Notes: generated by a model from the letters alone, not told the origin. A DNA stretch of 64,000 bases from Gemmata sp. (GCA_025055115.1 JANWYJ010000056.1:1-64000), one strand, 5' to 3'; positions 1 through 64,000 are shown, numbered from the stretch's first letter. Program-made: numbers and translations.

Positions 1-555
1 GGTCGTGAGTACGAACTTACTGACGATGAGCTGGACGAAATGAAGCGCGAGGATGACCTGCCGACTGGGTTCCTCAAGCGGTTGGCAGCCGACCGAGAGC
101 GCAACCTGCAGATTATCCGCCGGTTGCTAAAATTACCCAAGTTTACTCCTACACTGGTCTACGCCTGTACTGTGGACCATGCCTACTTCCTAGCTGCTAT
201 ACTGGCAGCGCAGAAGCGGAAGGCCGCTGCAGTCTCCGCCGAAACTCCTATGACCGTTCGCCGGGCTCTTGTCCATCATTTCAAGATGGGCAAGATCGAA
301 TTCCTCTGTAACTACGGCGTTCTCACTACCGGGTTCGACGCGCCGAAGACGGAATGCATTGCCCTCTGCCGGCCAACTACCAGTGAGGTGCTATATGAAC
401 AGATTATCGGCCGGGGGCTTCGTGGACCATTTTTCGGTGGGACCGAGGAATGCACCATCATCGACTTTGCCGATAATATTCGTAGGCTAGGGCCGCCACT
501 GGCATACAAGCGGTTTGAGGATTTCTGGAGTGTTGAGGAAACTGAAGGTAACTAA
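1..555 (+). CDS. Superfamily II DEAD/DEAH helicase, C-terminal fragment (5' end outside window)
   Basis: The reading frame is open from base 1, so the gene starts upstream and only its last 184 codons are here. The visible part is the second RecA-like domain of a superfamily II helicase: a strand-rich segment around VYACTVDHA, motif V as TTGFDAP and motif VI as QIIGRGLRGP, followed by a short tail ending in VEETEGN. Motif VI with two arginines fits ATP-hydrolysing helicases of the restriction-enzyme or defence type, but the N-terminal Walker motifs and any nuclease domain are out of view, so the role cannot be set. The gene is less GC-rich than the rest of the window, which would fit recent acquisition. 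No partner gene follows. Confidence 0.85.
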   Translation, partial: GREYELTDDELDEMKREDDLPTGFLKRLAADRERNLQIIRRLLKLPKFTPTLVYACTVDHAYFLAAILAAQKRKAAAVSAETPMTVRRALVHHFKMGKIEFLCNYGVLTTGFDAPKTECIALCRPTTSEVLYEQIIGRGLRGPFFGGTEECTIIDFADNIRRLGPPLAYKRFEDFWSVEETEGN

Positions 556-1193
556 AGCCGCAAGTCGTTCCTTAGTGGTACGCGACTACCACTTATCTAT
601 TATCAGAATACCAAATCACTACACCGGACTTAGCGGCACAAAGCCATTTCTGGGAATATATCGCTCACACAGCCTCGCTGGACAGATCGTCCGAGCGTTT
701 GGTGTCCCGTTGGAGTAATGGAGTTTCCGTAGACCGACTGAGTCAGGTTAGCCGGCTTTGTTATCGAAGGCCATCGGCATTGTATAGTGAGTGAAGTTCG
801 CGTCGGGAGTTGCCGCGGTTCGATCGAGTCTTGGTGTGATCACAGTGGCTGGCCGGCTATGCGCTACGACCAATAGAGAGTCGTTGTTAGTGGTCGAGCG
901 TAATCGGTGGTGGGAATACTTGAAAACGTGTTCGACAACCGATTGGGGTGGATCGTCGGTGGGTGTACCGTGTGCGGGGCGAATAGATGGCTGTGCCGAA
1001 CCCGGTGCTGCAGCGGATGCGGGGGGCGGTTTTTCCGGAGTCGTAACCTGGCGCAGTTGTTGGGCCAGTGAGTGGGGGTGTTCGGGGGGACGTTGGTTCG
1101 ACGGGTGCAGCCGCAGAAATCACTGCACCCACTCGCCGACCGAGGATCACAGTTCGAGAAACGCCCTCAGTTCCTGGCACCGCTCTGCGGCAA
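556..1193. other. Intergenic stretch, no gene recognised
   Basis: About 640 bases between the helicase stop and the stop of the convergent TPR gene. Open frames here have no ribosome binding site, no recognisable domain, and compositions typical of GC-rich antisense noise. No tRNA, strong hairpin or mobile-element end was seen. The first ~200 bases keep the lower GC of the helicase gene and the remainder is G-rich on the plus strand. Confidence 0.6.
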
Positions 1194-4100
1194 TCACTTC
1201 ACCCATGGCGCCACTCGCTGCCATAAAGCCCACAGTTTGGCGGACAGAAGGCTTGTGTGGCCAGCGATGCACGACACCACCCGGCGATAGGCCCGGGCGG
1301 CGCCGGCGGGGATGTCTTTGGGGTCGCAAGAAGCGGCGGCGACCTTGAGATGATCCTTGGCTTCGTGGAAGGCTGCGCTGTGGCCATCCGGACCGGCTTG
1401 GCGCACCATCACAACCGCTTCGGCCATGGCCAGAATCAAGCGGGTGCCGTCGGGGATGGTGATGGTGTCGATTTTGGCCAACTGAGCGGTGGCTTCGGCC
1501 AGCTGACCGCTGAGGGCCAGGTCGAGGGCCAGCCAGGCGCGGAAATCGGCGAGGGTTTCGTCCGGTCCGCCAAGTTTGATTGCGGCCCGGCATACGTCGA
1601 GTGCCCGTTCATCTTGATCAAGAATGCGGAAGGCGATGGCCAGTGGGCGAAGCATCCAGGCTTCGAGGTGGTCCCGTTCACGCCAATCGGCCAGCCACGC
1701 ACTGGCGAGGGCGTAGTGTCCGGCCAGCACCAACGCGGCTCCCGTTCGCGCCCAGGCGACGCTGTCGGCGCGGAGAATTTCACTGTATTTCTGGGCGATC
1801 GCTTGCACGGGGTGGCCGGCTTCGGCTTGCGCCCACAGATACGCCAGCAGAACCTCGCGGGCCGCGGCGGGGTTGTGCGTCAGCAATTCGGGCAGCCGAT
1901 CGGCTACGGCATGGGGCGAATCGGTGCTGGCGACCCGTTCGGCCCAAATCCCCGCAAGTTGTGGGTTGGTCTCCGGCAGAAAGGCCAGTTCTTTCAGTTC
2001 CGCGTTCAGTTGACTGGTCCAACCTTCCATATCGAAGGCTTGCACGGCTTCTTGCAGGAGGCTGCGATTGGCTTCTGGATCGCTGGCTAATTCCCGGAAG
2101 CGGCTACAGGCCACTTCCAATTCTCTCTGGCGGCACGCCACTTGCACACCGCGGAGGGTGACCTGAGGTCCGCTGGCGTGTTGTTGCAGGGTAGCCAGGG
2201 TCCGCGCTGCGGCGGCAATATCGTCGGCGGCCAGTTGTTCGATGATCAAGTTCAAGCCAGCGGTTTCAAAGGTGGGGTCGAGTTCAAAAGCCTTGTGGAA
2301 GTCGGCCAGTGCCCCGCGGCGATCGGCGACGCGGCGGCGGGCTTCCCCCCGGTAAACATAAGCGAGAGGATTATTCGGTTCGAGAGCGACGAATTGTTCG
2401 GTGGCTTCGAGGCATTCGCGCGACTGTCCGGCCATGTCGTACCAGGCCGCCAATTGCCGCCAGCCCAGAACAAAGTGAGGCTGCTCTGTCACCAGTTGTC
2501 GCATCGCCTGGATCGCTTTGGTACGGTTGCCGCGGCGTGCTTCGATCCAGGCGATGCGGCTGCGCAGCTCGATGGGCAGGGGTTCCCCTCCTTCGGGGAG
2601 TTGACAGGCAGCCAGGGCTTCGTCGTAGCGGCCCAGTAAGGCGAGTTGCTCGGCTTTGCAATCATACGCGGGAACGAATTTCGGGTACGCTTTGATAGCG
2701 GTTTCCGCGGCCCGGATGCGTTCCCCCGGGTCGGCGGCCTGGCCGTCGGGCGAGTCGATCCACAGGATGGGTACCCAGGGATGGAAGGGTCCACCGCGTT
2801 GCCAGGTCTCCCGGAGAATGGCCAGCGCTTGTGCTTCCCAGCCGGCCTCGCGCAGGGCCTGGAGGGCGGCTTGCAACGGATACAGCGACAACCCTTCCCC
2901 CTCACAAATTTCCCGCAAAGCGCGCAGGGCCGTTTCTTCATCCTGGGTGCGGCAGGCCAGTTGAATTTGTTTGACGGCGACTTCCGGGCCGGAAGCGTGT
3001 TCCTGCAACACGCCCAACGCCTTCTCGGCTTCGCGGTATTCGCCATCGGCCAGATGGGCGTCGAAAAGGATGGCGGCGGCCAGGGAATAGCCCGGGCTGA
3101 GTTTGAGGGCTTCGCGGAGATCGGCCTTTCCGCCTTCACGGTCGCCGGTTTGCAACTTGGCTTCGCCGCGCATGGCCCAGCCGGCAGGATGGTGGGGTTG
3201 GAGTTGAACGAATTCGGAGGCCGCTTCGCGATACTGCTGGGGGTTGCCGGTTTCGTTGTACCACTCGGCCAGTTGATGCCAGCCCCAAACATAATCGGGT
3301 TCCACGGCGACCAACCCTTGCATCCGGGTGATGGCTGTGGCGTAGTCGCCACTGCGGGCGCGCACCCAGGCTTCGCGGCCTTGGAGAATCATCGGCACTT
3401 CGCCGGCGAACTGGGGCGGCGTGGCGGCGGCCAGAGCGGCTTCGAATTGGCCCATTTCCGCGAGCCGTTCGGCTTTGAGGTCGTGGGCTTCCACGTTGCG
3501 CGGTTCGAGGGCGATGGCCCGGTCGAGGGCGGCCAGAACTTCCTCGTTGTGCCGAGGATGTTGCAGCATGCGGGCCAGGCGCAGCCAGACGCGCGCATCG
3601 CCGGCGCGGTCGCGGGCCAACGCGCGGACGAAATCCGCAGCTTCCTCTGGGGCATCCAGCCGCTCGGCCCATAATTGAATGTGGTGCCACGCCCAATCGT
3701 AGCCTGGTTCGAGCCGCGCGGCGATTTTGGCATGTTCCAGGGCTTCCCGCGAACGGCCTTCATCCCATAACCGTTCGGCCAGAAAACCGTGCGCCAAGGG
3801 ATCCAGTGGGTTCCGCCAGACGGTGCGTTCCAATACGGCTATCGCCGCCGCGCGTTCACCGGCATCGACCAAGGCTTCGGCCAGTTCGCGTGCGGCGGCC
3901 GACCATCCCGGGGCCGCGGCGACCGCACGCCGCAAGGCCTCCAAGCGCTCCTCCGCATGGCCTAAGCCGTGGCAGACTTGTGACAAATCGAGCCACAATT
4001 TCGGGGCCAGTGGAAAGCGTTCCGTCGCCTCGCGGGCCAACGAATACGCTTCTTCCAGCCGTCCGAGGCCGGCCAGTTGCTGAATCACCGCCGACCACGC

Positions 4101-7085
4101 CTGCCAGACATCCGGGCGGCGGTCGAGCAGGTCTTCGAGCCGTTCGAGCAGCAGGGTGTGGTCTTCCGGATCCGGCTGGCTTTGGAACAGCTGATGCGCC
4201 GCGGTGATGTACCCCACCAAACCTTCGCCGCTGTGCGGTTGCCGTTGCAACTCGTGGTAGACGAACTCGAGGGCTTCACGTTTTTCCCGTTGCCCGCGGC
4301 TCAATTGCACCAGTTCCGCGATACAGGGTTCTTGGTCGATGTGGCGACGCAGACCGTTGCGCAGAGCATCCAACGCTTCTGGGATGCGGTCGGCCCGTTT
4401 GTGGACTTGTGCCAAAACCGAGTAGTACCAGACGTGGCCCGGTTCGAGTTCACCCCCGCGTTGGACGGCAGCCAGAGCGGTTTCATGATCCTTCTTTTCG
4501 GCCAACACCAAGGCCCGTTGCCGTAAGGCCCAGGCATCGTCAGGGTATTCGTCGAGCATATCGAGAATGGCGCGATCGGCATCGGCTTCGGGGTCGCCCG
4601 AGAGGAACTCGGCGCGGAGTTTGAGGAGCGGGTAATAATGGGGAAAGCGTTGGCAGGCTTGGCCCAGGTGAGTTCGGGCCGCTTGGCGACCGTCGGTATC
4701 GCAGAGCAAACTCACCAGTGCCCGGTGCAGATCAATCGCTAGTGGCTCGCGTTTGACCGCCTCTAAATAGTGAGCCGCAGCCGTGGTGAAATCTGGCTTG
4801 AGGCGAACGATCCGACCGGCGGCTTTGTGCCAGTTGAGGGGAGAAACGTGGGGCTGGGCGGCGGCCAGGTCCGCTTCCGCTTCCGCGGTACGTCCGGCGG
4901 CCATGTGGCATTCCGCCCGGAAAAGCAACAGTTCCCCCAGCGCTGAGCTGTCGGGCGCTCGGGTGGCCAAGCCACTGGGGGGTGGGGCCGACGGCTGCTG
5001 ACTTTGAAGCTTCTTGATCGCCTGGTCGAGAGCGATCATCGCCTGCTCAGGTTCCTCGCGATCGAGCAGGGCGTAGTACAGCGACCGGGTTGCAGCGGGG
5101 ATGGGCACCGCGGCCCGACCGGCGCGGAGTTGGAACAGCCGTAACACTTCGGGAACTTGCTCGGTCACACATGCGGCGCGGAAGTAAGCCTCGGCGAATT
5201 GGTCTTCCCGTTCTTCGAGGGTGCAAGCGAAGCGGTACAGTTCGGTAGCCTCATCGAACTGTTGATGTTCCCACCATTGCGACGCCAGCAGATAATAACC
5301 CGCCGCCGCGGTGGGGCGATTGCGCAGAGACCGGCGCAGCAGCTGAGCGGCCTCGTGTTGCCGCTGGGGAATCGCCAAGAGTGCCTGCGCCAGAGTTTGC
5401 GCTAACATCGGCTCGGCGTTGAGAGCACTCCCGGCTTGTTCCAGCAAGGCCAGGCGTTCCGGCATCCGGTTCAGTTCCCGCAGCATGTTGGCTTTGGCCA
5501 GAAGCCAGGTCGATTCGTGCGGGAACTTCGTCAACAGCTCGTTGTAGAGGGCGAGAAGACGGTAGGGGTGGGCATCGTAACGGGCGATGGCCAGAGCGGC
5601 GAAGGTCGTCAGAACGTGGTTGGGGAAACGGTTCTGCATCACCCGCAGAGCGGTTTCTGCGGCGGGGCGATCATGCGTCAGCAGCGGCTTTTGAACCGCG
5701 TAAAGGGCTTCGCGAAGGTCGGCCTCGGTGAGGGTCAGCCCGTCCAGGCTCGCCGCCGCGGTGGCAGGGACCAACACCATCGCCCGCGGGCCAAAGGCGG
5801 CGAAGCGTTCGATGAGCGAACCGGCCGGCACATCGACGGGGCGGCGCTCCAGACCATCCACAATCGACACCGTGCCGCGAATCGCATCCGCGCCGACACA
5901 CAAACGCGGTTGGGAGAAGCCCGCTTCCACCAAGGTGATGATGAAGGGCAAGCGGCGGTCGAGCAGAGCCACTGCGGCTTCCAACGACAGGGTGAATTCC
6001 CGGGCCACCCACCCAGCTGCTTCGGCCTGGTGCCGTTCCGCAGCATCGGGTAGACCATCCAACGGTGGCGGACTGTCGGGAGCCATTGGCAGTGGGGTTT
6101 TCCAATACCGGGCCAACAGTTCGTAAACGGTGGCCACCTCAGGCGGGGGCGGAAATTCCAAAGCCACGGGGCGAGGCGGCGACGGTGGCGGTGCCAGTTG
6201 GCCCTGGGCGAGGGATTCTAATCGTTCAGAAAATTGATCGTAGAACTTATCTTTCACGGCCCGGGCTTGGACTGCGGCTTCGGCATAGTGGCCGAGGAAG
6301 TAAGCGGACTCGGCTCGGCGGGCGGCGAGCCATTTGGCCACCTCCGGTTCCAATAGGGGGGAGAGTTCCGCGTAGCGTTCGAGGGTGCGGCGGGCGTCGG
6401 TGTAGTGGCCGAGTTCGGTTTGCAGGGCGGCCAGTTGGGCCGCCACCAGTCCGCTTTCGAGTCGTTGATTGGCTTCGACTAGAAAGTCGAGGGCTTGCTG
6501 GTCGCGGCCTTGCCGCAGCAACAGATGGGCCACCGATTGTACGCCGGGGCGGAACCATGGGAATAATTCCAGGGATCGTTGAGCTGCCGCCAGGGCGTCG
6601 TCGAGCCGGTCGGCTAGCTCGTAGACACTGGAACGTTCGATACACGGCCAGGGTCGATCGGGGCAGATGGTTTCAGCGCGATTGAGGAGCCGTTCGGCAC
6701 GGTCGAAGTCGCGCAGTCGGGCGACGACGTATGCGGACAACGACAGCCAATCGGCGTGCAATTCCGGGCCGGCGTCGGACCAATCGAGATGCTGCCGCAT
6801 GAAACGCCAAGTGGAGAACGGCCCGAAGCGTTCCATCCGGTAGCGGGCATGGTAGTAGATCGCTTCCGGATGGGCGGGTGCTTGGCGATAGGCGAGCAGA
6901 TGCAAGCGCCGGCCCAACTTGGGTGCTCCCAATTGGATGGCCAGCCGGCCACCGATGAGTCGGGCGGTGGTGCCGGTCCAGGTGTGGAGCGGGCCGAGGG
7001 GTTGGGTGGCTTCGTAGGCCTGTCGGTAGAGGCCTTGCATGTAGAGTTCGCGAATGCGCGTCAAATCCGCGGGTGCAATGTCCAT
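1194..7085 (-). CDS. Giant tetratricopeptide-repeat protein with degenerate C39-like segment
   Basis: The protein has 1963 residues and is almost entirely TPR-type helical repeats, with signatures such as ALDRAIALEPRN and ADFHKAFELDP, so a scaffold or protein-binding role is likely. No signal peptide is seen. Around residues 390-460 the helices give way to an alpha/beta segment (LPFIITLVEAG, then CVGADAIRGTVSIVDG) that resembles a C39/papain-fold peptidase domain. The expected histidine before the VGxD strand is absent, so it is probably inactive; this is inference. Residues ~1230-1500 and ~1500-1770 are an internal duplication (LQEHASGPEV and LQQHASGPQV, 270 residues apart). The ATG at 7085 was chosen because longer starts run into the upstream gene, which ends 46 bases away and is probably co-transcribed. 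Confidence 0.85.
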   Translation of the reverse strand: MDIAPADLTRIRELYMQGLYRQAYEATQPLGPLHTWTGTTARLIGGRLAIQLGAPKLGRRLHLLAYRQAPAHPEAIYYHARYRMERFGPFSTWRFMRQHLDWSDAGPELHADWLSLSAYVVARLRDFDRAERLLNRAETICPDRPWPCIERSSVYELADRLDDALAAAQRSLELFPWFRPGVQSVAHLLLRQGRDQQALDFLVEANQRLESGLVAAQLAALQTELGHYTDARRTLERYAELSPLLEPEVAKWLAARRAESAYFLGHYAEAAVQARAVKDKFYDQFSERLESLAQGQLAPPPSPPRPVALEFPPPPEVATVYELLARYWKTPLPMAPDSPPPLDGLPDAAERHQAEAAGWVAREFTLSLEAAVALLDRRLPFIITLVEAGFSQPRLCVGADAIRGTVSIVDGLERRPVDVPAGSLIERFAAFGPRAMVLVPATAAASLDGLTLTEADLREALYAVQKPLLTHDRPAAETALRVMQNRFPNHVLTTFAALAIARYDAHPYRLLALYNELLTKFPHESTWLLAKANMLRELNRMPERLALLEQAGSALNAEPMLAQTLAQALLAIPQRQHEAAQLLRRSLRNRPTAAAGYYLLASQWWEHQQFDEATELYRFACTLEEREDQFAEAYFRAACVTEQVPEVLRLFQLRAGRAAVPIPAATRSLYYALLDREEPEQAMIALDQAIKKLQSQQPSAPPPSGLATRAPDSSALGELLLFRAECHMAAGRTAEAEADLAAAQPHVSPLNWHKAAGRIVRLKPDFTTAAAHYLEAVKREPLAIDLHRALVSLLCDTDGRQAARTHLGQACQRFPHYYPLLKLRAEFLSGDPEADADRAILDMLDEYPDDAWALRQRALVLAEKKDHETALAAVQRGGELEPGHVWYYSVLAQVHKRADRIPEALDALRNGLRRHIDQEPCIAELVQLSRGQREKREALEFVYHELQRQPHSGEGLVGYITAAHQLFQSQPDPEDHTLLLERLEDLLDRRPDVWQAWSAVIQQLAGLGRLEEAYSLAREATERFPLAPKLWLDLSQVCHGLGHAEERLEALRRAVAAAPGWSAAARELAEALVDAGERAAAIAVLERTVWRNPLDPLAHGFLAERLWDEGRSREALEHAKIAARLEPGYDWAWHHIQLWAERLDAPEEAADFVRALARDRAGDARVWLRLARMLQHPRHNEEVLAALDRAIALEPRNVEAHDLKAERLAEMGQFEAALAAATPPQFAGEVPMILQGREAWVRARSGDYATAITRMQGLVAVEPDYVWGWHQLAEWYNETGNPQQYREAASEFVQLQPHHPAGWAMRGEAKLQTGDREGGKADLREALKLSPGYSLAAAILFDAHLADGEYREAEKALGVLQEHASGPEVAVKQIQLACRTQDEETALRALREICEGEGLSLYPLQAALQALREAGWEAQALAILRETWQRGGPFHPWVPILWIDSPDGQAADPGERIRAAETAIKAYPKFVPAYDCKAEQLALLGRYDEALAACQLPEGGEPLPIELRSRIAWIEARRGNRTKAIQAMRQLVTEQPHFVLGWRQLAAWYDMAGQSRECLEATEQFVALEPNNPLAYVYRGEARRRVADRRGALADFHKAFELDPTFETAGLNLIIEQLAADDIAAAARTLATLQQHASGPQVTLRGVQVACRQRELEVACSRFRELASDPEANRSLLQEAVQAFDMEGWTSQLNAELKELAFLPETNPQLAGIWAERVASTDSPHAVADRLPELLTHNPAAAREVLLAYLWAQAEAGHPVQAIAQKYSEILRADSVAWARTGAALVLAGHYALASAWLADWRERDHLEAWMLRPLAIAFRILDQDERALDVCRAAIKLGGPDETLADFRAWLALDLALSGQLAEATAQLAKIDTITIPDGTRLILAMAEAVVMVRQAGPDGHSAAFHEAKDHLKVAAASCDPKDIPAGAARAYRRVVSCIAGHTSLLSAKLWALWQRVAPWVK

Positions 7086-7131
7086 GCGTGTTGGGTCCGA
7101 GTTAAAGACTGGTGCCGACCGTTCGTTGCGG

Positions 7132-7560
7132 TCATCCTTTCTCGGTCGAAGAAATATCCGCAAGCGGGGCCAACTGACTGATGATGTTACCCAGTTGTGC
7201 AATCCGCATGGCGTAACGATCGAGGAATTCGGAGAGTACAAAATCGTCGGTCAGGGCGTCGGCATCGTTACTGAGGCGGTCGGTCAGTTCCCGCAACAGC
7301 GTCAGATACGCTCGTTCGAGGGTGGGGATGGCGTGTTTGCAGGCGGCGCCAATATCAGGAAACTCATTCTCCCACCGCGTCAGAAACGCCCGCCATTTGC
7401 TGGAATTATCTTGCTGTGATTGCTGGTTGCGCAGCAATGTCAGTTGTTCTTGCTGCAGGGCGATCAATTGCCGGAGCAGATCGGCGATTTCGGCCGTGGG
7501 GGATTCCGGTTGGCCGTGAACCGTCAGCGCGGGTGGCAGCACATAAACCGGCGCGTTCAT
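7132..7560 (-). CDS. Small helical protein upstream of the TPR gene
   Basis: A 142-residue protein I do not recognise. After an N-terminal stretch rich in Pro and Val, residues ~25-50 form a Leu/Gln-rich amphipathic helix (LIALQQEQLTLLRNQQ) with coiled-coil character. Three or four further helices follow. There is no signal peptide, membrane segment or catalytic motif. The ATG at 7560 was preferred over a longer upstream start because residues 1-16 of the longer form have no helical or conserved look. It lies 46 bases before the giant TPR gene on the same strand, so the two probably form an operon and the small protein may be a partner of the TPR scaffold. Confidence 0.7.
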   Translation of the reverse strand: MNAPVYVLPPALTVHGQPESPTAEIADLLRQLIALQQEQLTLLRNQQSQQDNSSKWRAFLTRWENEFPDIGAACKHAIPTLERAYLTLLRELTDRLSNDADALTDDFVLSEFLDRYAMRIAQLGNIISQLAPLADISSTEKG

Positions 7561-8057
7561 GGTTGAGTTCTCACTTCGACTGTAAGCTGACAAGATTATA
7601 CAGACCAAACCTCTGAGAGTGGGGCGGGGAAACGCTCGGGGGGAAAAGCCACGAGCCGTCTGGGGGGGGACCCAGACGGCTCACGGGGGGATGGAGGCAA
7701 GATCGCGGCGGAACTGCGGCGGATGGTGGGGGGAGCCACCAGTTCGGCGGCGTCGGTTCGGGGGGAACCATCGTTGCCAGGAGTTAATGAGCATATCTCG
7801 TGCCAAAAACTGTCTTGTGTGATTTCCACATCCAACAGGTCGGATTTTGCCGCTGGGAGCCAATTGACCGTGTTCCCAGAGTGGGTCCGCGGTGCGGCTT
7901 CGGGGAAAACGTTGCAAAAGCGATTCTTATGCCGGCAATTTTTACCAGTAAGGATTACCCGGTGGAAAAAACCGCCGGCCGGTGGGGCCGGGCGGTGATG
8001 GAGGGGCGACACCGCAGTGATTCTGCAGCGCAAGTTTCTGTGGAGCAAGGATTTAGA
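7561..8057. other. Intergenic region with GC-rich hairpin
   Basis: About 500 bases between two minus-strand genes. Several overlapping open frames exist on both strands, but none has a ribosome binding site or protein-like composition. The stretch near 7730-7990 is richer in A/T and may hold the promoter of the 7132-7560 gene. The one clear structure is the hairpin at 7653-7682. Confidence 0.5.
7653..7682. other. Perfect 12-bp hairpin in intergenic DNA
   Basis: GAGCCGTCTGGG at 7653-7664 is followed by a 6-base loop and its exact reverse complement at 7671-7682. No T-run follows on either strand, so it is not a classical intrinsic terminator. It lies 93 bases upstream of the 7132-7560 start codon and could be in that gene's 5' leader or mark the end of the transcript from 8626. 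Confidence 0.6.
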
Positions 8058-8096
8058 GTTGAAATGCCCACAACTTAGCGTTGGAATGCCCACAAC
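8058..8096. repeat. Direct repeat copying the 3' end of the adjoining gene
   Basis: A 17-base sequence at 8080-8096 (last codons of the minus-strand gene) recurs at 8058-8074, just beyond the stop codon, with one mismatch (offset 22 bases). It is one of the gene-end duplications seen repeatedly in this window. Confidence 0.8.
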
Positions 8097-8626
8097 GGCA
8101 CATACGGCGGCATCCGTCCGGTAGCGAAGGCTTCTTCGCCGATGGCGTCGCGGAGCCGCTTGAGAGCAGCCCGGCGGACCGTGACATAGTAGAAATCGCA
8201 TTGGGCATCGCGGATCGCATCCCATTGTCGATAGAGGCGATCGGTTTCGCGCAGGGCTTCGCTGAGCACGTCGGCACGATCGAGTTCCCACACTTCCCGC
8301 TCTTCCAGGTGCTTACGATAAGCCCGGTTGAAGCGGATCAGCTCGTTGACCGTTTGGCGATCGGGCAGGCGTTGACATTCGGCCAAACGGGGGGCATCGG
8401 CCAGTTCCCGGTAGCGGGTGCGGAGAAGGTTGAGGTCGGCGATGAAGTCCTCGCGCTGGCACAGCAGGTAGCGTGTTTCTCGTTCGTCGAGAATTTCCCA
8501 GTTGATGGCCACTTGCTGCAGGGCCGCTCGCAATGTGGGCCAATAGTCTGCGGCAGGCAGCAGTTCAGGCGTACCCACGGGGGCGGCCAACAGCGTGGCA
8601 GCCCAGATGAGATCAGATACAGACAT
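8075..8626 (-). CDS. Putative secreted helical protein of unknown function
   Basis: The protein has 183 residues. The first ~18 (MSVSDLIWAATLLAAPVG) look like a weak signal peptide or membrane anchor. The rest is a charged, Arg/Glu-rich helical domain with many aromatic residues (RFNRAYRKHLEERE, DAQCDFYYVTVRRAALKRLRD) and no catalytic motif. It may be a lineage-specific planctomycete family, but I cannot name it. The gene stands alone, with ~500 bases of gene-free DNA on each side. The last codons are duplicated just past the stop. Confidence 0.7.
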   Translation of the reverse strand: MSVSDLIWAATLLAAPVGTPELLPAADYWPTLRAALQQVAINWEILDERETRYLLCQREDFIADLNLLRTRYRELADAPRLAECQRLPDRQTVNELIRFNRAYRKHLEEREVWELDRADVLSEALRETDRLYRQWDAIRDAQCDFYYVTVRRAALKRLRDAIGEEAFATGRMPPYVPLWAFQR

Positions 8627-9030
8627 GGTTCACCGACTCCCAAAAGCGCGCCGCAGTGGCGCGACCGCGGGCGCGGTAGTTCCAAGAATCCGAAACAGGG
8701 GACCCAGGTGTGTCGGGTCGGGGAGGGGCGGGCGGCCGACGGGGAAAGGTCCGCGCCGTTCAGCAGGAAGCGACGGCGCAGCGGTCGGCCCGGCCTCGGC
8801 GATCCGGCACCGCAGTGCGGCGATACTCAGCGGCCCGATCGCCCTCGGGGTGTTGAGGGCGGTACGGCTGGGGAGTATCCAAAGTTTCGCAATGAAGTTG
8901 CTCGCCTATAGCGAGTCGTTGGTAGAAAGCAATCCATTTTTTCGTGCCGTGCGGAAGGCTATCCCCCTGGTGGGGCTGGGCCGATCGTGCGGCAGCCGGC
9001 ATTTCCCGCGGCTATCTATAACATCGTGGG
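8627..9030. other. Intergenic region without recognised gene
   Basis: Gene-free DNA between a leftward secreted-protein gene and the rightward SDR gene, so promoters for both are expected here. An open frame runs through it on the plus strand but is low-complexity Arg/Gly-rich and lacks a ribosome binding site. The stretch around 8890-8960 is the most AT-rich and is the likeliest promoter area. Confidence 0.45.
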
Positions 9031-9127
9031 CGGGCGGTTCGGATTTGCTCGCACGACAATCGGGGCCACGGCATCGGGAACCAACCCACGACAGACCCGC
9101 TTGGTCGGGCGGTTGGGATTTGCTGGC
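9031..9127. repeat. Direct repeat upstream of the SDR gene
   Basis: A 22-base sequence at 9031-9052 beginning CGGGCGGTT recurs at 9106-9127 with two mismatches (offset 75 bases). Together with the 77-base-offset repeat at 9131/9208, this suggests that the region was built from successive ~76-base tandem duplications. Confidence 0.75.
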
Positions 9128-9130
9128 CCC

Positions 9131-9242
9131 GCTAGGGGGAGGTGGCATGGCACAATCACTGGCGGTACAGTCGCTTCGTTTGTTTTACTATTCGCAGCCT
9201 CGAACCTGCTAGCGGGAGGTAGCATGGCACAATCACTGGCGG
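9131..9242. repeat. Duplicated translation-initiation region of the SDR gene
   Basis: Bases 9131-9165 and 9208-9242 are 35-base copies differing at two positions. Each contains a Shine-Dalgarno GGGAGG, an ATG and the first six codons of the SDR gene. The offset is 77 bases, which puts the upstream ATG out of frame with the gene. Confidence 0.9.
9147..9212 (+). CDS. Possible 21-codon leader ORF ahead of the SDR gene
   Basis: The upstream copy of the duplicated initiation region gives an ATG at 9147 preceded by GGGGGAGGT. It opens a frame of 21 codons starting MAQSLAVQ and stopping at TAG 9210-9212, 11 bases before the SDR start at 9224. The first six residues equal those of the SDR. The stop lies just before the second Shine-Dalgarno, so ribosomes ending here could reinitiate on the SDR gene. 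Whether it is translated is unknown; it could equally be a decaying duplication. Confidence 0.35.
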   Translation: MAQSLAVQSLRLFYYSQPRTC

Positions 9243-10042
9243 GGAAAGTAGCGCTGGTCACCGGGGCTTCGAGCGGCATTGGCTGGGAACTGGCGCGGCA
9301 GTTGGCCCTGGAGGGTTGCCGAGTGGGGTTGGTGGCCCGCCGCGAGGAGCCGTTGCGGCAATTGGCGGCGCAGATCGCCGCGCAGCAGGGCACGGCGGTG
9401 CCGGTCGTGGCCGATGTCGGCTGCCGGCCCCAAATCGAAGCCGCCTTCGCGCAGGTTCGCGCTCAGTTGGGGCCGATTGATTTGGTTATTGCCAACGCTG
9501 GCATTGGTCGGCCCACGCTGCGCGACCCGGTGAACATGGAGGATGTGGAAGAAACCTTCCGCATCAACTTGATGGGGGTGGTGTACACGGTTTCGGCCGC
9601 GTTACCCGAAATGCTGGCACGCCGCAGTGGGCATCTGGTTGCGGTTTCGAGCTTGGCTGCGTATCGGGGCCTTCCCGCTGAGTCGGCTTATTGTGCCAGC
9701 AAGGCCGCGGTCAATGTATACATGGAAGGGTTGCGGTTGCACCTCCGCGGCACCGGGATCAAGACCACCACCATCTGCCCCGGGTTTGTAACAACTCCCA
9801 TGACGGCCAACAACCAATTCCATATGCCGCAACTAATGACGGCGGAGTTCGCCGCGCGGAAAATGATTCGGGCCATCCGCGCTGGTAAGAAAGTGTATAA
9901 CTTTCCCTGGCGGCTTACTCTGTTGGTCAAGCTCAGCCGCTGGCTGCCCGATGCGGTCATCCATTGGGCCATGGGCGATTACGAAACCGAAGCCCAACAC
10001 GCCGTGGCCCAGCGACGTCCGGACCAACCACTTCCGCCGTAA
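9224..10042 (+). CDS. Short-chain dehydrogenase/reductase (SDR family)
   Basis: A 272-residue classical SDR that should carry out NAD(P)-dependent oxidation or reduction of an alcohol/carbonyl; the substrate is not deducible. The Rossmann glycine motif TGASSGIG is at residues 13-20, NAG at 91-93, the catalytic Ser at 142/143, and YCASK with Tyr156 and Lys160. The C-terminal ~70 residues (SRWLPDAVIHWAMGDYE) resemble SDRs with a lid that sits against membranes or acyl substrates. The ATG at 9224 has GGGAGGT 4 bases upstream and gives the canonical N-terminus; a duplicate start lies 77 bases upstream. A secreted-protein gene follows after 40 bases and may be co-transcribed. Confidence 0.9.
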   Translation: MAQSLAGKVALVTGASSGIGWELARQLALEGCRVGLVARREEPLRQLAAQIAAQQGTAVPVVADVGCRPQIEAAFAQVRAQLGPIDLVIANAGIGRPTLRDPVNMEDVEETFRINLMGVVYTVSAALPEMLARRSGHLVAVSSLAAYRGLPAESAYCASKAAVNVYMEGLRLHLRGTGIKTTTICPGFVTTPMTANNQFHMPQLMTAEFAARKMIRAIRAGKKVYNFPWRLTLLVKLSRWLPDAVIHWAMGDYETEAQHAVAQRRPDQPLPP

Positions 10043-10082
10043 CCAACGCCCGTGGTCCCTCTCTCAGTCCCCGAGGTGCATT

Positions 10083-10487
10083 ATGCGACGTCTGTTCTGT
10101 GCGCTAACGCTGCTGACGGTGAGTTCCCTGGCCGTGGCCGACGACAAACCCGCGGTCAAGGAAATCGACACCAAGGACTTCAAACTGGCCGTTGACCGGG
10201 ATGGCAAACCGACTGCGCCCACCGAGATCAAAACAGCCGACGAGCTGGCCAAAAACGCCGCTCTCAAAGAGGCCGCCGAGGCCATCAAAAAACACGTCAA
10301 CTTCGAGAAGGAAAAACTGGTACTGTTTGCGTGGGGCGGCAGCGGCGGCGACCGCATCACTGCCGACGCGAAGAACCCTGGCACCTTCAACTACTCTCCG
10401 GGCTTCACGCGCGACTATCGCCTGCATGTGAAGCTCTTTGTTGTGCCCAAAGATGCCGTCGTGAAAGTTGTGACGGTTCGCCAGTGA
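10083..10487 (+). CDS. Secreted protein of unknown function
   Basis: A 134-residue protein with a clear signal peptide (MRRLFCALTLLTVSSLAVA, cleavage before DDKP). The mature part has a charged helix (residues ~60-85, EAAEAIKKHVNFEKEK) and a beta-rich C-terminal half including FAWGGSGGDR and YRLHVKLFVVPKDA. I do not recognise the family. It begins 40 bases after the SDR stop on the same strand, so one transcript is plausible. Its final codons and stop are part of a 23-base tandem repeat that continues into the intergenic DNA. Confidence 0.75.
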   Translation: MRRLFCALTLLTVSSLAVADDKPAVKEIDTKDFKLAVDRDGKPTAPTEIKTADELAKNAALKEAAEAIKKHVNFEKEKLVLFAWGGSGGDRITADAKNPGTFNYSPGFTRDYRLHVKLFVVPKDAVVKVVTVRQ

Positions 10488-10558
10488 TCGTCGTGATGGT
10501 TCGCCAGTGATCGTCGTGACGGTTCGTCAGTGAAAGTCGTGACGGTTCGCCAGTGATC
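10467..10558. repeat. Four 23-base tandem units starting inside the gene end
   Basis: Units at 10467-10489, 10490-10512, 10513-10535 and 10536-10558 share the core GTGACGGTTCGCCAGTGA with few substitutions. The first unit contains the last codons and stop (TGA 10485-10487) of the preceding gene. The other three are extra copies of that gene end downstream. Confidence 0.9.
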
Positions 10559-10708
10559 GTGGATGGGTGTTCGGGGAACGCTCACCACCGCGTTGTTCGC
10601 GGCAGCCGGGTGGCCTGCTGAGGCCGAACCCGGCTGCCGGATTACCTCGACCTTGCCGACTGTTCAGGATAAGATGGCTGCGTCACTTCACTGGATTCGG
10701 AGAAGCCC

Positions 10709-12394
10709 ATGCGCTACACACTCGTTTGCGCCGTTGCGGTATTCGTAACGCCTTGGGTGGTCGCACAACAGCCATCCGCGGCTCCATCGGCCCGTCCACT
10801 CATCACTTTCCAAACGCCCCCGGTCGAAAAACTCCTCAACGACCTGCGCACCGTTGCCGACCACATCGGCGGCGAGAAAGCCGTGCAGCGCTTCAACACG
10901 GCACTCAAAGAGAAATTCGGCGATAAAGGCTTGGAAGGCTTAGACTTAAGTAAACCAATCTTCGGCTATATCCACTTCGGCGAAACATTCAGCGCATCAA
11001 CAGTCGTGGTCGCGATTCCCTCCAGCACGGACAAGGAATTCCTCGCGCTGTGCAGCCGGCTGTTCGATGGCGAACAACCCAAAGATTTGGGCAAAGGCCT
11101 CTACGAACTGCCAGGGCCTAGCCCCGAGGCGAAAGTCCGCCTCACCTTCGCCGACCAATACGCCTATGTCGCGATCGGCCTGAATCCCGACGCGGTACTC
11201 GATGCCAAAGTCCGCCAGGCCCCCGCGCAAGTGATCGACCCGGCGGAAACCGCTTTCTTCTCCGGCAAACTCCACTTCGACCGCCTCACCCCGGAGCTGA
11301 AAAAAGCCCTGCCAACGTATTTCGCCGAACTCAAAAAACAACTCGAAAACGATGACTTCATCCCCTTCCCACCCCTGGCCGCAGTGATTCGCGCCCCAAT
11401 CGCCGATATCGAGAAACTGTTCACCCGCTACTTGCTATTGCTGACCGGGGCCGACAGCGCCGCCGTTCGCGTCAACATCGACCAACCAACGGGCGAATTG
11501 TTCGTCGATCTGCTGCTCAACCCGAAGAAAGGCACGGCGTTAGCTCAAGAAATCGCGGCCCGCAAACCCACCGGCAACAAGTTCGCAGGCGTCATTACCC
11601 CAGACACCGTTGTCGGCTTCAAAACCCGCCTGCCGTTTTTCAACGACGAACTGAAAGCCGCCTCCGGAAAAGTGTTGGAAGAGTTGCAAAAACTCGTCGC
11701 CCAAGCCGGACCGGATGCCCCCAAAGATTTCCTCGATGAACTCGTCAAAGGCCTCCGACGGACCATTCAGGCCGGCGAAGTGGACCTTGCGGGGGCGATC
11801 CGCGGTCCCGACAAAAACGGCGATTTCACCCTGGCCGTAGCCGCCGCGTTCGACGATCCCTCTGGCGTTGAGAAAGAATTCAAAAAAATGTTCGAGGCGC
11901 AAGCCACACCCGACGACAAAGAGCGGATGAAATGGAACGCCGACAAAGCCGGAACCATCGCCATCCACACCTACCAAATCCCTCACAACGAGTTCTCCAA
12001 CTTCGGTAAACCCTTCGGAGATGCGAAAGCCACAGCCGCCTTCTGCTTCGCGCCCAAAGGGGTGTATGTGGTTGTCGGTCCTGATCCGGTGCCAGTTCTC
12101 AAAGACCTCCTGAAGCTCCAACCGCAAGAGTCCCCGGTGGTGGATGTCCTGATCAATCCGGCCCGGCTGGGAAAGCTTGTGGAGAAAACCGGGGGCGATC
12201 GTGTAGAAGTGGAGAAGGTCTTGGGCAAAGACGACCAGATGCTGTCCGCAGTGAAACTGGCCATCACCGGCGGTGAGCAACTGAAAGTTCGTTTGTCGGT
12301 GAACCTGCGTTTGCTGCCGCGGGCGCTGTTCATGGCCGAATTGATCCCAGGTGAGCCTGGAGTCGTCCCCCCTCCGCCGGTGGAAAAGCGATAA
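10709..12394 (+). CDS. Large secreted protein of unknown function
   Basis: A 561-residue protein with a signal peptide (MRYTLVCAVAVFVTPWVVA, then QQPSAAP). The mature protein is mixed alpha/beta with recurring patterns: a helical segment with EKLFTRYL, then strands such as AVRVNIDQPTGELFVDLLL and KGVYVVVGPDPVPVL. It lacks cysteines suited to disulfide bonding, a haem motif or protease motifs. The Pro-rich tail (GVVPPPPVEKR) looks like a flexible C-terminus. It may be a planctomycete-specific exported family; no function can be assigned. GGAG six bases before ATG 10709 supports the start. A small inverted repeat follows directly after the stop. Confidence 0.75.
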   Translation: MRYTLVCAVAVFVTPWVVAQQPSAAPSARPLITFQTPPVEKLLNDLRTVADHIGGEKAVQRFNTALKEKFGDKGLEGLDLSKPIFGYIHFGETFSASTVVVAIPSSTDKEFLALCSRLFDGEQPKDLGKGLYELPGPSPEAKVRLTFADQYAYVAIGLNPDAVLDAKVRQAPAQVIDPAETAFFSGKLHFDRLTPELKKALPTYFAELKKQLENDDFIPFPPLAAVIRAPIADIEKLFTRYLLLLTGADSAAVRVNIDQPTGELFVDLLLNPKKGTALAQEIAARKPTGNKFAGVITPDTVVGFKTRLPFFNDELKAASGKVLEELQKLVAQAGPDAPKDFLDELVKGLRRTIQAGEVDLAGAIRGPDKNGDFTLAVAAAFDDPSGVEKEFKKMFEAQATPDDKERMKWNADKAGTIAIHTYQIPHNEFSNFGKPFGDAKATAAFCFAPKGVYVVVGPDPVPVLKDLLKLQPQESPVVDVLINPARLGKLVEKTGGDRVEVEKVLGKDDQMLSAVKLAITGGEQLKVRLSVNLRLLPRALFMAELIPGEPGVVPPPPVEKR

Positions 12395-12395
12395 G

Positions 12396-12412
12396 TTCTG
12401 AATAATTCAGAA
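12396..12412 (+). terminator. Weak intrinsic-terminator-like hairpin
   Basis: TTCTGAAT and its reverse complement ATTCAGAA flank a single base, starting two bases after the stop of the secreted-protein gene. The stem is AT-rich and followed by only TTTG, so termination would be weak. Confidence 0.35.
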
Positions 12413-12440
12413 TTTGTGGCCCCCAACGCTCGGTCGGTCG

Positions 12441-12601
12441 GGGCCGCACGGCTGCCGATAACGAACGTACGCTCTACCTACCGGCGTTGGCTCTTGTTGA
12501 CTTTGCAAGTTGTTGACTTTGCAAGTTGTTGACGCAAGTTGGATGTTGATTTTGCAAGTTGTTGACTTTGCAAGGGCCGCACGACTGCCGAGAGCGAACG
12601 T
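12441..12601. repeat. Nested repeats before the ABC gene
   Basis: A 28-base sequence at 12441-12468 returns at 12574-12601 with 3 mismatches. Between them, the 16-mer TTGTTGACTTTGCAAG occurs intact at 12494, 12510 and 12559, with partial copies at 12526 and 12542. Spacers are too short and irregular for CRISPR. The region lies in the 363-base gap before the ABC transporter and otherwise holds no gene. Confidence 0.85.
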
Positions 12602-12757
12602 CATTTCCGCTGTCTCAAGCCCTTCGGCTCGCTTGGGGTGCGTGTTCGCGCCCCCGGGCCAACGGCGACCGGACCGGAATTGCCCTAGATTCGCTGGCTC
12701 GCCCTCGCTATACCCTGGCCACGACATGCGCGCGAAGACCGCTGTGAGGGACAAGCC

Positions 12758-13759
12758 GTGGCTGACGAGGGCGAATTCGTCGTTGAAACGCAGCATCTCA
12801 CCAAGATATACCAAAACCGGCAAATCGCGCTCAACGACGTGACGCTTTCCATTGAACCCGGTTGCGTGTTGGGGCTGCTCGGCCCCAATGGCGCAGGCAA
12901 AACCACGTTCCTGCGGCTGATTCTGGGGCTGCACCGCCCCACCGCGGGGTGGGTGAAAGTCTTCAACCAACGGATGAGTCCCAACGCCGCCGATCTCCGC
13001 CGCCGCATCGGCTATATACCCACCAACCCGCAGTTTCCCAAGGGGATGACGCCGATCACCTACCTTGATTACATCGCGCGCCTGTTCGGCCTGCCAGCCA
13101 GTGTCCGCAAACCCAAACTCGCAACGCTCATTCGCGCCGTCGATCTGCTGCCGCATTCCGGCGATGCCATCGCCCACTTCACCCCGGGAATGACAGCCCG
13201 GTTGGCCGTGGCCGCCAGCCTTATCAACGAACCGGATTTGCTCATCTGGGACGAACCCACCCACGGTCTGGACATTGAAGCCCGCCGCTCGATGCTCGAA
13301 CTCATCAAACGGCTGGCCAGCGAAAAAACGCTCATCATCAGCAGCCACAATCTCAGCGATGTCGATGAAGTGTGCAACCATGCCTGCGTGCTCAACAAAG
13401 GGCAGATGATCTTCCACGGCAGTTTGCAAGACCTCAAAGGCCGTATCCGCAAGAACCATTACGAACTCGACCTCGATGGTGACCAAAAAGCGATCAGCAA
13501 ATCGGTGCAAGCCGTTCGTGGCCTCAAAGATGTGACCCAAGCGATTCTGCGGCACCGGCGCTTGGAAGTGAAACTCGGCGACGAAACCCCCAATGCCCTC
13601 GTCTTGGCCCAGTTGTTCCAAATACTGGCCGATCATAAAGTGACGCTCATTACGGTGCGCAGCATCGGCATGCAAACAGAACAAGCGTATCTGGATTTGG
13701 TCGAAAAAGAAGAAGGTCGCGGCTTCGCCCGGTTGTATCAGGTAGCGGAAGCGGCCTGA
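12758..13759 (+). CDS. ABC transporter ATP-binding protein
   Basis: A 333-residue ATPase subunit of an ABC-2 type exporter. Walker A is GPNGAGKTT near residue 43, Walker B is LLIWDEPTHGLD near residue 162, and the switch His lies in IISSHNLSD. The signature before Walker B reads FTPGMTARLA, which replaces the usual S-x-G-M/LSGGQ form with T-P-G-M, a mild divergence. The ~100 residues after the nucleotide-binding domain are an extra C-terminal domain common in ABC-2 ATPases. The GTG at 12758 starts translation; the family's N-terminal strand begins a few residues later. The membrane partner is encoded 43 bases downstream. Confidence 0.92.
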   Translation: MADEGEFVVETQHLTKIYQNRQIALNDVTLSIEPGCVLGLLGPNGAGKTTFLRLILGLHRPTAGWVKVFNQRMSPNAADLRRRIGYIPTNPQFPKGMTPITYLDYIARLFGLPASVRKPKLATLIRAVDLLPHSGDAIAHFTPGMTARLAVAASLINEPDLLIWDEPTHGLDIEARRSMLELIKRLASEKTLIISSHNLSDVDEVCNHACVLNKGQMIFHGSLQDLKGRIRKNHYELDLDGDQKAISKSVQAVRGLKDVTQAILRHRRLEVKLGDETPNALVLAQLFQILADHKVTLITVRSIGMQTEQAYLDLVEKEEGRGFARLYQVAEAA

Positions 13760-13802
13760 GAACGAGGGGCCAGCCGTTGCTGGGGAAGTGGGAGATGTGG
13801 GT

Positions 13803-14588
13803 ATGGACGCCAGTCCCCCCGTGGTCACGGTCCGATTCAACCGCTTTCTGCCATATTGGGCCGTCTTTCAAACCGATTTCCACTACACCCTGCGCAGTTG
13901 GGTGTACCGCTTGTGGGTGCTGATGGCGGTGGTGGCCAGCACCGGCTTATTGGTGTACCGCATGGGTTTGCACACCGAAGCGGGGCTATTCCAGAGCGCT
14001 GCCGCCCACTGTAGCGATGTCTTTCGCCTGCTGATCGCCGGCAGTTTGGCGTTGATTGTGGTCTTGGCCGTCTCGGCCATCAGTGGCGAACGCGCTACGG
14101 TGGCCGATGCGGTGCTCAGTCGCGGCATTAGCCGCTACCAATACTTCTTGGCGAAATGGCATGCCCGGTTGCTCGTGGTGGCGGCTACGTTTGCCGTCCT
14201 CGCCGCCTGTGTCCTTCTGGCCAGCTATTTTCTGTTCCAAGATGCCTCACAAAGTGATCTGAGCCTGCGGGGGGGATTGGCAGCCATCCTCACCGTGTGT
14301 GCCCTGTTCGCGGTGATTGTCTCGTGGGGGGTGACGATCGGGGCTCTCACCAACAGCACCATGCTGGGAATTACGATCTTTTGGTTGGTGCTGTACGGGT
14401 CCGGGTTTCTCCTGACGCTTTTGCCGGAGCCGTGGCCGTCGCCCGAACGACACCTGGCTCGATTGCAATTTATGCTGCAAGGCCAATTCAATTCAGAACT
14501 TGTGACGCAACTGCTGCTCGGCAGTGGGGTTCTGTGCCTGCTGGCAGCCGGCATCGGCCTGCTCGGCTTCAGCCGCCGCGATGTCTGA
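13803..14588 (+). CDS. ABC-2 type transporter permease
   Basis: A 261-residue membrane protein with about six hydrophobic helices, including WVYRLWVLMAVVASTGLLVY, SLALIVVLAVSAISGE, LLVVAATFAVLAACVLLA and a last helix LCLLAAGIGLLGFSRRDV ending just before the stop. The SGERATVADAVLSRGISR loop after the second or third helix is typical of ABC-2 permeases (the SGE...LLSRPISR pattern). It is the channel-forming partner of the ATPase just upstream; the substrate is unknown. The ATG at 13803 was preferred to GTG 13788 because GGAG lies 8 bases before it. The last ~20 bases of the gene are copied downstream. Confidence 0.85.
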   Translation: MDASPPVVTVRFNRFLPYWAVFQTDFHYTLRSWVYRLWVLMAVVASTGLLVYRMGLHTEAGLFQSAAAHCSDVFRLLIAGSLALIVVLAVSAISGERATVADAVLSRGISRYQYFLAKWHARLLVVAATFAVLAACVLLASYFLFQDASQSDLSLRGGLAAILTVCALFAVIVSWGVTIGALTNSTMLGITIFWLVLYGSGFLLTLLPEPWPSPERHLARLQFMLQGQFNSELVTQLLLGSGVLCLLAAGIGLLGFSRRDV

Positions 14589-14718
14589 ACCAAGGGGTAC
14601 GACACCACAGCCGGCTCGGCTTCAGTCGCCGCGATGTCTGAACCCTCTGGCACCGCGATGCAAGTATTCTTGAACGGGTTATCCACCACCGTGGTGAGCC
14701 TATCGCGATCTCTGAACC
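14561..14718. repeat. Duplicated 3' end of the ABC permease gene
   Basis: Bases 14561-14591, covering the last codons and the TGA stop, recur at 14614-14644 with one mismatch (offset 53). A shorter third copy of the CGCGATSTCTGAACC core lies at 14704-14718. The copies are outside any gene. Confidence 0.9.
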
Positions 14719-14934
14719 ATCTTGTACTGCCACGCGATGCCACGGACCGACGATGGGATCGGTGAAAAACGCAAGCGGCATCCCCCGCGAGCTGTTCATT
14801 TTTTGTTCACTGGGCCATCTTCACCACCCACGAGTGACGATTCCCTCCCGGACAGAACCTTCTTCCCTCCATTGGCTGGTGAAACTGGCGGGCGAGGAGC
14901 GGCTGGGAGGCGATTCACTCTCCCTTTCAGAACC

Positions 14935-15033
14935 TTTTCCCCACGGTGTTGACCACCAGACGTTGCCAGCGGCAAGCGGCGTCTGGTACACGACGATCGG
15001 TGGCGAGTTTTCCCCGCGGTGTTGACCACCAGA
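14935..15033. repeat. Direct repeat and nested hairpin before the PSCyt1 gene
   Basis: A 26-base sequence at 14935-14960 recurs at 15008-15033 with one mismatch (offset 73). Between the copies, ACCAGACG (14955-14962) pairs with CGTCTGGT (14980-14987), with TTGCC-AGC-GGCAA as an inner stem. The whole 14589-15154 gap carries no recognisable gene. Confidence 0.8.
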
Positions 15034-15154
15034 AGTCGCCAGCGCTGCGAGGGAGGAAATCCTCGTGGCCTGTTGCTTCATTCGAGTCAGCGGTTTAATA
15101 TATCGGATGAGTCGATATGGGCTGAAATCCCACCCCACCCTCCTCTTCCCTCGA

Positions 15155-17614
15155 ATGATCCTCAAATTTTCTCGACCAAGCCTGTTCGCGGTGGTGATGG
15201 GGGCCGGGTTGGTCACCTCCGCCGGGGCTGACGATACCAAGCCCGGCGCCGCGCCATTGTCGCCGGCAGCAGAAGGAGTTATTGACTTCGATCGGGATAT
15301 CAAACCGATCTTCGCGGCCCATTGTGTCCAGTGCCACGGGCCGACCAAGCAGAAAGGCGGCCTGCGTCTCGACACCAGCACCCACGCCCAAGAGGGCGGC
15401 AACAGCGGCCCGGTCATTGTGGCGGGCAAAAGCCGAGAAAGCCCATTGATTCACGCCGTGATGGGGCAAGAACCGTACTCACGGATGCCACCTGGTCCGG
15501 GGAAACAACTCCATGCTGCAGAGATCGGCAAACTCCGGGCCTGGATCGATCAAGGGGCCGTGTGGGGCAGCGCCATCACGGTAGAAGCCCCCGCGGAGCG
15601 ATCGCGCCACTGGGCCTTCCAGCCCATCCAACGGCCGGCGGTTCCGGTGGTGACCAACCCGCAAGCCCGCATCCACAATCCGATCGACCAGTTCATCCTC
15701 GCTCGCTTAGAGCGGGAAAAACTGGCCCCCTCGCCCCCAGCCGATAAAACGACGCTGCTGCGCCGCGTCAGCCTCGACTTGATCGGCTTGCCTCCCACCC
15801 CAGAAGAACTCGAGGCCTTTCTCAACGACGACTCGCCTCAGGCCTTTGAAAAGGTCGTCGATCGGCTATTGGCCAGCCCGCATTACGGGGAACGCTGGGG
15901 CCGCCACTGGCTCGATGCCGCTCGCTACGCCGATAGCGATGGCTACGAGAAAGACACAGGCCGCCCCTTCGCCTGGCGCTATCGCGACTGGGTCATCGCG
16001 GCCCTCAATGCCGATATGCCCTTCGATCAATTCACCATCGAACAACTCGCGGGCGATCTGCTTCCCAACGCCACGCTGCAACAGAAGATCGCCACGGGCT
16101 TCCACCGCAATACGCTCACCAACAAAGAAGGCGGTGTGGATCAGGAAGAATTCCGCGTCGCTGCGGTGGTCGATCGCGTCAATACCACGGGCACGGTCTG
16201 GCTGGGGCTGACCCTCGGCTGCGCCCAGTGTCATGACCACAAGTACGACCCGATCTCGCAGCGTGAATTCTATCAACTGTTTGCGTTCTTCAACGCCGAT
16301 CAAGAGGTGGATATCGCCGCACCGTTGCCTGGTGAAGCCGAACGGCTCGAAAAGGAATGGGCCGCCTTCAACGCCGAAAAAGCCAAACTCGAAGCCGCCA
16401 TTCAAGAGGCCAAGGAGATGAACCGGCCCGCGGCAGAACTGAAGAAACGCGAAACCGCCCTGGCCAATCATCTGAAGAAAGCCCCCAGTGGTGCCAAAGC
16501 TCCCACCATCGCCCAAGGTCCTCCGCGCAAAACCTATGTTATGCCCCGGGGCGACTTCCTCCGCCGCGGTGTCGAGGTGACACCCAACACCCCCGCGGTA
16601 TTGCCACCCATCCGCCGCGAAGCGGGCCAGTCTGGACCGCTGACACGGCTCGATTTGGCCCGATGGCTCGTGGCACCCGACCATCCCCTCACAGCCCGGG
16701 TGATCGTCAATTGGGTGTGGGGGAAGTTCTTCGGCCGTGGTCTGGTCGCCACTCCGGAAGATTTCGGCACCCAAGGCGAGAAACCCAGCCACCCAGAGTT
16801 GCTCGATTGGCTGGCCAGCGAGTTTCGCACGCCAGCGTGGCCAGGCGCTGACACACAAGGTACTGCCGCGGCGTGGTCGCTCAAACGGCTGCACAAGCTC
16901 ATCGTCCTGTCGGCGACCTATCAGCAATCGTCGGTGCTGCGGCCTGAACTGCAGCAACACGACCCGCTCAACGTTCTGCTGGCCCGGCAACAACGCCTCC
17001 GGCTCGAAGCCGAATTGATCCGCGACCGAGCCTTAGCGGTCAGCGGCCTGCTCAATCCCACCGTTGGCGGTCCCTCCATTCGCCCTCCCCAACCACCGGG
17101 CATTTCCGAACTGACCTACGCCAACAGCGCCAAGTGGATCGAAAGCACCGGCCCGGAGAAGTATAAACGCGGGCTGTACATCTGGTTCCAGCGGACCAGC
17201 CCCTACCCCATGCTCATGACCTTCGATTCCCCCGATTCCAACGTCTGTGTGGTCCGCCGCGAACGCTCCAACACCCCCCTGCAAGCCCTGACACTCCTCA
17301 ATGATGCGGTGTTCGTCGAGGCGGCGCAAGCCCTGGGCCGACGGATTCTCGCCGAACACCCCGACGCGACCGACCAGCAACGCCTGCGAGCCTTGTTCCG
17401 CCTCAGCCTCAGCCGCAACCCGCAACCCGCAGAAACCGAGCGCTTGATGAAGCTCCTTGATACCTTCCGGCAACTGGCCAAAGCCGACGCCGCTGGTGCC
17501 GAAAAGCTCCTCGCAGCGCACAAACCCAACCACGTTCCTGCCACGGAAGCCGCCGCCTGGGTGGCAGTGGCCCGTACCCTGTTGAATCTCGATGAATTCG
17601 TCACACGGGACTAA
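15155..17614 (+). CDS. PSCyt1 / DUF1549 / DUF1553 domain protein
   Basis: An 819-residue secreted protein with a signal peptide (FAVVMGAGLVTSAGA). A planctomycete cytochrome c-type domain (PSCyt1) carries CVQCH at residues 57-61, then a DUF1549 (PSD1-like) domain around DRLLASPHYGERWGRHWLD with a second CAQCHDHKYDPI motif. A helical linker rich in Lys/Glu follows, then DUF1553 with LARWLVAPDHPLTARV and RRERSNTPLQALTLLND. Haem binding by the first CxxCH is expected from the family; the cellular role (extracytoplasmic, probably polysaccharide breakdown) is still unclear in the literature I know. The ATG at 15155 leaves a proper signal peptide; longer in-frame starts exist. It is followed 4 bases later by the DUF1501 gene, its usual partner. 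Confidence 0.92.
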   Translation: MILKFSRPSLFAVVMGAGLVTSAGADDTKPGAAPLSPAAEGVIDFDRDIKPIFAAHCVQCHGPTKQKGGLRLDTSTHAQEGGNSGPVIVAGKSRESPLIHAVMGQEPYSRMPPGPGKQLHAAEIGKLRAWIDQGAVWGSAITVEAPAERSRHWAFQPIQRPAVPVVTNPQARIHNPIDQFILARLEREKLAPSPPADKTTLLRRVSLDLIGLPPTPEELEAFLNDDSPQAFEKVVDRLLASPHYGERWGRHWLDAARYADSDGYEKDTGRPFAWRYRDWVIAALNADMPFDQFTIEQLAGDLLPNATLQQKIATGFHRNTLTNKEGGVDQEEFRVAAVVDRVNTTGTVWLGLTLGCAQCHDHKYDPISQREFYQLFAFFNADQEVDIAAPLPGEAERLEKEWAAFNAEKAKLEAAIQEAKEMNRPAAELKKRETALANHLKKAPSGAKAPTIAQGPPRKTYVMPRGDFLRRGVEVTPNTPAVLPPIRREAGQSGPLTRLDLARWLVAPDHPLTARVIVNWVWGKFFGRGLVATPEDFGTQGEKPSHPELLDWLASEFRTPAWPGADTQGTAAAWSLKRLHKLIVLSATYQQSSVLRPELQQHDPLNVLLARQQRLRLEAELIRDRALAVSGLLNPTVGGPSIRPPQPPGISELTYANSAKWIESTGPEKYKRGLYIWFQRTSPYPMLMTFDSPDSNVCVVRRERSNTPLQALTLLNDAVFVEAAQALGRRILAEHPDATDQQRLRALFRLSLSRNPQPAETERLMKLLDTFRQLAKADAAGAEKLLAAHKPNHVPATEAAAWVAVARTLLNLDEFVTRD

Positions 17615-17617
17615 CCG

Positions 17618-19090
17618 ATGCACCCGATCGCGGAATACTGGCAGCAATCCCGGCGCGATTTCCTCACCACCACGGCCAACGGGGTGGGCCTGTTGGCGTT
17701 AGCGTCGCTTCTCCAAAGTGATGGGCTACTCCGCGCCGCCGACGAACCCGCCTCTGGTCGCCGGCAACCGCACTTCCCCCCCAAAGCCAAGAATTGCATC
17801 TGCATTTACCTCGAAGGGGCACCGTCGCAGATCGACCTGTTCGACCCCAAGCCCAAACTCAACGAACTGCACGGCCAGAAACTGCCCGAGTCGCTCACGA
17901 AAAACGTCCGCTTTGCCTTCATCCAAAAAGAAACCGCCACCATTCTCGGCTGCCCGCGGAAATTCACCCGCCACGGCCAATGTGGCATGGAACTCTCCGA
18001 CTTATTACCACACCTGGGGACCGTGGCCGACGACATCTGCCTGATCCGGTCGATGCACACCGAGGCGTTCAACCATCACCCCGGTCAGTTGCTGATGAAT
18101 ACCGGTAGCACGATGTTTGGCCGGCCGAGTATGGGCAGTTGGCTCACCTATGGTTTGGGCAGTGAGTCGAAGAACTTGCCGGGCTATGTGGTGCTTACGG
18201 CCGGGCGGGGAACCAGCGGCGGGACATCGAACTGGAGTAGCGGGTTTTTGCCCAGTTCCTACGCCGGAGTGCTGTTCCGCAATAGTGGCGATCCGGTGCT
18301 CAACCTCAGTAATCCCGCGGGGCTATCGCAGGCGATGCAAACCGCCACCATTGAAGCCGTCCGCGACCTCAACGGCATCCGCCACGCCACCATTGGCGAC
18401 CCTGAGATCCAATCGCGCATCGCGGCCTATGAACTGGCCTACAAAATGCAAAGTGCCGCCCCGGAACTGATCGACCTGTCCCAAGAGGACAAGAAAACCC
18501 TCGACGCCTACGGCATCGACCGCCCCGAACCCGACATCAAAGCCCACCGCGGCGGCGGCAAAGGTCAGTTCCGCGCCTTCGCCACCAACTGCTTGCTGGC
18601 CCGCCGGCTCGTCGAACGCGGTGTTCGCTTCGTCTCACTCTTCCATGCCTCGTGGGATCACCACTCCAACCTCGATGTCGAACTGCCGCACAACTGCCTG
18701 ATGGCCGATCAACCAGTGGCCGCTCTCATCAAGGATTTGAAACAGCGTGGACTACTCGACGAAACCCTGGTCTTGTGGCTGAGCGAATTTGGCCGCACGC
18801 CCTTGGGTGAAAACCGCAATGGCAGCCCCAACGTCACCGGTCGCGATCATCACCCCTTCTGCTTCTCGATCTGGGCCGCCGGCGGTGGCATCAAAGGCGG
18901 ACAAGTCATCGGCAAGACCGACGAAATCGGCTGGGGTATCGAAGAAGACCCCATCCACATCAATGACCTCCACGCCACCATCCTCCATCTGTTTGGCCTC
19001 GACCACACAAAGCTGACGTACAGATTCCAAGGCCGCGACTTCCGCCTGACCGATGTCGGCGGCCAGGTCGTCAAGAAAATGCTGGCCTAA
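17618..19090 (+). CDS. DUF1501 protein (sulfatase-like fold), Tat-exported
   Basis: A 490-residue protein with a twin-arginine signal (SRRDFLTTTANGVGLLAL, residues 11-28), so it should be exported folded. The body matches DUF1501, an alkaline-phosphatase/sulfatase-like family: CIYLEGAPSQIDLFDPKP, later SLFHASWDHHSN, VLWLSEFGRTPLGE, and the metal-site-like GRDHHPFCFSIWAAGGGIKGG. It starts 4 bases after the PSCyt1 gene, so both are surely one operon. This pair is widespread in planctomycetes and is thought to act together on an extracellular substrate that is not known. Confidence 0.92.
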   Translation: MHPIAEYWQQSRRDFLTTTANGVGLLALASLLQSDGLLRAADEPASGRRQPHFPPKAKNCICIYLEGAPSQIDLFDPKPKLNELHGQKLPESLTKNVRFAFIQKETATILGCPRKFTRHGQCGMELSDLLPHLGTVADDICLIRSMHTEAFNHHPGQLLMNTGSTMFGRPSMGSWLTYGLGSESKNLPGYVVLTAGRGTSGGTSNWSSGFLPSSYAGVLFRNSGDPVLNLSNPAGLSQAMQTATIEAVRDLNGIRHATIGDPEIQSRIAAYELAYKMQSAAPELIDLSQEDKKTLDAYGIDRPEPDIKAHRGGGKGQFRAFATNCLLARRLVERGVRFVSLFHASWDHHSNLDVELPHNCLMADQPVAALIKDLKQRGLLDETLVLWLSEFGRTPLGENRNGSPNVTGRDHHPFCFSIWAAGGGIKGGQVIGKTDEIGWGIEEDPIHINDLHATILHLFGLDHTKLTYRFQGRDFRLTDVGGQVVKKMLA

Positions 19091-19521
19091 AGGCCCCAAC
19101 CCTCGCCAACAGGCAGCCACCTGTGGCAGAACAATCCCCTCCCGACCATCCCAAGTTACCGACAGCGGGCACACACACCGGCCCGCGTTCTAGACCAGAC
19201 AGCCGTTGTTTTGCGCCACGACCACACGTCGCCAATAGCGGGCGCAGGCACATCCGCGTGGCGACCACCTGGCCCCAATGGCGACTTTTGTCGTGTGGAT
19301 GCTGCGGGCGAACACACACCCACGTGGCGACCACCTGGCCCCAATGGCGACTTCTGTCGAGTGACGAGGGCGTGCCAATAGGGGGAAAGTGGTGAAAATA
19401 GGATATGTATTCGTATGTTCAGATAAGGCCAGTACTTCGGCGCGACATTCACACATTCGCCGACCTTCTCCGGGGAACATTGCGCCCACAGCCGATATCC
19501 GCGCCGCGGGAGTTAGACGAA
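19091..19521. other. Convergent intergenic region, no gene
   Basis: About 430 bases between the DUF1501 stop and the stop of the leftward amidase gene. It contains the 37-base direct repeat listed separately. No open frame has a start signal or protein-like composition. No strong terminator with a T-run was found. Confidence 0.5.
19257..19359. repeat. 37-base direct repeat between convergent genes
   Basis: Bases 19257-19293 and 19323-19359 are identical except for one T/C change (offset 66). The unit begins CGTGGCGACCACCTGGCCCC. It overlaps neither neighbouring gene. Confidence 0.9.
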
Positions 19522-21195
19522 CTAGCGCGGTTGCGGATCATCTTTCTTCTCAACGATCCAGGTGTCTTGCGGGGGGCGTTTGCGGTGGTGTCCGGTGGCG
19601 TCTTGGTAGGCTTGGGCGACTGTCAGTAGTGTGCTTTCGTCGAAGAGCCGACCGGTGAATGTGAGTGATGTCGGTGTGCGGCCGCGAAAACCGTTGGGTA
19701 GGCAGATGGTGGGATGCCCCGTGAGATTGGTAATCGCCAGATCGGCCCCGCCAACGTACATATCGACTTGCTCCATCACTTGGGCCATTTTGTGCATCAG
19801 TTGCGTGCGCGCCCGTTGCGCGGTGAGATAATCCACCGCCGTAATGAACCGACCGCGGCGGAAGGTTGGCCCCCACAGGCCGATCCCCTCTTTCACCCCG
19901 GCGCGGGTGATGTCGTCGAAGGCCGTTGCGGCTTCGACATCAAGAATCAGCCCGATGAGGGCATTGGCGGTGGCACGTGGGAGAGTGATGGGGACAAGCC
20001 GGACGCCCAGATCGGTCAGCACTTGGCGGTCGTTGGCGGAAATGGCCGCATCTTCGACAACACCGACGCGCAGTTCCTTGAAGTTCACCTTCACCGGCCA
20101 ATGGAACGGTCGGTCTTGGGTGGTGGCATCGTGGCGATCGAAGCCGTGGATCGCTGCCAACACCAGCGCACAATCGGCCACACTGCGGCACATCGGACCG
20201 ATTTTGTCGAGGGTCCAACTGAGTGGCATGCAACCATGACGGCTGACACGGCCAAACGTGGGACGTAGCCCCGTGACGCCACAGCGGCTGCTGGGCGAAA
20301 TGATACTGCCATGGGTTTCGCTGCCCAGTCCGAAGCCGACCAGCCCCGCGGCCACCGCGCTGGCCGTGCCTGCCGACGACCCACTACTGCCTTGCTGGAT
20401 GTTCCAGGGGTTGCGGGTCATTCCGCCGAACCACACATCCCCCCAGGCCAAGGCACCCAGCGTTGTTTTGGCCAGCAGTACCGCCCCGGCATCGTCGAGC
20501 CGCTGCGCCACGGTGGCTTTCACCTTCAGTTCCTGATCTTTGAAGTGTCCTGCGCCCCAGGTGGTTTTGTAGCCGGGGTAGGCAATCAAATCTTTGGCGG
20601 CCCACGGAATGCCATGCAACGGACCACGATACGCCCCAGCAGCGATGGCTTGGTCCGCGGCTTGCGCTTGTTGCAAGGCGAGTTCTTCGGTGATGGTCAC
20701 TGCGCAGAGCAACGCGGGGTTGTATTTCTTCAAGCGGGCCAGATAGAGTTTGGTCAGTTCGGTGGATGAAATCTTGCGGGTGCGAATTAACTCCGCGAGT
20801 GTGGTCAGAGGGGCGAAGGCCAGCTCGTCGTCGCTTGCGGGTTTCTGCAGGTTTTGGGCAGCCGCCAGTTCGACCTTGCCACGGCCATTGCAGCTGGGTG
20901 CCAGCCACGGCGCCGGATGGAAAGCCAGCGCTGGTGGAACCGCATGGTCCAGTTCCAACTTGTGTAGCGCAGCGATTCGCTGACGATGATTCGTCAGGGC
21001 TGCCGCCACGGTCCGGCGTTCGGCGTCGGTGAGGGTAATGCCAGCGATCCATTCGGCCTGTTGAACCATCTCCGCGGTCACCGTGTCGGTCTTCTCCTGG
21101 GCGGCGCTGGCCGCCAGCGCCCGCTGAAACGGTCCTGTCCCAATACCTAACGCGGACACCACGGCCAGCAACTCCCGACGCGAAGCAGACACCAT
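19522..21195 (-). CDS. Amidase-signature family hydrolase, exported
   Basis: A 557-residue amidase-signature enzyme. The catalytic triad is visible: Lys201 in IPWAAKDLI, cis-Ser273 in GSSGSSAG, and nucleophile Ser297 in GSETHGSIISP (usual form GSDTGGS). The N-terminus SASRRELLAVVSALGIG is a Tat-type signal, so the enzyme is probably periplasmic. A ~125-residue helical region precedes the catalytic core, longer than in GatA, so this is not the tRNA amidotransferase subunit. The substrate, an amide or carbamoyl ester, is unknown. The ATG at 21195 was chosen because it gives the Tat signal; further upstream codons do not look coding. It stands alone. Confidence 0.9.
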   Translation of the reverse strand: MVSASRRELLAVVSALGIGTGPFQRALAASAAQEKTDTVTAEMVQQAEWIAGITLTDAERRTVAAALTNHRQRIAALHKLELDHAVPPALAFHPAPWLAPSCNGRGKVELAAAQNLQKPASDDELAFAPLTTLAELIRTRKISSTELTKLYLARLKKYNPALLCAVTITEELALQQAQAADQAIAAGAYRGPLHGIPWAAKDLIAYPGYKTTWGAGHFKDQELKVKATVAQRLDDAGAVLLAKTTLGALAWGDVWFGGMTRNPWNIQQGSSGSSAGTASAVAAGLVGFGLGSETHGSIISPSSRCGVTGLRPTFGRVSRHGCMPLSWTLDKIGPMCRSVADCALVLAAIHGFDRHDATTQDRPFHWPVKVNFKELRVGVVEDAAISANDRQVLTDLGVRLVPITLPRATANALIGLILDVEAATAFDDITRAGVKEGIGLWGPTFRRGRFITAVDYLTAQRARTQLMHKMAQVMEQVDMYVGGADLAITNLTGHPTICLPNGFRGRTPTSLTFTGRLFDESTLLTVAQAYQDATGHHRKRPPQDTWIVEKKDDPQPR

Positions 21196-21327
21196 CGGTA
21201 AACCCTTTCTGATGGCTGGACGAGAAAACATCCCGTATTGGTTCGGCGGCCATTGTATGAGAAAAGGAGCTTCGTTGGCACACACGGGCAGCGTCGTCGA
21301 TGGGTCGTGTGGCCGGAGACCGAGGCT

Positions 21328-22269
21328 TCAGAAATCGTTGGCGACGACTTCGCCGGCGGCGCGCGTGCAGAGGGCGGCGAAGATGGTCAGTGGGAGCGAT
21401 TCGCGGAGGAAGCGCACGCTGCCATCCGCGAACACCGCGTGGATTCCGCCGGGATGGAAGGAATAGGGTTCGTTATCATTTTTGCGGTTCATCGGTGCGG
21501 CACAATCGCGGCCACAACCTTCCCGCTGTCCGTCGGCGCTGGCCCCATCGAGGCTGAAGGGTCCTTCACTATCCGCCCAACCGATGCCTTGATCGTTACT
21601 CAACTCCGGATGTGCTGTACGATTTCGGTACACCCGTGGTCGACCGGCGGCTTCCAACACCATGATGGTCGATGCGGTTCCGTCGCTGATGTCGAGTATG
21701 CGGACGCGCGAATCGCGATGCAGGACGGCGAAACGGTTGGTGCTGTTGTAAAGCGCACTGGCCAGGTGCGGATTGAGGGAGGCCGGTTGCACCCCCATGA
21801 TCGCTTCGTAATCCGTGGGGGCCAGCGGATTGGAGAAAGTCATCGCGGGGCGTGGCGGTTTGGCGATGGCCGTCAGCACTTCGGGACGGGCGGGCACCGC
21901 CGGGCACTGGTACACCTTCACAGGCACTGCCGCCGCGACCGGATTGGTGCCTTCCCACCAGTTGGCGTGAAAGTCGTAGAGCTTTTTCAGATTCTCTTGC
22001 TCGATGTAGGGCAGTGTCAGTGGCCGCCAGCCGATGAACTTGCCCGCGGGGTTGCCCGGCCCGGCCGTGGTGTAGCCCGAGGGCGGAAAGGCATTGTTGG
22101 CATCGTGAAAACCGTGCAACGCCAAACCGAGCTGCTTGAGGTTGTTCTGGCAATGGGCCCGCGTCGCGGCATCACGCACTTTCTGCACCGCCGGCAACAG
22201 CAAACCCACAAGAATAGCGAGAATCGCCAGCACCACCAACAGTTCGATCAGCGTAAAACCGCGATGCAT
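21328..22269 (-). CDS. DUF1559 prepilin-like protein (H-X9-DG)
   Basis: A 313-residue protein with a type IV prepilin leader ([20 protein letters not shown]): cleavage after Gly4 would expose Phe1, with Glu at position 5 of the mature protein. DUF1559 follows, ending in the H-X9-DG segment [18 protein letters not shown]. These proteins are very numerous in planctomycetes and are thought to be pseudopilin-like surface or secretion components; a specific role is unknown. The start is fixed by the prepilin motif. A paralogue lies 265 bases upstream on the same strand. Confidence 0.93.
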
Positions 22270-22324
22270 AGGAACCAGAGATTGTGCCCGGAATCGTAGG
22301 AACCAGAGATCGTGTGCGGAGTCG
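22269..22324. repeat. 28-base tandem repeat at the start of a DUF1559 gene
   Basis: Units at 22269-22296 and 22297-22324 begin TAGGAACCAGAGAT and differ at five positions or fewer. The first touches the start codon of the downstream DUF1559 gene, so its untranslated leader has been duplicated. Confidence 0.8.
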
Positions 22325-22534
22325 TGGGCAACGCATGCTAAGATTGTCAGAGAATTACCAGTTCTCGGCAAGAGATTTTCCGGCGTCTTGATGTCGCGGG
22401 TGAAAGGGAGTGTGCCGAAGGGGAACCTATTGTTGAGTGCGAGGGTCGGTGGATGGGAGGGTTCAGCCATAGGCCGACGGGATCGTTCCCGCCGGCCTGT
22501 GCGGTCCGCAGTTGGCGAAGAAGCCGCGGCCGTC

Positions 22535-23449
22535 TTAGAAATCACCCGGGATGTCGCCGTAGTCGCGGGTCGAAAGGGCGGCGTAGGTGGCGGCCGAGAC
22601 AGTTTGCCGGATGAACCGCACAGAACCATCGGCCATACACACATTGATACCACCCGAGTGGAAGCTGTACGGTTCGCTGTAGTTGTTGCAATTCATAATG
22701 CAGGTGGCCCCGGCGGCGGCGGTGATACTTCCGCCGTTGATCGCCCCAGTGACCGGGTGGCTACCATCCAAGCTGCCCGAAACGCCGTCAGGGTCGGCCC
22801 AGCCACGGCCTTCCGGCAAAACCGCGCCCGTGTTGCGGCCCAGGATGAACGACGCCGGCTGACCCGCATCTTCCGTGATCATGATGGTGTTGGAAGTCCC
22901 ATCAGTGATGGCCAGAATCGGGGTGGGATCGGTGATGTGGATGGCCCCGTTCAGTTCCACCGTCGGGGCATTGGGCAAGCCATTGGCCGCATAAAAACGG
23001 GGGCGAATCCGGTGAAAGATCAGGTAATCGCACGGCCCCAACGCCGGTTCGACCGGAGCCGGACGGACATCCGGAGCCGAGGGGCACTTGAAAACTTTGA
23101 TGGTGTTTTGCGCCAGGGTCACGTTGGCCCCCTGATCCCAGCGGGTATTCATATCGTAGACGCGCGCAATGTTATCTTGTTCGATGTAGGCGAGCACAAT
23201 CGGCGTCCAAGCGCGGAACTTATTACTCGGGACATTCACCCGCGTGGCCGGAAAACGATTGTCGTTGGCGACGGCGTAATTGTGAAACGCCAGGCCCATT
23301 TGCTTCAAATTGTTCTGGCAGGTCATGCGGGCCGCGGCTTCGCGGACCTTTTGGACCGCGGGCAGCAACAACCCGATCAAGATGGCAATAATCGCGATCA
23401 CCACCAACAGTTCAATGAGCGTAAAGGCGCTCCGGCGACAACGAAGCAT
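22535..23449 (-). CDS. DUF1559 prepilin-like protein (H-X9-DG)
   Basis: A 304-residue paralogue of the neighbouring gene. The prepilin leader [19 protein letters not shown] has Ala before Phe instead of the usual Gly. Landmarks shared with the neighbour are the [15 protein letters not shown] segment, [10 protein letters not shown]-like ([15 protein letters not shown]) and the C-terminal [17 protein letters not shown]. The ATG at 23449 has GGGAG 8 bases upstream and is preferred to a TTG two codons earlier. The two genes are in the same direction with a 265-base gap, so they may be separate transcripts. The protein is inferred to be inner-membrane anchored, exposed outside. Confidence 0.93.
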
Positions 23450-23585
23450 AGCCAAACTCCCGAGGGGTCGAGGTCAAACAGAAGAACGTTGTAGAAAAGA
23501 GCCAGGAAGTGTGTGTGAAGCTCGTGTCAGTTTTTGATTAATTAACGGAGTTGTAACGATGTAGAAATGATGAATTTCGCGGAGT

Positions 23586-23631
23586 GGTTGCACACCCCCT
23601 TGGCGGTTGCACACCCCCTTGGCGGTTGCTC
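23586..23631. repeat. 19-base tandem repeat between DUF1559 and Maf genes
   Basis: GGTTGCACACCCCCTTGGC occurs at 23586-23604 and again, identical, at 23605-23623, with a third partial copy beginning at 23624. It sits downstream of the maf stop, which lies at 23676 on the minus strand. Confidence 0.85.
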
Positions 23632-23675
23632 ATTGTGGCGTGTTTGCGCGCATTTCTGGGGTTGGCGAACCGCCG

Positions 23676-24269
23676 CTAGTGGATTTGCGCCAGCCACGCC
23701 AAGGCTTTCGCCAGGGATTCCATCGGCAAACCCACGACATTGCTCACGCTGCCTTCTTCCACCGTCAGGTAGGGGTCGTGGGGAATTTCGATGGCATAGG
23801 CTCCGCTGCAACCCTCCCATTTGCGGGTGTGCAGGTAGGCGTCGATGTCGGCTTCGCGGAGGGGTTTCATGCGCACGAGGCTGCGTTCTTGCCAGCACAA
23901 TTGCCAATCGCCGGGTCGCCGCCACAGGCAGACTCCGGTCCACAGTTCGTGAACAGTACCTGCGAGGGAGCGAATGATTCGTCGGGCATCGGCTTCATCT
24001 GTGGGTTTGCCGATGACCTGACCATTGAGCCAGCCCACGGTATCGGCCGCGATGATGACGCCGTCGGCCACGCGGGGGGCTACCGCGGCGGCTTTGAGCC
24101 AGGCCAATTCGCTGACGTAGTGGCGGCAGTCGCCCAAGCGGGCTTCGGTGGGTTCATCAATATTCGACGGTTGCACTTCAAACGTATAACCCGCTTGTTC
24201 CATCAGCCAGCGGCGGCCCGATGAGTGGCTTGCGAGGATCAGGCGGAACGGGAGTTGTGCAGGGTCCAT
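23676..24269 (-). CDS. maf: Maf-like nucleoside triphosphate pyrophosphatase
   Basis: A 197-residue protein of the Maf/HAM1 fold, which hydrolyses non-canonical or modified NTPs. The family landmarks are the N-terminal LILASHSSGRRWLM, the SNIDEP segment, IIAADTVGWLNGQVIGKP with the key Asp, and a C-terminal VVGLPMESL. The N-terminal motif usually reads S-x-S-P-R-R; here Gly replaces Pro, a divergence that might affect nucleotide binding. Its start (ATG 24269) lies 31 bases inside the upstream glycosyltransferase gene, so translation is probably coupled. Confidence 0.9.
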   Translation of the reverse strand: MDPAQLPFRLILASHSSGRRWLMEQAGYTFEVQPSNIDEPTEARLGDCRHYVSELAWLKAAAVAPRVADGVIIAADTVGWLNGQVIGKPTDEADARRIIRSLAGTVHELWTGVCLWRRPGDWQLCWQERSLVRMKPLREADIDAYLHTRKWEGCSGAYAIEIPHDPYLTVEEGSVSNVVGLPMESLAKALAWLAQIH

Positions 24270-25300
24270 GTGTGCAGGGTCTCGGCAAGAAGCGGCCAGA
24301 GCCGGTCGGCGGTCAGTTCCGGCATGCAGATCATTGTATTGCATGTTTTGAGATAACTGCCGGCGCAGGGGACGGTCGTTTCTATGCATCGGGCCGTGGC
24401 TGTGTACGGCCCGTGGTAAGCAATACGTGTACACAGATAGGGGGCCACACAGGGTTTGCCCAAAGCTGCCGCCAGATGGAGCGGGCCGGTGTCGTTGGCG
24501 AGCATGACATCGGCGCAGGCCAGCAGAGCTGCCAATTGCGGCAGTGAGGTGCGTCCGGTGAAGTCTAAGGCCGGACCGCGCAGGGACGCGAGCACCGCTT
24601 GCGTGTTCGGAGTGTCGTCGCAGGAACCGACGAAGAAACATCCAGCACCGAAGTGCGTGTGGGCGTGTTGCAAGACTGCGGCAAAGTGCGCAGGGGGCCA
24701 GCGTTTCGTCGGCCATTTCGCGCCCACAGCGACAGCGATCACCGGCTTGGGCAACCCTGCTAGTTTCTGGAGGGCCGAAGCGAGCGCGTCCGGTGGGAGG
24801 GGGATCCGGAAGACTTTCGGTAGATGCCCCACACCGAAGGCTTCCGCGACGCGCCACATCCGTTCGACGGCGTGGGCTTCCGTGCGTGCTGGTGCGTCGA
24901 GCTTGTGGGTATAGAAGTAACGGCTGCCTTCGCGGGCAGTTCTGAAACCGACACGCACCGGGGCACCGCTGGCCCAGGCCATCAGCCCGCTGCGCAGCAG
25001 GCCTTGCAGGTCGATGACCAGATCGAAGCGACGGCGGCGGAGTTCCGTGGCGAAGGCGACGCTTGTGGTCAAGGCCCCGCGGAGGCTCGTCAAGGCCCCG
25101 CGATCGAAGGGGAGGGTGTCGGTCAGGTCGGGGTGGCCGGCCAGCAGCGGTTCATAGGCGCGATTGACTATCCATGTGATGCGCGCGGTCGGATAGCGGC
25201 TGCGCAATGCGGTCAATACCGGGAGGGCGTGAATAATATCGCCCAGGGCACTGGGTTTGATGATGGCGATGCGGCAGGCCGCCAGCCGGTCAAGGGCCAT
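24239..25300 (-). CDS. Glycosyltransferase family 9 (heptosyltransferase-like)
   Basis: A 353-residue glycosyltransferase of the lipopolysaccharide heptosyltransferase type. The N-terminal RIAIIKPSALGDIIHALPVL is the family signature, and the C-terminal half has the donor-binding segment ADVMLANDTGPLHLAAALGKP. Such enzymes add heptose or a related sugar to the LPS inner core at the cytoplasmic membrane, so this gene supports an LPS-bearing outer membrane together with lpxC in this window. The ATG at 25300 has AAAGGA 5-6 bases upstream; ATG 25306 is also possible. It overlaps maf by 31 bases. Confidence 0.9.
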   Translation of the reverse strand: MALDRLAACRIAIIKPSALGDIIHALPVLTALRSRYPTARITWIVNRAYEPLLAGHPDLTDTLPFDRGALTSLRGALTTSVAFATELRRRRFDLVIDLQGLLRSGLMAWASGAPVRVGFRTAREGSRYFYTHKLDAPARTEAHAVERMWRVAEAFGVGHLPKVFRIPLPPDALASALQKLAGLPKPVIAVAVGAKWPTKRWPPAHFAAVLQHAHTHFGAGCFFVGSCDDTPNTQAVLASLRGPALDFTGRTSLPQLAALLACADVMLANDTGPLHLAAALGKPCVAPYLCTRIAYHGPYTATARCIETTVPCAGSYLKTCNTMICMPELTADRLWPLLAETLHTWTLHNSRSA

Positions 25301-25458
25301 GGGCATCCTTTCGGGTCAAAGGCGGGTTCCCATCACCGCGGCTGATACGGACATCGTGGTGCTTCGGAACCTTGTCGATCCTATTGTTGGCGAAGCCGAA
25401 ATCCGATCACTGCGGCTGGGGAGTTTATCCGCAGCCTGGCCGCGTCTGTGAGCTTTTG

Positions 25459-26787
25459 TTAACAAGTCCGGGCTGGATCGGCCGTTGGGGCGGCAGAATG
25501 GGGTTGCCCGATGCGAGCGACCAAAGCTACCACCACCACCAGCGTGACCACAGCCGCAATGTAGGGCAGTGTGCGCGAAGCCTCGGCTTGGAACAAGACC
25601 GATCCGAGGAACGGGCCGAGAATCCGCCCCAATGAGGCAAACGCTTGGTTGACCCCCAATACTTCGCCCTGCCGCGCTGGGTCAGCCCGCTTCGAGACCA
25701 GCGCCGACACCGAGGGATTGGTGAACGCGAAACCGCTCACACTCAGGGCCGCGGCTCCATAGAAGAGCGCTTTCAGGCCACCGTCGACCGAATCACGCGG
25801 AGACGATGTCAGATAGGCGATCACCCCGATGCAACCCAGACCGAGAATCATCATCGCCACGCCGCGGGCCAAGAGCTTCAGCTCCGCGTGTTTCTTGGCC
25901 AAAGGCCGGTAGACCCCACCGGCGACCATCAACACCGCGCCGACGAAGGCGAACACGAGGAAGTTGTCGTCGTCACTCATCCCAAAAGCCGATTGGGTGA
26001 ACAACGCCAGGGTGGCCTCGAAATTCGCGAAGGCGAAAATAGCCAGGAAGTAGATGAGGATCAACACACCGACGGTTGGCATCTTCAGCACGGCGAGGGT
26101 TCGAGAAACACTGAAGAAGTCTTTGCCGGCTTGGTAGCCGGGGTTGCGCGTTTCACGAAAAATCGCCACAGCGACCAGTAGCGCGCCCAGCGACAATAGC
26201 GACGCCAGCGCACCAACCCCCCACGGTTGGCGAGCGAATAGCGCCAAACCAAAGTAGGCGATGAGAGGACCCAGAGTGAACCCTGCGCCAAAGGCAATGC
26301 CAATCAGAGCCATGCCGCGCGCCCGCTTGTGCGGCGGGGTGCAATCGGCGATGACAGCCGCGGCCGTGCCCACGCTCGCCCCCGCGATTCCGGCTCCCAC
26401 CCGCGCCAGCAACAGTAGCGCAATCGCAAGGAACCCCTGCTCCGCCGGCAGCGACACAGCCAAGCCGTACAAAGCATAAAAAATGACCGAACCGAGCAAA
26501 CTGATGAGTAATACCGGTTTGCGGCCGATGCGGTCGGAGATACGCCCCCACACCGGGCTAAAGACAAACTGCATCAGCGAGAAAACCGAAAATAAGATAC
26601 CGATGACGGCCCCTTTGGCCTCCGGGGCCAAGCCCAGAACGTTCAGATACGGTTCGGCCTGCCGCGGCATGACCGGCAAGACAATGCCGAAGCCCAACAG
26701 GTCGATAAAGACAACTAGCCAAACGATGGCCAGCGCCGCACGCGGCGGCGGCGGCGGCGCAGACGATTGTTCCCCAGAGAAGCTCAT
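25459..26787 (-). CDS. MFS transporter (TetA-like drug:proton antiporter group)
   Basis: A 442-residue protein with 12 hydrophobic helices. Helix 1 is WLVVFIDLLGFGIVLPVMP, followed by the MFS loop 2-3 signature in GRISDRIGRKPVLLISLLG, and the antiporter-type motif C in LLLLARVGAGIAGASVGTAAAV. These place it near the tetracycline-efflux/multidrug subgroup (DHA1); the cargo is not deducible. The N-terminus has a run of five prolines. ATG 26787 is the only good start. It is followed 158 bases later by the glycosyltransferase gene; no evidence ties them functionally. Confidence 0.9.
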   Translation of the reverse strand: MSFSGEQSSAPPPPPRAALAIVWLVVFIDLLGFGIVLPVMPRQAEPYLNVLGLAPEAKGAVIGILFSVFSLMQFVFSPVWGRISDRIGRKPVLLISLLGSVIFYALYGLAVSLPAEQGFLAIALLLLARVGAGIAGASVGTAAAVIADCTPPHKRARGMALIGIAFGAGFTLGPLIAYFGLALFARQPWGVGALASLLSLGALLVAVAIFRETRNPGYQAGKDFFSVSRTLAVLKMPTVGVLILIYFLAIFAFANFEATLALFTQSAFGMSDDDNFLVFAFVGAVLMVAGGVYRPLAKKHAELKLLARGVAMMILGLGCIGVIAYLTSSPRDSVDGGLKALFYGAAALSVSGFAFTNPSVSALVSKRADPARQGEVLGVNQAFASLGRILGPFLGSVLFQAEASRTLPYIAAVVTLVVVVALVARIGQPHSAAPTADPARTC

Positions 26788-27017
26788 GTCATGAGCTTAC
26801 GTTTTCCCGCCACAACCGCATAGTCTCGCGGCTGTGGTTCCCACGCGGTCGTTCGCCACACGGTTGGACCTTGGCCGAACTCTCATTTCTTTCTGCTTGA
26901 ATCTGGCCAGCGGCGCTAGATGATGCTTCTTGGGGCGTTGACAGGCGCCCCAGTTCGCCTTCCCTGATGCTCCAGGACCGCGTGACGCGGCGGAGCGCCT
27001 GTATGTGAGGAACTGCA

Positions 27018-28064
27018 ATGCGCACCCAACTGCTTGTGGCCACGCTCGTGGTGGCCGTGGCGGCCTCTGGCTCGGCGGCCGACCTGACCAAAGGAACCCC
27101 GGACATCAAGTCGATCAGTGCGATGACCTTCGGCCCCAACGGCCTGCTCTTTCTGGGCGACTCGGCCGGGGCCACAATCTTCGCCATCGACACCGGCGAT
27201 ACCAAGCCGGCTGGCAACAAGGAGCTGAACATCGAGAAGCTCGAAACGAAGATCAGTGACATCCTCGGTGGTGGGCCAGCCCGGATCACGGATATGAAAG
27301 TGAATCCGGCCTCGGGCAATGTGTTCATCAGTGTGGCCCGCGGCACGGGGGCCGGTGTCCCGGCGTTGGTGAAAGTGACGCGCGACGGCACCATCACCCC
27401 GGTTCTGCTCAAAGACATCCCCTTTGCCAGCGTCAAGATTCCCAACCCCGCCACAGGTGGGGCGAAAGGGCCGCCGGCAGTCATCACGCAGATGGCGTTT
27501 GTCGATGGCAAGCTCTTCGTCGCCGGACTGTCGAGTGAACAGTTCGCCAGCACCTTGCGCGTCATTCCCTTCCCGTTCAAAGAAGCCGACAAAGGCACCG
27601 GCATCGAAATCTTCCACGGCGCTCATGGCAAGCTGGAAACACACGCCCCCATCCGTACCTTCGTGCCCTACAAGATCGGGGATGAAGAACACATCATGGC
27701 CGCTTACACCTGCACCCCACTGGTGAAAATCCCCGTTCGCGAACTGAAGCCAGGGGCGAAAGTCAAAGGCATCACCATTGCCGAGCTGGGCAACCGCAAC
27801 AACCCCTTGGACATGATCCTTTACACCAAAGGTGGTAAAGACTACATCCTGATGGCCAATTCCGCCCGCGGCGTGATGAAGATCCCGACCACCGACTTTG
27901 CCAAAGCCGAACCCATCACCACACGCCCCAGCACCGAAACCGCCGGGGTGAAATACGAAACCATCAAAGAGCTGACCGATGTCATGCAGCTCGATAAGCT
28001 CGACGATGGCCACGCTCTGATCCTGCTGAAAAACGGCGACCTGAAGACGGTGCCGTTGCCGTAA
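27018..28064 (+). CDS. Secreted protein, probable beta-propeller
   Basis: A 348-residue protein with a signal peptide (MRTQLLVATLVVAVAASGSA, then ADLTKGTP). The body contains repeated strand-turn patterns, including SISAMTFGPNGLLFLGDSAG, ITDMKVNPASGNVFISVA, VITQMAFVDGKLFVAGL and ILYTKGGKDYILMANSARG, as expected for a propeller of the kind that binds ligands or partners outside the cytoplasm. No catalytic residues or CxxCH are seen. The family is not recognised. GAGGA precedes ATG 27018. A perfect 11-bp hairpin follows the stop by 14 bases. Confidence 0.75.
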   Translation: MRTQLLVATLVVAVAASGSAADLTKGTPDIKSISAMTFGPNGLLFLGDSAGATIFAIDTGDTKPAGNKELNIEKLETKISDILGGGPARITDMKVNPASGNVFISVARGTGAGVPALVKVTRDGTITPVLLKDIPFASVKIPNPATGGAKGPPAVITQMAFVDGKLFVAGLSSEQFASTLRVIPFPFKEADKGTGIEIFHGAHGKLETHAPIRTFVPYKIGDEEHIMAAYTCTPLVKIPVRELKPGAKVKGITIAELGNRNNPLDMILYTKGGKDYILMANSARGVMKIPTTDFAKAEPITTRPSTETAGVKYETIKELTDVMQLDKLDDGHALILLKNGDLKTVPLP

Positions 28065-28078
28065 ACCCTCCCACCGCC

Positions 28079-28114
28079 CGCGTCTTCCCCGGCCCGCCAC
28101 CCAGGGAAGACGCG
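28079..28114 (+). terminator. Perfect 11-bp hairpin after the propeller gene
   Basis: CGCGTCTTCCC at 28079-28089 pairs with GGGAAGACGCG at 28104-28114. It starts 14 bases after the stop at 28064, but no T-run follows, so it may act as an RNA 3'-end stabiliser or part of a Rho-dependent end. Confidence 0.5.
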
Positions 28115-28140
28115 CACCCTTGCACAAGGACACTGGAACG

Positions 28141-28260
28141 TTTGGTGTGTCTCCTCTTCCCCTGGCGGCCAACTGTAACTTTTGGTGTGTCCCCTCTTCC
28201 CTTAGCTGCACACTGCAGCTCCTGGTCTGTCCCCTCTTCCCCCGGCGGCAGCCAGGGGAA
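28141..28260. repeat. Three units of a 40-base tandem repeat
   Basis: Units start at 28141, 28181 and 28221, each with a TTGGTGTGTCCCCTCTTCCC-like first half and a more variable second half (GGCGGCCAACTG, TAGCTGCACACTG, GGCGGCAGCCAGG). Divergence increases along the array. It lies between convergent genes and encodes nothing recognisable. Confidence 0.85.
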
Positions 28261-28311
28261 GACATGCATAGGACCGCTGCCTGCAACGTGCCTGGCCGTG
28301 CTCCGTTTCCC

Positions 28312-29307
28312 TCACTTCTTCAAGTAACGGTCGATGAATTCATAGGCGCGTTGCCGGGCTTCCGCGGGGAAATCGTGCCCGGCATCGGGGTAGAGGGCCT
28401 GGAGTTTCTCCGGCACGCCGAGTTTCTTGTACACCGGCTCGGCTGCAGCCATCACATCGCGCACCCCACTGACATCGAAATTGTGGTCCTTTTCTGGAGC
28501 GACCGCCAGGAACGCACGCGGCGCAAAACTGATCACCACATCGGAAAAGTCAAAAGGCATCTTCTGGGGGTCGTTGTTGTACACGCTGGCAATGCGCGGC
28601 ATGTACCGGTCGCTGGTCCAGCCTTTGAGGTTCCCCTTGTAATACTTGGCGAAGCTACAGAAACCGCAACTGGAGACGATCACTTGCAAGCGCTCATCAA
28701 AGGCCGCGGTGAACATCGCGTTGTGCCCCCCCAGGGAGTGGCCAATGACACCAATCCGTTCACCATCCACCTCGGGAAGCGTTTGCAAGTAATCGACAGC
28801 GCGCATGTTGTTCCAAATCGCCTTCATGGTGCCGGACGCGTGATCGCCTCGTTGGAACGCGGCGGCAAAGTCGTACTTGTATTCGCCAAAACTGGGATAA
28901 TCTGGGGCCAAACACACATAACCGCGTTTCACCAGATGCAGAGCTTGCGCTTTGCTGTCTTGCTTGCCCAAACCGACCGGCTCATCCTTGCCAATGCTAA
29001 TCGTTTGATGCAAGCAGAGCATCGCGGGGGCTTTCGTTTGCGCTGTGGCTGTGTGGGGAATGAGCAGCCACGCGGGGACACGATCCCCCTTCTCTACCGC
29101 GAAGGTGACTTTGCGGCGAACGTAGCCCTCGAGTTTTTCTTCACTTTCCACCTTGGGATCGAGGGGTACGCGGCGGCGGGCGTCAGGCATTGGCCCCATC
29201 ACCAATTCCATTTTCTGGCGAATCGCTGCCCGATCGGGTGCGTCAGCCGCTGGTAACGGCACAACGCTCACAACGGCCATCCCGGCAACAAGAAACCATC
29301 GCGCCAT
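28312..29307 (-). CDS. Secreted alpha/beta hydrolase (acetyl xylan esterase / dienelactone hydrolase type)
   Basis: A 331-residue protein with a signal peptide (MARWFLVAGMAVVSVVPLPAA). The alpha/beta hydrolase triad can be read: Ser191 in IGHSLGGHN, an Asp near 274 in APEKDHN, and His311 in DAGHDFP. A Pro-Ala-Trp-Leu-Leu segment (VPAWLLIPHT) and LCLHQTI with an oxyanion-forming loop resemble the large secreted esterases that are common in planctomycetes. The probable role is ester hydrolysis on carbohydrate substrates in the periplasm, inferred from fold only. The ATG at 29307 gives the signal peptide; an in-frame extension upstream lacks one. A short duplication sits just upstream of the start. 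Confidence 0.85.
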   Translation of the reverse strand: MARWFLVAGMAVVSVVPLPAADAPDRAAIRQKMELVMGPMPDARRRVPLDPKVESEEKLEGYVRRKVTFAVEKGDRVPAWLLIPHTATAQTKAPAMLCLHQTISIGKDEPVGLGKQDSKAQALHLVKRGYVCLAPDYPSFGEYKYDFAAAFQRGDHASGTMKAIWNNMRAVDYLQTLPEVDGERIGVIGHSLGGHNAMFTAAFDERLQVIVSSCGFCSFAKYYKGNLKGWTSDRYMPRIASVYNNDPQKMPFDFSDVVISFAPRAFLAVAPEKDHNFDVSGVRDVMAAAEPVYKKLGVPEKLQALYPDAGHDFPAEARQRAYEFIDRYLKK

Positions 29308-29309
29308 GA

Positions 29310-29364
29310 TCGATGCTCCGCAAACCGAAAGAAAATGGTCGATGCTCCGCAAACCAAAAGAAAA
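29310..29364. repeat. 26-base direct repeat in the leader of the hydrolase gene
   Basis: Bases 29310-29335 and 29339-29364 match except for one base (offset 29). The unit begins TCGATGCTCCGCAAACC and lies immediately upstream of the hydrolase start codon (29307, minus strand), so the 5' untranslated leader is duplicated. Confidence 0.85.
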
Positions 29365-29449
29365 GTGGTGTTTCGCTGTTCTCCACTGGTTGGTCGGGCT
29401 GTTGGGCGTCGGTAGCAGGTCGTTTCTCCATGAGCTGGGTATTTTGGGG

Positions 29450-30319
29450 TCACGCATCCGGTGAACCAGTTAGCTCATCGTGCGGTTGAGCTTCTGGTGG
29501 GGCGAAATGCCGGTGGGCTTCGTCCGCCAGCGCGAACAGCAAATGCGGGTTCGGTACGCTGCCAATGTCGACGAGCGCCCACGGCAGCCACTTCCCGACT
29601 TGCTTGACGCTGAGTTTGCCCTGAGCGACGACGAGTTCTTTGACGTCGCGCCACGAGAGCCGTTTGCCGGCGTGTTCGAAGCCTTGGGGCGTGACGTCCA
29701 GTTCGCCAAAGCTGATGCGTTCTCCGGAGTGGAAGCGGGCCAGTAACCGTGGCCACAATTCGGCAAACGTTCGCTTTTGGACTTCCTCGGCCAGTCGCTC
29801 ATACTCACTCAGCGCCGGGCCAAAGTGGGCCTCTTCGCCGTCTGTGCGAACCACCGTCAGTCCGGCGTCACCCAGTTTGAACGTGGGACTATCGACGGCT
29901 AGCCAGCAGCTGTGTAATTCTCCGCGATCGTCCCGTTCGAGGTGCGGTCCTTCGGAGCGGTTCATCCGCACGCGGAGCTGATCGATGTCCGACCACGGGA
30001 AGGACAGCACCTCGCCCCGGCGCAGGCGCAACAACCCCGTAGGGTAGATCAACACATACAATCCGCGATGGCGATACATGTGCCACAACAACGAGATACC
30101 GGAGATTGGCGGCACAAACAGCAACAGAAGCTCCAAGTGGCCAATCGTGGCCGGGCCGCGCAGCCACCAGTAGTAGTTGGCGACGATCCCGTAGCCGATC
30201 AACAGCAGCCCCAAGGAGAGCTTCGCCAGAAAACGTTGACGGCTGATGCGAAAGAGCAACTCCGGTTCACCGAGTTCGGTTTGCGCGCGCTCCAAATGAT
30301 CGTCGCCGATCCGAGGCAT
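29450..30319 (-). CDS. Membrane protein with cytoplasmic domain, possibly DUF6585-like
   Basis: A 289-residue protein with two closely spaced transmembrane helices near residues 30-52 (AKLSLGLLLIGYGIVANYYW) and 63-90 (LELLLLFVPPISGISLLW). A C-terminal domain of ~190 residues follows. That domain has a strand pattern starting LYVLIYPTGLLRLRRGEVLSFPW and later FGELDVTPQGFEHAGKRLSWRDV, which resembles a pleckstrin-homology-like layout seen in proteins annotated DUF6585; I hold this assignment weakly. A role in membrane sensing or lipid binding is only a guess. ATG 30319 is the only plausible start. The gene is divergent from the DAHP synthase gene (168 bases apart). Confidence 0.7.
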   Translation of the reverse strand: MPRIGDDHLERAQTELGEPELLFRISRQRFLAKLSLGLLLIGYGIVANYYWWLRGPATIGHLELLLLFVPPISGISLLWHMYRHRGLYVLIYPTGLLRLRRGEVLSFPWSDIDQLRVRMNRSEGPHLERDDRGELHSCWLAVDSPTFKLGDAGLTVVRTDGEEAHFGPALSEYERLAEEVQKRTFAELWPRLLARFHSGERISFGELDVTPQGFEHAGKRLSWRDVKELVVAQGKLSVKQVGKWLPWALVDIGSVPNPHLLFALADEAHRHFAPPEAQPHDELTGSPDA

Positions 30320-30487
30320 GGGGTCGAATCCTCATCTCGAGAAGACCCTCGTATAATATCGCACAACAGAAGCGTTGAGGGGGGAATTCATTAACTGCCA
30401 GCGCGGTCATCATACTCCGACCGCGATACGATTGTCGGGAGCGAGATTCTCCCGGCTGCGGCACTTCAGGACCCCAATGGGTGGACA

Positions 30488-31591
30488 ATGCTTGTTGTGA
30501 TGCAATCCCGCGCCACGGAACAAGACATCCAGCGCGTGGTGGAAGTCATTAAATCGCAAGGGCTGGTTCCGCATGTGCTGCCCGGAGCGACACGAACGGC
30601 CATCGGCATGACCGGCAATACCGGAGCTGTCGATAAAGCCCTCTTCGAAGTTCTGCCAGGGGTCGAAGAGGCCATTCGCGTGACCAAACCGTACAAGCTC
30701 GCCAGTCGCGAAATGAAATGCGACGACACGGTCATTCACCTGGCCCAAGGTACTATCGGTCCGCAGACGTTCACCGTGATCGCTGGCCCCTGTTCGGTGG
30801 AAAGCGAAACCACCATGTTGCGTACCGCAGAATATCTGGTCAGCCGCGGGGTGAAGTTTCTGCGCGCCGGGGCTTTCAAGCCACGGACCAGCCCCTACAG
30901 CTTCCAAGGCATGGGGCTGGAGGGGCTGCGCATCCTGCAAAAGTGCCGCGAACGCACCGGTATTGGCATCGTCACCGAGCTGATGGATACGGAATATGCC
31001 GCTGCGGTGGAAGAAGCCGCCGACATCATTCAAATCGGCACGCGGAACATGCAGAACTTCTCACTGCTCAAACGGGTCGGGCAATGCCGCAAGCCGGTGC
31101 TGCTCAAACGTGGTATGAGTGCCACGCTCGAAGAATGGCTGATGGCCGCCGAGTATGTATTGGCCGGCGGCAACTACCATGTCATACTCTGCGAACGCGG
31201 CGTGCGCACCTTCTCGGACCACTCGCGCAATACCCTCGATCTGGGTGTCATTCCCCCGACCAAAGCGGTGTGCCACTTACCAGTGTTCGTCGATCCCAGC
31301 CACGGTACCGGCAAGCGCGCCTATGTTCCGGCCATGGCGCTAGCGGCTCTGGCCGCCGGGGCCGATGGCCTGCTCATCGAAGTTCACCCCGACCCCGATC
31401 GTGCCGCATCCGACAGTGCCCAGACGCTCGACTTCGCCACATTCGAGCAGCTTCTGCATCGTATCACCACCTTGGCCCCCGCCTTTGGCAAAACCATGAG
31501 CGGATTCGCAGAGAACTGCAACTCGAGCCCACCGCCGACACTGGCCCCTGTGCCTGACGCCGCGAATGGGGCAAGCCGCACAGGCCGCTAA
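30488..31591 (+). CDS. aroF: 3-deoxy-7-phosphoheptulonate synthase (type I-beta)
   Basis: The enzyme condenses phosphoenolpyruvate with erythrose-4-phosphate to start the shikimate pathway. The 367-residue protein begins with a ~75-residue ferredoxin-like regulatory domain ([19 protein letters not shown]), then the KDPGH/DAHP-type barrel: [53 protein letters not shown] and [10 protein letters not shown]. These match the AroF type I-beta class, which has this N-terminal extension for feedback control. ATG 30488 was chosen as the family start. Its stop overlaps the stop of the convergent hydrolase gene by 4 bases. Confidence 0.95.
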
Positions 31592-32493
31592 TCCTGCAGA
31601 TACGCCTTGTAGAAAACGCTAACAGCATCGGCCAATTCCAACGCCGTGGTGCCGTATTGGTCTTTGGCGCGGAATTTGGAACCGAATTCCAGCTGAATCG
31701 CGTCGATGCCATAGTCGGTGTGGCTGCCGTAGGTTTGCACGATGTAGCCCCCAGCGAAGGCAGGCACTTCCTTGACTTTTTCGTTGGCCTGGCCCGCGGG
31801 TATCACCGGGTAACCGAGGTATTCCAACCGGCCCAAGATACTGTTGCGGCCACGAATTGCGGCAAGCCCTTCGCGCTCGTGGAGTCGCGTAACTGTCTTG
31901 AGGTTCTGCGTGCCACGACAGATGGCGTTGGGGTGAACCGCTTGGCCGTGGATATCCAACAGTATGCCGCGGCCGAACTGCTTTTTGACCGCGCGGCAGG
32001 CTGCGGCGAGGGAATCGTGGTAGAAGTCGTAGTAGGGTTGGGCGTTAGCGTGTTCGTAGCCTTCTTCACGAGCGCGGTTGACATCGAGGTATTTCCGCTC
32101 GAAGCGGGCAATCACCGCCCAGACCTGGCCTTTCAGGAGCTTCTCCAATTCCACGAGGAATCGTTCCGCTAGTTCGGCAGTGTTCTCATCGCGGACAGTG
32201 TGGAAGTTGTTGATGCCTTTGCCAAGTCGTTCGGGCACATCGGGTACCTTTTTCCGGCCACCATGAGGGACCGAAATGATGATCGGCAGATTCCCTTTTT
32301 GCACCGTAACGAAGTCGGCGATACGGTGGGTGGTGTTGTCGTTGGCCGTGGCCACCGGGGCCGTGACGCCCGCTGTGGTGGGCAGCGATCGCGCGCGAAT
32401 GGTGGGGCTGGTGTCGGGTGCAGCCGCCAAAGCCGCGACACCCAACACAACAAACCCCAGCACAACGAGGCGGGCTTGCGACCAAGGCCTCAT
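31588..32493 (-). CDS. Secreted N-formylglutamate amidohydrolase-like protein
   Basis: A 301-residue protein with a signal peptide or N-terminal anchor (ARLVVLGFVVLGVAALAAAP). The metal-dependent amidohydrolase fold of the N-formylglutamate amidohydrolase family is suggested by IIISVPHGGRKKVP, VRDENTAELAERF, a central GILLDIHGQAVHPNA and C-terminal IDAIQLEFGSKFRA. The His, Asp/Glu and Arg residues expected for zinc and carboxylate binding are present. Export argues against a role in histidine breakdown; a peptidase or amidase acting outside is more likely. ATG 32493 gives the signal sequence. Its 3' end overlaps aroF by 4 bases, tail to tail. Confidence 0.8.
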   Translation of the reverse strand: MRPWSQARLVVLGFVVLGVAALAAAPDTSPTIRARSLPTTAGVTAPVATANDNTTHRIADFVTVQKGNLPIIISVPHGGRKKVPDVPERLGKGINNFHTVRDENTAELAERFLVELEKLLKGQVWAVIARFERKYLDVNRAREEGYEHANAQPYYDFYHDSLAAACRAVKKQFGRGILLDIHGQAVHPNAICRGTQNLKTVTRLHEREGLAAIRGRNSILGRLEYLGYPVIPAGQANEKVKEVPAFAGGYIVQTYGSHTDYGIDAIQLEFGSKFRAKDQYGTTALELADAVSVFYKAYLQD

Positions 32494-32561
32494 GGTTGGC
32501 ACTCCCAACGATGATGCGTGTGGCGTGAATGCCGCGATCGTGTTCGACTGTGTCAACCCCA

Positions 32562-33869
32562 TCAGACGAGCAGTTCGCGGCAGTCGGCGATGGAACCCGC
32601 CAGGGCGCTGGCCGCAACCGTCAGCGGGCTAGCGAGGTAGACTTTCGCTTCTTTATGCCCCATCCGCCCCGGGAAGTTCCGGTTGGTGGTGCTGATGCAA
32701 CTGATCGGGGCATTCAGCCGGCCGAAGGTGTCGCTAGGGCCACCCAGGCATGCGGCACAGCTGGCATCGCCGATTTTGGCTCCAGCAGCCAGGAAGATTT
32801 CTCGCAAGGTTTGGCCGCCGATTTTCTCGGTATCCAGTCCACGGGCGACTTCAGTTGTCGCGGGCACCACGAACGTGTCGATTTTGACACTCTTGCCCCT
32901 GAGGAGTTCCGCGGCGGCTTTGAAGTCGGTCAGTTTGCCACCGGTGCAACTGCCAATATAAGCGCGATCGAGCTTGGTTCCTTTCACTTCACTGACGAAG
33001 GCTTTGTTATCCGGCGAGTGGGGTTTGGCGATCACCGGTTCTAGTTTGGTCACGTCGTATACTTTCTCGAAGATGAATTTGGCGCCAGGATCGGTCGTGA
33101 CCACGGTATACGGTTTGTTGCCCGCGTTGCGTTGGTTCACATAGTCGAGCGTGACTTGATCGGCGGCGATGATGCCGTTTTTGCCGCCGGCTTCGATGGC
33201 CATGTTGCAGAGCGTCATCCGCTCTTCGATATTGAGGGCAAAAACACCGTCGCCGTCGAATTCCATGGCTCGGTAGGTTGCCCCATCGACGCCAATATCG
33301 CCAATGACCGCCAGAATCAAATCTTTGGCCATCAGATACGGCGGTAATTGGCCGTGGAAGATGAAACGCATCGTGGGCGGAACTTTCAGCCACAGTTTGC
33401 CAGTGCCCAGCACAAAGCCCGCATCGGTATTGCCTATGCCGGTTGCGAATTCACCAAAGGCGCCCGCGGTGCAGGTGTGGCTGTCGGTCCCCAAGAGCAC
33501 TTCGCCAGGGCGGGTATGGCCCTCTTCGGGCAACGCGATATGGCAGACGCCCTTATATTTCTCGGTACCCACATCGTAGAAGTACTTGATATTTTGCTCT
33601 TTGGCGAATGCGCGCAGGATATCGACGTTGCGATTGGCCATCGCATCTTTGGTGAAGATGTAGTGATCGGGAATGATCACGACTTTTTCCGGGTCCCAGA
33701 CTTTGGCTTGGGGTCCGAACTCCTTTTTGAACACGCCGAAGGTGCCAGGGCCACAGACATCGTGCGTCATGAGGACATCGACGTTCACCCATACGTTCTC
33801 ACCGGGGGTAACGGAACTTTTGCCAGCCGCACGGGCGAGAATTTTTTCGGTCATCGTCATCGCGGGCAT
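32562..33869 (-). CDS. leuC: 3-isopropylmalate dehydratase large subunit (LeuC / homoaconitase type)
   Basis: A 435-residue aconitase-superfamily large subunit. The 4Fe-4S ligands are visible as Cys308 in IGSCTGG and Cys371/Cys374 in CAACLGG, and DSHTCTAG lies near residue 129. The short length matches the bacterial/archaeal LeuC type that works with a separate small subunit (LeuD). It catalyses the isopropylmalate isomerisation in leucine synthesis; homoaconitase or a methyl-citrate-type activity cannot be excluded. No leuD is in the window, so the small subunit must be elsewhere. GGGAG 8 bases upstream of ATG 33869 supports the start. Confidence 0.9.
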   Translation of the reverse strand: MPAMTMTEKILARAAGKSSVTPGENVWVNVDVLMTHDVCGPGTFGVFKKEFGPQAKVWDPEKVVIIPDHYIFTKDAMANRNVDILRAFAKEQNIKYFYDVGTEKYKGVCHIALPEEGHTRPGEVLLGTDSHTCTAGAFGEFATGIGNTDAGFVLGTGKLWLKVPPTMRFIFHGQLPPYLMAKDLILAVIGDIGVDGATYRAMEFDGDGVFALNIEERMTLCNMAIEAGGKNGIIAADQVTLDYVNQRNAGNKPYTVVTTDPGAKFIFEKVYDVTKLEPVIAKPHSPDNKAFVSEVKGTKLDRAYIGSCTGGKLTDFKAAAELLRGKSVKIDTFVVPATTEVARGLDTEKIGGQTLREIFLAAGAKIGDASCAACLGGPSDTFGRLNAPISCISTTNRNFPGRMGHKEAKVYLASPLTVAASALAGSIADCRELLV

Positions 33870-33978
33870 CGCGGTTGCTCCCTGACTGATTGGCCAAGAT
33901 GGTTCCCTTTGAGCGTATTGTAATCCACCTTCATCGCCGCGGCGCTGCGATACAATAGGGCTTCTGCGGAGAATGACG

Positions 33979-35085
33979 ATGCAACACCCCGCAATGACGC
34001 CGCCGCTACTGACGGCCGATCTGCCTGGCGTGGGCGGGCAGATTCGCGTTCAAATCGACGATTTCGAGGTCGAAGAAGTCCCATCGTATGAACCCTGCGG
34101 CACAGGCGACCATCTCTTTTTGTGGATCGAGAAACGCGGGATGGCTCCCGAATTCTTCACGCGCACGCTGGCGCAGCGGCTGGGTACACACCCGGGCAAC
34201 ATCGGCACCGCCGGCCTCAAAGACCGCTACGCCGTTACGCGACAGTGGGTTTCGGTACCCAAAGCCTGCGCGCCGCGCGTGGCTCAGTTGGATGGCGACG
34301 GCCTGCGTGTTCTCCAAACCGCCTGGCATACAAACAAGCTGAAAACCGGCCACCTGCGTGGCAATCGCTTCCGCATTCTCATCCGCCAGGCCAACCGCGC
34401 CGTGGATGTGAACGCGATTCTGCAGCGCATTCGCACGCAGGGATTGCCAAACTTTTATGGCCCGCAGCGGTTCGGTCGTGCGGGCAGCACTGTCGAACTG
34501 GGTTGGCAGTGCCTGACCGGCCACACCCCCCAACGGATTCGTCCTTTTCTTTTCCGCTTGGCACTGTCGGCGGTGCAATCGTTGCTGTTCAACGATTACC
34601 TGATGCGTCGGCTGCGCGACGGCTTATTCCGCACCGTGGTGGCGGGCGATGTCATGGCCAAGTGGCCGCACGGCGGGCTATTTGTCGCCCGGGATGTGGC
34701 TGTGGAACAACAGCGCCTGGACGCGCGGCAGACCGTCACCACTGGCCCGATGTTCGGCAGCAAGACCTTCCCCGCAGAAAGTGTCGCGGCCGAACGCGAA
34801 GCTGCAGTTTTACGCGACCATCAGCTGGAACCGGCGATTTTTCAACGCTTCGGCAAGTTGATGATGGGAACACGCCGCCCCAATCTCATCTATATCGACG
34901 ATCTGTCTGCGCAATGGCAACCCGAGGGCTTGCGGCTCAGCTTTACGCTGCCGGCGGGCAGTTACGCCACGGTGTTATTGGCCGAAGTGATGAAAACCAG
35001 CTTGGCGGATACCGAAGGTATGGGTACCAGCTTGGCGGATACCGAAGGTATGGGTATCGAAGGTCCGGATTCAGACCCTGGTTAA
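33979..35085 (+). CDS. truD: tRNA pseudouridine(13) synthase TruD
   Basis: A 368-residue TruD, which makes pseudouridine at position 13 of tRNA. The catalytic Asp is in GTAGLKDRYAV (residue 82), and the NFYGPQRFG signature near residue 155 is typical. The C-terminal part includes LSFTLPAGSYATVLLAEVMK, the normal end of the family, after which a 10-residue unit TSLADTEGMG occurs twice in tandem followed by IEGPDSDPG. GGAG 7 bases before ATG 33979 supports this start; ATG 33973 is the alternative. Divergent from leuC by ~110 bases. Confidence 0.93.
   Translation: MQHPAMTPPLLTADLPGVGGQIRVQIDDFEVEEVPSYEPCGTGDHLFLWIEKRGMAPEFFTRTLAQRLGTHPGNIGTAGLKDRYAVTRQWVSVPKACAPRVAQLDGDGLRVLQTAWHTNKLKTGHLRGNRFRILIRQANRAVDVNAILQRIRTQGLPNFYGPQRFGRAGSTVELGWQCLTGHTPQRIRPFLFRLALSAVQSLLFNDYLMRRLRDGLFRTVVAGDVMAKWPHGGLFVARDVAVEQQRLDARQTVTTGPMFGSKTFPAESVAAEREAAVLRDHQLEPAIFQRFGKLMMGTRRPNLIYIDDLSAQWQPEGLRLSFTLPAGSYATVLLAEVMKTSLADTEGMGTSLADTEGMGIEGPDSDPG
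34996..35055. repeat. In-frame 30-base tandem duplication at the truD end
   Basis: Bases 34996-35025 and 35026-35055 are identical, adding a second copy of ten codons just before the stop. Because the unit is a multiple of three, the reading frame is kept. It is the one intragenic member of the short duplications in this window. Confidence 0.95.
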
Positions 35086-35104
35086 GACCACCGACCGGTC
35101 GCAG

Positions 35105-35132
35105 GTAGAAGTGAAAAGAATTTCACCTCTAC
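35105..35132 (+). terminator. Hairpin after truD
   Basis: GTAGAAGTGAAA (35105-35116) and TTTCACCTCTAC (35121-35132) pair with one mismatch around a 4-base loop, 20 bases past the truD stop. The T-run at 35149-35154 is 17 bases away, so termination strength is uncertain. The 35086-35298 gap is unusually A/T-rich and should contain the promoter of the kinase gene that follows. Confidence 0.5.
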
Positions 35133-35298
35133 GAAGATTGTGCGCAATTTTTTGGTAAAAGCAAATTTTCTGAGGAATTTTTTCTACCGTCAGAAGCGAC
35201 GATAGGTTCGTGGCGTTCATTTTTTTGGCACCGGTATGGTTCGCGTTCTAAAGTTGACTCAATAGCTTTTTCCCCATCGGAACGCCGGTTCACCGCTC

Positions 35299-37347
35299 AT
35301 GCCACCGGTACCTACCGCCGAAAGCGAGACGACTCCCGTCTACACGAAAAAAGCTGGCGACGAACCGTTGCCCGGTTACCGGCTTCTTGCGCCGTTGGGG
35401 CGGGGCGGCTTCGGCGAAGTCTGGAAATGCGAAGCCCCCGGTGGACTGCACAAAGCCATTAAGTTTGTCGCGTCGGAATCGGAAGATGGCCGTGGCCACG
35501 AACGCTTCGGCCAAGAACTGGCGGCGTTTGAGCAAATCAAGGCCATTCGGCACCCATTTCTGCTGACCCTCGAACGGGTGGAACAGGTCGGCCACGAACT
35601 GGTGATGGTGATGGAGCTGGCCGACCGGCAACTGCAAGACCGTTTCCGCGAATGCCGTGCCTTTGGACTACCTGGTATTCCCCGCGATGAATTGCTGGCT
35701 TACTTCGCGGATGCGGCCGAAGCCCTCGATGTGATTGCAGCCAAATACCACCTCCAGCACTTGGACATCAAACCCGCCAATCTGTTCCTGGTGGGCGGGC
35801 ATGTGAAGGTGGGGGATTATGGCTTGGTGGCACAATTGGAGGGATCGGATGCTGGCCAGCGCGGATTGACACCGCGTTACGTCGCCCCAGAAGTGCTTCA
35901 AGGCGTGCCAAGCCCTCGTTCGGACCAGTATAGTTTGGCGTTAGTGTATCACGAGCTACTGATTGGGGAATTTCCTTATAGTGGGCGAACGCCGCAGCAA
36001 TTGATGTTGCAGCATCTGACCAGTCAGCCGGATTTATCCGGGCTGCCGTTGGCCGATCAAGGGCCGGTCGCTCGTGCTTTGGCCAAAGACCCCGCTGATC
36101 GCTTTCCCTCCTGTACGGCATTTGTACAGGCTTTGATGAACTCGGGGGCCAACACCATGTTGCCCGGGGCGTTGCTGAACGTCCGCCGGGTTCGCCTCGG
36201 TCCTACAATGGCTGGTCAGGATGGACACGGAACGGAGTCGTCCACCGCAGCGTTGTCGCTGCCGTCACAAGCAACGCCAATGCCGCTGCCCCAGCGTCGA
36301 TCGGACCCCGATATTGCGACCAGACACACCCACCCCCTCAAACCGCCGCTGACGGTGTCGGACTTGCCCCGTCCACCGCTTCCGCAGTTGGTCCCTGCGG
36401 CGCGGCCTTCAGGCGAGTTCCGACAGCCGCCGTCGTCGCGGATGGCGCCGGTGGCTCCCGCTTCACCGCCACCTGCGCGGGAATTTCCGTGCATCACCCC
36501 CGGCCCATCACCGGCGAGTACGACCGAGCCACCCTTGGCTGAGGAAGTGGGTAGCGGCTCATGCGTGGTTCTCGACCGGATTCGCTCGGTAGTGCCGCTG
36601 GCGGCGTTGCAAGGCCACCGGGGGAAATCTTCCAGCCTCGATCCCCGGCAATACGCTCAAGTGTTGGTGGAAGCCGCTGCCGCGGGTGGTCGAGCCCCAC
36701 AGTTGCCTGGCGATATCGGCTGGCTTGCGGATGGCACCTTGATGTGCCGATTCCCCACCACGGTTCCCCACTCGGTCGTTCGACTGAAACTTGCGATCGT
36801 TCACGATATCTGGGGCGTTTCCGTCGAACAGCCGGAGCCAACGCGGCTGGTTCTTCGCCGCACCCAGACGACCGGCGGTTTCTTCAGCAGCAAAAAATTC
36901 GGCTACGAAGTGATTGTGCAACTGCCTCCTTTGGGCCATGCCTTGGGCGAAGTGACGGTTTTCGGCCGCACCTTCGGGCCTGTCGATGCGAAGTACCAAC
37001 AAGAAGCCCACGATATCCTTCCCAAACTGATCACCGATGTGCGCACGCAGTTAGCCAACGTTCCCGACCGGCGGAAATACCCACGGATCGCGTGTGAACT
37101 GCCGCTGACCGTCTACCCGCTCCACAGCGATGGCCGCATCGATGCGCCGATGGCTGTCATCGGCCGCGACGTATCGCTGGGCGGTGTGGGTTTGGTGTCC
37201 ACGGTGGCAATTCCGACCAAATACGCCTACGCGGTGTACACCGGCAATCTCATCACGGCCCACGATGGGATTCTCATCAAGTTGCTGCGTGTTCAAACGG
37301 TGAACAACTCTCGGCACTACGGTGCCCAATACCGCACAGATCTGTAG
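35299..37347 (+). CDS. Ser/Thr protein kinase with C-terminal PilZ domain
   Basis: A 682-residue protein. Residues 25-285 are a Hanks-type kinase: glycine loop GRGGFGEV (34-41), Lys55 in KAIKFV, the catalytic loop as HLDIKPANL (154-162), where the usual Arg after His is Leu, and the metal motif as DYG (173-175) in place of DFG. APE is at 196-198. A Pro-rich linker (residues ~310-430) and a ~150-residue region of unknown fold follow. The last ~90 residues form a PilZ-like domain with RKYPR (592-596) and D624-V-S626-L-G-G629, matching the RxxxR and D/NxSxxG c-di-GMP-binding motifs. There is no membrane helix. The arrangement suggests phosphorylation controlled by cyclic di-GMP. Confidence 0.9.
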   Translation: MPPVPTAESETTPVYTKKAGDEPLPGYRLLAPLGRGGFGEVWKCEAPGGLHKAIKFVASESEDGRGHERFGQELAAFEQIKAIRHPFLLTLERVEQVGHELVMVMELADRQLQDRFRECRAFGLPGIPRDELLAYFADAAEALDVIAAKYHLQHLDIKPANLFLVGGHVKVGDYGLVAQLEGSDAGQRGLTPRYVAPEVLQGVPSPRSDQYSLALVYHELLIGEFPYSGRTPQQLMLQHLTSQPDLSGLPLADQGPVARALAKDPADRFPSCTAFVQALMNSGANTMLPGALLNVRRVRLGPTMAGQDGHGTESSTAALSLPSQATPMPLPQRRSDPDIATRHTHPLKPPLTVSDLPRPPLPQLVPAARPSGEFRQPPSSRMAPVAPASPPPAREFPCITPGPSPASTTEPPLAEEVGSGSCVVLDRIRSVVPLAALQGHRGKSSSLDPRQYAQVLVEAAAAGGRAPQLPGDIGWLADGTLMCRFPTTVPHSVVRLKLAIVHDIWGVSVEQPEPTRLVLRRTQTTGGFFSSKKFGYEVIVQLPPLGHALGEVTVFGRTFGPVDAKYQQEAHDILPKLITDVRTQLANVPDRRKYPRIACELPLTVYPLHSDGRIDAPMAVIGRDVSLGGVGLVSTVAIPTKYAYAVYTGNLITAHDGILIKLLRVQTVNNSRHYGAQYRTDL

Positions 37348-37472
37348 AAACGGAAGCCGCTGTTGGGCACCAGGTCGGTTCTCTAGGGGTGCCAGAATTG
37401 TCGCCTGGTCCGACTGTTCACCACCTGGGGGAGTTCGCATGTTAACTCTGCGAACGTGGGCCAGGAGAACGT

Positions 37473-37868
37473 ATGTCGGAACCGTATATTGCCATTCAAG
37501 TGGTCATGATGCCGCGCGACACCAACCCGCACGGGACTATCTTCGGCGGCGTGATCCTCTCGTACATTGATATGGCCGGGGCGCTGGCGGCACGGCGGGA
37601 ACTGCTATTGCGCGGGGGGAATCCGCGAGCGTCGTTTGTGACGGTGGCGATCAACCGGGTGGAATTCAAAAAACCGGTGTTGGTGGGCGATGTGGTCCGG
37701 TTTCAGACGCGGGTCATCCGCATCGGCCGCACGTCCATGACCGTGCACATCGACGTGTACGCCGATCGCGGCGCTGAGACGATCCATGTGACGGAAGCCG
37801 AAGGGGTGTTCGTGGGTGTCGATCTTTCGACGCCGGAACGCAAGCCGGTGGCATTATTCCCGCCGTGA
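37473..37868 (+). CDS. Hotdog-fold acyl-CoA thioesterase
   Basis: A 131-residue hotdog protein of the YciA/cytosolic acyl-CoA hydrolase group. The core motif NPHGTIFGGVILSYIDMAG (near residues 17-36) carries the residues that line the thioester site, followed by the ASFVTVAINRVEFKKPVLVGD strand pair. It should cleave acyl-CoA to free acid and CoA; chain-length preference is unknown. AGGAGA 7 bases before ATG 37473 supports the start. The neighbouring gene 91 bases on encodes another hotdog protein (MaoC type), so both may serve acyl-CoA metabolism. Confidence 0.88.
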   Translation: MSEPYIAIQVVMMPRDTNPHGTIFGGVILSYIDMAGALAARRELLLRGGNPRASFVTVAINRVEFKKPVLVGDVVRFQTRVIRIGRTSMTVHIDVYADRGAETIHVTEAEGVFVGVDLSTPERKPVALFPP

Positions 37869-37959
37869 CGCTCGCTGTACCCCGGGGGCCTCTTGTTTCG
37901 CATCGCGGCTCGACTAAAAAATAACCCGAATGCGCTTCTGTGCCGAAATCGAGGCCCCC

Positions 37960-38505
37960 ATGAGCTTTTCATCTTCTCACCTGTACTTCGACGATCTCGA
38001 AATTGGCAACGAATGGACCTCGGCCGGGCGAACCGTCACGGAAGCGGATATCGTGAACTTTGCCGGCTTCAGTGGCGACTTCAACCCGATCCACATCGAC
38101 CACGAATTTTGCAAAACCACGCCGTTCCGTCGGCCCATCGCCCATGGTTTTGGTGTCTTCAGTATGGCCAGCGGATTGGGGGTCATGTCGCCGTTGGTGC
38201 GGACGATGGCCTTGCTGCGCGTGAATATGTGGAGTTTCAACTTGCCGGTGTTCGCCGGCGATACGATCCGCACTCTCAGTCGGGTCAAGGAGAAGACGAT
38301 TCGCGGTCGTGGTCGTCGTGGTGAGGTGGTCTGGTATCGGGCGGTGATCAACCAAGACGGCAAAATCGTGCAAGAAGGCGAAGTCGTCACGCTGGTGGAG
38401 TGCCGCCCGCCCGTTCGGGAGTCGGCCCTCAGCAACACGGCCACCGACGCGCCGGCAGCTAGCAACACACCCGCCCACGAACCCAGCGCCAACGGCACGG
38501 TGTAA
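37960..38505 (+). CDS. MaoC-like (R)-hydratase/dehydratase, hotdog fold
   Basis: A 181-residue protein with the MaoC dehydratase fold. The hydratase 2 motif appears as SGDFNPIHIDHEFCKT with the catalytic Asp and His, followed by the PIAHGFGVFSMASGLG helix. Such enzymes hydrate enoyl-CoA thioesters. The last ~35 residues (SNTATDAPAASNTPAHEPSA) are a low-complexity Ala/Pro/Thr tail not part of the fold. ATG 37960 with GAGG upstream was preferred over ATG 37930, which has no binding site. It follows the thioesterase gene in the same direction. Confidence 0.87.
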   Translation: MSFSSSHLYFDDLEIGNEWTSAGRTVTEADIVNFAGFSGDFNPIHIDHEFCKTTPFRRPIAHGFGVFSMASGLGVMSPLVRTMALLRVNMWSFNLPVFAGDTIRTLSRVKEKTIRGRGRRGEVVWYRAVINQDGKIVQEGEVVTLVECRPPVRESALSNTATDAPAASNTPAHEPSANGTV

Positions 38506-38600
38506 CTGGCCGACGACGGCCCTCATGCAGCCAGTGCTCCGAGGGCGTAGCGGCTGGGGCTTCGACCTGTTCCTGGCTAACCTGTATTCTGAACCACCCT

Positions 38601-40169
38601 ATGACTGTTCGCACTCGGTTTGCTCCCAGCCCCACGGGCTACCTGCATATTGGGGGCGTTCGCACGGCCTTGTTCAACTGGCTGTACGCACGCCGCTTCG
38701 GTGGGCAATTCATCCTCCGCATCGACGATACCGACGCCGCCCGCAACCGGGCCGAAGCGGTTCAGCCCATTCTCGATGGCTTCGCCTGGCTGGGTCTGAA
38801 TTGGGACGAAGGACCGACGCCCGATGGCAGCGGCGAGAGCTTCGGCCCCCACAAACCCTACTTCCAAAGCCAACGCAATGATCGCTATGTGGCCGCGGCG
38901 ATGAAACTGATGGCCGAAGGCAAGGCCTATCCGGATTACACCACCGAAGAGGAACAAACCCGTCGCCGCGAACTGGCGCAGCGGATGAAGAAAGCGTATG
39001 TCCACCGAGGGAGCAACCGCGATGTGGCTCCCGAGGAGAATTTGCGGCAATACCGCGAGAAACCGGCCCCGATTCTGCTGAAAGTGCCACAAGGACAAAT
39101 CGTGGCTTTCGACGACCACGTCCGCGGTCATGTTGAGGTCCATACCGATACGATCCGTGATCCGGCCCTGCTGCGTGCCCCCAACGACCACGGCGAGTGC
39201 CGCGCCCTGTACAGTTTTGCGACTGTGGTCGACGAAATCGACTTCGGGATCACGCACGTCATTCGCGCCGAAGAGCATCTGTCGAATACGCCGGTGCAAA
39301 TCCTTTTCTACCAAGCACTCGGGGCCAAACCGCCCGAATTTGCCCACATTCCCCTGGTCAACTACAAAGGCGAGAAAATGAGCAAGCGGAAACTCCCGCC
39401 GCTGACAGCCGACGAAATCGCCAAACTCAAAGCCTGTGGTTGGACCGACGACGAAATCCGCGCCCGCGACGACCTCAACATCGCCACGGTCGCCTATTAT
39501 CGCGAACTGGGCTACTTACCCGCGGCGGTGGTCAATTACCTGGTCCGCCTCGGCTGGGCGCTCAATGATAAAGACGAAATCTTCCCCCTGGAAGCCGCCA
39601 TTGCCAATTTCGATACCAAAGATGTTACCAAAGCCCCCGCCAACTTCGACGAAAAGAAGCTCCTGTGGGTGCAAACCGAATACATGAAACAACTTCCGGC
39701 TGCCGAAAAAGTCGAACGCAGCCTCCCCTACCTCCGACGCGCCAAACTCATCGGGGAATCCCTCGCCCCAAGCACGCGCCAACTGCTCGTCCAAATCGCC
39801 GAATTCGCCGCCGATCGTATCAAACTGCTCTCGGATTTCGTGTTCTACGCCGCGCCGCTGCTCAAACCCACCATCGACCCCCGGCCGCAACTGCTGACCG
39901 AACGTGTCACAAAAGCCGGCGGACCCGAACGGCTGCGACAATTCGCCGATATCCTGAGAACCCTCGAACCGTTCGACACACCCACCCTCTTGGCGGCCTT
40001 CATGGACTTTGCCAAATCGCACAGCATCAAACCCAAAGACTGGGATGGTGCGGTGCGAGTGGCCGTTACCGGCGAAACCGTCGGCTTCGGCCTACCCGAA
40101 ACGCTGATGCTGTTGGGGCGTGAAACCGTCGGGGCACGCCTGCAGCAAGCCCTGCAGGCGCTGAACTGA
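38601..40169 (+). CDS. gltX: Glutamyl-tRNA synthetase
   Basis: A 522-residue class I aminoacyl-tRNA synthetase that attaches glutamate to tRNA. The N-terminal signature APSPTGYLHIGG (residues 8-19) carries the HIGH motif, and KMSKR is at residues 259-263. The KMSKRKLPP segment is followed by an insertion of ~30 residues (TADEIAKLKACGWTDDEIR) before the usual VAYYRELGYLP, so the protein is a bit longer than typical bacterial GltX (~470-490). The C-terminal anticodon-binding helical domain is intact. Whether it is discriminating or also charges tRNA-Gln cannot be told. The gene end is duplicated downstream. Confidence 0.95.
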   Translation: MTVRTRFAPSPTGYLHIGGVRTALFNWLYARRFGGQFILRIDDTDAARNRAEAVQPILDGFAWLGLNWDEGPTPDGSGESFGPHKPYFQSQRNDRYVAAAMKLMAEGKAYPDYTTEEEQTRRRELAQRMKKAYVHRGSNRDVAPEENLRQYREKPAPILLKVPQGQIVAFDDHVRGHVEVHTDTIRDPALLRAPNDHGECRALYSFATVVDEIDFGITHVIRAEEHLSNTPVQILFYQALGAKPPEFAHIPLVNYKGEKMSKRKLPPLTADEIAKLKACGWTDDEIRARDDLNIATVAYYRELGYLPAAVVNYLVRLGWALNDKDEIFPLEAAIANFDTKDVTKAPANFDEKKLLWVQTEYMKQLPAAEKVERSLPYLRRAKLIGESLAPSTRQLLVQIAEFAADRIKLLSDFVFYAAPLLKPTIDPRPQLLTERVTKAGGPERLRQFADILRTLEPFDTPTLLAAFMDFAKSHSIKPKDWDGAVRVAVTGETVGFGLPETLMLLGRETVGARLQQALQALN

Positions 40170-40260
40170 AACCACCGTCGATCACTCGTAGATTGCCATA
40201 GATTGCTCAGAGGGTTGTGGTGAAGGCAGCAAGCCCTGCCGGCGCTGAACGGAAGCTACC
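40142..40260. repeat. Partial copy of the gltX 3' end
   Basis: Bases 40142-40176, which hold the last codons of gltX and its TGA stop, recur at 40226-40260 with four mismatches (offset 84); the stop has become CGG. Nearby, CTTCCCAATGGGGCTT is repeated at 40262 and 40277. Confidence 0.85.
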
Positions 40261-40364
40261 GCTTCCCAATGGGGCTTCTTCCCAATGGGGCTTCCCGCGG
40301 AAAGTACAATACCAACGATACAACACAATAAATATCACCATCGACATTAATATTGTCATCATAA

Positions 40365-41357
40365 ATGACGCGCGAATTTCACCTGATTGGCCTGGGCAAT
40401 TCGTTGGTCGATATTCTCTTGGAATTGACCGAAGACGAGTTCGCCGCGCTGGGTTTTGAGAAAGGGACCATGCGGCTGACCGAGCGCGACGAGCAGCAGC
40501 AGTTGCTGAAAGCGTTCGCGGATCATGAACCGCGTTTGGTCAGCGGCGGCAGCGTGGCCAACTCGGTGATCGCTTGCTCGCAACTGGGGGGCAAAGCGGC
40601 CTTCATCGGCTGCGTCGGCGACGACCGCTACGGCTTGCACTATCAGGAAGAATTCACCGAACTGGATATCGACTTCGTCAATCCGCCCCTGGTGGGCGAA
40701 ACCACCGGAACTTGCGTCAGCATCATCACGCCGGATGCGGAACGCACCATGCGAACGTGCCTGGCGGTATCAAGCCATCTGGCGGCGCGGCACGTTCCGG
40801 CGAACAAAATTGCGGCCAGCGAGTGGCTTTTCATCGAAGGTTATGTGTTTGCTAACCCCAGCACCGGTCAACATGCCATTCGCGAAGCCCTGAAAGCCGC
40901 CAAGGCCGGTGGTACGAAAGTGGCGCTGACGTGTTCTGATGCCTTCGTGCCCCAGGTGTTCGGCGAGGCGTTTCGCGAAGCCCTGGCCCAATGCGATTTG
41001 CTCTTCTGTAATGCGGTGGAAGCCGTTGCGGTCGCGGGAGGGAACTCCGCGGAGGAAGCCTTCCTCCACCTTCGGGGTCTGGTGCCCAATGCCGTTGTGA
41101 CTGATGGGGCCAATGGGGCCTTCGTGCGTTTTCAGGGGGGTGAATGGCACGTTCCGGCGTTCCCGTGCCAGCCGGTGGACCTGACTGGGGCTGGCGACAT
41201 GTTCGCCGGGGCGTTTCTCTATGGCATCACCCACGGCGTAGCTCCCGACAAAGCCGCCCGCGCCGCGAACTACCTCGCCATGAAGGTAATTACGCAAATC
41301 GGTGCCCGCTTACACCACGGCACGAAGGATTATTGGGCGGAAGTCATGAATTCATAA
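40365..41357 (+). CDS. PfkB-family carbohydrate or nucleoside kinase
   Basis: A 330-residue PfkB/ribokinase-family sugar or nucleoside kinase. The N-terminal signature GLGNSLVDILLELTEDE and the SGGSVANSVIACSQLGGKAAFIG segment, plus the catalytic DLTGAGDMFAG (residues 272-282, base Asp278), define the family. The N-terminal ELGFEKGTMRL-like stretch resembles adenosine kinases and related enzymes, so a nucleoside substrate is possible, but no firm assignment can be made. The ATG at 40365 is preceded by an AT-rich, SD-poor leader. The gene follows gltX without a shared function that I can see. Confidence 0.88.
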   Translation: MTREFHLIGLGNSLVDILLELTEDEFAALGFEKGTMRLTERDEQQQLLKAFADHEPRLVSGGSVANSVIACSQLGGKAAFIGCVGDDRYGLHYQEEFTELDIDFVNPPLVGETTGTCVSIITPDAERTMRTCLAVSSHLAARHVPANKIAASEWLFIEGYVFANPSTGQHAIREALKAAKAGGTKVALTCSDAFVPQVFGEAFREALAQCDLLFCNAVEAVAVAGGNSAEEAFLHLRGLVPNAVVTDGANGAFVRFQGGEWHVPAFPCQPVDLTGAGDMFAGAFLYGITHGVAPDKAARAANYLAMKVITQIGARLHHGTKDYWAEVMNS

Positions 41358-41369
41358 GCATTTACGGCT

Positions 41370-41412
41370 TTTAGTCCACTGCGGAACGATTTTACTTCAC
41401 TGCGGAACCATC
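41370..41412. repeat. Duplicated 3' end of the lactate-permease gene
   Basis: The minus-strand end of the permease gene, including its stop, lies within 41391-41412. A 22-base copy, three mismatches, lies at 41370-41391 just downstream of that stop (offset 21). Confidence 0.8.
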
Positions 41413-43325
41413 CGTGTGAACGGCGGGACAAACGCTTGCACAGCCGTCATGGCCCCCACGACACTGGCCAACAACACGCTGTGCCCGATCACGGCCTTGA
41501 AGATGTCCGCTTCCTTGCCGACCTGATGGGTGCCCGCGGTCGCGACACAGATGCTCTGGGCGTCGATCATTTTCCCCATCACCCCGCCGGTGCTATTAGC
41601 TGTACAGATCAGCACTTGCGCTTGCTCCAGGGTGAGGTGCCGCAGGGCGCCGTCGCTGTGTTGCGTCCACACTTCCGTTGCCGTGATCTTCTGAAGGCTG
41701 CCGAACAGAGCGTTGCTGCCCGCGTCGGTTCCCGTGAGGAAAACGCCGAGCCAGCCGAGCATCGCGGCGAAAAAGGGATACAACACGCCGGTTTCGGCGA
41801 AGGCCACGCCCAATGTCGCGTCCATACCCGCATATTTTGTCACATAGCTCAGCCCCAGCATGAAGCCGATCGTGGGAATAGGAATCCGCATCTGCCAGAG
41901 GGTTTTCCGCAGGACGTTGTTGATCTGGGCCGGCGACATGCGGAGCAACACCATGGAGACTAGCGCGGCGAAAAACACCGGGGTACCCGGAGCTGTCAGC
42001 CAGATGAATTTGAACTCGGCGGCTTCGGTTTCGCGGAGTTTCTTCCCTCGGGACCCATCTTGGACAAGCAGGATTTGACCATCCGGAGTGGCATATTCAC
42101 CCGGCTGGCCGTCGGGCACCGGCTCAATCTCCTCCGGGGCGAGCTTTTGCAGTTCGTAGGCCCGTTCCACCTGATGATGGAGCGTCGGCACTTCGTAAAC
42201 GTAAAACGAACGGACGATGCCCAGATCAAGCGCGTGCTTTTTCTCCTGTTGTTTGATCCATCCTGAAATGATGAGAAACGTCGCCATAATCAGCCACGGT
42301 GCCCAGGCCAACAGAATACGGCCAGTCGTTAAGGGGCGTTCCTCAGCGTGCGGGGGGCGCATTTCGCGGGCATGCAGCGCGACTTCTTCGCGGGCTTGCT
42401 CGGCTTGGGGATCGTGGGGAATATCCTCGGCCCGTGGCGGTGGTAGCGGTGCCAGCGGTCCGAGTTCCGAACCGCTCAGTTCCTCGGCAGGCTTCCAGAC
42501 AAACTTCAGAAATAGCGCCAAAACAGCCATCGAGAAAAGCGATCCGCAAATATCGGTCAGCGGCCAAATCGGCGGCAACCCATAAGCGTGCGCGGTGGCG
42601 AAGAAGAACTGAGCAATGGCGAAAGAACCTCCCCCAACGGCCAACACCGGCCAAACGGCCAGTGTTTGCCGCCAGGTACACATCGTTTTGACCATATAAA
42701 GAGGAATAAGACACGATAAAAACGGCAATTGATGACCGCACATAATACTGATTTTGTCGCCGGATAGACCACTGGCGCTTTCTAACGTGAGAATCGGTAC
42801 ACCCAAGCCGCCATAGCACACCGGTGATGTATTGGCGATCAGACAAATCACCGCGGCACGAAACGGCGGCATCCCCAAACCCACCAACATCGCGCCACAA
42901 ATCGCCACCGGCGACCCAGCCCCCGCCGCCCCTTCCATGAAAGCGCCAAAGCAGAAACCAATCAGCACCGCTTGCACGCGGGCATCGCCACTGAGCGCTC
43001 CAATGGAGCGGCGGATGATGTTGAACTGCCCCGTTTCGACCGTGACGTTGTACAACAGCATCGCCGCTAATACCGTCCAGCCAATGGGGAGCAAACCGAA
43101 GACCATGCCGTGAACGAACGACCAACAGGCCATTTCCAAGGGCATTTGGTAGACGAGCCACGCCAACACAATGGCGACAATAGCCCCAGCCGCCCCGGCC
43201 CAACTCGCCAGCCAGCGGCGGCCCACCAGCAGATAAAACAGCACCACCACCGGCATCCCGGCCACGATCGTAGACAGGATGCGATTCCCCAACGGGTCCA
43301 AATTCTGAACGTACGCCACCACCAT
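41397..43325 (-). CDS. Lactate permease family transporter (LctP-like)
   Basis: A 642-residue multi-helix transporter of the L-lactate permease family. The core has the characteristic GAFMEGAAGAGSPVAICGAML and, near the C-terminus, GSNALFGSLQK and LICTANSTGGVMGKMI segments. It probably moves lactate or a similar hydroxy acid with protons. Unlike typical members (~550 residues), it carries two extra soluble segments at residues ~278-335 (Pro/Glu-rich) and ~358-442 (containing PDGQPGEYATPDG). These sit between helices, and whether they are outside or inside is not certain. ATG 43325 is the start. The 490-base gap upstream has no gene. Confidence 0.85.
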   Translation of the reverse strand: MVVAYVQNLDPLGNRILSTIVAGMPVVVLFYLLVGRRWLASWAGAAGAIVAIVLAWLVYQMPLEMACWSFVHGMVFGLLPIGWTVLAAMLLYNVTVETGQFNIIRRSIGALSGDARVQAVLIGFCFGAFMEGAAGAGSPVAICGAMLVGLGMPPFRAAVICLIANTSPVCYGGLGVPILTLESASGLSGDKISIMCGHQLPFLSCLIPLYMVKTMCTWRQTLAVWPVLAVGGGSFAIAQFFFATAHAYGLPPIWPLTDICGSLFSMAVLALFLKFVWKPAEELSGSELGPLAPLPPPRAEDIPHDPQAEQAREEVALHAREMRPPHAEERPLTTGRILLAWAPWLIMATFLIISGWIKQQEKKHALDLGIVRSFYVYEVPTLHHQVERAYELQKLAPEEIEPVPDGQPGEYATPDGQILLVQDGSRGKKLRETEAAEFKFIWLTAPGTPVFFAALVSMVLLRMSPAQINNVLRKTLWQMRIPIPTIGFMLGLSYVTKYAGMDATLGVAFAETGVLYPFFAAMLGWLGVFLTGTDAGSNALFGSLQKITATEVWTQHSDGALRHLTLEQAQVLICTANSTGGVMGKMIDAQSICVATAGTHQVGKEADIFKAVIGHSVLLASVVGAMTAVQAFVPPFTRMVPQ

Positions 43326-43814
43326 GGGAGAGACCTTCCGCAGTACGCAAAATCAGTAGGCGATGCTATCGCCCCGCACCGGTGATGCCAAGCTCCCAGT
43401 TGCGACTTCTTCGGCATTTCGAGGTCTTACCGCGACCTGCCGTCGGCATGCCGACGCACTGCGCCAGGGGGAGCTGTGGCGTGGCCGTGTTGCACGCGAT
43501 GACTGCCAGCGTCGGGGTAGCAGAGGTGTTTGTAGAATTTGCATTCGGGTATCCCGGTGCCTTTTATCCATTACGATCGAGTGCTTCCGTAGAGCCCTTA
43601 TAACCATTGTGATTGCGAAGGATTCGCTAGACGTGAAATTGCTACCGGGATTGACAAGATTTCGCGCTTTAGCGGCCTTGGTTGGCTTTCCTAATTTGCG
43701 CGGCGCGGTCATATCTATCGCAAGCACACCGGGTCCCACTTCCGTGTGCTGCGACGAAGGGAAGGTCGCGACGGAAGTGACGGGGTGCTGATACCCGGAG
43801 CAGTGAGGGTCACC
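43326..43814. other. Divergent intergenic region, no recognised gene
   Basis: About 490 bases between divergent genes (lactate permease leftward, Cys-rich protein rightward). Open frames on the plus strand lack a protein-like profile. The stretch 43560-43730 is less GC-rich than the flanks and is the likely promoter area for the rightward gene, giving it a long untranslated leader. Confidence 0.45.
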
Positions 43815-45113
43815 ATGAGTGTTCGACGAATGAAGACCTGGATGATGACGGCCGTCTGTATCGGCCTCGTGGGTGTGCTGGTCAGCGACGTCCACGCCTT
43901 TGGCGGTAAGAAGAAAGAGGCGTGCCCTGATCCCTGTGCCACACCTTGCCCCGATCCTTGCGCCGATCCGTGCGCCGGCAAAGGCCGCGGTGGGGCACTG
44001 CGTGATTGGCTGGCCAACTTGGGCAGCCGTGGCGGCCGCGGTGGTGTCATCTCCGATCCCTGCGCCAGCGCAGCGGCTCCCGCAGCTCCCGCGGCCCCAG
44101 CCGCACCGACCACCCAAAAGATCAAAGTGACCGAATGGGTTCCGACGGAAGTCGAAGAAACGGTGACCGTCATGAAACCCGTCACCAAGACGGAAACCTA
44201 CACCGCCCACCGCTGGGAATGCGTGCCCGAAACCGTGACCTGCCAAGTGACGGTCAACAAACTGGTCACGGAAACGGTCACCGAAAATCGGACGATCACC
44301 GAGCGGGTTCCGGTCCAGAAAACGGTCACCGTCATGGAACGTCAGCCCGTGCAAAAGACCGTGACCGTCATGGAACGTCGCCCCGTTCAGAAAACAGTCA
44401 CCGTCATGGAAACGCAGTGGAAGAAGGTCATGGTCACCGAAATGGAAACCCGCACCGTGACTCATAAAGTCCAAGTGCCCTACTGCAAGGAACTGGGGCC
44501 GTCGCTCACCGATCGGCTGAAGAAGATTTGTGATCCCTGCTACACGCCCTGCCCGCGGGTGGTGACCGGCTGCAAGACTGAAAAGCACTGCGAAACCGTG
44601 TGCGTCCCGGTCACCAAATGCAAGAAAGTGGCCGAATGCGTGCCGGTGACCAAGACGATCTGCACCTACGAATGCGTGCCGGTGACCAAGACGATCTGCA
44701 CCTACGAATGCGTGCCGGTGCAAAAGACCATCACCACCTATGAATGCGTCAGCAAGACGGTGGCTGTGCCGGTGACACGGACGCGCTGCGTGCCGACCGT
44801 CGAAACGGTTACCAAAACCGTTCAAGTGCGCAAATGCGTGCCCTATCAAGCGACACGTCAAGTGACGGTGTGCGAACCGGTTCAAGAGAAGGTGAAAGTG
44901 ACCAAGATGGTTGCGCGAGAAGTGGAGAAAGAAGTGGTCGTGGCTCCGACCGCAAACGTTTACGATCTCTACCCCAGCGCGGGTCGGGCCGGTTTGCTGG
45001 ATCGCCTCCGTGGGGCCTTGGGCGGTCTCAAAGATCGCTTCGGCAAACGGGGTGGTGATTGCGGCTGCAGCGCCGCGGCCGCATGCGGTGCGGCAGCCGG
45101 CTGCTGCCACTAA
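43815..45113 (+). CDS. Cys-rich, Val/Thr-repeat secreted protein (YTV-like cell-wall type)
   Basis: A 432-residue secreted protein (signal peptide up to VHAFGG). The N-terminal region has a Cys-Pro-Asp-rich cluster (CPDPCATPCPDPCADPCAG). The middle consists of repeats: PVQKTVTVMERQ/RRP three times around residue 170, then ECVPVTKTICTY twice, and many TVT, VTK and Cys-x-Pro-Val steps. This composition resembles the YTV repeat and cysteine-rich wall proteins described for planctomycetes. High cysteine content suggests disulfide cross-linking on the cell surface; this is inference. The C-terminus is CGCSAAAACGAAAGCCH. ATG 43815 with GAGGG upstream gives the signal peptide. A strong terminator follows, so it is a single-gene transcript. 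Confidence 0.85.
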   Translation: MSVRRMKTWMMTAVCIGLVGVLVSDVHAFGGKKKEACPDPCATPCPDPCADPCAGKGRGGALRDWLANLGSRGGRGGVISDPCASAAAPAAPAAPAAPTTQKIKVTEWVPTEVEETVTVMKPVTKTETYTAHRWECVPETVTCQVTVNKLVTETVTENRTITERVPVQKTVTVMERQPVQKTVTVMERRPVQKTVTVMETQWKKVMVTEMETRTVTHKVQVPYCKELGPSLTDRLKKICDPCYTPCPRVVTGCKTEKHCETVCVPVTKCKKVAECVPVTKTICTYECVPVTKTICTYECVPVQKTITTYECVSKTVAVPVTRTRCVPTVETVTKTVQVRKCVPYQATRQVTVCEPVQEKVKVTKMVAREVEKEVVVAPTANVYDLYPSAGRAGLLDRLRGALGGLKDRFGKRGGDCGCSAAAACGAAAGCCH

Positions 45114-45160
45114 CAGTTGACCACGACGGACCGGGCTTCCCCGTTCGTCCGGTTGCGTCG

Positions 45161-45197
45161 CCCCGCTCCGGTCCCCTCACCGGAGCGGGGTTGCTTT
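45161..45197 (+). terminator. Strong intrinsic terminator after the Cys-rich gene
   Basis: A perfect 12-bp stem, CCCCGCTCCGGT at 45161-45172 and ACCGGAGCGGGG at 45179-45190, closes a 6-base loop and is followed by TTGCTTT. It starts 48 bases beyond the stop at 45113. Confidence 0.9.
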
Positions 45198-45286
45198 ATC
45201 AACACCCTCCCCCGAAACGCTACTCTTATCGTGCCGCTCAAGTGCTCCTTCCCACCACCGCGGCGGTTTGCGCCGCTTTCCATGCG

Positions 45287-46426
45287 TTACGGTTTCTGCT
45301 TGGGCCGTGTTTTGATGTCCACCAAGCGTTCGGGATCGACCCGACCATACAACTTGTAACCGCTGACGTCGGCGGCATAGATGCCATCGGCAAAGTGCGC
45401 ATCAATGAACTTCTGGCCAATCAGGATTCGGCCCTGGGATTGATAGCGGTTCACGTGGACATCGAGGTCTTTGATCACCAAATCCTTAAGGGTCTTGAAG
45501 CCAGGGCCCGTGAAAACCGCAATCCGCATTTCTTTCACCTTGCCGGTAATGAACTCGGTTTTGGCCTCCACTCCCAAACCCTCATTGACCTCTTTTTCAT
45601 CCATCTCCACCTTGCATTCGCGGGCCAGCCCAATGGGGATGATAATCCCCGTGGGCGTGTTGGTGATCGAGGCCACAGTCACTTTCACCGGGTTGAGGCT
45701 CTTATCCGCAGCGCGGTAGACGCTGACGCCGTTGATGGCCGCGTACTCGAACATGTAAAAGTTCGCATCTTTTTTGTGCGGTACGAAGACGGGGGTCAGA
45801 CGCGGATCGCTGGTGGTGGTCACCTCGGGGATGACGAAATCACTGGTGCCCAGTTTCTTGAGGGTCGTTTGCGGTACAGTCAGTTCAAAATACTTATCAC
45901 TGAACGACACATGGGGCTGGAAGCTGCGATCGTTGCCGCCAAAGAGGGTTTGTGCGGACAACGACAAATCACATTGGAAAACGGAGCCGTCCGGTGACGG
46001 GGTGTTGTTCAGAATGGTCAATTTCAGATTCGCCAAACGCACGACAACATCGTGCCCAGGCATGGGTTTGGGTGCGATCTGCCCAGCGGTGATATATAAC
46101 TCGGGCAGAATTACTTCGGGCGTATTCGGCTTGTTGTAGCCCCAACTTTCCCATTTTTTGGCCGAAACGTACGACTTGCCATGGAGGGTGTCCAAGGCGA
46201 CGACGACATCGACCATCTCTTGTTTGTTGGTACCGTGGGGGAGTTGGGCCGTGAACGACATGGTGGTCGGCTCACCGGGAGTGACGGGCAGGCGAACGCG
46301 CGCATGGCTACCCGTGACGTTCACCGGTTTCAGAAGTGGAGCCGGTTCCTCGGCGGCCAACCCGGTGACCGCCCAGACCACCGTCAGAATCGATCCGAAG
46401 AGAACCCAACGAGCCAGAAGCCGCAT
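45287..46426 (-). CDS. Secreted beta-rich protein of unknown function
   Basis: A 379-residue protein with a signal peptide (MRLLARWVLFGSILTVVWAVTGLA, then AEEPAPLL). The mature part is beta-strand rich with recurring segments such as HDVVVRLANLKLTILNN, VKVTVASITNTPTGIIIP and FKTLKDLVIKDLDVHV. No enzyme motif or lipobox was found. The family is not recognised. ATG 46426 was chosen for the signal peptide. Convergent with the Cys-rich gene, whose terminator lies 90 bases away. Confidence 0.75.
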   Translation of the reverse strand: MRLLARWVLFGSILTVVWAVTGLAAEEPAPLLKPVNVTGSHARVRLPVTPGEPTTMSFTAQLPHGTNKQEMVDVVVALDTLHGKSYVSAKKWESWGYNKPNTPEVILPELYITAGQIAPKPMPGHDVVVRLANLKLTILNNTPSPDGSVFQCDLSLSAQTLFGGNDRSFQPHVSFSDKYFELTVPQTTLKKLGTSDFVIPEVTTTSDPRLTPVFVPHKKDANFYMFEYAAINGVSVYRAADKSLNPVKVTVASITNTPTGIIIPIGLARECKVEMDEKEVNEGLGVEAKTEFITGKVKEMRIAVFTGPGFKTLKDLVIKDLDVHVNRYQSQGRILIGQKFIDAHFADGIYAADVSGYKLYGRVDPERLVDIKTRPKQKP

Positions 46427-46608
46427 GGTAGACCTCGGGTTGCGAGTTAAGGCGAGTGCGGAGCTTACAATATCATGACCCACCCAGTCGAGGAACAGGG
46501 GACTTGGGAATTTCTCCCCGCCTGGGGCGCGAAGCGGCTCGCCAACAGCCTGCGTGAGGGGCCTTGTCCGCGGAGAACGATAGCGCGATGGGAATTCTGA
46601 AACGGCGG

Positions 46609-48213
46609 TCAGTCTTTGGCGCCGATACGCTGCGGTGAACGCAGTTGTTCTAATTGCGGTTCGAGCTTGGTTTTGCCCAGATTGACCGCGTTGCGGTTGA
46701 GAGCATCGGTGACGGCGTTGCTGAGGTCAGGGAAACGCAGCAACACCCAACTGGCGGTCACGATAGACCGTTCGAATTTCGGCCCGCCAAACTTCGGCCA
46801 AGGTTCAGTAACCACATCGAGAAATACCTTGTTGGACGCTTCCGCTTTGTCCTTCTCATGAGCTAACACCACCGCCAAGCCGAGCCGACCGGCCAAACTG
46901 GCGGTACGGGCCGCGACCGGGTCGCGCCATTCGCGTTCACGCGCCCGCAGCCGCTCGAAACGGTCTGCCGCTTCCGCCAAGCGGTGTTCTTTCAGATAGA
47001 GCAGTCCTAATTCTAACGAGGCTTTGATGGCGTCGTCGGGTTTGGTGTCTTCACTGTTCAAAACGGTCAGCAATTCCCGTTCGCGGAGGGTGATGATCCG
47101 TTCGGGCGGGCGAATGTCGATCAGTCCTGAAACCGGCGGGGAGGCATTGGCCCCCGCGGCCGGCTCGGCGGGGGACCAGAGAGCCTGCAGCATGGCCCCG
47201 AGCAGCAATGCGATCAGGCAACCGCCGATCAACAGGCCCCCGCGCCACTTCGATGGCCGCGGCCCGGGCGCGTTTTCCGCTGGTGCCGGCGGGGCTGCCG
47301 CTGGCGTGAGGGCAACGGTGGCCAGGGTGGCGGTTCCGGTGGTCAGCCCGTCGCGGATTTTGATCAGGTCGCGGATAATTTCCCGAGCCGATGGATAGCG
47401 ATCGGCCGGGTTTTTCGCCATCATCTTGTGAACCATACCGCACAAATCCGCGGGCAGATCCGGCCGTAGTTCGATCAGTGGGCGCGGCCATTCGTGGACA
47501 TGTTTGAAGGCCACGTCGAAGGGACTGGAGCCGCGAAATGGCGGTTCCCCGGCCAACAGGTGGTAACAGGTGACGCCGAACGAGTAGATGTCGCTGCGGT
47601 GATCGAGCGGCTGACCTTGGACTTGTTCAGGCGACATGTACAGAGGGGTTCCCAAAGTCAGGCCGCTTTGCGTCAGATGGCTGGGCGGCGCTTCGGGGGT
47701 GAAGAAGCGACTGAGGCCGAAATCCGTCACTTTCACTTCGACTTTCCGCGTCACCAGGATGTTTTCGGGTTTGATGTCGCGGTGAATGATTCCTTGTTCG
47801 TGGGCTTTTTGGAGAGCGGCGGCCACTTGCCGCATAATACTCAAGGAAATGGGTAAATCCGGGGGGCCTTTGCGGGCCAGATAGTCCCGCAGGTTCCGCC
47901 CCTCGACAAATTCCAACACCATGTAGCGAAGGCCATCGCTTTCGCCAATTTGGTGGATGTGAACAATGTTGGGATGGTTAAGCTTGGCCACGGCTTGGGC
48001 TTCCGCCTGAAAGCGGGCCAAGGCCGTCGGATCACTGTTGAGATCATTGCGCAACAGCTTGAGGGCGACCTCGCGTTTCAGGGATATCTGCCGGGCCAAA
48101 TACACCTGCCCCATGCCGCCGGTACCGATGCGGCGCAGAATCTGGAAATCGCCGAGCGTTCGGCCGGTGATGTCCGGGGGAGGGGTTGCAGGTTTCTGCT
48201 GCATCTCGGGCAT
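46609..48213 (-). CDS. Membrane-bound Ser/Thr protein kinase with extracytoplasmic domain
   Basis: A 534-residue Hanks-type kinase with intact motifs: Gly loop GTGGMGQVYLA (residues 30-40), Lys52, catalytic IIHRDIKPEN (142-151), DFG at 164-166 and MSPEQ at 193-197. After the kinase come a Pro/Ala linker and one transmembrane helix at ~325-345 (GLLIGGCLIALLLGAMLQAL). The ~185-residue C-terminal part would be outside the cytoplasm; it is helical with a TPR-like segment (LELGLLYLKEHRLAEAADRFERL). It is likely a sensor kinase, the ligand unknown. GGAG 7 bases before ATG 48213 supports the start; a longer frame upstream lacks support. Confidence 0.92.
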   Translation of the reverse strand: MPEMQQKPATPPPDITGRTLGDFQILRRIGTGGMGQVYLARQISLKREVALKLLRNDLNSDPTALARFQAEAQAVAKLNHPNIVHIHQIGESDGLRYMVLEFVEGRNLRDYLARKGPPDLPISLSIMRQVAAALQKAHEQGIIHRDIKPENILVTRKVEVKVTDFGLSRFFTPEAPPSHLTQSGLTLGTPLYMSPEQVQGQPLDHRSDIYSFGVTCYHLLAGEPPFRGSSPFDVAFKHVHEWPRPLIELRPDLPADLCGMVHKMMAKNPADRYPSAREIIRDLIKIRDGLTTGTATLATVALTPAAAPPAPAENAPGPRPSKWRGGLLIGGCLIALLLGAMLQALWSPAEPAAGANASPPVSGLIDIRPPERIITLRERELLTVLNSEDTKPDDAIKASLELGLLYLKEHRLAEAADRFERLRAREREWRDPVAARTASLAGRLGLAVVLAHEKDKAEASNKVFLDVVTEPWPKFGGPKFERSIVTASWVLLRFPDLSNAVTDALNRNAVNLGKTKLEPQLEQLRSPQRIGAKD

Positions 48214-48497
48214 TCTCCGGCTCCGCGGGTCACGACCTGCGAGAACAGCGGTGGGTGGATAGGGGGGGCATTCGTAGGCCACATACCCTGGGGTCGTGGT
48301 GGCCCTTGGCGGTCGCCGGGGGGCGTGTGGCCACAACGGGGCCTCCTCCCCCACGGCCAGGGAGAAAAAGTCACCGCGCTTCCCTTCTTTTCATCTTACT
48401 GAAGGTCCCCCTCCAGAAAAATGAGAAGGTCCGATACGCCCCGTTGGCGTGTTATATTATTAATCCCGCTGCCCTGATCCTGCCGACGGAGAAAATC

Positions 48498-49187
48498 GTG
48501 CGTTTCCCCGCTGCCTTCTTGCTGGGTTTGTGCCTTGTTGTGGCTGGGCTTGGTCAATCTGCCGCAGATGAACCGACGCCCGACGAGAAAAAATGGATCG
48601 AACTGGTGACCAAAGCCGGGGGCCAAGCCGCGCTTGCTCCCCAACTGCCGTCGCCCGGTCGCGTGGCTGTCAAGTTCGATACCGCGACCGATCTGATGCT
48701 TTTCAACCTGAAAAAATCCCCGATGCTTGGTTCCCTCGAAATTCTGGACGCTACCCGTTGCACCGACAAAGGCTTTGCCCTACTCAAAGAATTCCCCAAC
48801 CTCCGCCGGCTGACGGTGGCCAAGTCCAACCTGACAGCCGCCCGAGTCGCCGCTATTGGCCAATGCAAGGAGTTGCGCGTTCTTTATCTGACCAACGCCA
48901 ACTTGACCGATGCCGAATTGGCCGGGTTGAAGAACTTGACCCTTCTGGAATCGCTGGACTTGTCCAATAATCCCAAAATCACCAACAAAGGATTAACCGT
49001 CATTAAATCCTTGGAGCGCCTGCAAGCGCTTTATTTGCGCAACACAGGGATTACCGATGCCGGCTTAGCCGAACTTAAAAACCTCGATGGTCTGCGGACT
49101 TTGCACGTGGGCAATACCGCGGTGACCCCGGAAGCCGCGGAGCGATTCGCCGATGAAATGCCCAATTTGCGGGCGGTACGGCGCTGA
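48498..49187 (+). CDS. Secreted leucine-rich-repeat protein
   Basis: A 229-residue secreted protein. The signal peptide is FPAAFLLGLCLVVAGLGQSAA. Residues ~75-225 contain about six leucine-rich repeats of ~24 residues of the ribonuclease-inhibitor/GALA-like kind (LRRLTVAKSNLTAARVAAI, LRVLYLTNANLTDAELAGL, LESLDLSNNPKITNKGLTVI, LQALYLRNTGITDAGLAEL). Such proteins bind other proteins; the partner is not known. GTG 48498 with GGAG six bases upstream is the start; an earlier in-frame ATG extends into low-complexity DNA. Its last codons begin a set of GAAATGCCCAAT repeats. Confidence 0.88.
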   Translation: MRFPAAFLLGLCLVVAGLGQSAADEPTPDEKKWIELVTKAGGQAALAPQLPSPGRVAVKFDTATDLMLFNLKKSPMLGSLEILDATRCTDKGFALLKEFPNLRRLTVAKSNLTAARVAAIGQCKELRVLYLTNANLTDAELAGLKNLTLLESLDLSNNPKITNKGLTVIKSLERLQALYLRNTGITDAGLAELKNLDGLRTLHVGNTAVTPEAAERFADEMPNLRAVRR

Positions 49188-49248
49188 AATGCCCAATCGG
49201 TGAGCATTGGTGTACGGAAATGCCCAATGGTGTACGGAAATGCCCAAT
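49155..49248. repeat. Four dispersed GAAATGCCCAAT copies at a gene end
   Basis: GAAATGCCCAAT occurs at 49155 (in the LRR gene), 49186 (spanning its TGA stop), 49217 and 49237. The last two belong to identical 20-base tandem units at 49209-49228 and 49229-49248. The repeats spread from the gene end into the intergenic DNA. Confidence 0.9.
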
Positions 49249-49252
49249 CCGA

Positions 49253-49282
49253 GGGCAACCCACCGCCCAGAGGGGGTTGCCC
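49253..49282 (-). terminator. Hairpin downstream of yebC
   Basis: GGGCAACCC (49253-49261) pairs with GGGTTGCCC (49274-49282) around a 12-base loop. It lies 5 bases past the yebC stop (49288, minus strand) and 65 bases past the LRR gene on the other strand, so it could serve both. No clear T-run follows on either side. Confidence 0.5.
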
Positions 49283-49287
49283 TGGCA

Positions 49288-50043
49288 TCATTTCACCTCA
49301 TCGGCGGCGGTCATTTCTTCCGTGAGGATGGCATCGGTGTACACCTCCTGAACATCGTCGTGGTCTTCTAGGGCTTCGATGAATTTGACGACTTTTTTGC
49401 CGGTTTCCACATCAATTTCCTTCTGCATTTTGGGCAGATATTTGACCTCGGCCTCGACGGTTTCGATCCCGGCTTTTTTGAGGGCTTCCATCACTGCGGA
49501 GAAACGCGAGGGGTCCGCGGTGATCTCAAAGAGGTCGTCTTGGCGCTTAAGATCGTCGGCCCCGGCATCCAGAACGATGGCCATGAGGGCGTCTTCGTCG
49601 GGGTATTTTTGGGCATCGACCGCGAAGAAGCCTTTGCGTTCGAACATGTAGGCGACACTGCCTGGCACACCGACGGTGGCGTTGGCTCGTTCGAAGATTT
49701 TCTTAATCTCGCCGTTGGTGCGGTTGCGGTTGTCGGTGAGCACTTCTACGAGTACCGCGACACCGCCGGGGCCATAGCCTTCGTACATAATTTCATCATA
49801 GCTGGCCCCTTCGAGTTCGCCGGTGCCCCGTTTGATTGCCCGTTCGATGTTCTCCTTGGGCATGCTCACTGCCCGGGCTTTATCGATGGCGTAACGCAGC
49901 GGCAGGTTCATCGCGGGGTCGCCGCCCCCGTTTTTTGCGGCAATGATGATATAACGACTTAACTTACTGAACAATTTGCCCCGCTTGGCATCCACCACGG
50001 CTTTGTGCCGCATCACATTTTTCGCATGACTGTGACCCGCCAT
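49288..50043 (-). CDS. YebC/PmpR family protein
   Basis: A 251-residue YebC/PmpR-family protein (TACO1 relatives). The family N-terminus MAGHSHAKNVMRHKAVVDAK is present, with KLFSKLSRYIIIAAKNGGGD after it, YEGYGPGGVAVLVEVLTDN in the middle, and an acidic C-terminal ALEDHDDVQEVYTDA. Family members are ribosome-associated factors helping proline-rich translation and were earlier described as transcription regulators; which applies here is unknown. ATG 50043 is the conserved start; one 5 codons upstream is less likely. Divergent from trmJ (110 bases). Confidence 0.93.
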   Translation of the reverse strand: MAGHSHAKNVMRHKAVVDAKRGKLFSKLSRYIIIAAKNGGGDPAMNLPLRYAIDKARAVSMPKENIERAIKRGTGELEGASYDEIMYEGYGPGGVAVLVEVLTDNRNRTNGEIKKIFERANATVGVPGSVAYMFERKGFFAVDAQKYPDEDALMAIVLDAGADDLKRQDDLFEITADPSRFSAVMEALKKAGIETVEAEVKYLPKMQKEIDVETGKKVVKFIEALEDHDDVQEVYTDAILTEEMTAADEVK

Positions 50044-50153
50044 AGTGCAGTCCCTCACTCATTGGCTCATCTCGAGTCCGATGAAGCCAGTATAGCGGAT
50101 ACCGCAGCGGCTGTCGGCGGCTGTTGGCGGTTGGCAACTGCTACACTAATGAC

Positions 50154-50948
50154 ATGATCCTCCAACGGTGCCGGATTGTTTTGGTGCGGACCCACTTCGC
50201 AGGCAATTTGGGGGCCACCGCGCGGGTGATGCGCAATTTCGGCCTCAGCGATCTGGTCTTGGTGGCCCCGTATGCCCACACCACCAATCCCGAAGCGCAG
50301 CGGATGGCCCGTGGCGGACTGAACATCCTCCATTCGGCTCGCGTGGTTTCGGACTTGGGCGAAGCCTTGGCCGACTGTGTTTACACTCTGGCCACCTCCG
50401 CCCTCACCGCCGGGTTGTGGCGTTCCGGAACCATTGGCCCCGCCGCTGAAAAGCTGCCTGAGCTGTTGGCGGCCACGGCTGCTGGCCCCGTGGCCCTCGT
50501 TTTTGGCCCAGAACCGCACGGCCTGACCAACGATGAGATTTCCCGCTGTCACGGCTTGGTTCATATTCCGGTCGATGCTGAATATGGCTCGCTGAATTTA
50601 GCGCAAGCGGTCGCGATTTGTTGTTACGAATTGCGCAAAGCGTGGTCGCAGGCGGAAAATGCCGCCCGCGGTCAACCAGCGTTCCCGGTTCGCACGCTCG
50701 CTCCGTTTGCTGATCAGGAACGGATGTTCGAGCATCTTCGCGAAGCCCTGACCGCCATCGGCTACTTGTATGGGGATAAAGCCGATACCCTGATGCACGG
50801 GATTCGTCATCTGCTGGGCCGAGCGCAGCTCAGTCCGCAAGAGGTGAAACTCCTGCATGGGCTGGCCCGGCAGATGCTGTGGGCCGCTCGGCACATTCCC
50901 CCGCGCCCTGACAACCGCGACAGTACGCCCGTTGCCGAGGGACGGTAA
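50154..50948 (+). CDS. trmJ: tRNA (cytidine/uridine-2'-O-)-methyltransferase TrmJ-like
   Basis: A 264-residue SPOUT-fold RNA methyltransferase. The N-terminal ILQRCRIVLVRTHFAGNLG and ATARVMRNFGLSDLVLVAP, followed by the SAM-binding knot around ALVFGPEPHGLTNDEIS and VDAEYGSLNLAQAVAICCYE, match TrmJ, which methylates the 2'-OH of residue 32 in some tRNAs. A C-terminal ~100-residue helical extension (EHLREALTAIGYLYGDKAD) is typical of TrmJ as opposed to the shorter TrmL. ATG 50154 is the start; ATG 50124 adds ten atypical residues. It is divergent from yebC. Confidence 0.9.
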   Translation: MILQRCRIVLVRTHFAGNLGATARVMRNFGLSDLVLVAPYAHTTNPEAQRMARGGLNILHSARVVSDLGEALADCVYTLATSALTAGLWRSGTIGPAAEKLPELLAATAAGPVALVFGPEPHGLTNDEISRCHGLVHIPVDAEYGSLNLAQAVAICCYELRKAWSQAENAARGQPAFPVRTLAPFADQERMFEHLREALTAIGYLYGDKADTLMHGIRHLLGRAQLSPQEVKLLHGLARQMLWAARHIPPRPDNRDSTPVAEGR

Positions 50949-51405
50949 AGACCGAGGCATGGCTTTTAGTGAATGAATTTACACATTGAGGGCACGCAAT
51001 TCCCTTCCTTCCATGCCAGTGCGTTTCGCGGCCGGCCTCCAGCGCAAGAACGTGAGCGATAAGCCGACGGCGTGTTGTCTCACACCAAGATACGAGGGGT
51101 CAGTGCAAGGAAATCCTCAACGCCCCGCAACGTCGGTGCTGGGTAAACCCCCTGCCTTCTCACGAATCTGCGGCTTTTTCCCCTTCGCATTGACGCGAGC
51201 GATTCCTTGGGGTATGAACGCTCCGCACAGCACCGAGGGGAACGTGGATGAGCCGGATTCGTTGCGGCCTGCAGCCGCCTGCGGCTTGTTTGCGTAGCCC
51301 GCAGTGCGGGCTGGTGTATGTGAACGCCTGCTCGATAGCGGGGTGGTACGGCGGCGAGGACCGGAACCCTCGCTCCGACCGAAACGGACCAGAGGAGGGC
51401 ATGGA
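50949..51405. other. Intergenic leader with two tandem hairpins
   Basis: About 450 bases between trmJ and ompH. No coding frame is supported. Near its end are two compact stems: AGCCGC/GCGGCT at 51273-51286 and AGCCCGC/GCGGGCT at 51296-51312. They are ~95 bases upstream of the ompH GTG and may lie in its untranslated leader. No ribosome-binding element beyond AGGAGG near 51391 is seen. Confidence 0.45.
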
Positions 51406-52182
51406 GTGAATCGCCAATTCGCACTATTCACCGTGGCACTGACCGCCGCAGGGCTGCTCAGTCTTGCCTATACCAGCTTCGCCCAAAACCCGGCACCGGG
51501 GGGTGCCCCGGCTCCGACCGCCAACACCCCGGCCCCCACACGGCCCACGGTGGCCGTCTTCAACATGGCGGCCGTGATGCGCGATTTCGGGCAAGCCAAG
51601 TACCAGGTTTGGCTGCTCAACAAACGCAAAACCGAAGAATCGAAAAAACTGGTCGAAATGCGCGGCGAATACATCCAACTGAACCAGGACTTGCAGCGCA
51701 ATCCCCAACACCCTGAAAAGGATGCCAAACAGCGCCGCATGATCGAACTGCAACGGCTCATCGAAGATGAAGACCGCCGCATCAACAAACTGCTCAATGA
51801 TGCCGCCAGTGCCATTATCAGCGATCTGTACGACAAGATCAAAACCGTCATTGACCGCACCGCGGAAATGAACGGCTACCACATCGTGTTTGCTTATCCG
51901 GATGCGGTCACGAAGGAAGAGATGAATAATGCCTACATCAAAGAGTTGAAGCTCAAGCCGCCGGCGGCCCAACCGTTTTATGTCGCGCCGCATGCCGACA
52001 TCACTGGCGTGGTGGTCAAGGCGTTGAATGCGTGGTATCCGCCCGTCGATTCTCAGGGGAAAGTCGTCGATGTGAACAAACTCGATGAACCGCCCGCCCT
52101 GGGGCCCAACACCCCATCGAACCCCGGTATGCCCAACGGCGGAACGCAACCACCTGTGACGCCGGTTGTACCGGGACGATAA
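51406..52182 (+). CDS. OmpH/Skp family periplasmic chaperone
   Basis: A 258-residue secreted protein. The signal peptide FALFTVALTAAGLLSLAYTSFA is followed by a Pro/Ala linker, then VAVFNMAAVMRDFGQAKYQ, the Skp-type opening strand, and a long charged coiled coil (KRKTEESKKLVEMRGEYIQ through RLIEDEDRRINKLLND). A final FAYPDAVTKEEM strand comes before a Pro/Gly-rich tail. OmpH/Skp proteins are trimeric chaperones escorting outer-membrane proteins. The next genes are lpxC and a Gfo/Idh oxidoreductase, which is an outer-membrane biogenesis context. GTG 51406 with AGGAGG at 51391-51396 is the start. Confidence 0.88.
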   Translation: MNRQFALFTVALTAAGLLSLAYTSFAQNPAPGGAPAPTANTPAPTRPTVAVFNMAAVMRDFGQAKYQVWLLNKRKTEESKKLVEMRGEYIQLNQDLQRNPQHPEKDAKQRRMIELQRLIEDEDRRINKLLNDAASAIISDLYDKIKTVIDRTAEMNGYHIVFAYPDAVTKEEMNNAYIKELKLKPPAAQPFYVAPHADITGVVVKALNAWYPPVDSQGKVVDVNKLDEPPALGPNTPSNPGMPNGGTQPPVTPVVPGR

Positions 52183-52274
52183 CGGTATCGTTGGTGACAC
52201 GATGATGGAAAAAAGATGTTCAAGTGAATCCGGTCGCTGATCCGATACTAGCGGAGCGACTGGATTACGGCTTG

Positions 52275-52306
52275 TGATCAGAGAATGATGGAACACTCTC
52301 TGATCA
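52275..52306. promoter_or_regulatory. 10-bp hairpin or palindromic operator before lpxC
   Basis: TGATCAGAGA at 52275-52284 and its exact reverse complement TCTCTGATCA at 52297-52306 are separated by 12 bases, 40 bases upstream of the lpxC start. As an RNA it is a hairpin in the lpxC leader; as DNA it could be a dimeric repressor site. No T-run follows. Function unknown. Confidence 0.55.
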
Positions 52307-52346
52307 GAGGTTGTAGCTATCCAACGGCTCGCCAAGGAAGGCCCCC

Positions 52347-53255
52347 GTGAGAATCCTCGGCTATCGCAGTCAACGCACGCTGGCCGCACCGGTGCAGATC
52401 GCCGGCGTGGGCTTCATCACGGGGGCCGAGGTTCGAGTCACACTTCTCCCCGCAGCTCCCGATACGGGCTTGGTATTTCGTCGCATCGATCGACCCGGTT
52501 CACCGACCATTCGCGCCGCCGTCAGTTCCGTCACGAGTACCCAGCGTCGTACCACGCTTGGTCCGCCCGATTGTGGTATCACGCTGGTGGAACACATTCT
52601 CGCCGCCTTATTCGGCTTGCGGATCGACAATTGCTGGATTGAACTCCATGGCCCGGAACCGCCGGGGTTGGACGGCTCCGCCCTCGGATTTGTGCAGGCG
52701 ATGTGCGCGGTGGGCGCGGTTCGTCAGGCGGCTCGTCGGCCGATTTACACGGTTCGTGAACCCGTGCTGGTCCGCTCGGGGGGAGCGACGTTGGCCGTTC
52801 ATCCCGCGGCAGGCCTGGAATGCGTGGCCACCTACCGGCTGGATTACGGGTGGGGAGCCCCTCTAGCGCCACAAACGCACACGCTCCGGATCAGTCCTGG
52901 GGAGTTTGCCCGCGAATTGGCCCCCTGCCGGACTTTCCTGACCGAATCGGAAGTGCAAGCGCTGCGGCAATCGGGTATCGGCTTGCATCTCGGCCCGGCC
53001 GACTTGCTCGTCTTCGGCGCGCAAGGTCCTATCGGCAACCGGGTTCGGTTTGCCGATGAACCTGCGCGCCACAAAATTCTCGACATGATTGGGGATTTGG
53101 CCTTGTGCGGTTTTGACATTGCCGGGCATATCATCGGCTACCGCTCGGGGCATGCGCTGAATGTCGAATTGGCTTCGCGACTGGTCGAACTTGCTCACGG
53201 AAAGCTTCGACGAATACCCCGCCGGGTCGAATCCCCGCGGTGTCATGCCGCTTGA
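52347..53255 (+). CDS. lpxC: UDP-3-O-acyl-N-acetylglucosamine deacetylase LpxC
   Basis: A 302-residue LpxC, which removes the acetyl group in the committed step of lipid A synthesis. The zinc and catalytic residues line up with E. coli LpxC at a constant +4 offset: Glu82 and His83 in LVEHILAALFGL, His242 and Asp246 in ARHKILDMIGDL, His269 in RSGHALNVEL. So an active enzyme is expected. GTG 52347 is the start. It follows ompH by 165 bases and precedes a Gfo/Idh oxidoreductase by 31 bases, which probably shares its transcript. A palindrome lies in its leader. Confidence 0.94.
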   Translation: MRILGYRSQRTLAAPVQIAGVGFITGAEVRVTLLPAAPDTGLVFRRIDRPGSPTIRAAVSSVTSTQRRTTLGPPDCGITLVEHILAALFGLRIDNCWIELHGPEPPGLDGSALGFVQAMCAVGAVRQAARRPIYTVREPVLVRSGGATLAVHPAAGLECVATYRLDYGWGAPLAPQTHTLRISPGEFARELAPCRTFLTESEVQALRQSGIGLHLGPADLLVFGAQGPIGNRVRFADEPARHKILDMIGDLALCGFDIAGHIIGYRSGHALNVELASRLVELAHGKLRRIPRRVESPRCHAA

Positions 53256-53286
53256 GGGGATCGTTCGACGGCCATGAAAGGCTTCT

Positions 53287-54384
53287 ATGACTCGTCTGCG
53301 TCTTGCGGTCATTGGTGTCGGTCATCTCGGTCAACACCACGCCCGTATTCTGGCTAGCTTTCCCGATGTGGAATTGGTGGGTGTGGTTGATGCCAACCCG
53401 CATCAGGCGGCTTTGATCGCTTCACGCCTGGGAACGACCCCTTATGAGCACTACGAACCCCTGATCGGCCGGGTTGATGCGGTCAGCGTTGTCACGCCGA
53501 CAATCTTTCACCATGAAGTGGCCTCGGCTTTCCTCCAAGCCGGGGTACCGACGTTGGTGGAAAAGCCCATCTGCCGCACCCTGGCCGAAGCCGATGAATT
53601 GATTGCACTGGCACAAAAAGCCGGTGTTCCCCTGCAAGTGGGCCACATTGAACGGTTCAATCCCGCCTTTGAGGAGTTGATCAAGCGGCCGATCCGGCCC
53701 AAATTCATCGAAGCGGAACGGCACGGACCGTTCACCGGGCGTTCCATCGACATCGGGGCCGTTCTCGACCTGATGATTCACGACCTCGATTTGTTGCTAG
53801 CCCTGGTCGGCAGTCGCGTGGCACGGGTAGCTGCCGTGGGCGCGGCTGTCTTCGGTGGCTATGAGGATATGGTGAACACACGATTAGAGTTCGAAAACGG
53901 CTGCATCGCCCACGTCACCGCCAGTCGCATCACGCGGCATCCGAAACGCCGGCTGCGTGTCTGGGCGCCCGAAGGGTATGCGGGCATTGATTTCGTCACC
54001 CGGAAACTCACTTTGGTCCAACAAAGTGAAGAACTCCGCCAATACGGGTTGCGCGCCGATCAACTCGATGTGGAAGCCAAAGCCCGCCTCAAAGATGAGG
54101 TTTTTGGTCGCTACCTGCAAGTTCTGAATCTCGATGCCGATCGCAAGTTCGACCAACTCACGGCCGAACTGCGCCATTTCATCCACTGTGTGCGGACCGG
54201 CGAAACCCCTCGGGTCGATGGGCACGCCGGGCGTAATGCCCTGGAATTGGCCGAGCGTGTGTTAGCAGCGCTCCAGGCCCACTCGTGGGACGGCACCGCC
54301 ACGGGGCCGCATGGCCCCCAGCCACCGCCACCGGCGGGTTGGCTTTTCCCCCCGATGCGCTTGGTGCAGAGCGAAGCAGCCTAG
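53287..54384 (+). CDS. Gfo/Idh/MocA oxidoreductase (GnnA-like)
   Basis: A 365-residue Gfo/Idh/MocA-family NAD(P)-dependent sugar oxidoreductase. The Rossmann motif is GVGHLG (residues 10-15), followed by a VVTPTIFHHEVA stretch and the catalytic EKP at 92-94, and the C-terminal domain carries DIGAVLDLMIHDLDLLLAL with a conserved His. The position right after lpxC suggests GnnA, which oxidises UDP-GlcNAc at C3 so an amino group can be added (diamino lipid A). This is inference from context only. The Pro-rich C-terminal ~40 residues are not part of the fold. AAAGG is 5 bases before ATG 53287. Confidence 0.85.
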   Translation: MTRLRLAVIGVGHLGQHHARILASFPDVELVGVVDANPHQAALIASRLGTTPYEHYEPLIGRVDAVSVVTPTIFHHEVASAFLQAGVPTLVEKPICRTLAEADELIALAQKAGVPLQVGHIERFNPAFEELIKRPIRPKFIEAERHGPFTGRSIDIGAVLDLMIHDLDLLLALVGSRVARVAAVGAAVFGGYEDMVNTRLEFENGCIAHVTASRITRHPKRRLRVWAPEGYAGIDFVTRKLTLVQQSEELRQYGLRADQLDVEAKARLKDEVFGRYLQVLNLDADRKFDQLTAELRHFIHCVRTGETPRVDGHAGRNALELAERVLAALQAHSWDGTATGPHGPQPPPPAGWLFPPMRLVQSEAA

Positions 54385-54444
54385 AAGCCCCCCGCCCTGG
54401 TGCACGACCCGGTCCGATTCGCGCGGGACTGGCTGTTGTACGCT

Positions 54445-54694
54445 GGTTGTTGATCCGATCGGTTCGGTTGTTGATCCGATCGGTTCAAATTCCGCCCGCA
54501 GAATCCGCGGACTTTGCCCCCTCCGAGATTTTTGGCCGTTAGAAGATGCAGTTGGAACTCTGACTCGCAGTTGGAACCCTGGCTCTAGGGGGGAGGTTGT
54601 CCGCGGCTAGGAGCCCAGACGAGAAACTCAGCACAACCACGCACGTTTGCTAGCGCAAGCACGTTCGCCAGCGCAGGCACGTTCGCCAGCGCAT
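54445..54694. repeat. Three separate short tandem repeats
   Basis: A 21-base unit is present twice without mismatch at 54445-54465 and 54466-54486. A 19-base unit (17/19) sits at 54548-54566 and 54567-54585. An 18-base unit GCACGTTCGCCAGCGCAN occurs three times at 54641-54694. All lie in gene-free DNA. Confidence 0.9.
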
Positions 54695-54833
54695 GGGATA
54701 CTCTCCCGGGCAGGGAATTCCTTCCAACGGTCGTCCGAAGCCAAACGAGCGTACTGGTTGGGAATCCCGAAATTGTTGCACACAGACGAGGACAGGAGCG
54801 CCCCGACTTGGGTGAGCCGTTTTTCTGGTCAAC

Positions 54834-54860
54834 AAAAAAGCCCGGGGGGAAGGCCCGGGG
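54834..54860 (-). terminator. Intrinsic terminator of the metallopeptidase gene
   Basis: On the minus strand CCCGGG (54859-54854) is followed by a 7-base loop, a second CCCGGG (54846-54841), C and a run of T (54839-54834). It lies about 40 bases past the metallopeptidase stop, where a terminator would be expected. Confidence 0.75.
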
Positions 54861-54898
54861 ATGAAGAGTCGGGTACCGGAGAGAATGTTCCGGAGAGC

Positions 54899-55933
54899 TT
54901 AGCGTTTGGGGAGTTCGGGCGGCAGAAGAACCGGCGGCGGACGATCGGGAGCCAACGGACGAACGGCCGGGCGGAAGTCTGGGGGGGAAGGGGCCGCGGG
55001 CCGGCTGGGTTCGTCATCGGGGGTCGCGGCACGAACTGCTTTGACCGGTGGTTCCAACAGCGGAACGCCCGGAGCCGCCGACGAGCGCAATTCGGTCTTG
55101 GTGCCGCTGGTCATGAGGGCGGCCGCACCCCCTGGGGCGGTGCTGTCGCGCGCCACCACCCGCGCGGGCGGCGTTTTAAGAGCGTCCAGCCATGCTTTTT
55201 CTAGAGCATCCACCGATTCATAGCCATACACACGACTGACCGCCTGGTTCCAACTTTCCACGGTGTTGCCCTGCATCCCCAAAGCGAGGAATTGCAGCAA
55301 TTTTCCACGACCTTCCCGGCCACCACCGCCCTTTTCGACCAGAAAGGCACACACCGAGTAACCTTCGGCATACAGAACGATCATGTCGCGGGGATATTCG
55401 GTCATGCGGAAAAGCGCCTGCAAGCGATAGCCACGGCCCGCATTGAGCAGTTCCCGGCAACGGACATCATGATTGAACCGTTCTTCCTCATTTTCCGACA
55501 AAACACTCCCGCCTTCGTCGGCCCAACGTGGTACAGGTCGGCCAAAATAATGCGCCAAAACAGTGTGAGTTACTTCATGCGGAAGGACACTGTGGAGCAG
55601 TTGCTTCACTTCACCACGAATTTCCATGCGGATACTGGTGACGACCGGCCGTCCCCCCTCTTGCCCAAAGGTGAAGGTCGTGGCACCACCCGCGGAACCA
55701 CTGGTGATCTGGACGCGCAACGGGCAGCGTGACGGCCAGGGGGGCATTTCCCGCCCTAGCCACTCCAAAGCCTTCTCCTTCCGGTAGAACTCGGCCATGT
55801 CGCCGAATTTCTTGGCGAGTTCGGGGGTGGGAGCTTCCGTGCTGAAATTGTCGGTGGTGTAAGTCGCGGCGTGCGCCAACGCCGGTGCCAGAAGCACCGC
55901 GATCACGGCGACGATGGGCCGACGAAGAGTCAT
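54899..55933 (-). CDS. Secreted zinc metallopeptidase, gluzincin-like
   Basis: A 344-residue secreted protein with a signal peptide (PIVAVIAVLLAPALAHA). The zinc-binding motif HEVTH lies at residues 119-123 with Glu140 in RWADEGGSV as the likely third ligand, a gluzincin-like layout (MA clan). The stretch HTVLAHYFGRPVPRWADEG is typical of peptidase-like domains seen in planctomycetes. The last ~90 residues are Pro/Ala-rich and disordered. The substrate is not known. ATG 55933 is the start. A good terminator follows. Confidence 0.87.
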   Translation of the reverse strand: MTLRRPIVAVIAVLLAPALAHAATYTTDNFSTEAPTPELAKKFGDMAEFYRKEKALEWLGREMPPWPSRCPLRVQITSGSAGGATTFTFGQEGGRPVVTSIRMEIRGEVKQLLHSVLPHEVTHTVLAHYFGRPVPRWADEGGSVLSENEEERFNHDVRCRELLNAGRGYRLQALFRMTEYPRDMIVLYAEGYSVCAFLVEKGGGGREGRGKLLQFLALGMQGNTVESWNQAVSRVYGYESVDALEKAWLDALKTPPARVVARDSTAPGGAAALMTSGTKTELRSSAAPGVPLLEPPVKAVRAATPDDEPSRPAAPSPPDFRPAVRPLAPDRPPPVLLPPELPKR

Positions 55934-56759
55934 TCCCTTGACCTCCGTGGGAAAAGACGCCTTGCTGCCCGCAGCAACGAATCAAGGGCATCACAAGTGT
56001 AACCGCAAGTGGTGTGCCAGGTGGGCCACAGGGTGTGCGGATAGGGGAATCCGTCGCCGTAAAATGCGGTGTGAGCAGCAGTTCGGGATTTCACGCGAAA
56101 TGCGGAAGGCAATGACACACGGCATGGACGGTGTAATAACTACAGCCGGACCCGGAAGAGATGGGATGGAAAAGTTTACAAGCCCCCTTTTCGTCGGGCG
56201 ACTATCACTTGATCGTCGCAACGGCTCCGCCGACTTCACCGGCCCGCGTGGATTGATACGAATGCCCACGAATGCCCCCCCTCGCGGCGGAAGGGCCAAG
56301 AGGGACGTATTGGGGGGAAATTGTGAGCTGGGGATATCGGAACGGCCAAGGGGGACGTATTGGGGGGAAATTGTGAGCTGGGGATAGGGATCGGAACGGC
56401 CGCAGCTATCAAGCGACCATGATCCGGGTAGCTGTTTAGCGGTGAGTGAGCGATACGGATCGGTGCGGCCGCAGAGCCTGCCGGCGGTGTTTGCCCGGTG
56501 GTGGCCCGCCGGTGGGGGCAGACTTTCGCGGCCACCCTGGGCGCCGTGGATGTGGGTCAGCGGCGGCGAGGAAGGGTTGTCTGCCGTTGTCCGCTGGTGG
56601 GGGCAGACTTTCGCGGCCACCCGGGCCGACGTGAGACGCCTCCCCGCGGGTCTTGGGTGCCGCGTGGCCGGTGCGGCCCCTTTCTGCTGAGATTGACGTT
56701 CCGCGACGGCACCTTGCCCCGCGGGCCTTGGGTGCCGCGTGGCCGGTGCGGCCCGACCA
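55934..56759. other. Long intergenic region with several direct repeats
   Basis: About 830 bases between two leftward genes (aminotransferase at 56760-57896, metallopeptidase at 54899-55933). No gene recognised. The upstream 200 bases (55934-56180) should contain the metallopeptidase promoter. The remainder is dominated by the 43-, 27- and 38-base direct repeats described next. Small open frames in it come from the repeats. Confidence 0.5.
56294..56754. repeat. Three direct repeat pairs in one gap
   Basis: A 43-base sequence at 56294-56336 recurs at 56344-56386 with one mismatch (offset 50). A 27-base sequence at 56511-56537 recurs exactly at 56596-56622 (offset 85). A 38-base sequence at 56642-56679 recurs at 56717-56754 with one mismatch (offset 75), ending five bases before the aminotransferase stop. 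Confidence 0.92.
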
Positions 56760-57896
56760 TCAACGTGCGGCGGCCAGGGCTTTCTGGAACGCGGCCACTC
56801 CGGCCCCAGGTTCCAGGTTCATGCCGCTTTCCAAAAGCACCAATTCCAACGCGGCGAGTGCCCCGAGGACATCGAAGCTATCAACATAACCCATATGCGA
56901 CAATCGCCAGATCTGCCCTTTGAGGGTATCTTGCCCGTCGGCCAATTTATAGCCGTATTGCTTTTCGAGCCGCTTGAGTGTCGCGGTGCCATCAAGACCC
57001 GGGGGAACCTGAATGACCGTCAGAGCGTTATTGGGCCGCTGGGCAAAGATTTTAAGACCCATGGCTTCCACGCCTGCGCGGCAGGCTGCGGCCAGGCGGT
57101 GGTGCCGTGCCCAGAGGTTTTCGAGACCTTCGGCCCGGATGCGTTGCAGGCTGGCCCGTTGGGCTTTGATGAGAGTATTCGCCGGAGTGAACGGCGTATC
57201 GTTTTCCGCGAGCGACTTGCGGTAGCGGCGGAGGTCGAAGTAGAAGTTGCGCACCGGTGTGGCATCAATCTTCTGCCAGGCTTTCTCGCTCACTGCGACA
57301 TAAGCCAATCCGGGGGGCAGCATGAGGGCTTTTTGCGAACCGCTCACCACCAGATCGAGCTTCCACGCATCCATGCGGCATTCCATCGCGCCCAAACCAC
57401 TGATGGCATCGACAGCCAACAGTGCGTCGGTAGTGGCGACGATCCGGCCGAAGGCCTCGATGTCGTGCCCCACTCCGGTACTGGTTTCCGACAGGGTACT
57501 GAAGACGACTTTGGCATCGGGATGCGCGGCCAGGGCTTGGTGGAGCATCTCCGGTGTCACCGCTTGGCCGTAAGGTACTTCGACGGCGACGATATTCACA
57601 CCGAAGGCCTTCAAAATGCCGCGCCAGCGTTCACCCCAGCGTCCTGCGGTGCAGAGAATGGCCTTCTCGCCAGCGGCCAGGGTACTACTCACCACCGCTT
57701 CCATGCCGCCGGTGCCCGAACACGTGAGTGTGTACACGGGTTGCGTGGTTTGGAATACGTATTTCAGGCCATCGGTCAGCTCGGCCAGAATCGCTTTGGC
57801 TTCGGCCGAGCGATGGTAGGTGACGGGTTTGGCCAGTTCCAGAAGCGTTTCTTCGGGGACCGGTGTGGGGCCTGGAGTGAACAGTCGGGACTTCAT
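56760..57896 (-). CDS. Class V aminotransferase (alanine-glyoxylate / serine-pyruvate type)
   Basis: A 378-residue PLP-dependent class V aminotransferase. The PLP lysine is Lys189 in VVSGSQKALM, the ring-binding Asp is Asp163 in LLAVDAISGLGA, and the N-terminal FTPGPTPVPEETLLELAKP is the class V signature. The length and the GSQKAL motif match the alanine-glyoxylate/serine-glyoxylate group, which includes phosphoglycerate-derived and photorespiratory enzymes; the exact substrate is open. ATG 57896 is the start. The 3' neighbour on the same strand is the long gap with repeats. Confidence 0.9.
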   Translation of the reverse strand: MKSRLFTPGPTPVPEETLLELAKPVTYHRSAEAKAILAELTDGLKYVFQTTQPVYTLTCSGTGGMEAVVSSTLAAGEKAILCTAGRWGERWRGILKAFGVNIVAVEVPYGQAVTPEMLHQALAAHPDAKVVFSTLSETSTGVGHDIEAFGRIVATTDALLAVDAISGLGAMECRMDAWKLDLVVSGSQKALMLPPGLAYVAVSEKAWQKIDATPVRNFYFDLRRYRKSLAENDTPFTPANTLIKAQRASLQRIRAEGLENLWARHHRLAAACRAGVEAMGLKIFAQRPNNALTVIQVPPGLDGTATLKRLEKQYGYKLADGQDTLKGQIWRLSHMGYVDSFDVLGALAALELVLLESGMNLEPGAGVAAFQKALAAAR

Positions 57897-57995
57897 CGCC
57901 TATCCTTTCCTCAGCGCGGTTCACCGGTTGTTGTACAAGCTGTCCGGTGAATTGGCGTACGCGGCAGACGCGAACGACGGCGGTTGATCGGTCGG

Positions 57996-59255
57996 CTATT
58001 GGCCCTGGTTCCAGTAAATCCGGGCATTTTTCGTTTGGCGGCCGACGGCGATGATGTCGGGCCGGCCGTCGCCGTTGAAATCAGCCACGGTGAGGTCTTC
58101 CACCGCGACGCCACCTTCATCCAGAAGGTAGCGTTCCCAAGTGCTGCCGCGGGCATCAGTTGAGCGATAAATCCGCACGCCGCGGCGTTGGGTGTGTTGG
58201 TCGCCCGCTTTGGGGTTGGGATCGTCACGAACACCGATGATCAGTTCGTCGCGTCCGTCGCCATCCAGGTCGGCGAACCACACAGCATGGCCCCAGCGCA
58301 GTTGTTCGTCAATGACGTGTCGTTGCAGTGGGAAGGCTTTCTCGGGGTGGGGTGGACCGGGGGTGTAGACGACAACCTGGTGGCCGTGCCACGGCTCAAT
58401 GGTGGCCATCAGTCCGCGTCCGTCGTTGCTGAGTTTGATTTCGCTGGCGCCGCGGTTGCCTTTGGGATTCGTTTGGTTGGCGGCATGAAGGGTTCGCGTG
58501 GTCCAAGCGTTGTCGGGTCCTTCGGGGTAAACGAGGTTCACGCCTTCGTAGCTAGCCACCAGAATCGACCGACCGGGGCGGGCGAAGCCACCTTGTGGGC
58601 CGGGGTAGAAGTTATGGCAGACGTGCAGTTGCTCGGAGAGAACGATCGGTTTCCAGTTGTCCTTTTTCTCCGGTTGCTGCGCGGGAACTTTCATGGCGAT
58701 GATGCGCACCGGTTTGCCGTCGGTAAAGTTGCCTTTGGCCGTTGCTCCGCGGCCGTGCAGGGGAACATGGACAATTTCCGGTTTCCCGTCGCCGTCGATA
58801 TCCATGGCGCGAATGCGATGAATGCTGGGTTCATCGCACGGAAGTTCGTACATAGTCCATTCCTGGGTGACATCCGGACCACGTTTCAGCCAGGCCAACT
58901 GACCGTGGGTGGTTGTGTCGGCGGGTTTCCATGCGGCCCCGAGAACCAATTCCGGCCGGCCATCGCCGGTGATGTCGAGGGCGGTGATGCAGACGTTATC
59001 GGGCCGGGTTTTGCCGTCGAGGATGGTGTACTTCTTCCACGCCTGGCCGGGCTGGCCTGGATTGTGGTACCAGACGACTTTGTGTTGGTCGACCACAACG
59101 ATATCGGGTTTCTTGTCGCCATCGATATCTTCCACAAGGACCGCGTAACCAATGGTGAGGCCGGTATCGATTTCTTGGGTGGTGAATCGGGGGAACTCGG
59201 CCGCGCAGATCGGGATAGGAACACCTATGGCCCAAGCGAGGATCGCGTAACGCAT
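57996..59255 (-). CDS. Secreted FG-GAP/VCBS repeat protein
   Basis: A 419-residue secreted protein. The signal peptide is RYAILAWAIGVPIPICAAEF. It contains five or six FG-GAP-type calcium-binding units of ~60 residues: VLVEDIDGDKKPDIVVVD, ALDITGDGRPELVLG, AMDIDGDGKPEIVHV, ADLDGDGRDELIIGV and ADFNGDGRPDIIAVG. The DxDGDG loops make a propeller like that of integrin alpha subunits. Role unknown, probably ligand binding outside the cell. ATG 59255 gives the signal peptide; an upstream in-frame extension to 59705 lacks one and would reach the leader of the divergent channel gene. Confidence 0.9.
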   Translation of the reverse strand: MRYAILAWAIGVPIPICAAEFPRFTTQEIDTGLTIGYAVLVEDIDGDKKPDIVVVDQHKVVWYHNPGQPGQAWKKYTILDGKTRPDNVCITALDITGDGRPELVLGAAWKPADTTTHGQLAWLKRGPDVTQEWTMYELPCDEPSIHRIRAMDIDGDGKPEIVHVPLHGRGATAKGNFTDGKPVRIIAMKVPAQQPEKKDNWKPIVLSEQLHVCHNFYPGPQGGFARPGRSILVASYEGVNLVYPEGPDNAWTTRTLHAANQTNPKGNRGASEIKLSNDGRGLMATIEPWHGHQVVVYTPGPPHPEKAFPLQRHVIDEQLRWGHAVWFADLDGDGRDELIIGVRDDPNPKAGDQHTQRRGVRIYRSTDARGSTWERYLLDEGGVAVEDLTVADFNGDGRPDIIAVGRQTKNARIYWNQGQ

Positions 59256-59270
59256 GGTGAAGACCTCAGC

Positions 59271-59298
59271 AAGGTGAGCAGAAGAAGGTGAGCAGAAA
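59271..59298. repeat. 14-base tandem repeat in the FG-GAP leader
   Basis: AAGGTGAGCAGAAG at 59271-59284 is followed by AAGGTGAGCAGAAA at 59285-59298, 15 bases upstream of the FG-GAP start codon (59255, minus strand). The copies differ at one base. Confidence 0.8.
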
Positions 59299-59450
59299 GT
59301 ACCTAGCTTACCACACCGGTAGAGCTTGTCAGGCGTTAGAATAGGCATTCCCGCTCGGTGGCAACGGCGCTTGCGGTTCGCCGGTGGCTGGATGACAATA
59401 CAATTGGCTTGTTGTCGGGAGTCGGGATGATTGGGTGAGGATGGTTCACG

Positions 59451-60245
59451 ATGTCGATCTCCACGTCGCACCGGCCAGCGCGCGAGTGGCTTTTGTTGGT
59501 GCTTGCCCTGATTCTCGTTGGTGGGGCGATCACCCCGGTCTGGCAACTGCTGGGCGGTCCTCAGATGCGCGAGGAATTGGCACGCAAATGGACGGACGAA
59601 CGGCTCCTGCGGCTGTTCATCGGTCCGGAGCAAGTGTTGTGCTATCTGTGTGCGGTGTGGGCCGGATTGATTCTGCAGAGTCGTTATCGCGAAGTGTTGC
59701 GGCAACGCCGCGCCTTCACAATGGATTTACTGCCGACCGAAGAAGGGGCGCGCATCCTTCCCGAAGATGCTCGCCCCCTGAACCGCAAAATCGAGCAGAT
59801 CACCGCGGGGCAGCCATTGATTCTGGCCAACATGGTGCGCTTGGGGCTGGGGAAGTTTGCGATCAGCAAGTCGGCCCCGGACGTGGCCGAAGTGGTCCGC
59901 AACCAGGCCGATGTGGAATTGTCGCGCTTGATTGCCACCATGGCGACGGTGAATTATCTCGCCTGGGCCATACCAGCGATTGGCTTCGTCGGAACCGTGC
60001 GCGGCTTGGGCGGGGCCTTTGGTGTCCGCGAAAGCGACATTCTGAAATTCACCGATCAGGCGAAAGATCAACTCAACATCGCCTTTGATTGCACCCTGGT
60101 GGCGTTGGTCCTTAGCCTGATCGTGATGTATTTCCTGCACATGGTGCAGCGGGCGGAAGAAACGTTGATTACCGACGCGCAGCAGTATTGCCAGGAACAT
60201 TTATTGCTGCGGTTGTATGATCCGGCGAAGGATGGCGGCATCTGA
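59451..60245 (+). CDS. MotA/TolQ/ExbB-type proton channel protein
   Basis: A 264-residue membrane protein with a TolQ/ExbB-like layout: transmembrane segments near 13-35, 60-77, 166-187 and 207-231 and a ~85-residue cytoplasmic loop between the second and third. The third helix contains IPAIGFVGTVRGL (174-186), the GLLGTVxG-type signature of MotA/TolQ/ExbB channels, and the fourth has FDCTLVALVLSLIVMYF with the polar Thr expected to face the proton path. There is one extra N-terminal helix relative to ExbB. Such channels form pentamers that use the ion gradient to drive a two-helix partner (ExbD, TolR, MotB). No such partner gene follows directly. It stands upstream of an Hsp70-like and a vWA gene. 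Confidence 0.85.
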   Translation: MSISTSHRPAREWLLLVLALILVGGAITPVWQLLGGPQMREELARKWTDERLLRLFIGPEQVLCYLCAVWAGLILQSRYREVLRQRRAFTMDLLPTEEGARILPEDARPLNRKIEQITAGQPLILANMVRLGLGKFAISKSAPDVAEVVRNQADVELSRLIATMATVNYLAWAIPAIGFVGTVRGLGGAFGVRESDILKFTDQAKDQLNIAFDCTLVALVLSLIVMYFLHMVQRAEETLITDAQQYCQEHLLLRLYDPAKDGGI

Positions 60246-60358
60246 TCGGTTGTCGTGCCAATGGCATCCCCTGCGGATGGGGGGCATACCCTCCGGTCGC
60301 CGGCGAAAATGGTGCTCGCCAGGCTGGGTGTGGGGGCTTTAACCCGGAAAACGATGTT

Positions 60359-61579
60359 ATGCTGTGGTCGCGGAAATCGGAACCGGTTTATGATCGCATA
60401 CGGGCCGTGGGTCTGGACCTGACGGCCAGTCGGGTGCGGGCCGAGGCTTTGGGCAGCAAATGTCGCCCGCTGGTACTCGACGAACCCGAAACCGAGCTAC
60501 CACTGTTCATCGCCGGTGAACGGCGTGTGCCGGTCGTGGGCCGGGCCGCTGTCGCGTTGTGCCGCCGGTTACCGCATGTGGTGTGCGCGAATTTTCTGGC
60601 ATCGCTGAATCAACCGCGTGAGTGGAAGATCGGCCGCCATACGTTGACCGCGGAGATGGCGTTGGGGCTGATCTTCGAGACCATTCGCAAACCGGTGCTC
60701 GGGGAAACGGAAGCGATTGGCCTGGCATTGCCCGCGTATTTGGCCCCAGCTCAGGTGACGCAGATGGCCGCGACCGCCCATCGCGCCAAACTACCTCTGA
60801 AAGGAACCACGGTCGGAGCTTTGGCCCTAGTGGCCGACAACGCGGCCTCCCTTCTCCGTGGCTCCCCCCCCAGCTCCGTGCGGCCCTGGGCCGAGTGGGT
60901 GGTGCCACTGCGCAGCGAACCGCGACCGGCGGCAGTGGTCGTGGTCGTCGATGTTGATGAATGTGCCTTGAGTGCCGTCTTGGTTCAGGTGAATCCAGAT
61001 CGTGTGAAAATCGCGGCGGCGGCGGCCTGGCCCCGATTGGCCCACAAAATCTGGAAAGATCGCTTGCTCGATGCCGTCGCGGATCGTTGCGTGCGTTTGT
61101 GCCGCCGCGATCCCCGGGATTCGGCCGAAGCGGAACAAAGCCTCTACGATCAACTCGACAACGCCCTCGACCGCTGCCGCGCCGGCCAACGTATCAGCCT
61201 GACCATCCGAACGGCGCACTGGTTTCAGGATATCCTCCTACAACCCGAGGAATTCGAAAGCTATTGCCACACCCTCAGCCGGCTCGCCGGCGAGTCGATC
61301 CGCGACTTCATCCATGGCAGTGGGTTACTCGAACCACCGGCGGTCGTGTGGCTGACCGATGCCGCCGGCCGCCTGCCCGGCTTGGTCGGCGCTCTGCACG
61401 CCAATACCTCGGAAGCAACGGCCATCGAAGTGCTGCCTCCGCACGCCGTGGCGGCAGCGACAGCCGCACTAGTCCCCCGGTGGCTGGCCGGCGATCTGCC
61501 ACGCACCCATTTGGATAACGTGATTCCGCTCGAACTCCCGACCGCACTGACCCCCCACGCCCAACCCGGTGCGAAGTAA
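60359..61579 (+). CDS. Divergent Hsp70/actin-fold protein
   Basis: A 406-residue protein with Hsp70-like N-terminal landmarks: VGLDLTASRV at ~17-26 (phosphate-1 position), then GLALPAYLAPAQVTQMAATA (121-140), which resembles the Hsp70 VPAYFNDSQR region, and TVGALALVAD (151-160), comparable with NEPTAAALAY. At the phosphate-2 position the family's DLGGGTFD reads DVDECALS (~198-205), so the glycine triplet is absent and ATP hydrolysis is doubtful. There is no signal peptide. The gene lies 113 bases after the channel gene and 28 bases before the vWA gene, so all three probably form an operon. The role may be regulatory or assembly-related; this is inference. Confidence 0.7.
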   Translation: MLWSRKSEPVYDRIRAVGLDLTASRVRAEALGSKCRPLVLDEPETELPLFIAGERRVPVVGRAAVALCRRLPHVVCANFLASLNQPREWKIGRHTLTAEMALGLIFETIRKPVLGETEAIGLALPAYLAPAQVTQMAATAHRAKLPLKGTTVGALALVADNAASLLRGSPPSSVRPWAEWVVPLRSEPRPAAVVVVVDVDECALSAVLVQVNPDRVKIAAAAAWPRLAHKIWKDRLLDAVADRCVRLCRRDPRDSAEAEQSLYDQLDNALDRCRAGQRISLTIRTAHWFQDILLQPEEFESYCHTLSRLAGESIRDFIHGSGLLEPPAVVWLTDAAGRLPGLVGALHANTSEATAIEVLPPHAVAAATAALVPRWLAGDLPRTHLDNVIPLELPTALTPHAQPGAK

Positions 61580-61607
61580 CGGTGAATTCACCAACACGGC
61601 CTTGGCT

Positions 61608-63152
61608 ATGAAAGTTCATCACAAACCGCCGACTCTCGTGAGCATGTGGATGCTCGATGTCTTCTGCTGCGCCCTGGGCTGCGTGTCGTTGCTGTTTCTC
61701 ATCAACAGCCGCATGGCCAGCGACGCGGTAGAAGCCCAAAACACTCTCAACCAACAGCTCGCGGCCACCGAGTGGCAATTAACCGATGCTCTCGGCCAAC
61801 TCCATGACACGCAAAGCCGCCTGACCACCATCGAACGCCAGCGGTCACGCCTGGCCGCTCAGGTCACCGCACTGGAAGAACGTCGTCACCAGCTGATGGC
61901 CCAGGCCACCGCCTTGAGTGAACGGCTCGCCGCAACTCAGGCCGAGAAAGACGACCTAGCCAAGCAACTCGCCACCGCCCGTGCCGACGCTCAGGCCACC
62001 CAAACCCGCCTGGCCACCACCACCCAGGAACTGGCCATCACCCGTCGCGACCTGGCCGCGACCCAAGAGCGACTCCAAAAGAAACTCACGGAGCTTGACA
62101 TCCTGACGAAAAAAGACGCAGCAGCCACGCTCGAGGTCGACCGGTTGCAAAAACTGCTGCGCCACCATGACGACCAACGGCTGGCCCTGGAAAGTCGCGT
62201 CGCGACCCTCAAGAAGGAACTCGCCGAGGTGCAAGCGAAAGGGCTGGCGACACAAAAGGAACTCCAAGCCCAGATCGCGGCGGCCCACATGGCGGCCAAA
62301 GCCGCCGCCGAGGAGTTGGCTTCCGCTCACGCGGCCCTGAAAACCGCCACCGAACAACTGACAGCCGCCAAAGCCCAAGCCAGCAAAAACCAGGAAGAAC
62401 TCGGTGCCACCCGGTTGCAAATCCAACAACTGACCAAGACGATTGACGAGGCCCGCGCGACCATCATCGACCTCCAAGGCGAGAAAGCCAAACTCGCCGA
62501 TCAATTCCACAAGTTCCAGAAGGAAACCGAAGCCCGTTTCGCCGGTATCGCGATGACCGGCAAGAAAGTCGTTTTCATCGTCGATATGTCCGGCAGTATG
62601 GGCAAACGCGATCTGACCACGCTCGACACCAGCAAATGGCCCCTGGTGGTCGAGACCGTTTGTAAGGTCATGCGGAGCATTCCCACCCTGGAAGCGTATC
62701 AGGTAATTGTTTTCTCCAGTTCGGCCCACTGGCTTTTCGGCAGTGGCCAATGGCGGACCTTCACCGGCGAACCCTCCGTGGAGGCGGTTCGCGAAGCCCT
62801 ACTGCAGGTGAAACCCAAAGACGACACCAACATGTACGCCGCCTTCGAGAAGGCGTTTTCTCTGCGGGCCACCGGCCTGGATACGATTTACCTCTTCTCC
62901 GATGGACTACCCACCAGCGGCGAAGGCCTCACCCCGGCCCAAGAGAACCTGTCCGAACAAGAACGGGGTGCTCTTCTGGGCAAGTACGTTCGCGAGAAAC
63001 TTTCGCGCAGTTGGAACCGGGCGGAAAATGGCCAGCCGCGCGTGAAGATCAATTCCATCGGCTTCTACTTCGAAAGTCCCGATGTTGGGGCGTTCTTGTG
63101 GTCCTTATCCCGCGAGAACGATGGTAGCTTCGTGGGTATGTCCAAACCTTAA
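61608..63152 (+). CDS. Asp-containing TM helix, coiled coil and vWA domain protein
   Basis: A 514-residue protein. One transmembrane helix lies at 13-33 (MWMLDVFCCALGCVSLLFLI) with an Asp at residue 17 near its N-terminal side, the position held by the proton-binding Asp in ExbD/TolR helices. Next comes ~270 residues of strongly heptad-patterned coiled coil (QLAATEWQL through KFQKETEAR). A von Willebrand factor A domain follows, with DMSGS at 326-330 as the metal-binding (MIDAS) motif, and LFSDGLPTSG later. The vWA domain and coiled coil would be outside the cytoplasm if the helix is oriented N-in. ATG 61608 was chosen; an in-frame start upstream overlaps the previous gene. It ends just before pgsA (77 bases). 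Confidence 0.88.
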   Translation: MKVHHKPPTLVSMWMLDVFCCALGCVSLLFLINSRMASDAVEAQNTLNQQLAATEWQLTDALGQLHDTQSRLTTIERQRSRLAAQVTALEERRHQLMAQATALSERLAATQAEKDDLAKQLATARADAQATQTRLATTTQELAITRRDLAATQERLQKKLTELDILTKKDAAATLEVDRLQKLLRHHDDQRLALESRVATLKKELAEVQAKGLATQKELQAQIAAAHMAAKAAAEELASAHAALKTATEQLTAAKAQASKNQEELGATRLQIQQLTKTIDEARATIIDLQGEKAKLADQFHKFQKETEARFAGIAMTGKKVVFIVDMSGSMGKRDLTTLDTSKWPLVVETVCKVMRSIPTLEAYQVIVFSSSAHWLFGSGQWRTFTGEPSVEAVREALLQVKPKDDTNMYAAFEKAFSLRATGLDTIYLFSDGLPTSGEGLTPAQENLSEQERGALLGKYVREKLSRSWNRAENGQPRVKINSIGFYFESPDVGAFLWSLSRENDGSFVGMSKP

Positions 63153-63229
63153 GTGGCCCCTCGGCCGCTGTTGGCGGTGGGGGGCCGCACCATAGTGGGA
63201 CGTGAACTGAATCGCGGCGGGCCGTTCTG

Positions 63230-63841
63230 ATGAGTGCCTCAACGCCTTCCCAACCTGAACCATTGCTGCATATCCCGAATCTGCTGTCGTTAGCGCGGAT
63301 TCCCTTGGCTATTGTTCTGTTCTTTTGTATAGTAAAGGCATGGTGGCTGGCGGCCCTCATCGTCTTCGGACTGGCCACCGCGACCGACTGGCTCGATGGC
63401 TGGTGGGCACGCCAGTATGGCCCGCTGACACTTGTGGGGCGCAACCTCGATCCTCTGGCCGACAAAGTGTTGGTCTGCGGAGCGTTCATTTACCTCATTC
63501 CGGTGGAAACAGCCGGGATTTTGCCGTGGATGGTCACGGTCATTGTGTGCCGCGAACTGCTTGTGACCGGGATTCGGGGCATGGTGGAAGCGGCGGGCCA
63601 GAAATTCGGGGCCGATTGGTTCGGCAAACTCAAAATGGTGTTGCAGTGTGCTGTGCTGATGGGGGTTTTCTTGCTGGCGTGGTTGGAATCGTTGTCCCCC
63701 ACCGCGTCGGGGGATGGGAGAGCGGGGGGGCTGCTGGCCCTCTTGAAGGTCCTTCAGGAAATCTTGCTGTGGGCGATGCTCGCCGCAACGGTGGGTAGCG
63801 GGGGGCAATACGTGGTCAAAGCGGTGCGCCTGCTGCGTTGA
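63230..63841 (+). CDS. pgsA: CDP-diacylglycerol-glycerol-3-phosphate 3-phosphatidyltransferase
   Basis: A 203-residue integral membrane enzyme of the CDP-alcohol phosphatidyltransferase family. The signature D-x2-D-G-x2-A-R-x8-G-x3-D-x3-D is complete, starting at DWLDGWWAR and ending in LDPLADK. The N-terminal IPNLLSLARIPLAI and the FGLATATDWLDG context match PgsA, which makes phosphatidylglycerol phosphate. A ~25-residue Gly/Ser-rich stretch (SPTASGDGRAGG) interrupts the C-terminal helices, an unusual insertion. ATG 63230 is the start. It follows the vWA gene by 77 bases in the same direction, but a functional link is not evident. Confidence 0.92.
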   Translation: MSASTPSQPEPLLHIPNLLSLARIPLAIVLFFCIVKAWWLAALIVFGLATATDWLDGWWARQYGPLTLVGRNLDPLADKVLVCGAFIYLIPVETAGILPWMVTVIVCRELLVTGIRGMVEAAGQKFGADWFGKLKMVLQCAVLMGVFLLAWLESLSPTASGDGRAGGLLALLKVLQEILLWAMLAATVGSGGQYVVKAVRLLR

Positions 63842-64000
63842 ATTTTCTTCCACTCCATTCCAACCCAACGTGCAGGGGCAAAGTGGAGCCTTCGCCGAGG
63901 CCAAAGATCGTGGCAAGTGTGTGTGGGGTGAACTTCCTGTTTTGCGTCGGCCATGGCCGATCTATGATGTACCGACCGGGCAAGTGTGTGGGGTGAACTT
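63842..64000. repeat. Intergenic tail with direct repeat
   Basis: The stretch after pgsA has no gene. A 24-base sequence at 63912-63935 beginning GGCAAGTGTGTG returns at 63979-64000, two bases (GT) shorter, ending exactly at the window edge. Whatever follows is out of view. Confidence 0.75.

Follow-up and report, generated by a model that had tools for sequence, protein, structure and literature searches.

The described systems closest to the locus reported here are the TPH-vWA motors, in which vWA proteins with an Asp in a transpore helix are the proposed partners of TolQ-like pentamers, acting as rotors of TolQ-like motors that have no TolR (PMC12204202, Mol Biol Evol 2025). These motors are found mainly in Proteobacteria and Verrucomicrobia; most of their loci encode two different vWA proteins, and in published AF3 models of related proteins the Asp pair lies within a ring of Thr residues (PMC12204202). 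The main text of that paper makes no mention of Hsp70, DnaK or the FHA domain. Neither a review on the 5:2 motors (PMC9389320) nor a phylogeny of MotAB (PMC12505986) mentions partners with a vWA domain. In our literature search, which covered few subscription papers, no paper was found that joins an Hsp70-like protein with this motor.

Here we describe a three-gene block in Gemmata sp. that encodes a MotA/TolQ/ExbB-type channel, a protein with the fold of an Hsp70 nucleotide-binding domain (NBD) and a vWA protein with a single Asp-bearing transmembrane (TM) helix. We judge it probable that the three genes encode a PMF-driven trans-envelope motor similar in kind to TolQR/ExbBD, with the vWA protein in place of ExbD/TolR. 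The window, which is the whole stretch of DNA analysed (GCA_025055115.1 JANWYJ010000056.1:1-64000; 64,000 nucleotides), contains the following features, and the three plus-strand genes are all in place as an initial annotation had located them:

59451-63152, plus strand: the whole block of three consecutive genes, for the channel, the Hsp70-NBD-fold protein and the vWA protein
59451-60245, plus strand: MotA/TolQ/ExbB-type channel, 264 aa, signature YLAWAIPAIGFVGTVRGL (Pfam MotA_ExbB; AF2 fold)
60359-61579, plus strand: Hsp70-NBD-fold protein, 406 aa, family signature RRDPRDSAEAEQ (AF2 fold; profile against DnaK)
61608-63152, plus strand: vWA protein, 514 aa, with an N-terminal TM helix, a coiled-coil shaft and a C-terminal vWA domain (VWA_2)
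61644-61703, plus strand: TM helix of the vWA protein, MWMLDVFCCALGCVSLLFLI, with the codon of the invariant Asp17 at 61656-61658
61713-62522, plus strand: coiled-coil shaft of the vWA protein, ~270 residues (no proline; heptad periodicity)
62568-63149, plus strand: vWA domain, with the MIDAS motif DMSGS at 62583-62597 and the conserved C-terminal GFYFESPDVGAFLWSLSRENDGSFVGM (Pfam)
57999-59201, minus strand: FG-GAP repeat protein, divergent, immediately upstream of the channel gene
51406-53252: OmpH-like and LpxC genes, 6-8 kb upstream of the block

The channel matches Pfam MotA_ExbB (PF01618) at 31.5 bits, for a curated cut-off of 22.9. Its AF2 model, a single chain, has a pLDDT of 81.7, and the top 50 PDB chains matched by this model are exclusively ExbB, TolQ, MotA and PomA (TM-score to the target about 0.33-0.66). 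Pairwise phmmer searches against the PDB returned no match for either the channel or the Hsp-like protein, and family profiles and folds were needed. Thr182 and Thr215 are invariant in the order (35/35). Among the channels of the multi-phylum loci described below, the GT site is kept in all 80 and the second Thr in 74, the other six being cases in which the pattern was not matched.

The channel also matches the ZorA profile weakly (E 0.0021 over 92 residues), which favours reading the locus as a Zorya-like anti-phage defence system. Zorya shares with it a channel and an Asp-TM partner; ZorB is OmpA-like, ZorA is long-tailed and defence genes lie alongside. However, the window locus has no ZorB OmpA-like domain, no long ZorA tail and no adjoining defence genes, the genes next to the block being of ordinary types, and the block occurs almost throughout the order and clusters by taxonomy, unlike patchy defence islands. 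With so weak a ZorA match and ZorB missing, identity with Zorya was dropped, and we regard this reading as hardly credible. The initial annotation had named Zorya as the nearest analogue in logic; the TPH-vWA motors are closer.

We take ATG 61608 as the best start of the vWA gene because it is conserved in relatives, and the Asp singled out in the initial annotation is then indeed residue 17. Asp17 is invariant in the order (40/40), and the TM helix ranks among the most conserved parts of the protein. The tail ahead of this helix (MKVHHK) is positively charged and, under the positive-inside rule, fits a cytoplasmic N terminus and a periplasmic vWA head. The head matches VWA_2 at 38.4 bits (cut-off 27), and its MIDAS residues D339, S341, S343, T420 and D445 (numbered from GTG 61569) are invariant in the order (38/38). 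Between helix and head, the ~270 residues previously annotated as coiled coil contain no proline and have a heptad periodicity that was reached by 0 of 2000 shuffles. By simple arithmetic, such a shaft would measure about 40 nm as one continuous helix, which is long for a periplasm and argues against the motor reading. No Pfam ExbD or OmpA family is present in the protein, where a vWA domain stands instead, and the TM segment matches neither the ExbD profile nor any other relevant Pfam family. The likeness to ExbD thus rests on the Asp, the topology and the gene context. ExbB-ExbD and TolQ-TolR share with the window's system the fold and family of the channel and a partner with one TM helix and a key Asp, whereas ExbD and TolR have a domain of their own and the partner seen here ends in a vWA head carried by a coiled coil.

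Conservation was assessed in 44 genomes of the same order, with 40 relatives fetched for gene order. Homologues of the vWA gene are present in 41/44 genomes; channel and vWA genes occur together in 40 and are both absent from 2, one of which is rated complete and has only a remote channel type of 457 residues. The remaining two genomes are a 68%-complete assembly in which no channel was detected and one in which the contig breaks off behind the Hsp gene. The vWA gene is therefore not usually found without the channel gene. Channel, Hsp-like and vWA genes follow one another in this fixed order on one strand in 34 of the 40 relatives. The exceptions comprise three loci at contig edges (L003, L042 and L061), the 68%-complete assembly just mentioned (L070) and two genomes with the channel and vWA genes on different contigs (G006 and G039). 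This break in linkage counts against the motor reading; it also indicates that the channel-vWA pair is kept without linkage. In more distant genera, protein identity falls to 19-45% for the Hsp-like protein and 28-45% for the vWA protein, and the three-gene block, kept across the order despite such low values, is far from a chance arrangement. No conserved extra gene accompanies it: neighbouring gene clusters recur in about 14 of 34 loci at most, the most frequent of them on the opposite strand. Of two surveys of the whole phylum, the one by vWA domain was swamped by unrelated vWA proteins, and the one by Hsp profile returned mostly ordinary Hsp70s and was uninformative. In the window's family, L195 and L197 encode a further type of channel, about 450-490 aa long, with a protein containing the helix FSFDSFLDVVANVVGIILRLILIAW, another candidate Asp-bearing TM segment, 2-3 kb downstream.

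The genome itself provides a control for the missing ExbD. It has five MotA/ExbB genes in all, and directly downstream of each of the other four lies an Asp-TM partner of the ExbD or MotB type. By contrast, no ExbD/TolR/MotB gene lies beside the window channel, as the initial annotation had noted, or along the rest of the contig to its end. We considered an unpaired ExbD at another site in the genome and discarded it, since all four ExbD matches adjoin, and belong to, other channels. This bears on whether the vWA protein might instead be a TolA/TonB-like transducer on the side of the channel, the true rotor being an ExbD encoded elsewhere. Another family of membrane-tethered vWA proteins, the side-binding transducers, is encoded with motor genes in Planctomycetes among others and offers a precedent for such an arrangement (PMC12204202). 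However, these transducers are encoded together with tolQ and a pair of tolR genes, and their helix has a His as part of an SHLS motif, whereas the window helix has neither SHLS nor His and bears an invariant Asp; moreover, the reading needs the spare ExbD that the genome does not have. We consider it distinctly improbable. Given the invariance of Asp17, the MIDAS residues and the channel threonines, and with no orphan ExbD, the vWA protein most likely takes the position of ExbD/TolR. This part of the earlier proposal is strengthened by Asp17 (40/40) and by co-occurrence (40/44). The accompanying statement that no described system has this combination does not stand, as TPH-vWA rotors of TolQ-like channels had already been proposed (PMC12204202).

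The middle gene had been annotated as degenerate Hsp70-like, and its product agrees with that description. Although no Pfam family exceeds its cut-off, the AF2 model (pLDDT 89.9) matches the PDB in Foldseek with an E value of 5e-20, the top 50 matches being all of the Hsp70/DnaK type, VIA gives Z 35, and the family profile aligns to DnaK with an E value of 3.5e-14. In the DnaK alignment, the Hsp70 phosphate loops DLGTT and DLGGGT correspond to DLTAS and DVDECA; with these loops lost, ATP hydrolysis is unlikely. The model spans the NBD only, and a substrate-binding domain is absent. The protein thus shares the NBD fold with Hsp70 chaperones but has neither their intact phosphate loops nor their substrate-binding domain. 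Ssz1 (RAC), a non-canonical Hsp70, is among its best structural matches, with the Hsp70 NBD fold common to both; Ssz1 and other non-canonical Hsp70s differ from it in context and by the substrate-binding domain.

Related loci were found well beyond the order. One scan of named genomes yielded 80 loci, mostly from Gammaproteobacteria and also from Thermodesulfobacteriota, Acidobacteriota, Gemmatimonadota and other deltaproteobacterial assemblies. Marinibactrum halimedae (L253) is one gammaproteobacterium with the cluster. These multi-phylum loci have an Hsp-like gene in 77/80 cases and two vWA genes in 61/80. The Asp helix is present in 126 of 131 vWA frames; among the five in which it was not scored, three show the motif below the hydrophobicity cut and two are frames wrongly extended upstream. 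Homology links the Hsp-like family of the order with that of the multi-phylum set (hhalign E 1.2e-29), and both have a motif of the type RxDPxxxxxxEQxL; in the wider family, 16 of 27 Hsp-like relatives contain an FHA domain. In distant Planctomycetota, the same Asp helix is encoded in channel-Hsp-vWA-vWA arrangements (L131-133 and L136) and in channel-vWA arrangements without the Hsp-like gene (L154, L156, L161, L162 and L165), several of these distant loci having FHA or Ser/Thr kinase genes alongside. Upstream of the multi-phylum loci, always on the same strand, lie genes for PEGA-FGE proteins (74/80), TPR/PEGA proteins (65/80) and a lipoprotein-like uncharacterised protein (56/80), none of which was found near the window's version. 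At L201, for example, TPR/PEGA, PEGA-FGE membrane and lipoprotein-like genes occupy 1705-6560.

In a tree of 63 channels (one alignment, 275 columns), the Hsp-bearing channels sampled, except that of L134, form one clade (support 96/89), which splits into the window's order and the multi-phylum group. At L134 an Hsp-like gene lies upstream of the channel, yet this channel falls outside the clade on a long branch. This planctomycete locus encodes an FHA-trypsin protein, the Hsp-like protein, the channel and a coiled-coil protein with an Asp-TM segment, in which no vWA domain was detected, and it adjoins a protein kinase-like gene. Other Planctomycetota (L150, L153, L155, L158 and L168) have channels of a related clade. 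Behind the channel come one or two TM proteins with coiled coils, in which the Asp stands in different motifs (FQDI, LLLDTxCNxFGG) and no vWA domain was detected; upstream lie GYF-type domain-like genes. These coiled-coil proteins look like further ExbD substitutes.

The window's system shares with the TPH-vWA motors a linked TolQ-like gene without tolR or exbD, an Asp in the vWA TM helix without SHLS, and the Thr ring of the channel. The published Idiomarina set is likened here by its description, which the homologous Gammaproteobacteria loci found in this work fit. On these sequence grounds, the window's system is a divergent branch of the TPH-vWA kind. TPH-vWA motors usually have a vWA pair, whereas the window's order has a single vWA protein whose shaft, at 190-351 aa, is about double the length of those in the multi-phylum sister group (123-135 and 115-122 aa). 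To judge from the sequences, two things appear to be new: this planctomycete branch, with its one long-shafted vWA protein, and the Hsp70-like putative pseudo-ATPase as a conserved third part, often fused to FHA elsewhere.

The FHA domain on the Hsp-like protein, and the kinase or FHA genes adjoining in several lineages, suggest signalling, and might mean that channel and vWA protein are a regulated proton leak or sensor in which a ligand on the head gates proton flow and the Hsp70-like/FHA protein reads it. However, the long shaft, and in other phyla the upstream PEGA/TPR and lipoprotein-like genes, fit cross-envelope force, and we think a leak or sensor unlikely.

For the motor that we favour, gene pairing and conserved residues argue strongly for a complex of channel and vWA protein; what follows on rotation, the direction of force and the ligand is far more tentative. 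A channel oligomer, a pentamer by homology, would enclose the TM helices of two vWA proteins. Asp17 would ferry protons past the ring of Thr182 and Thr215, and the helices might then turn or shift. The coiled coil would transmit this motion across the periplasm as far as the vWA head with its MIDAS. This head, in the initial annotation a putative adhesive or metal-dependent one, may grip a ligand on the wall or the outer membrane; the OmpH and LpxC genes in the window make an LPS-bearing outer membrane very likely and a possible target. The Hsp70-NBD-like protein would be a cytoplasmic pseudo-ATPase, docking either on the channel or on the rotor's short N-terminal tail, where it may set assembly or gating, probably as the input for a phospho-signal, given how often it bears FHA in other phyla.

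We propose, as a possibility that we hold with less than even confidence, an ion-driven motor that rotates a coiled-coil vWA protein and has a cytoplasmic clutch or sensor of its own, a dedicated subunit consisting of a catalytically dead Hsp70 NBD. The 5:2 motors would then have a new, regulated branch that reaches at least five phyla and takes a long-shafted form in planctomycetes. Few types of ion-driven rotary motor are known, and in this one a ligand-binding vWA head would sit on the shaft of the rotor, with a conserved Hsp70-type putative pseudo-ATPase at its side; the biology of the envelope in this phylum is little understood. Point mutation of the conserved residues offers a direct test of the published rotor proposal, and the Hsp70-like part may open a new way to study the switching of such motors.
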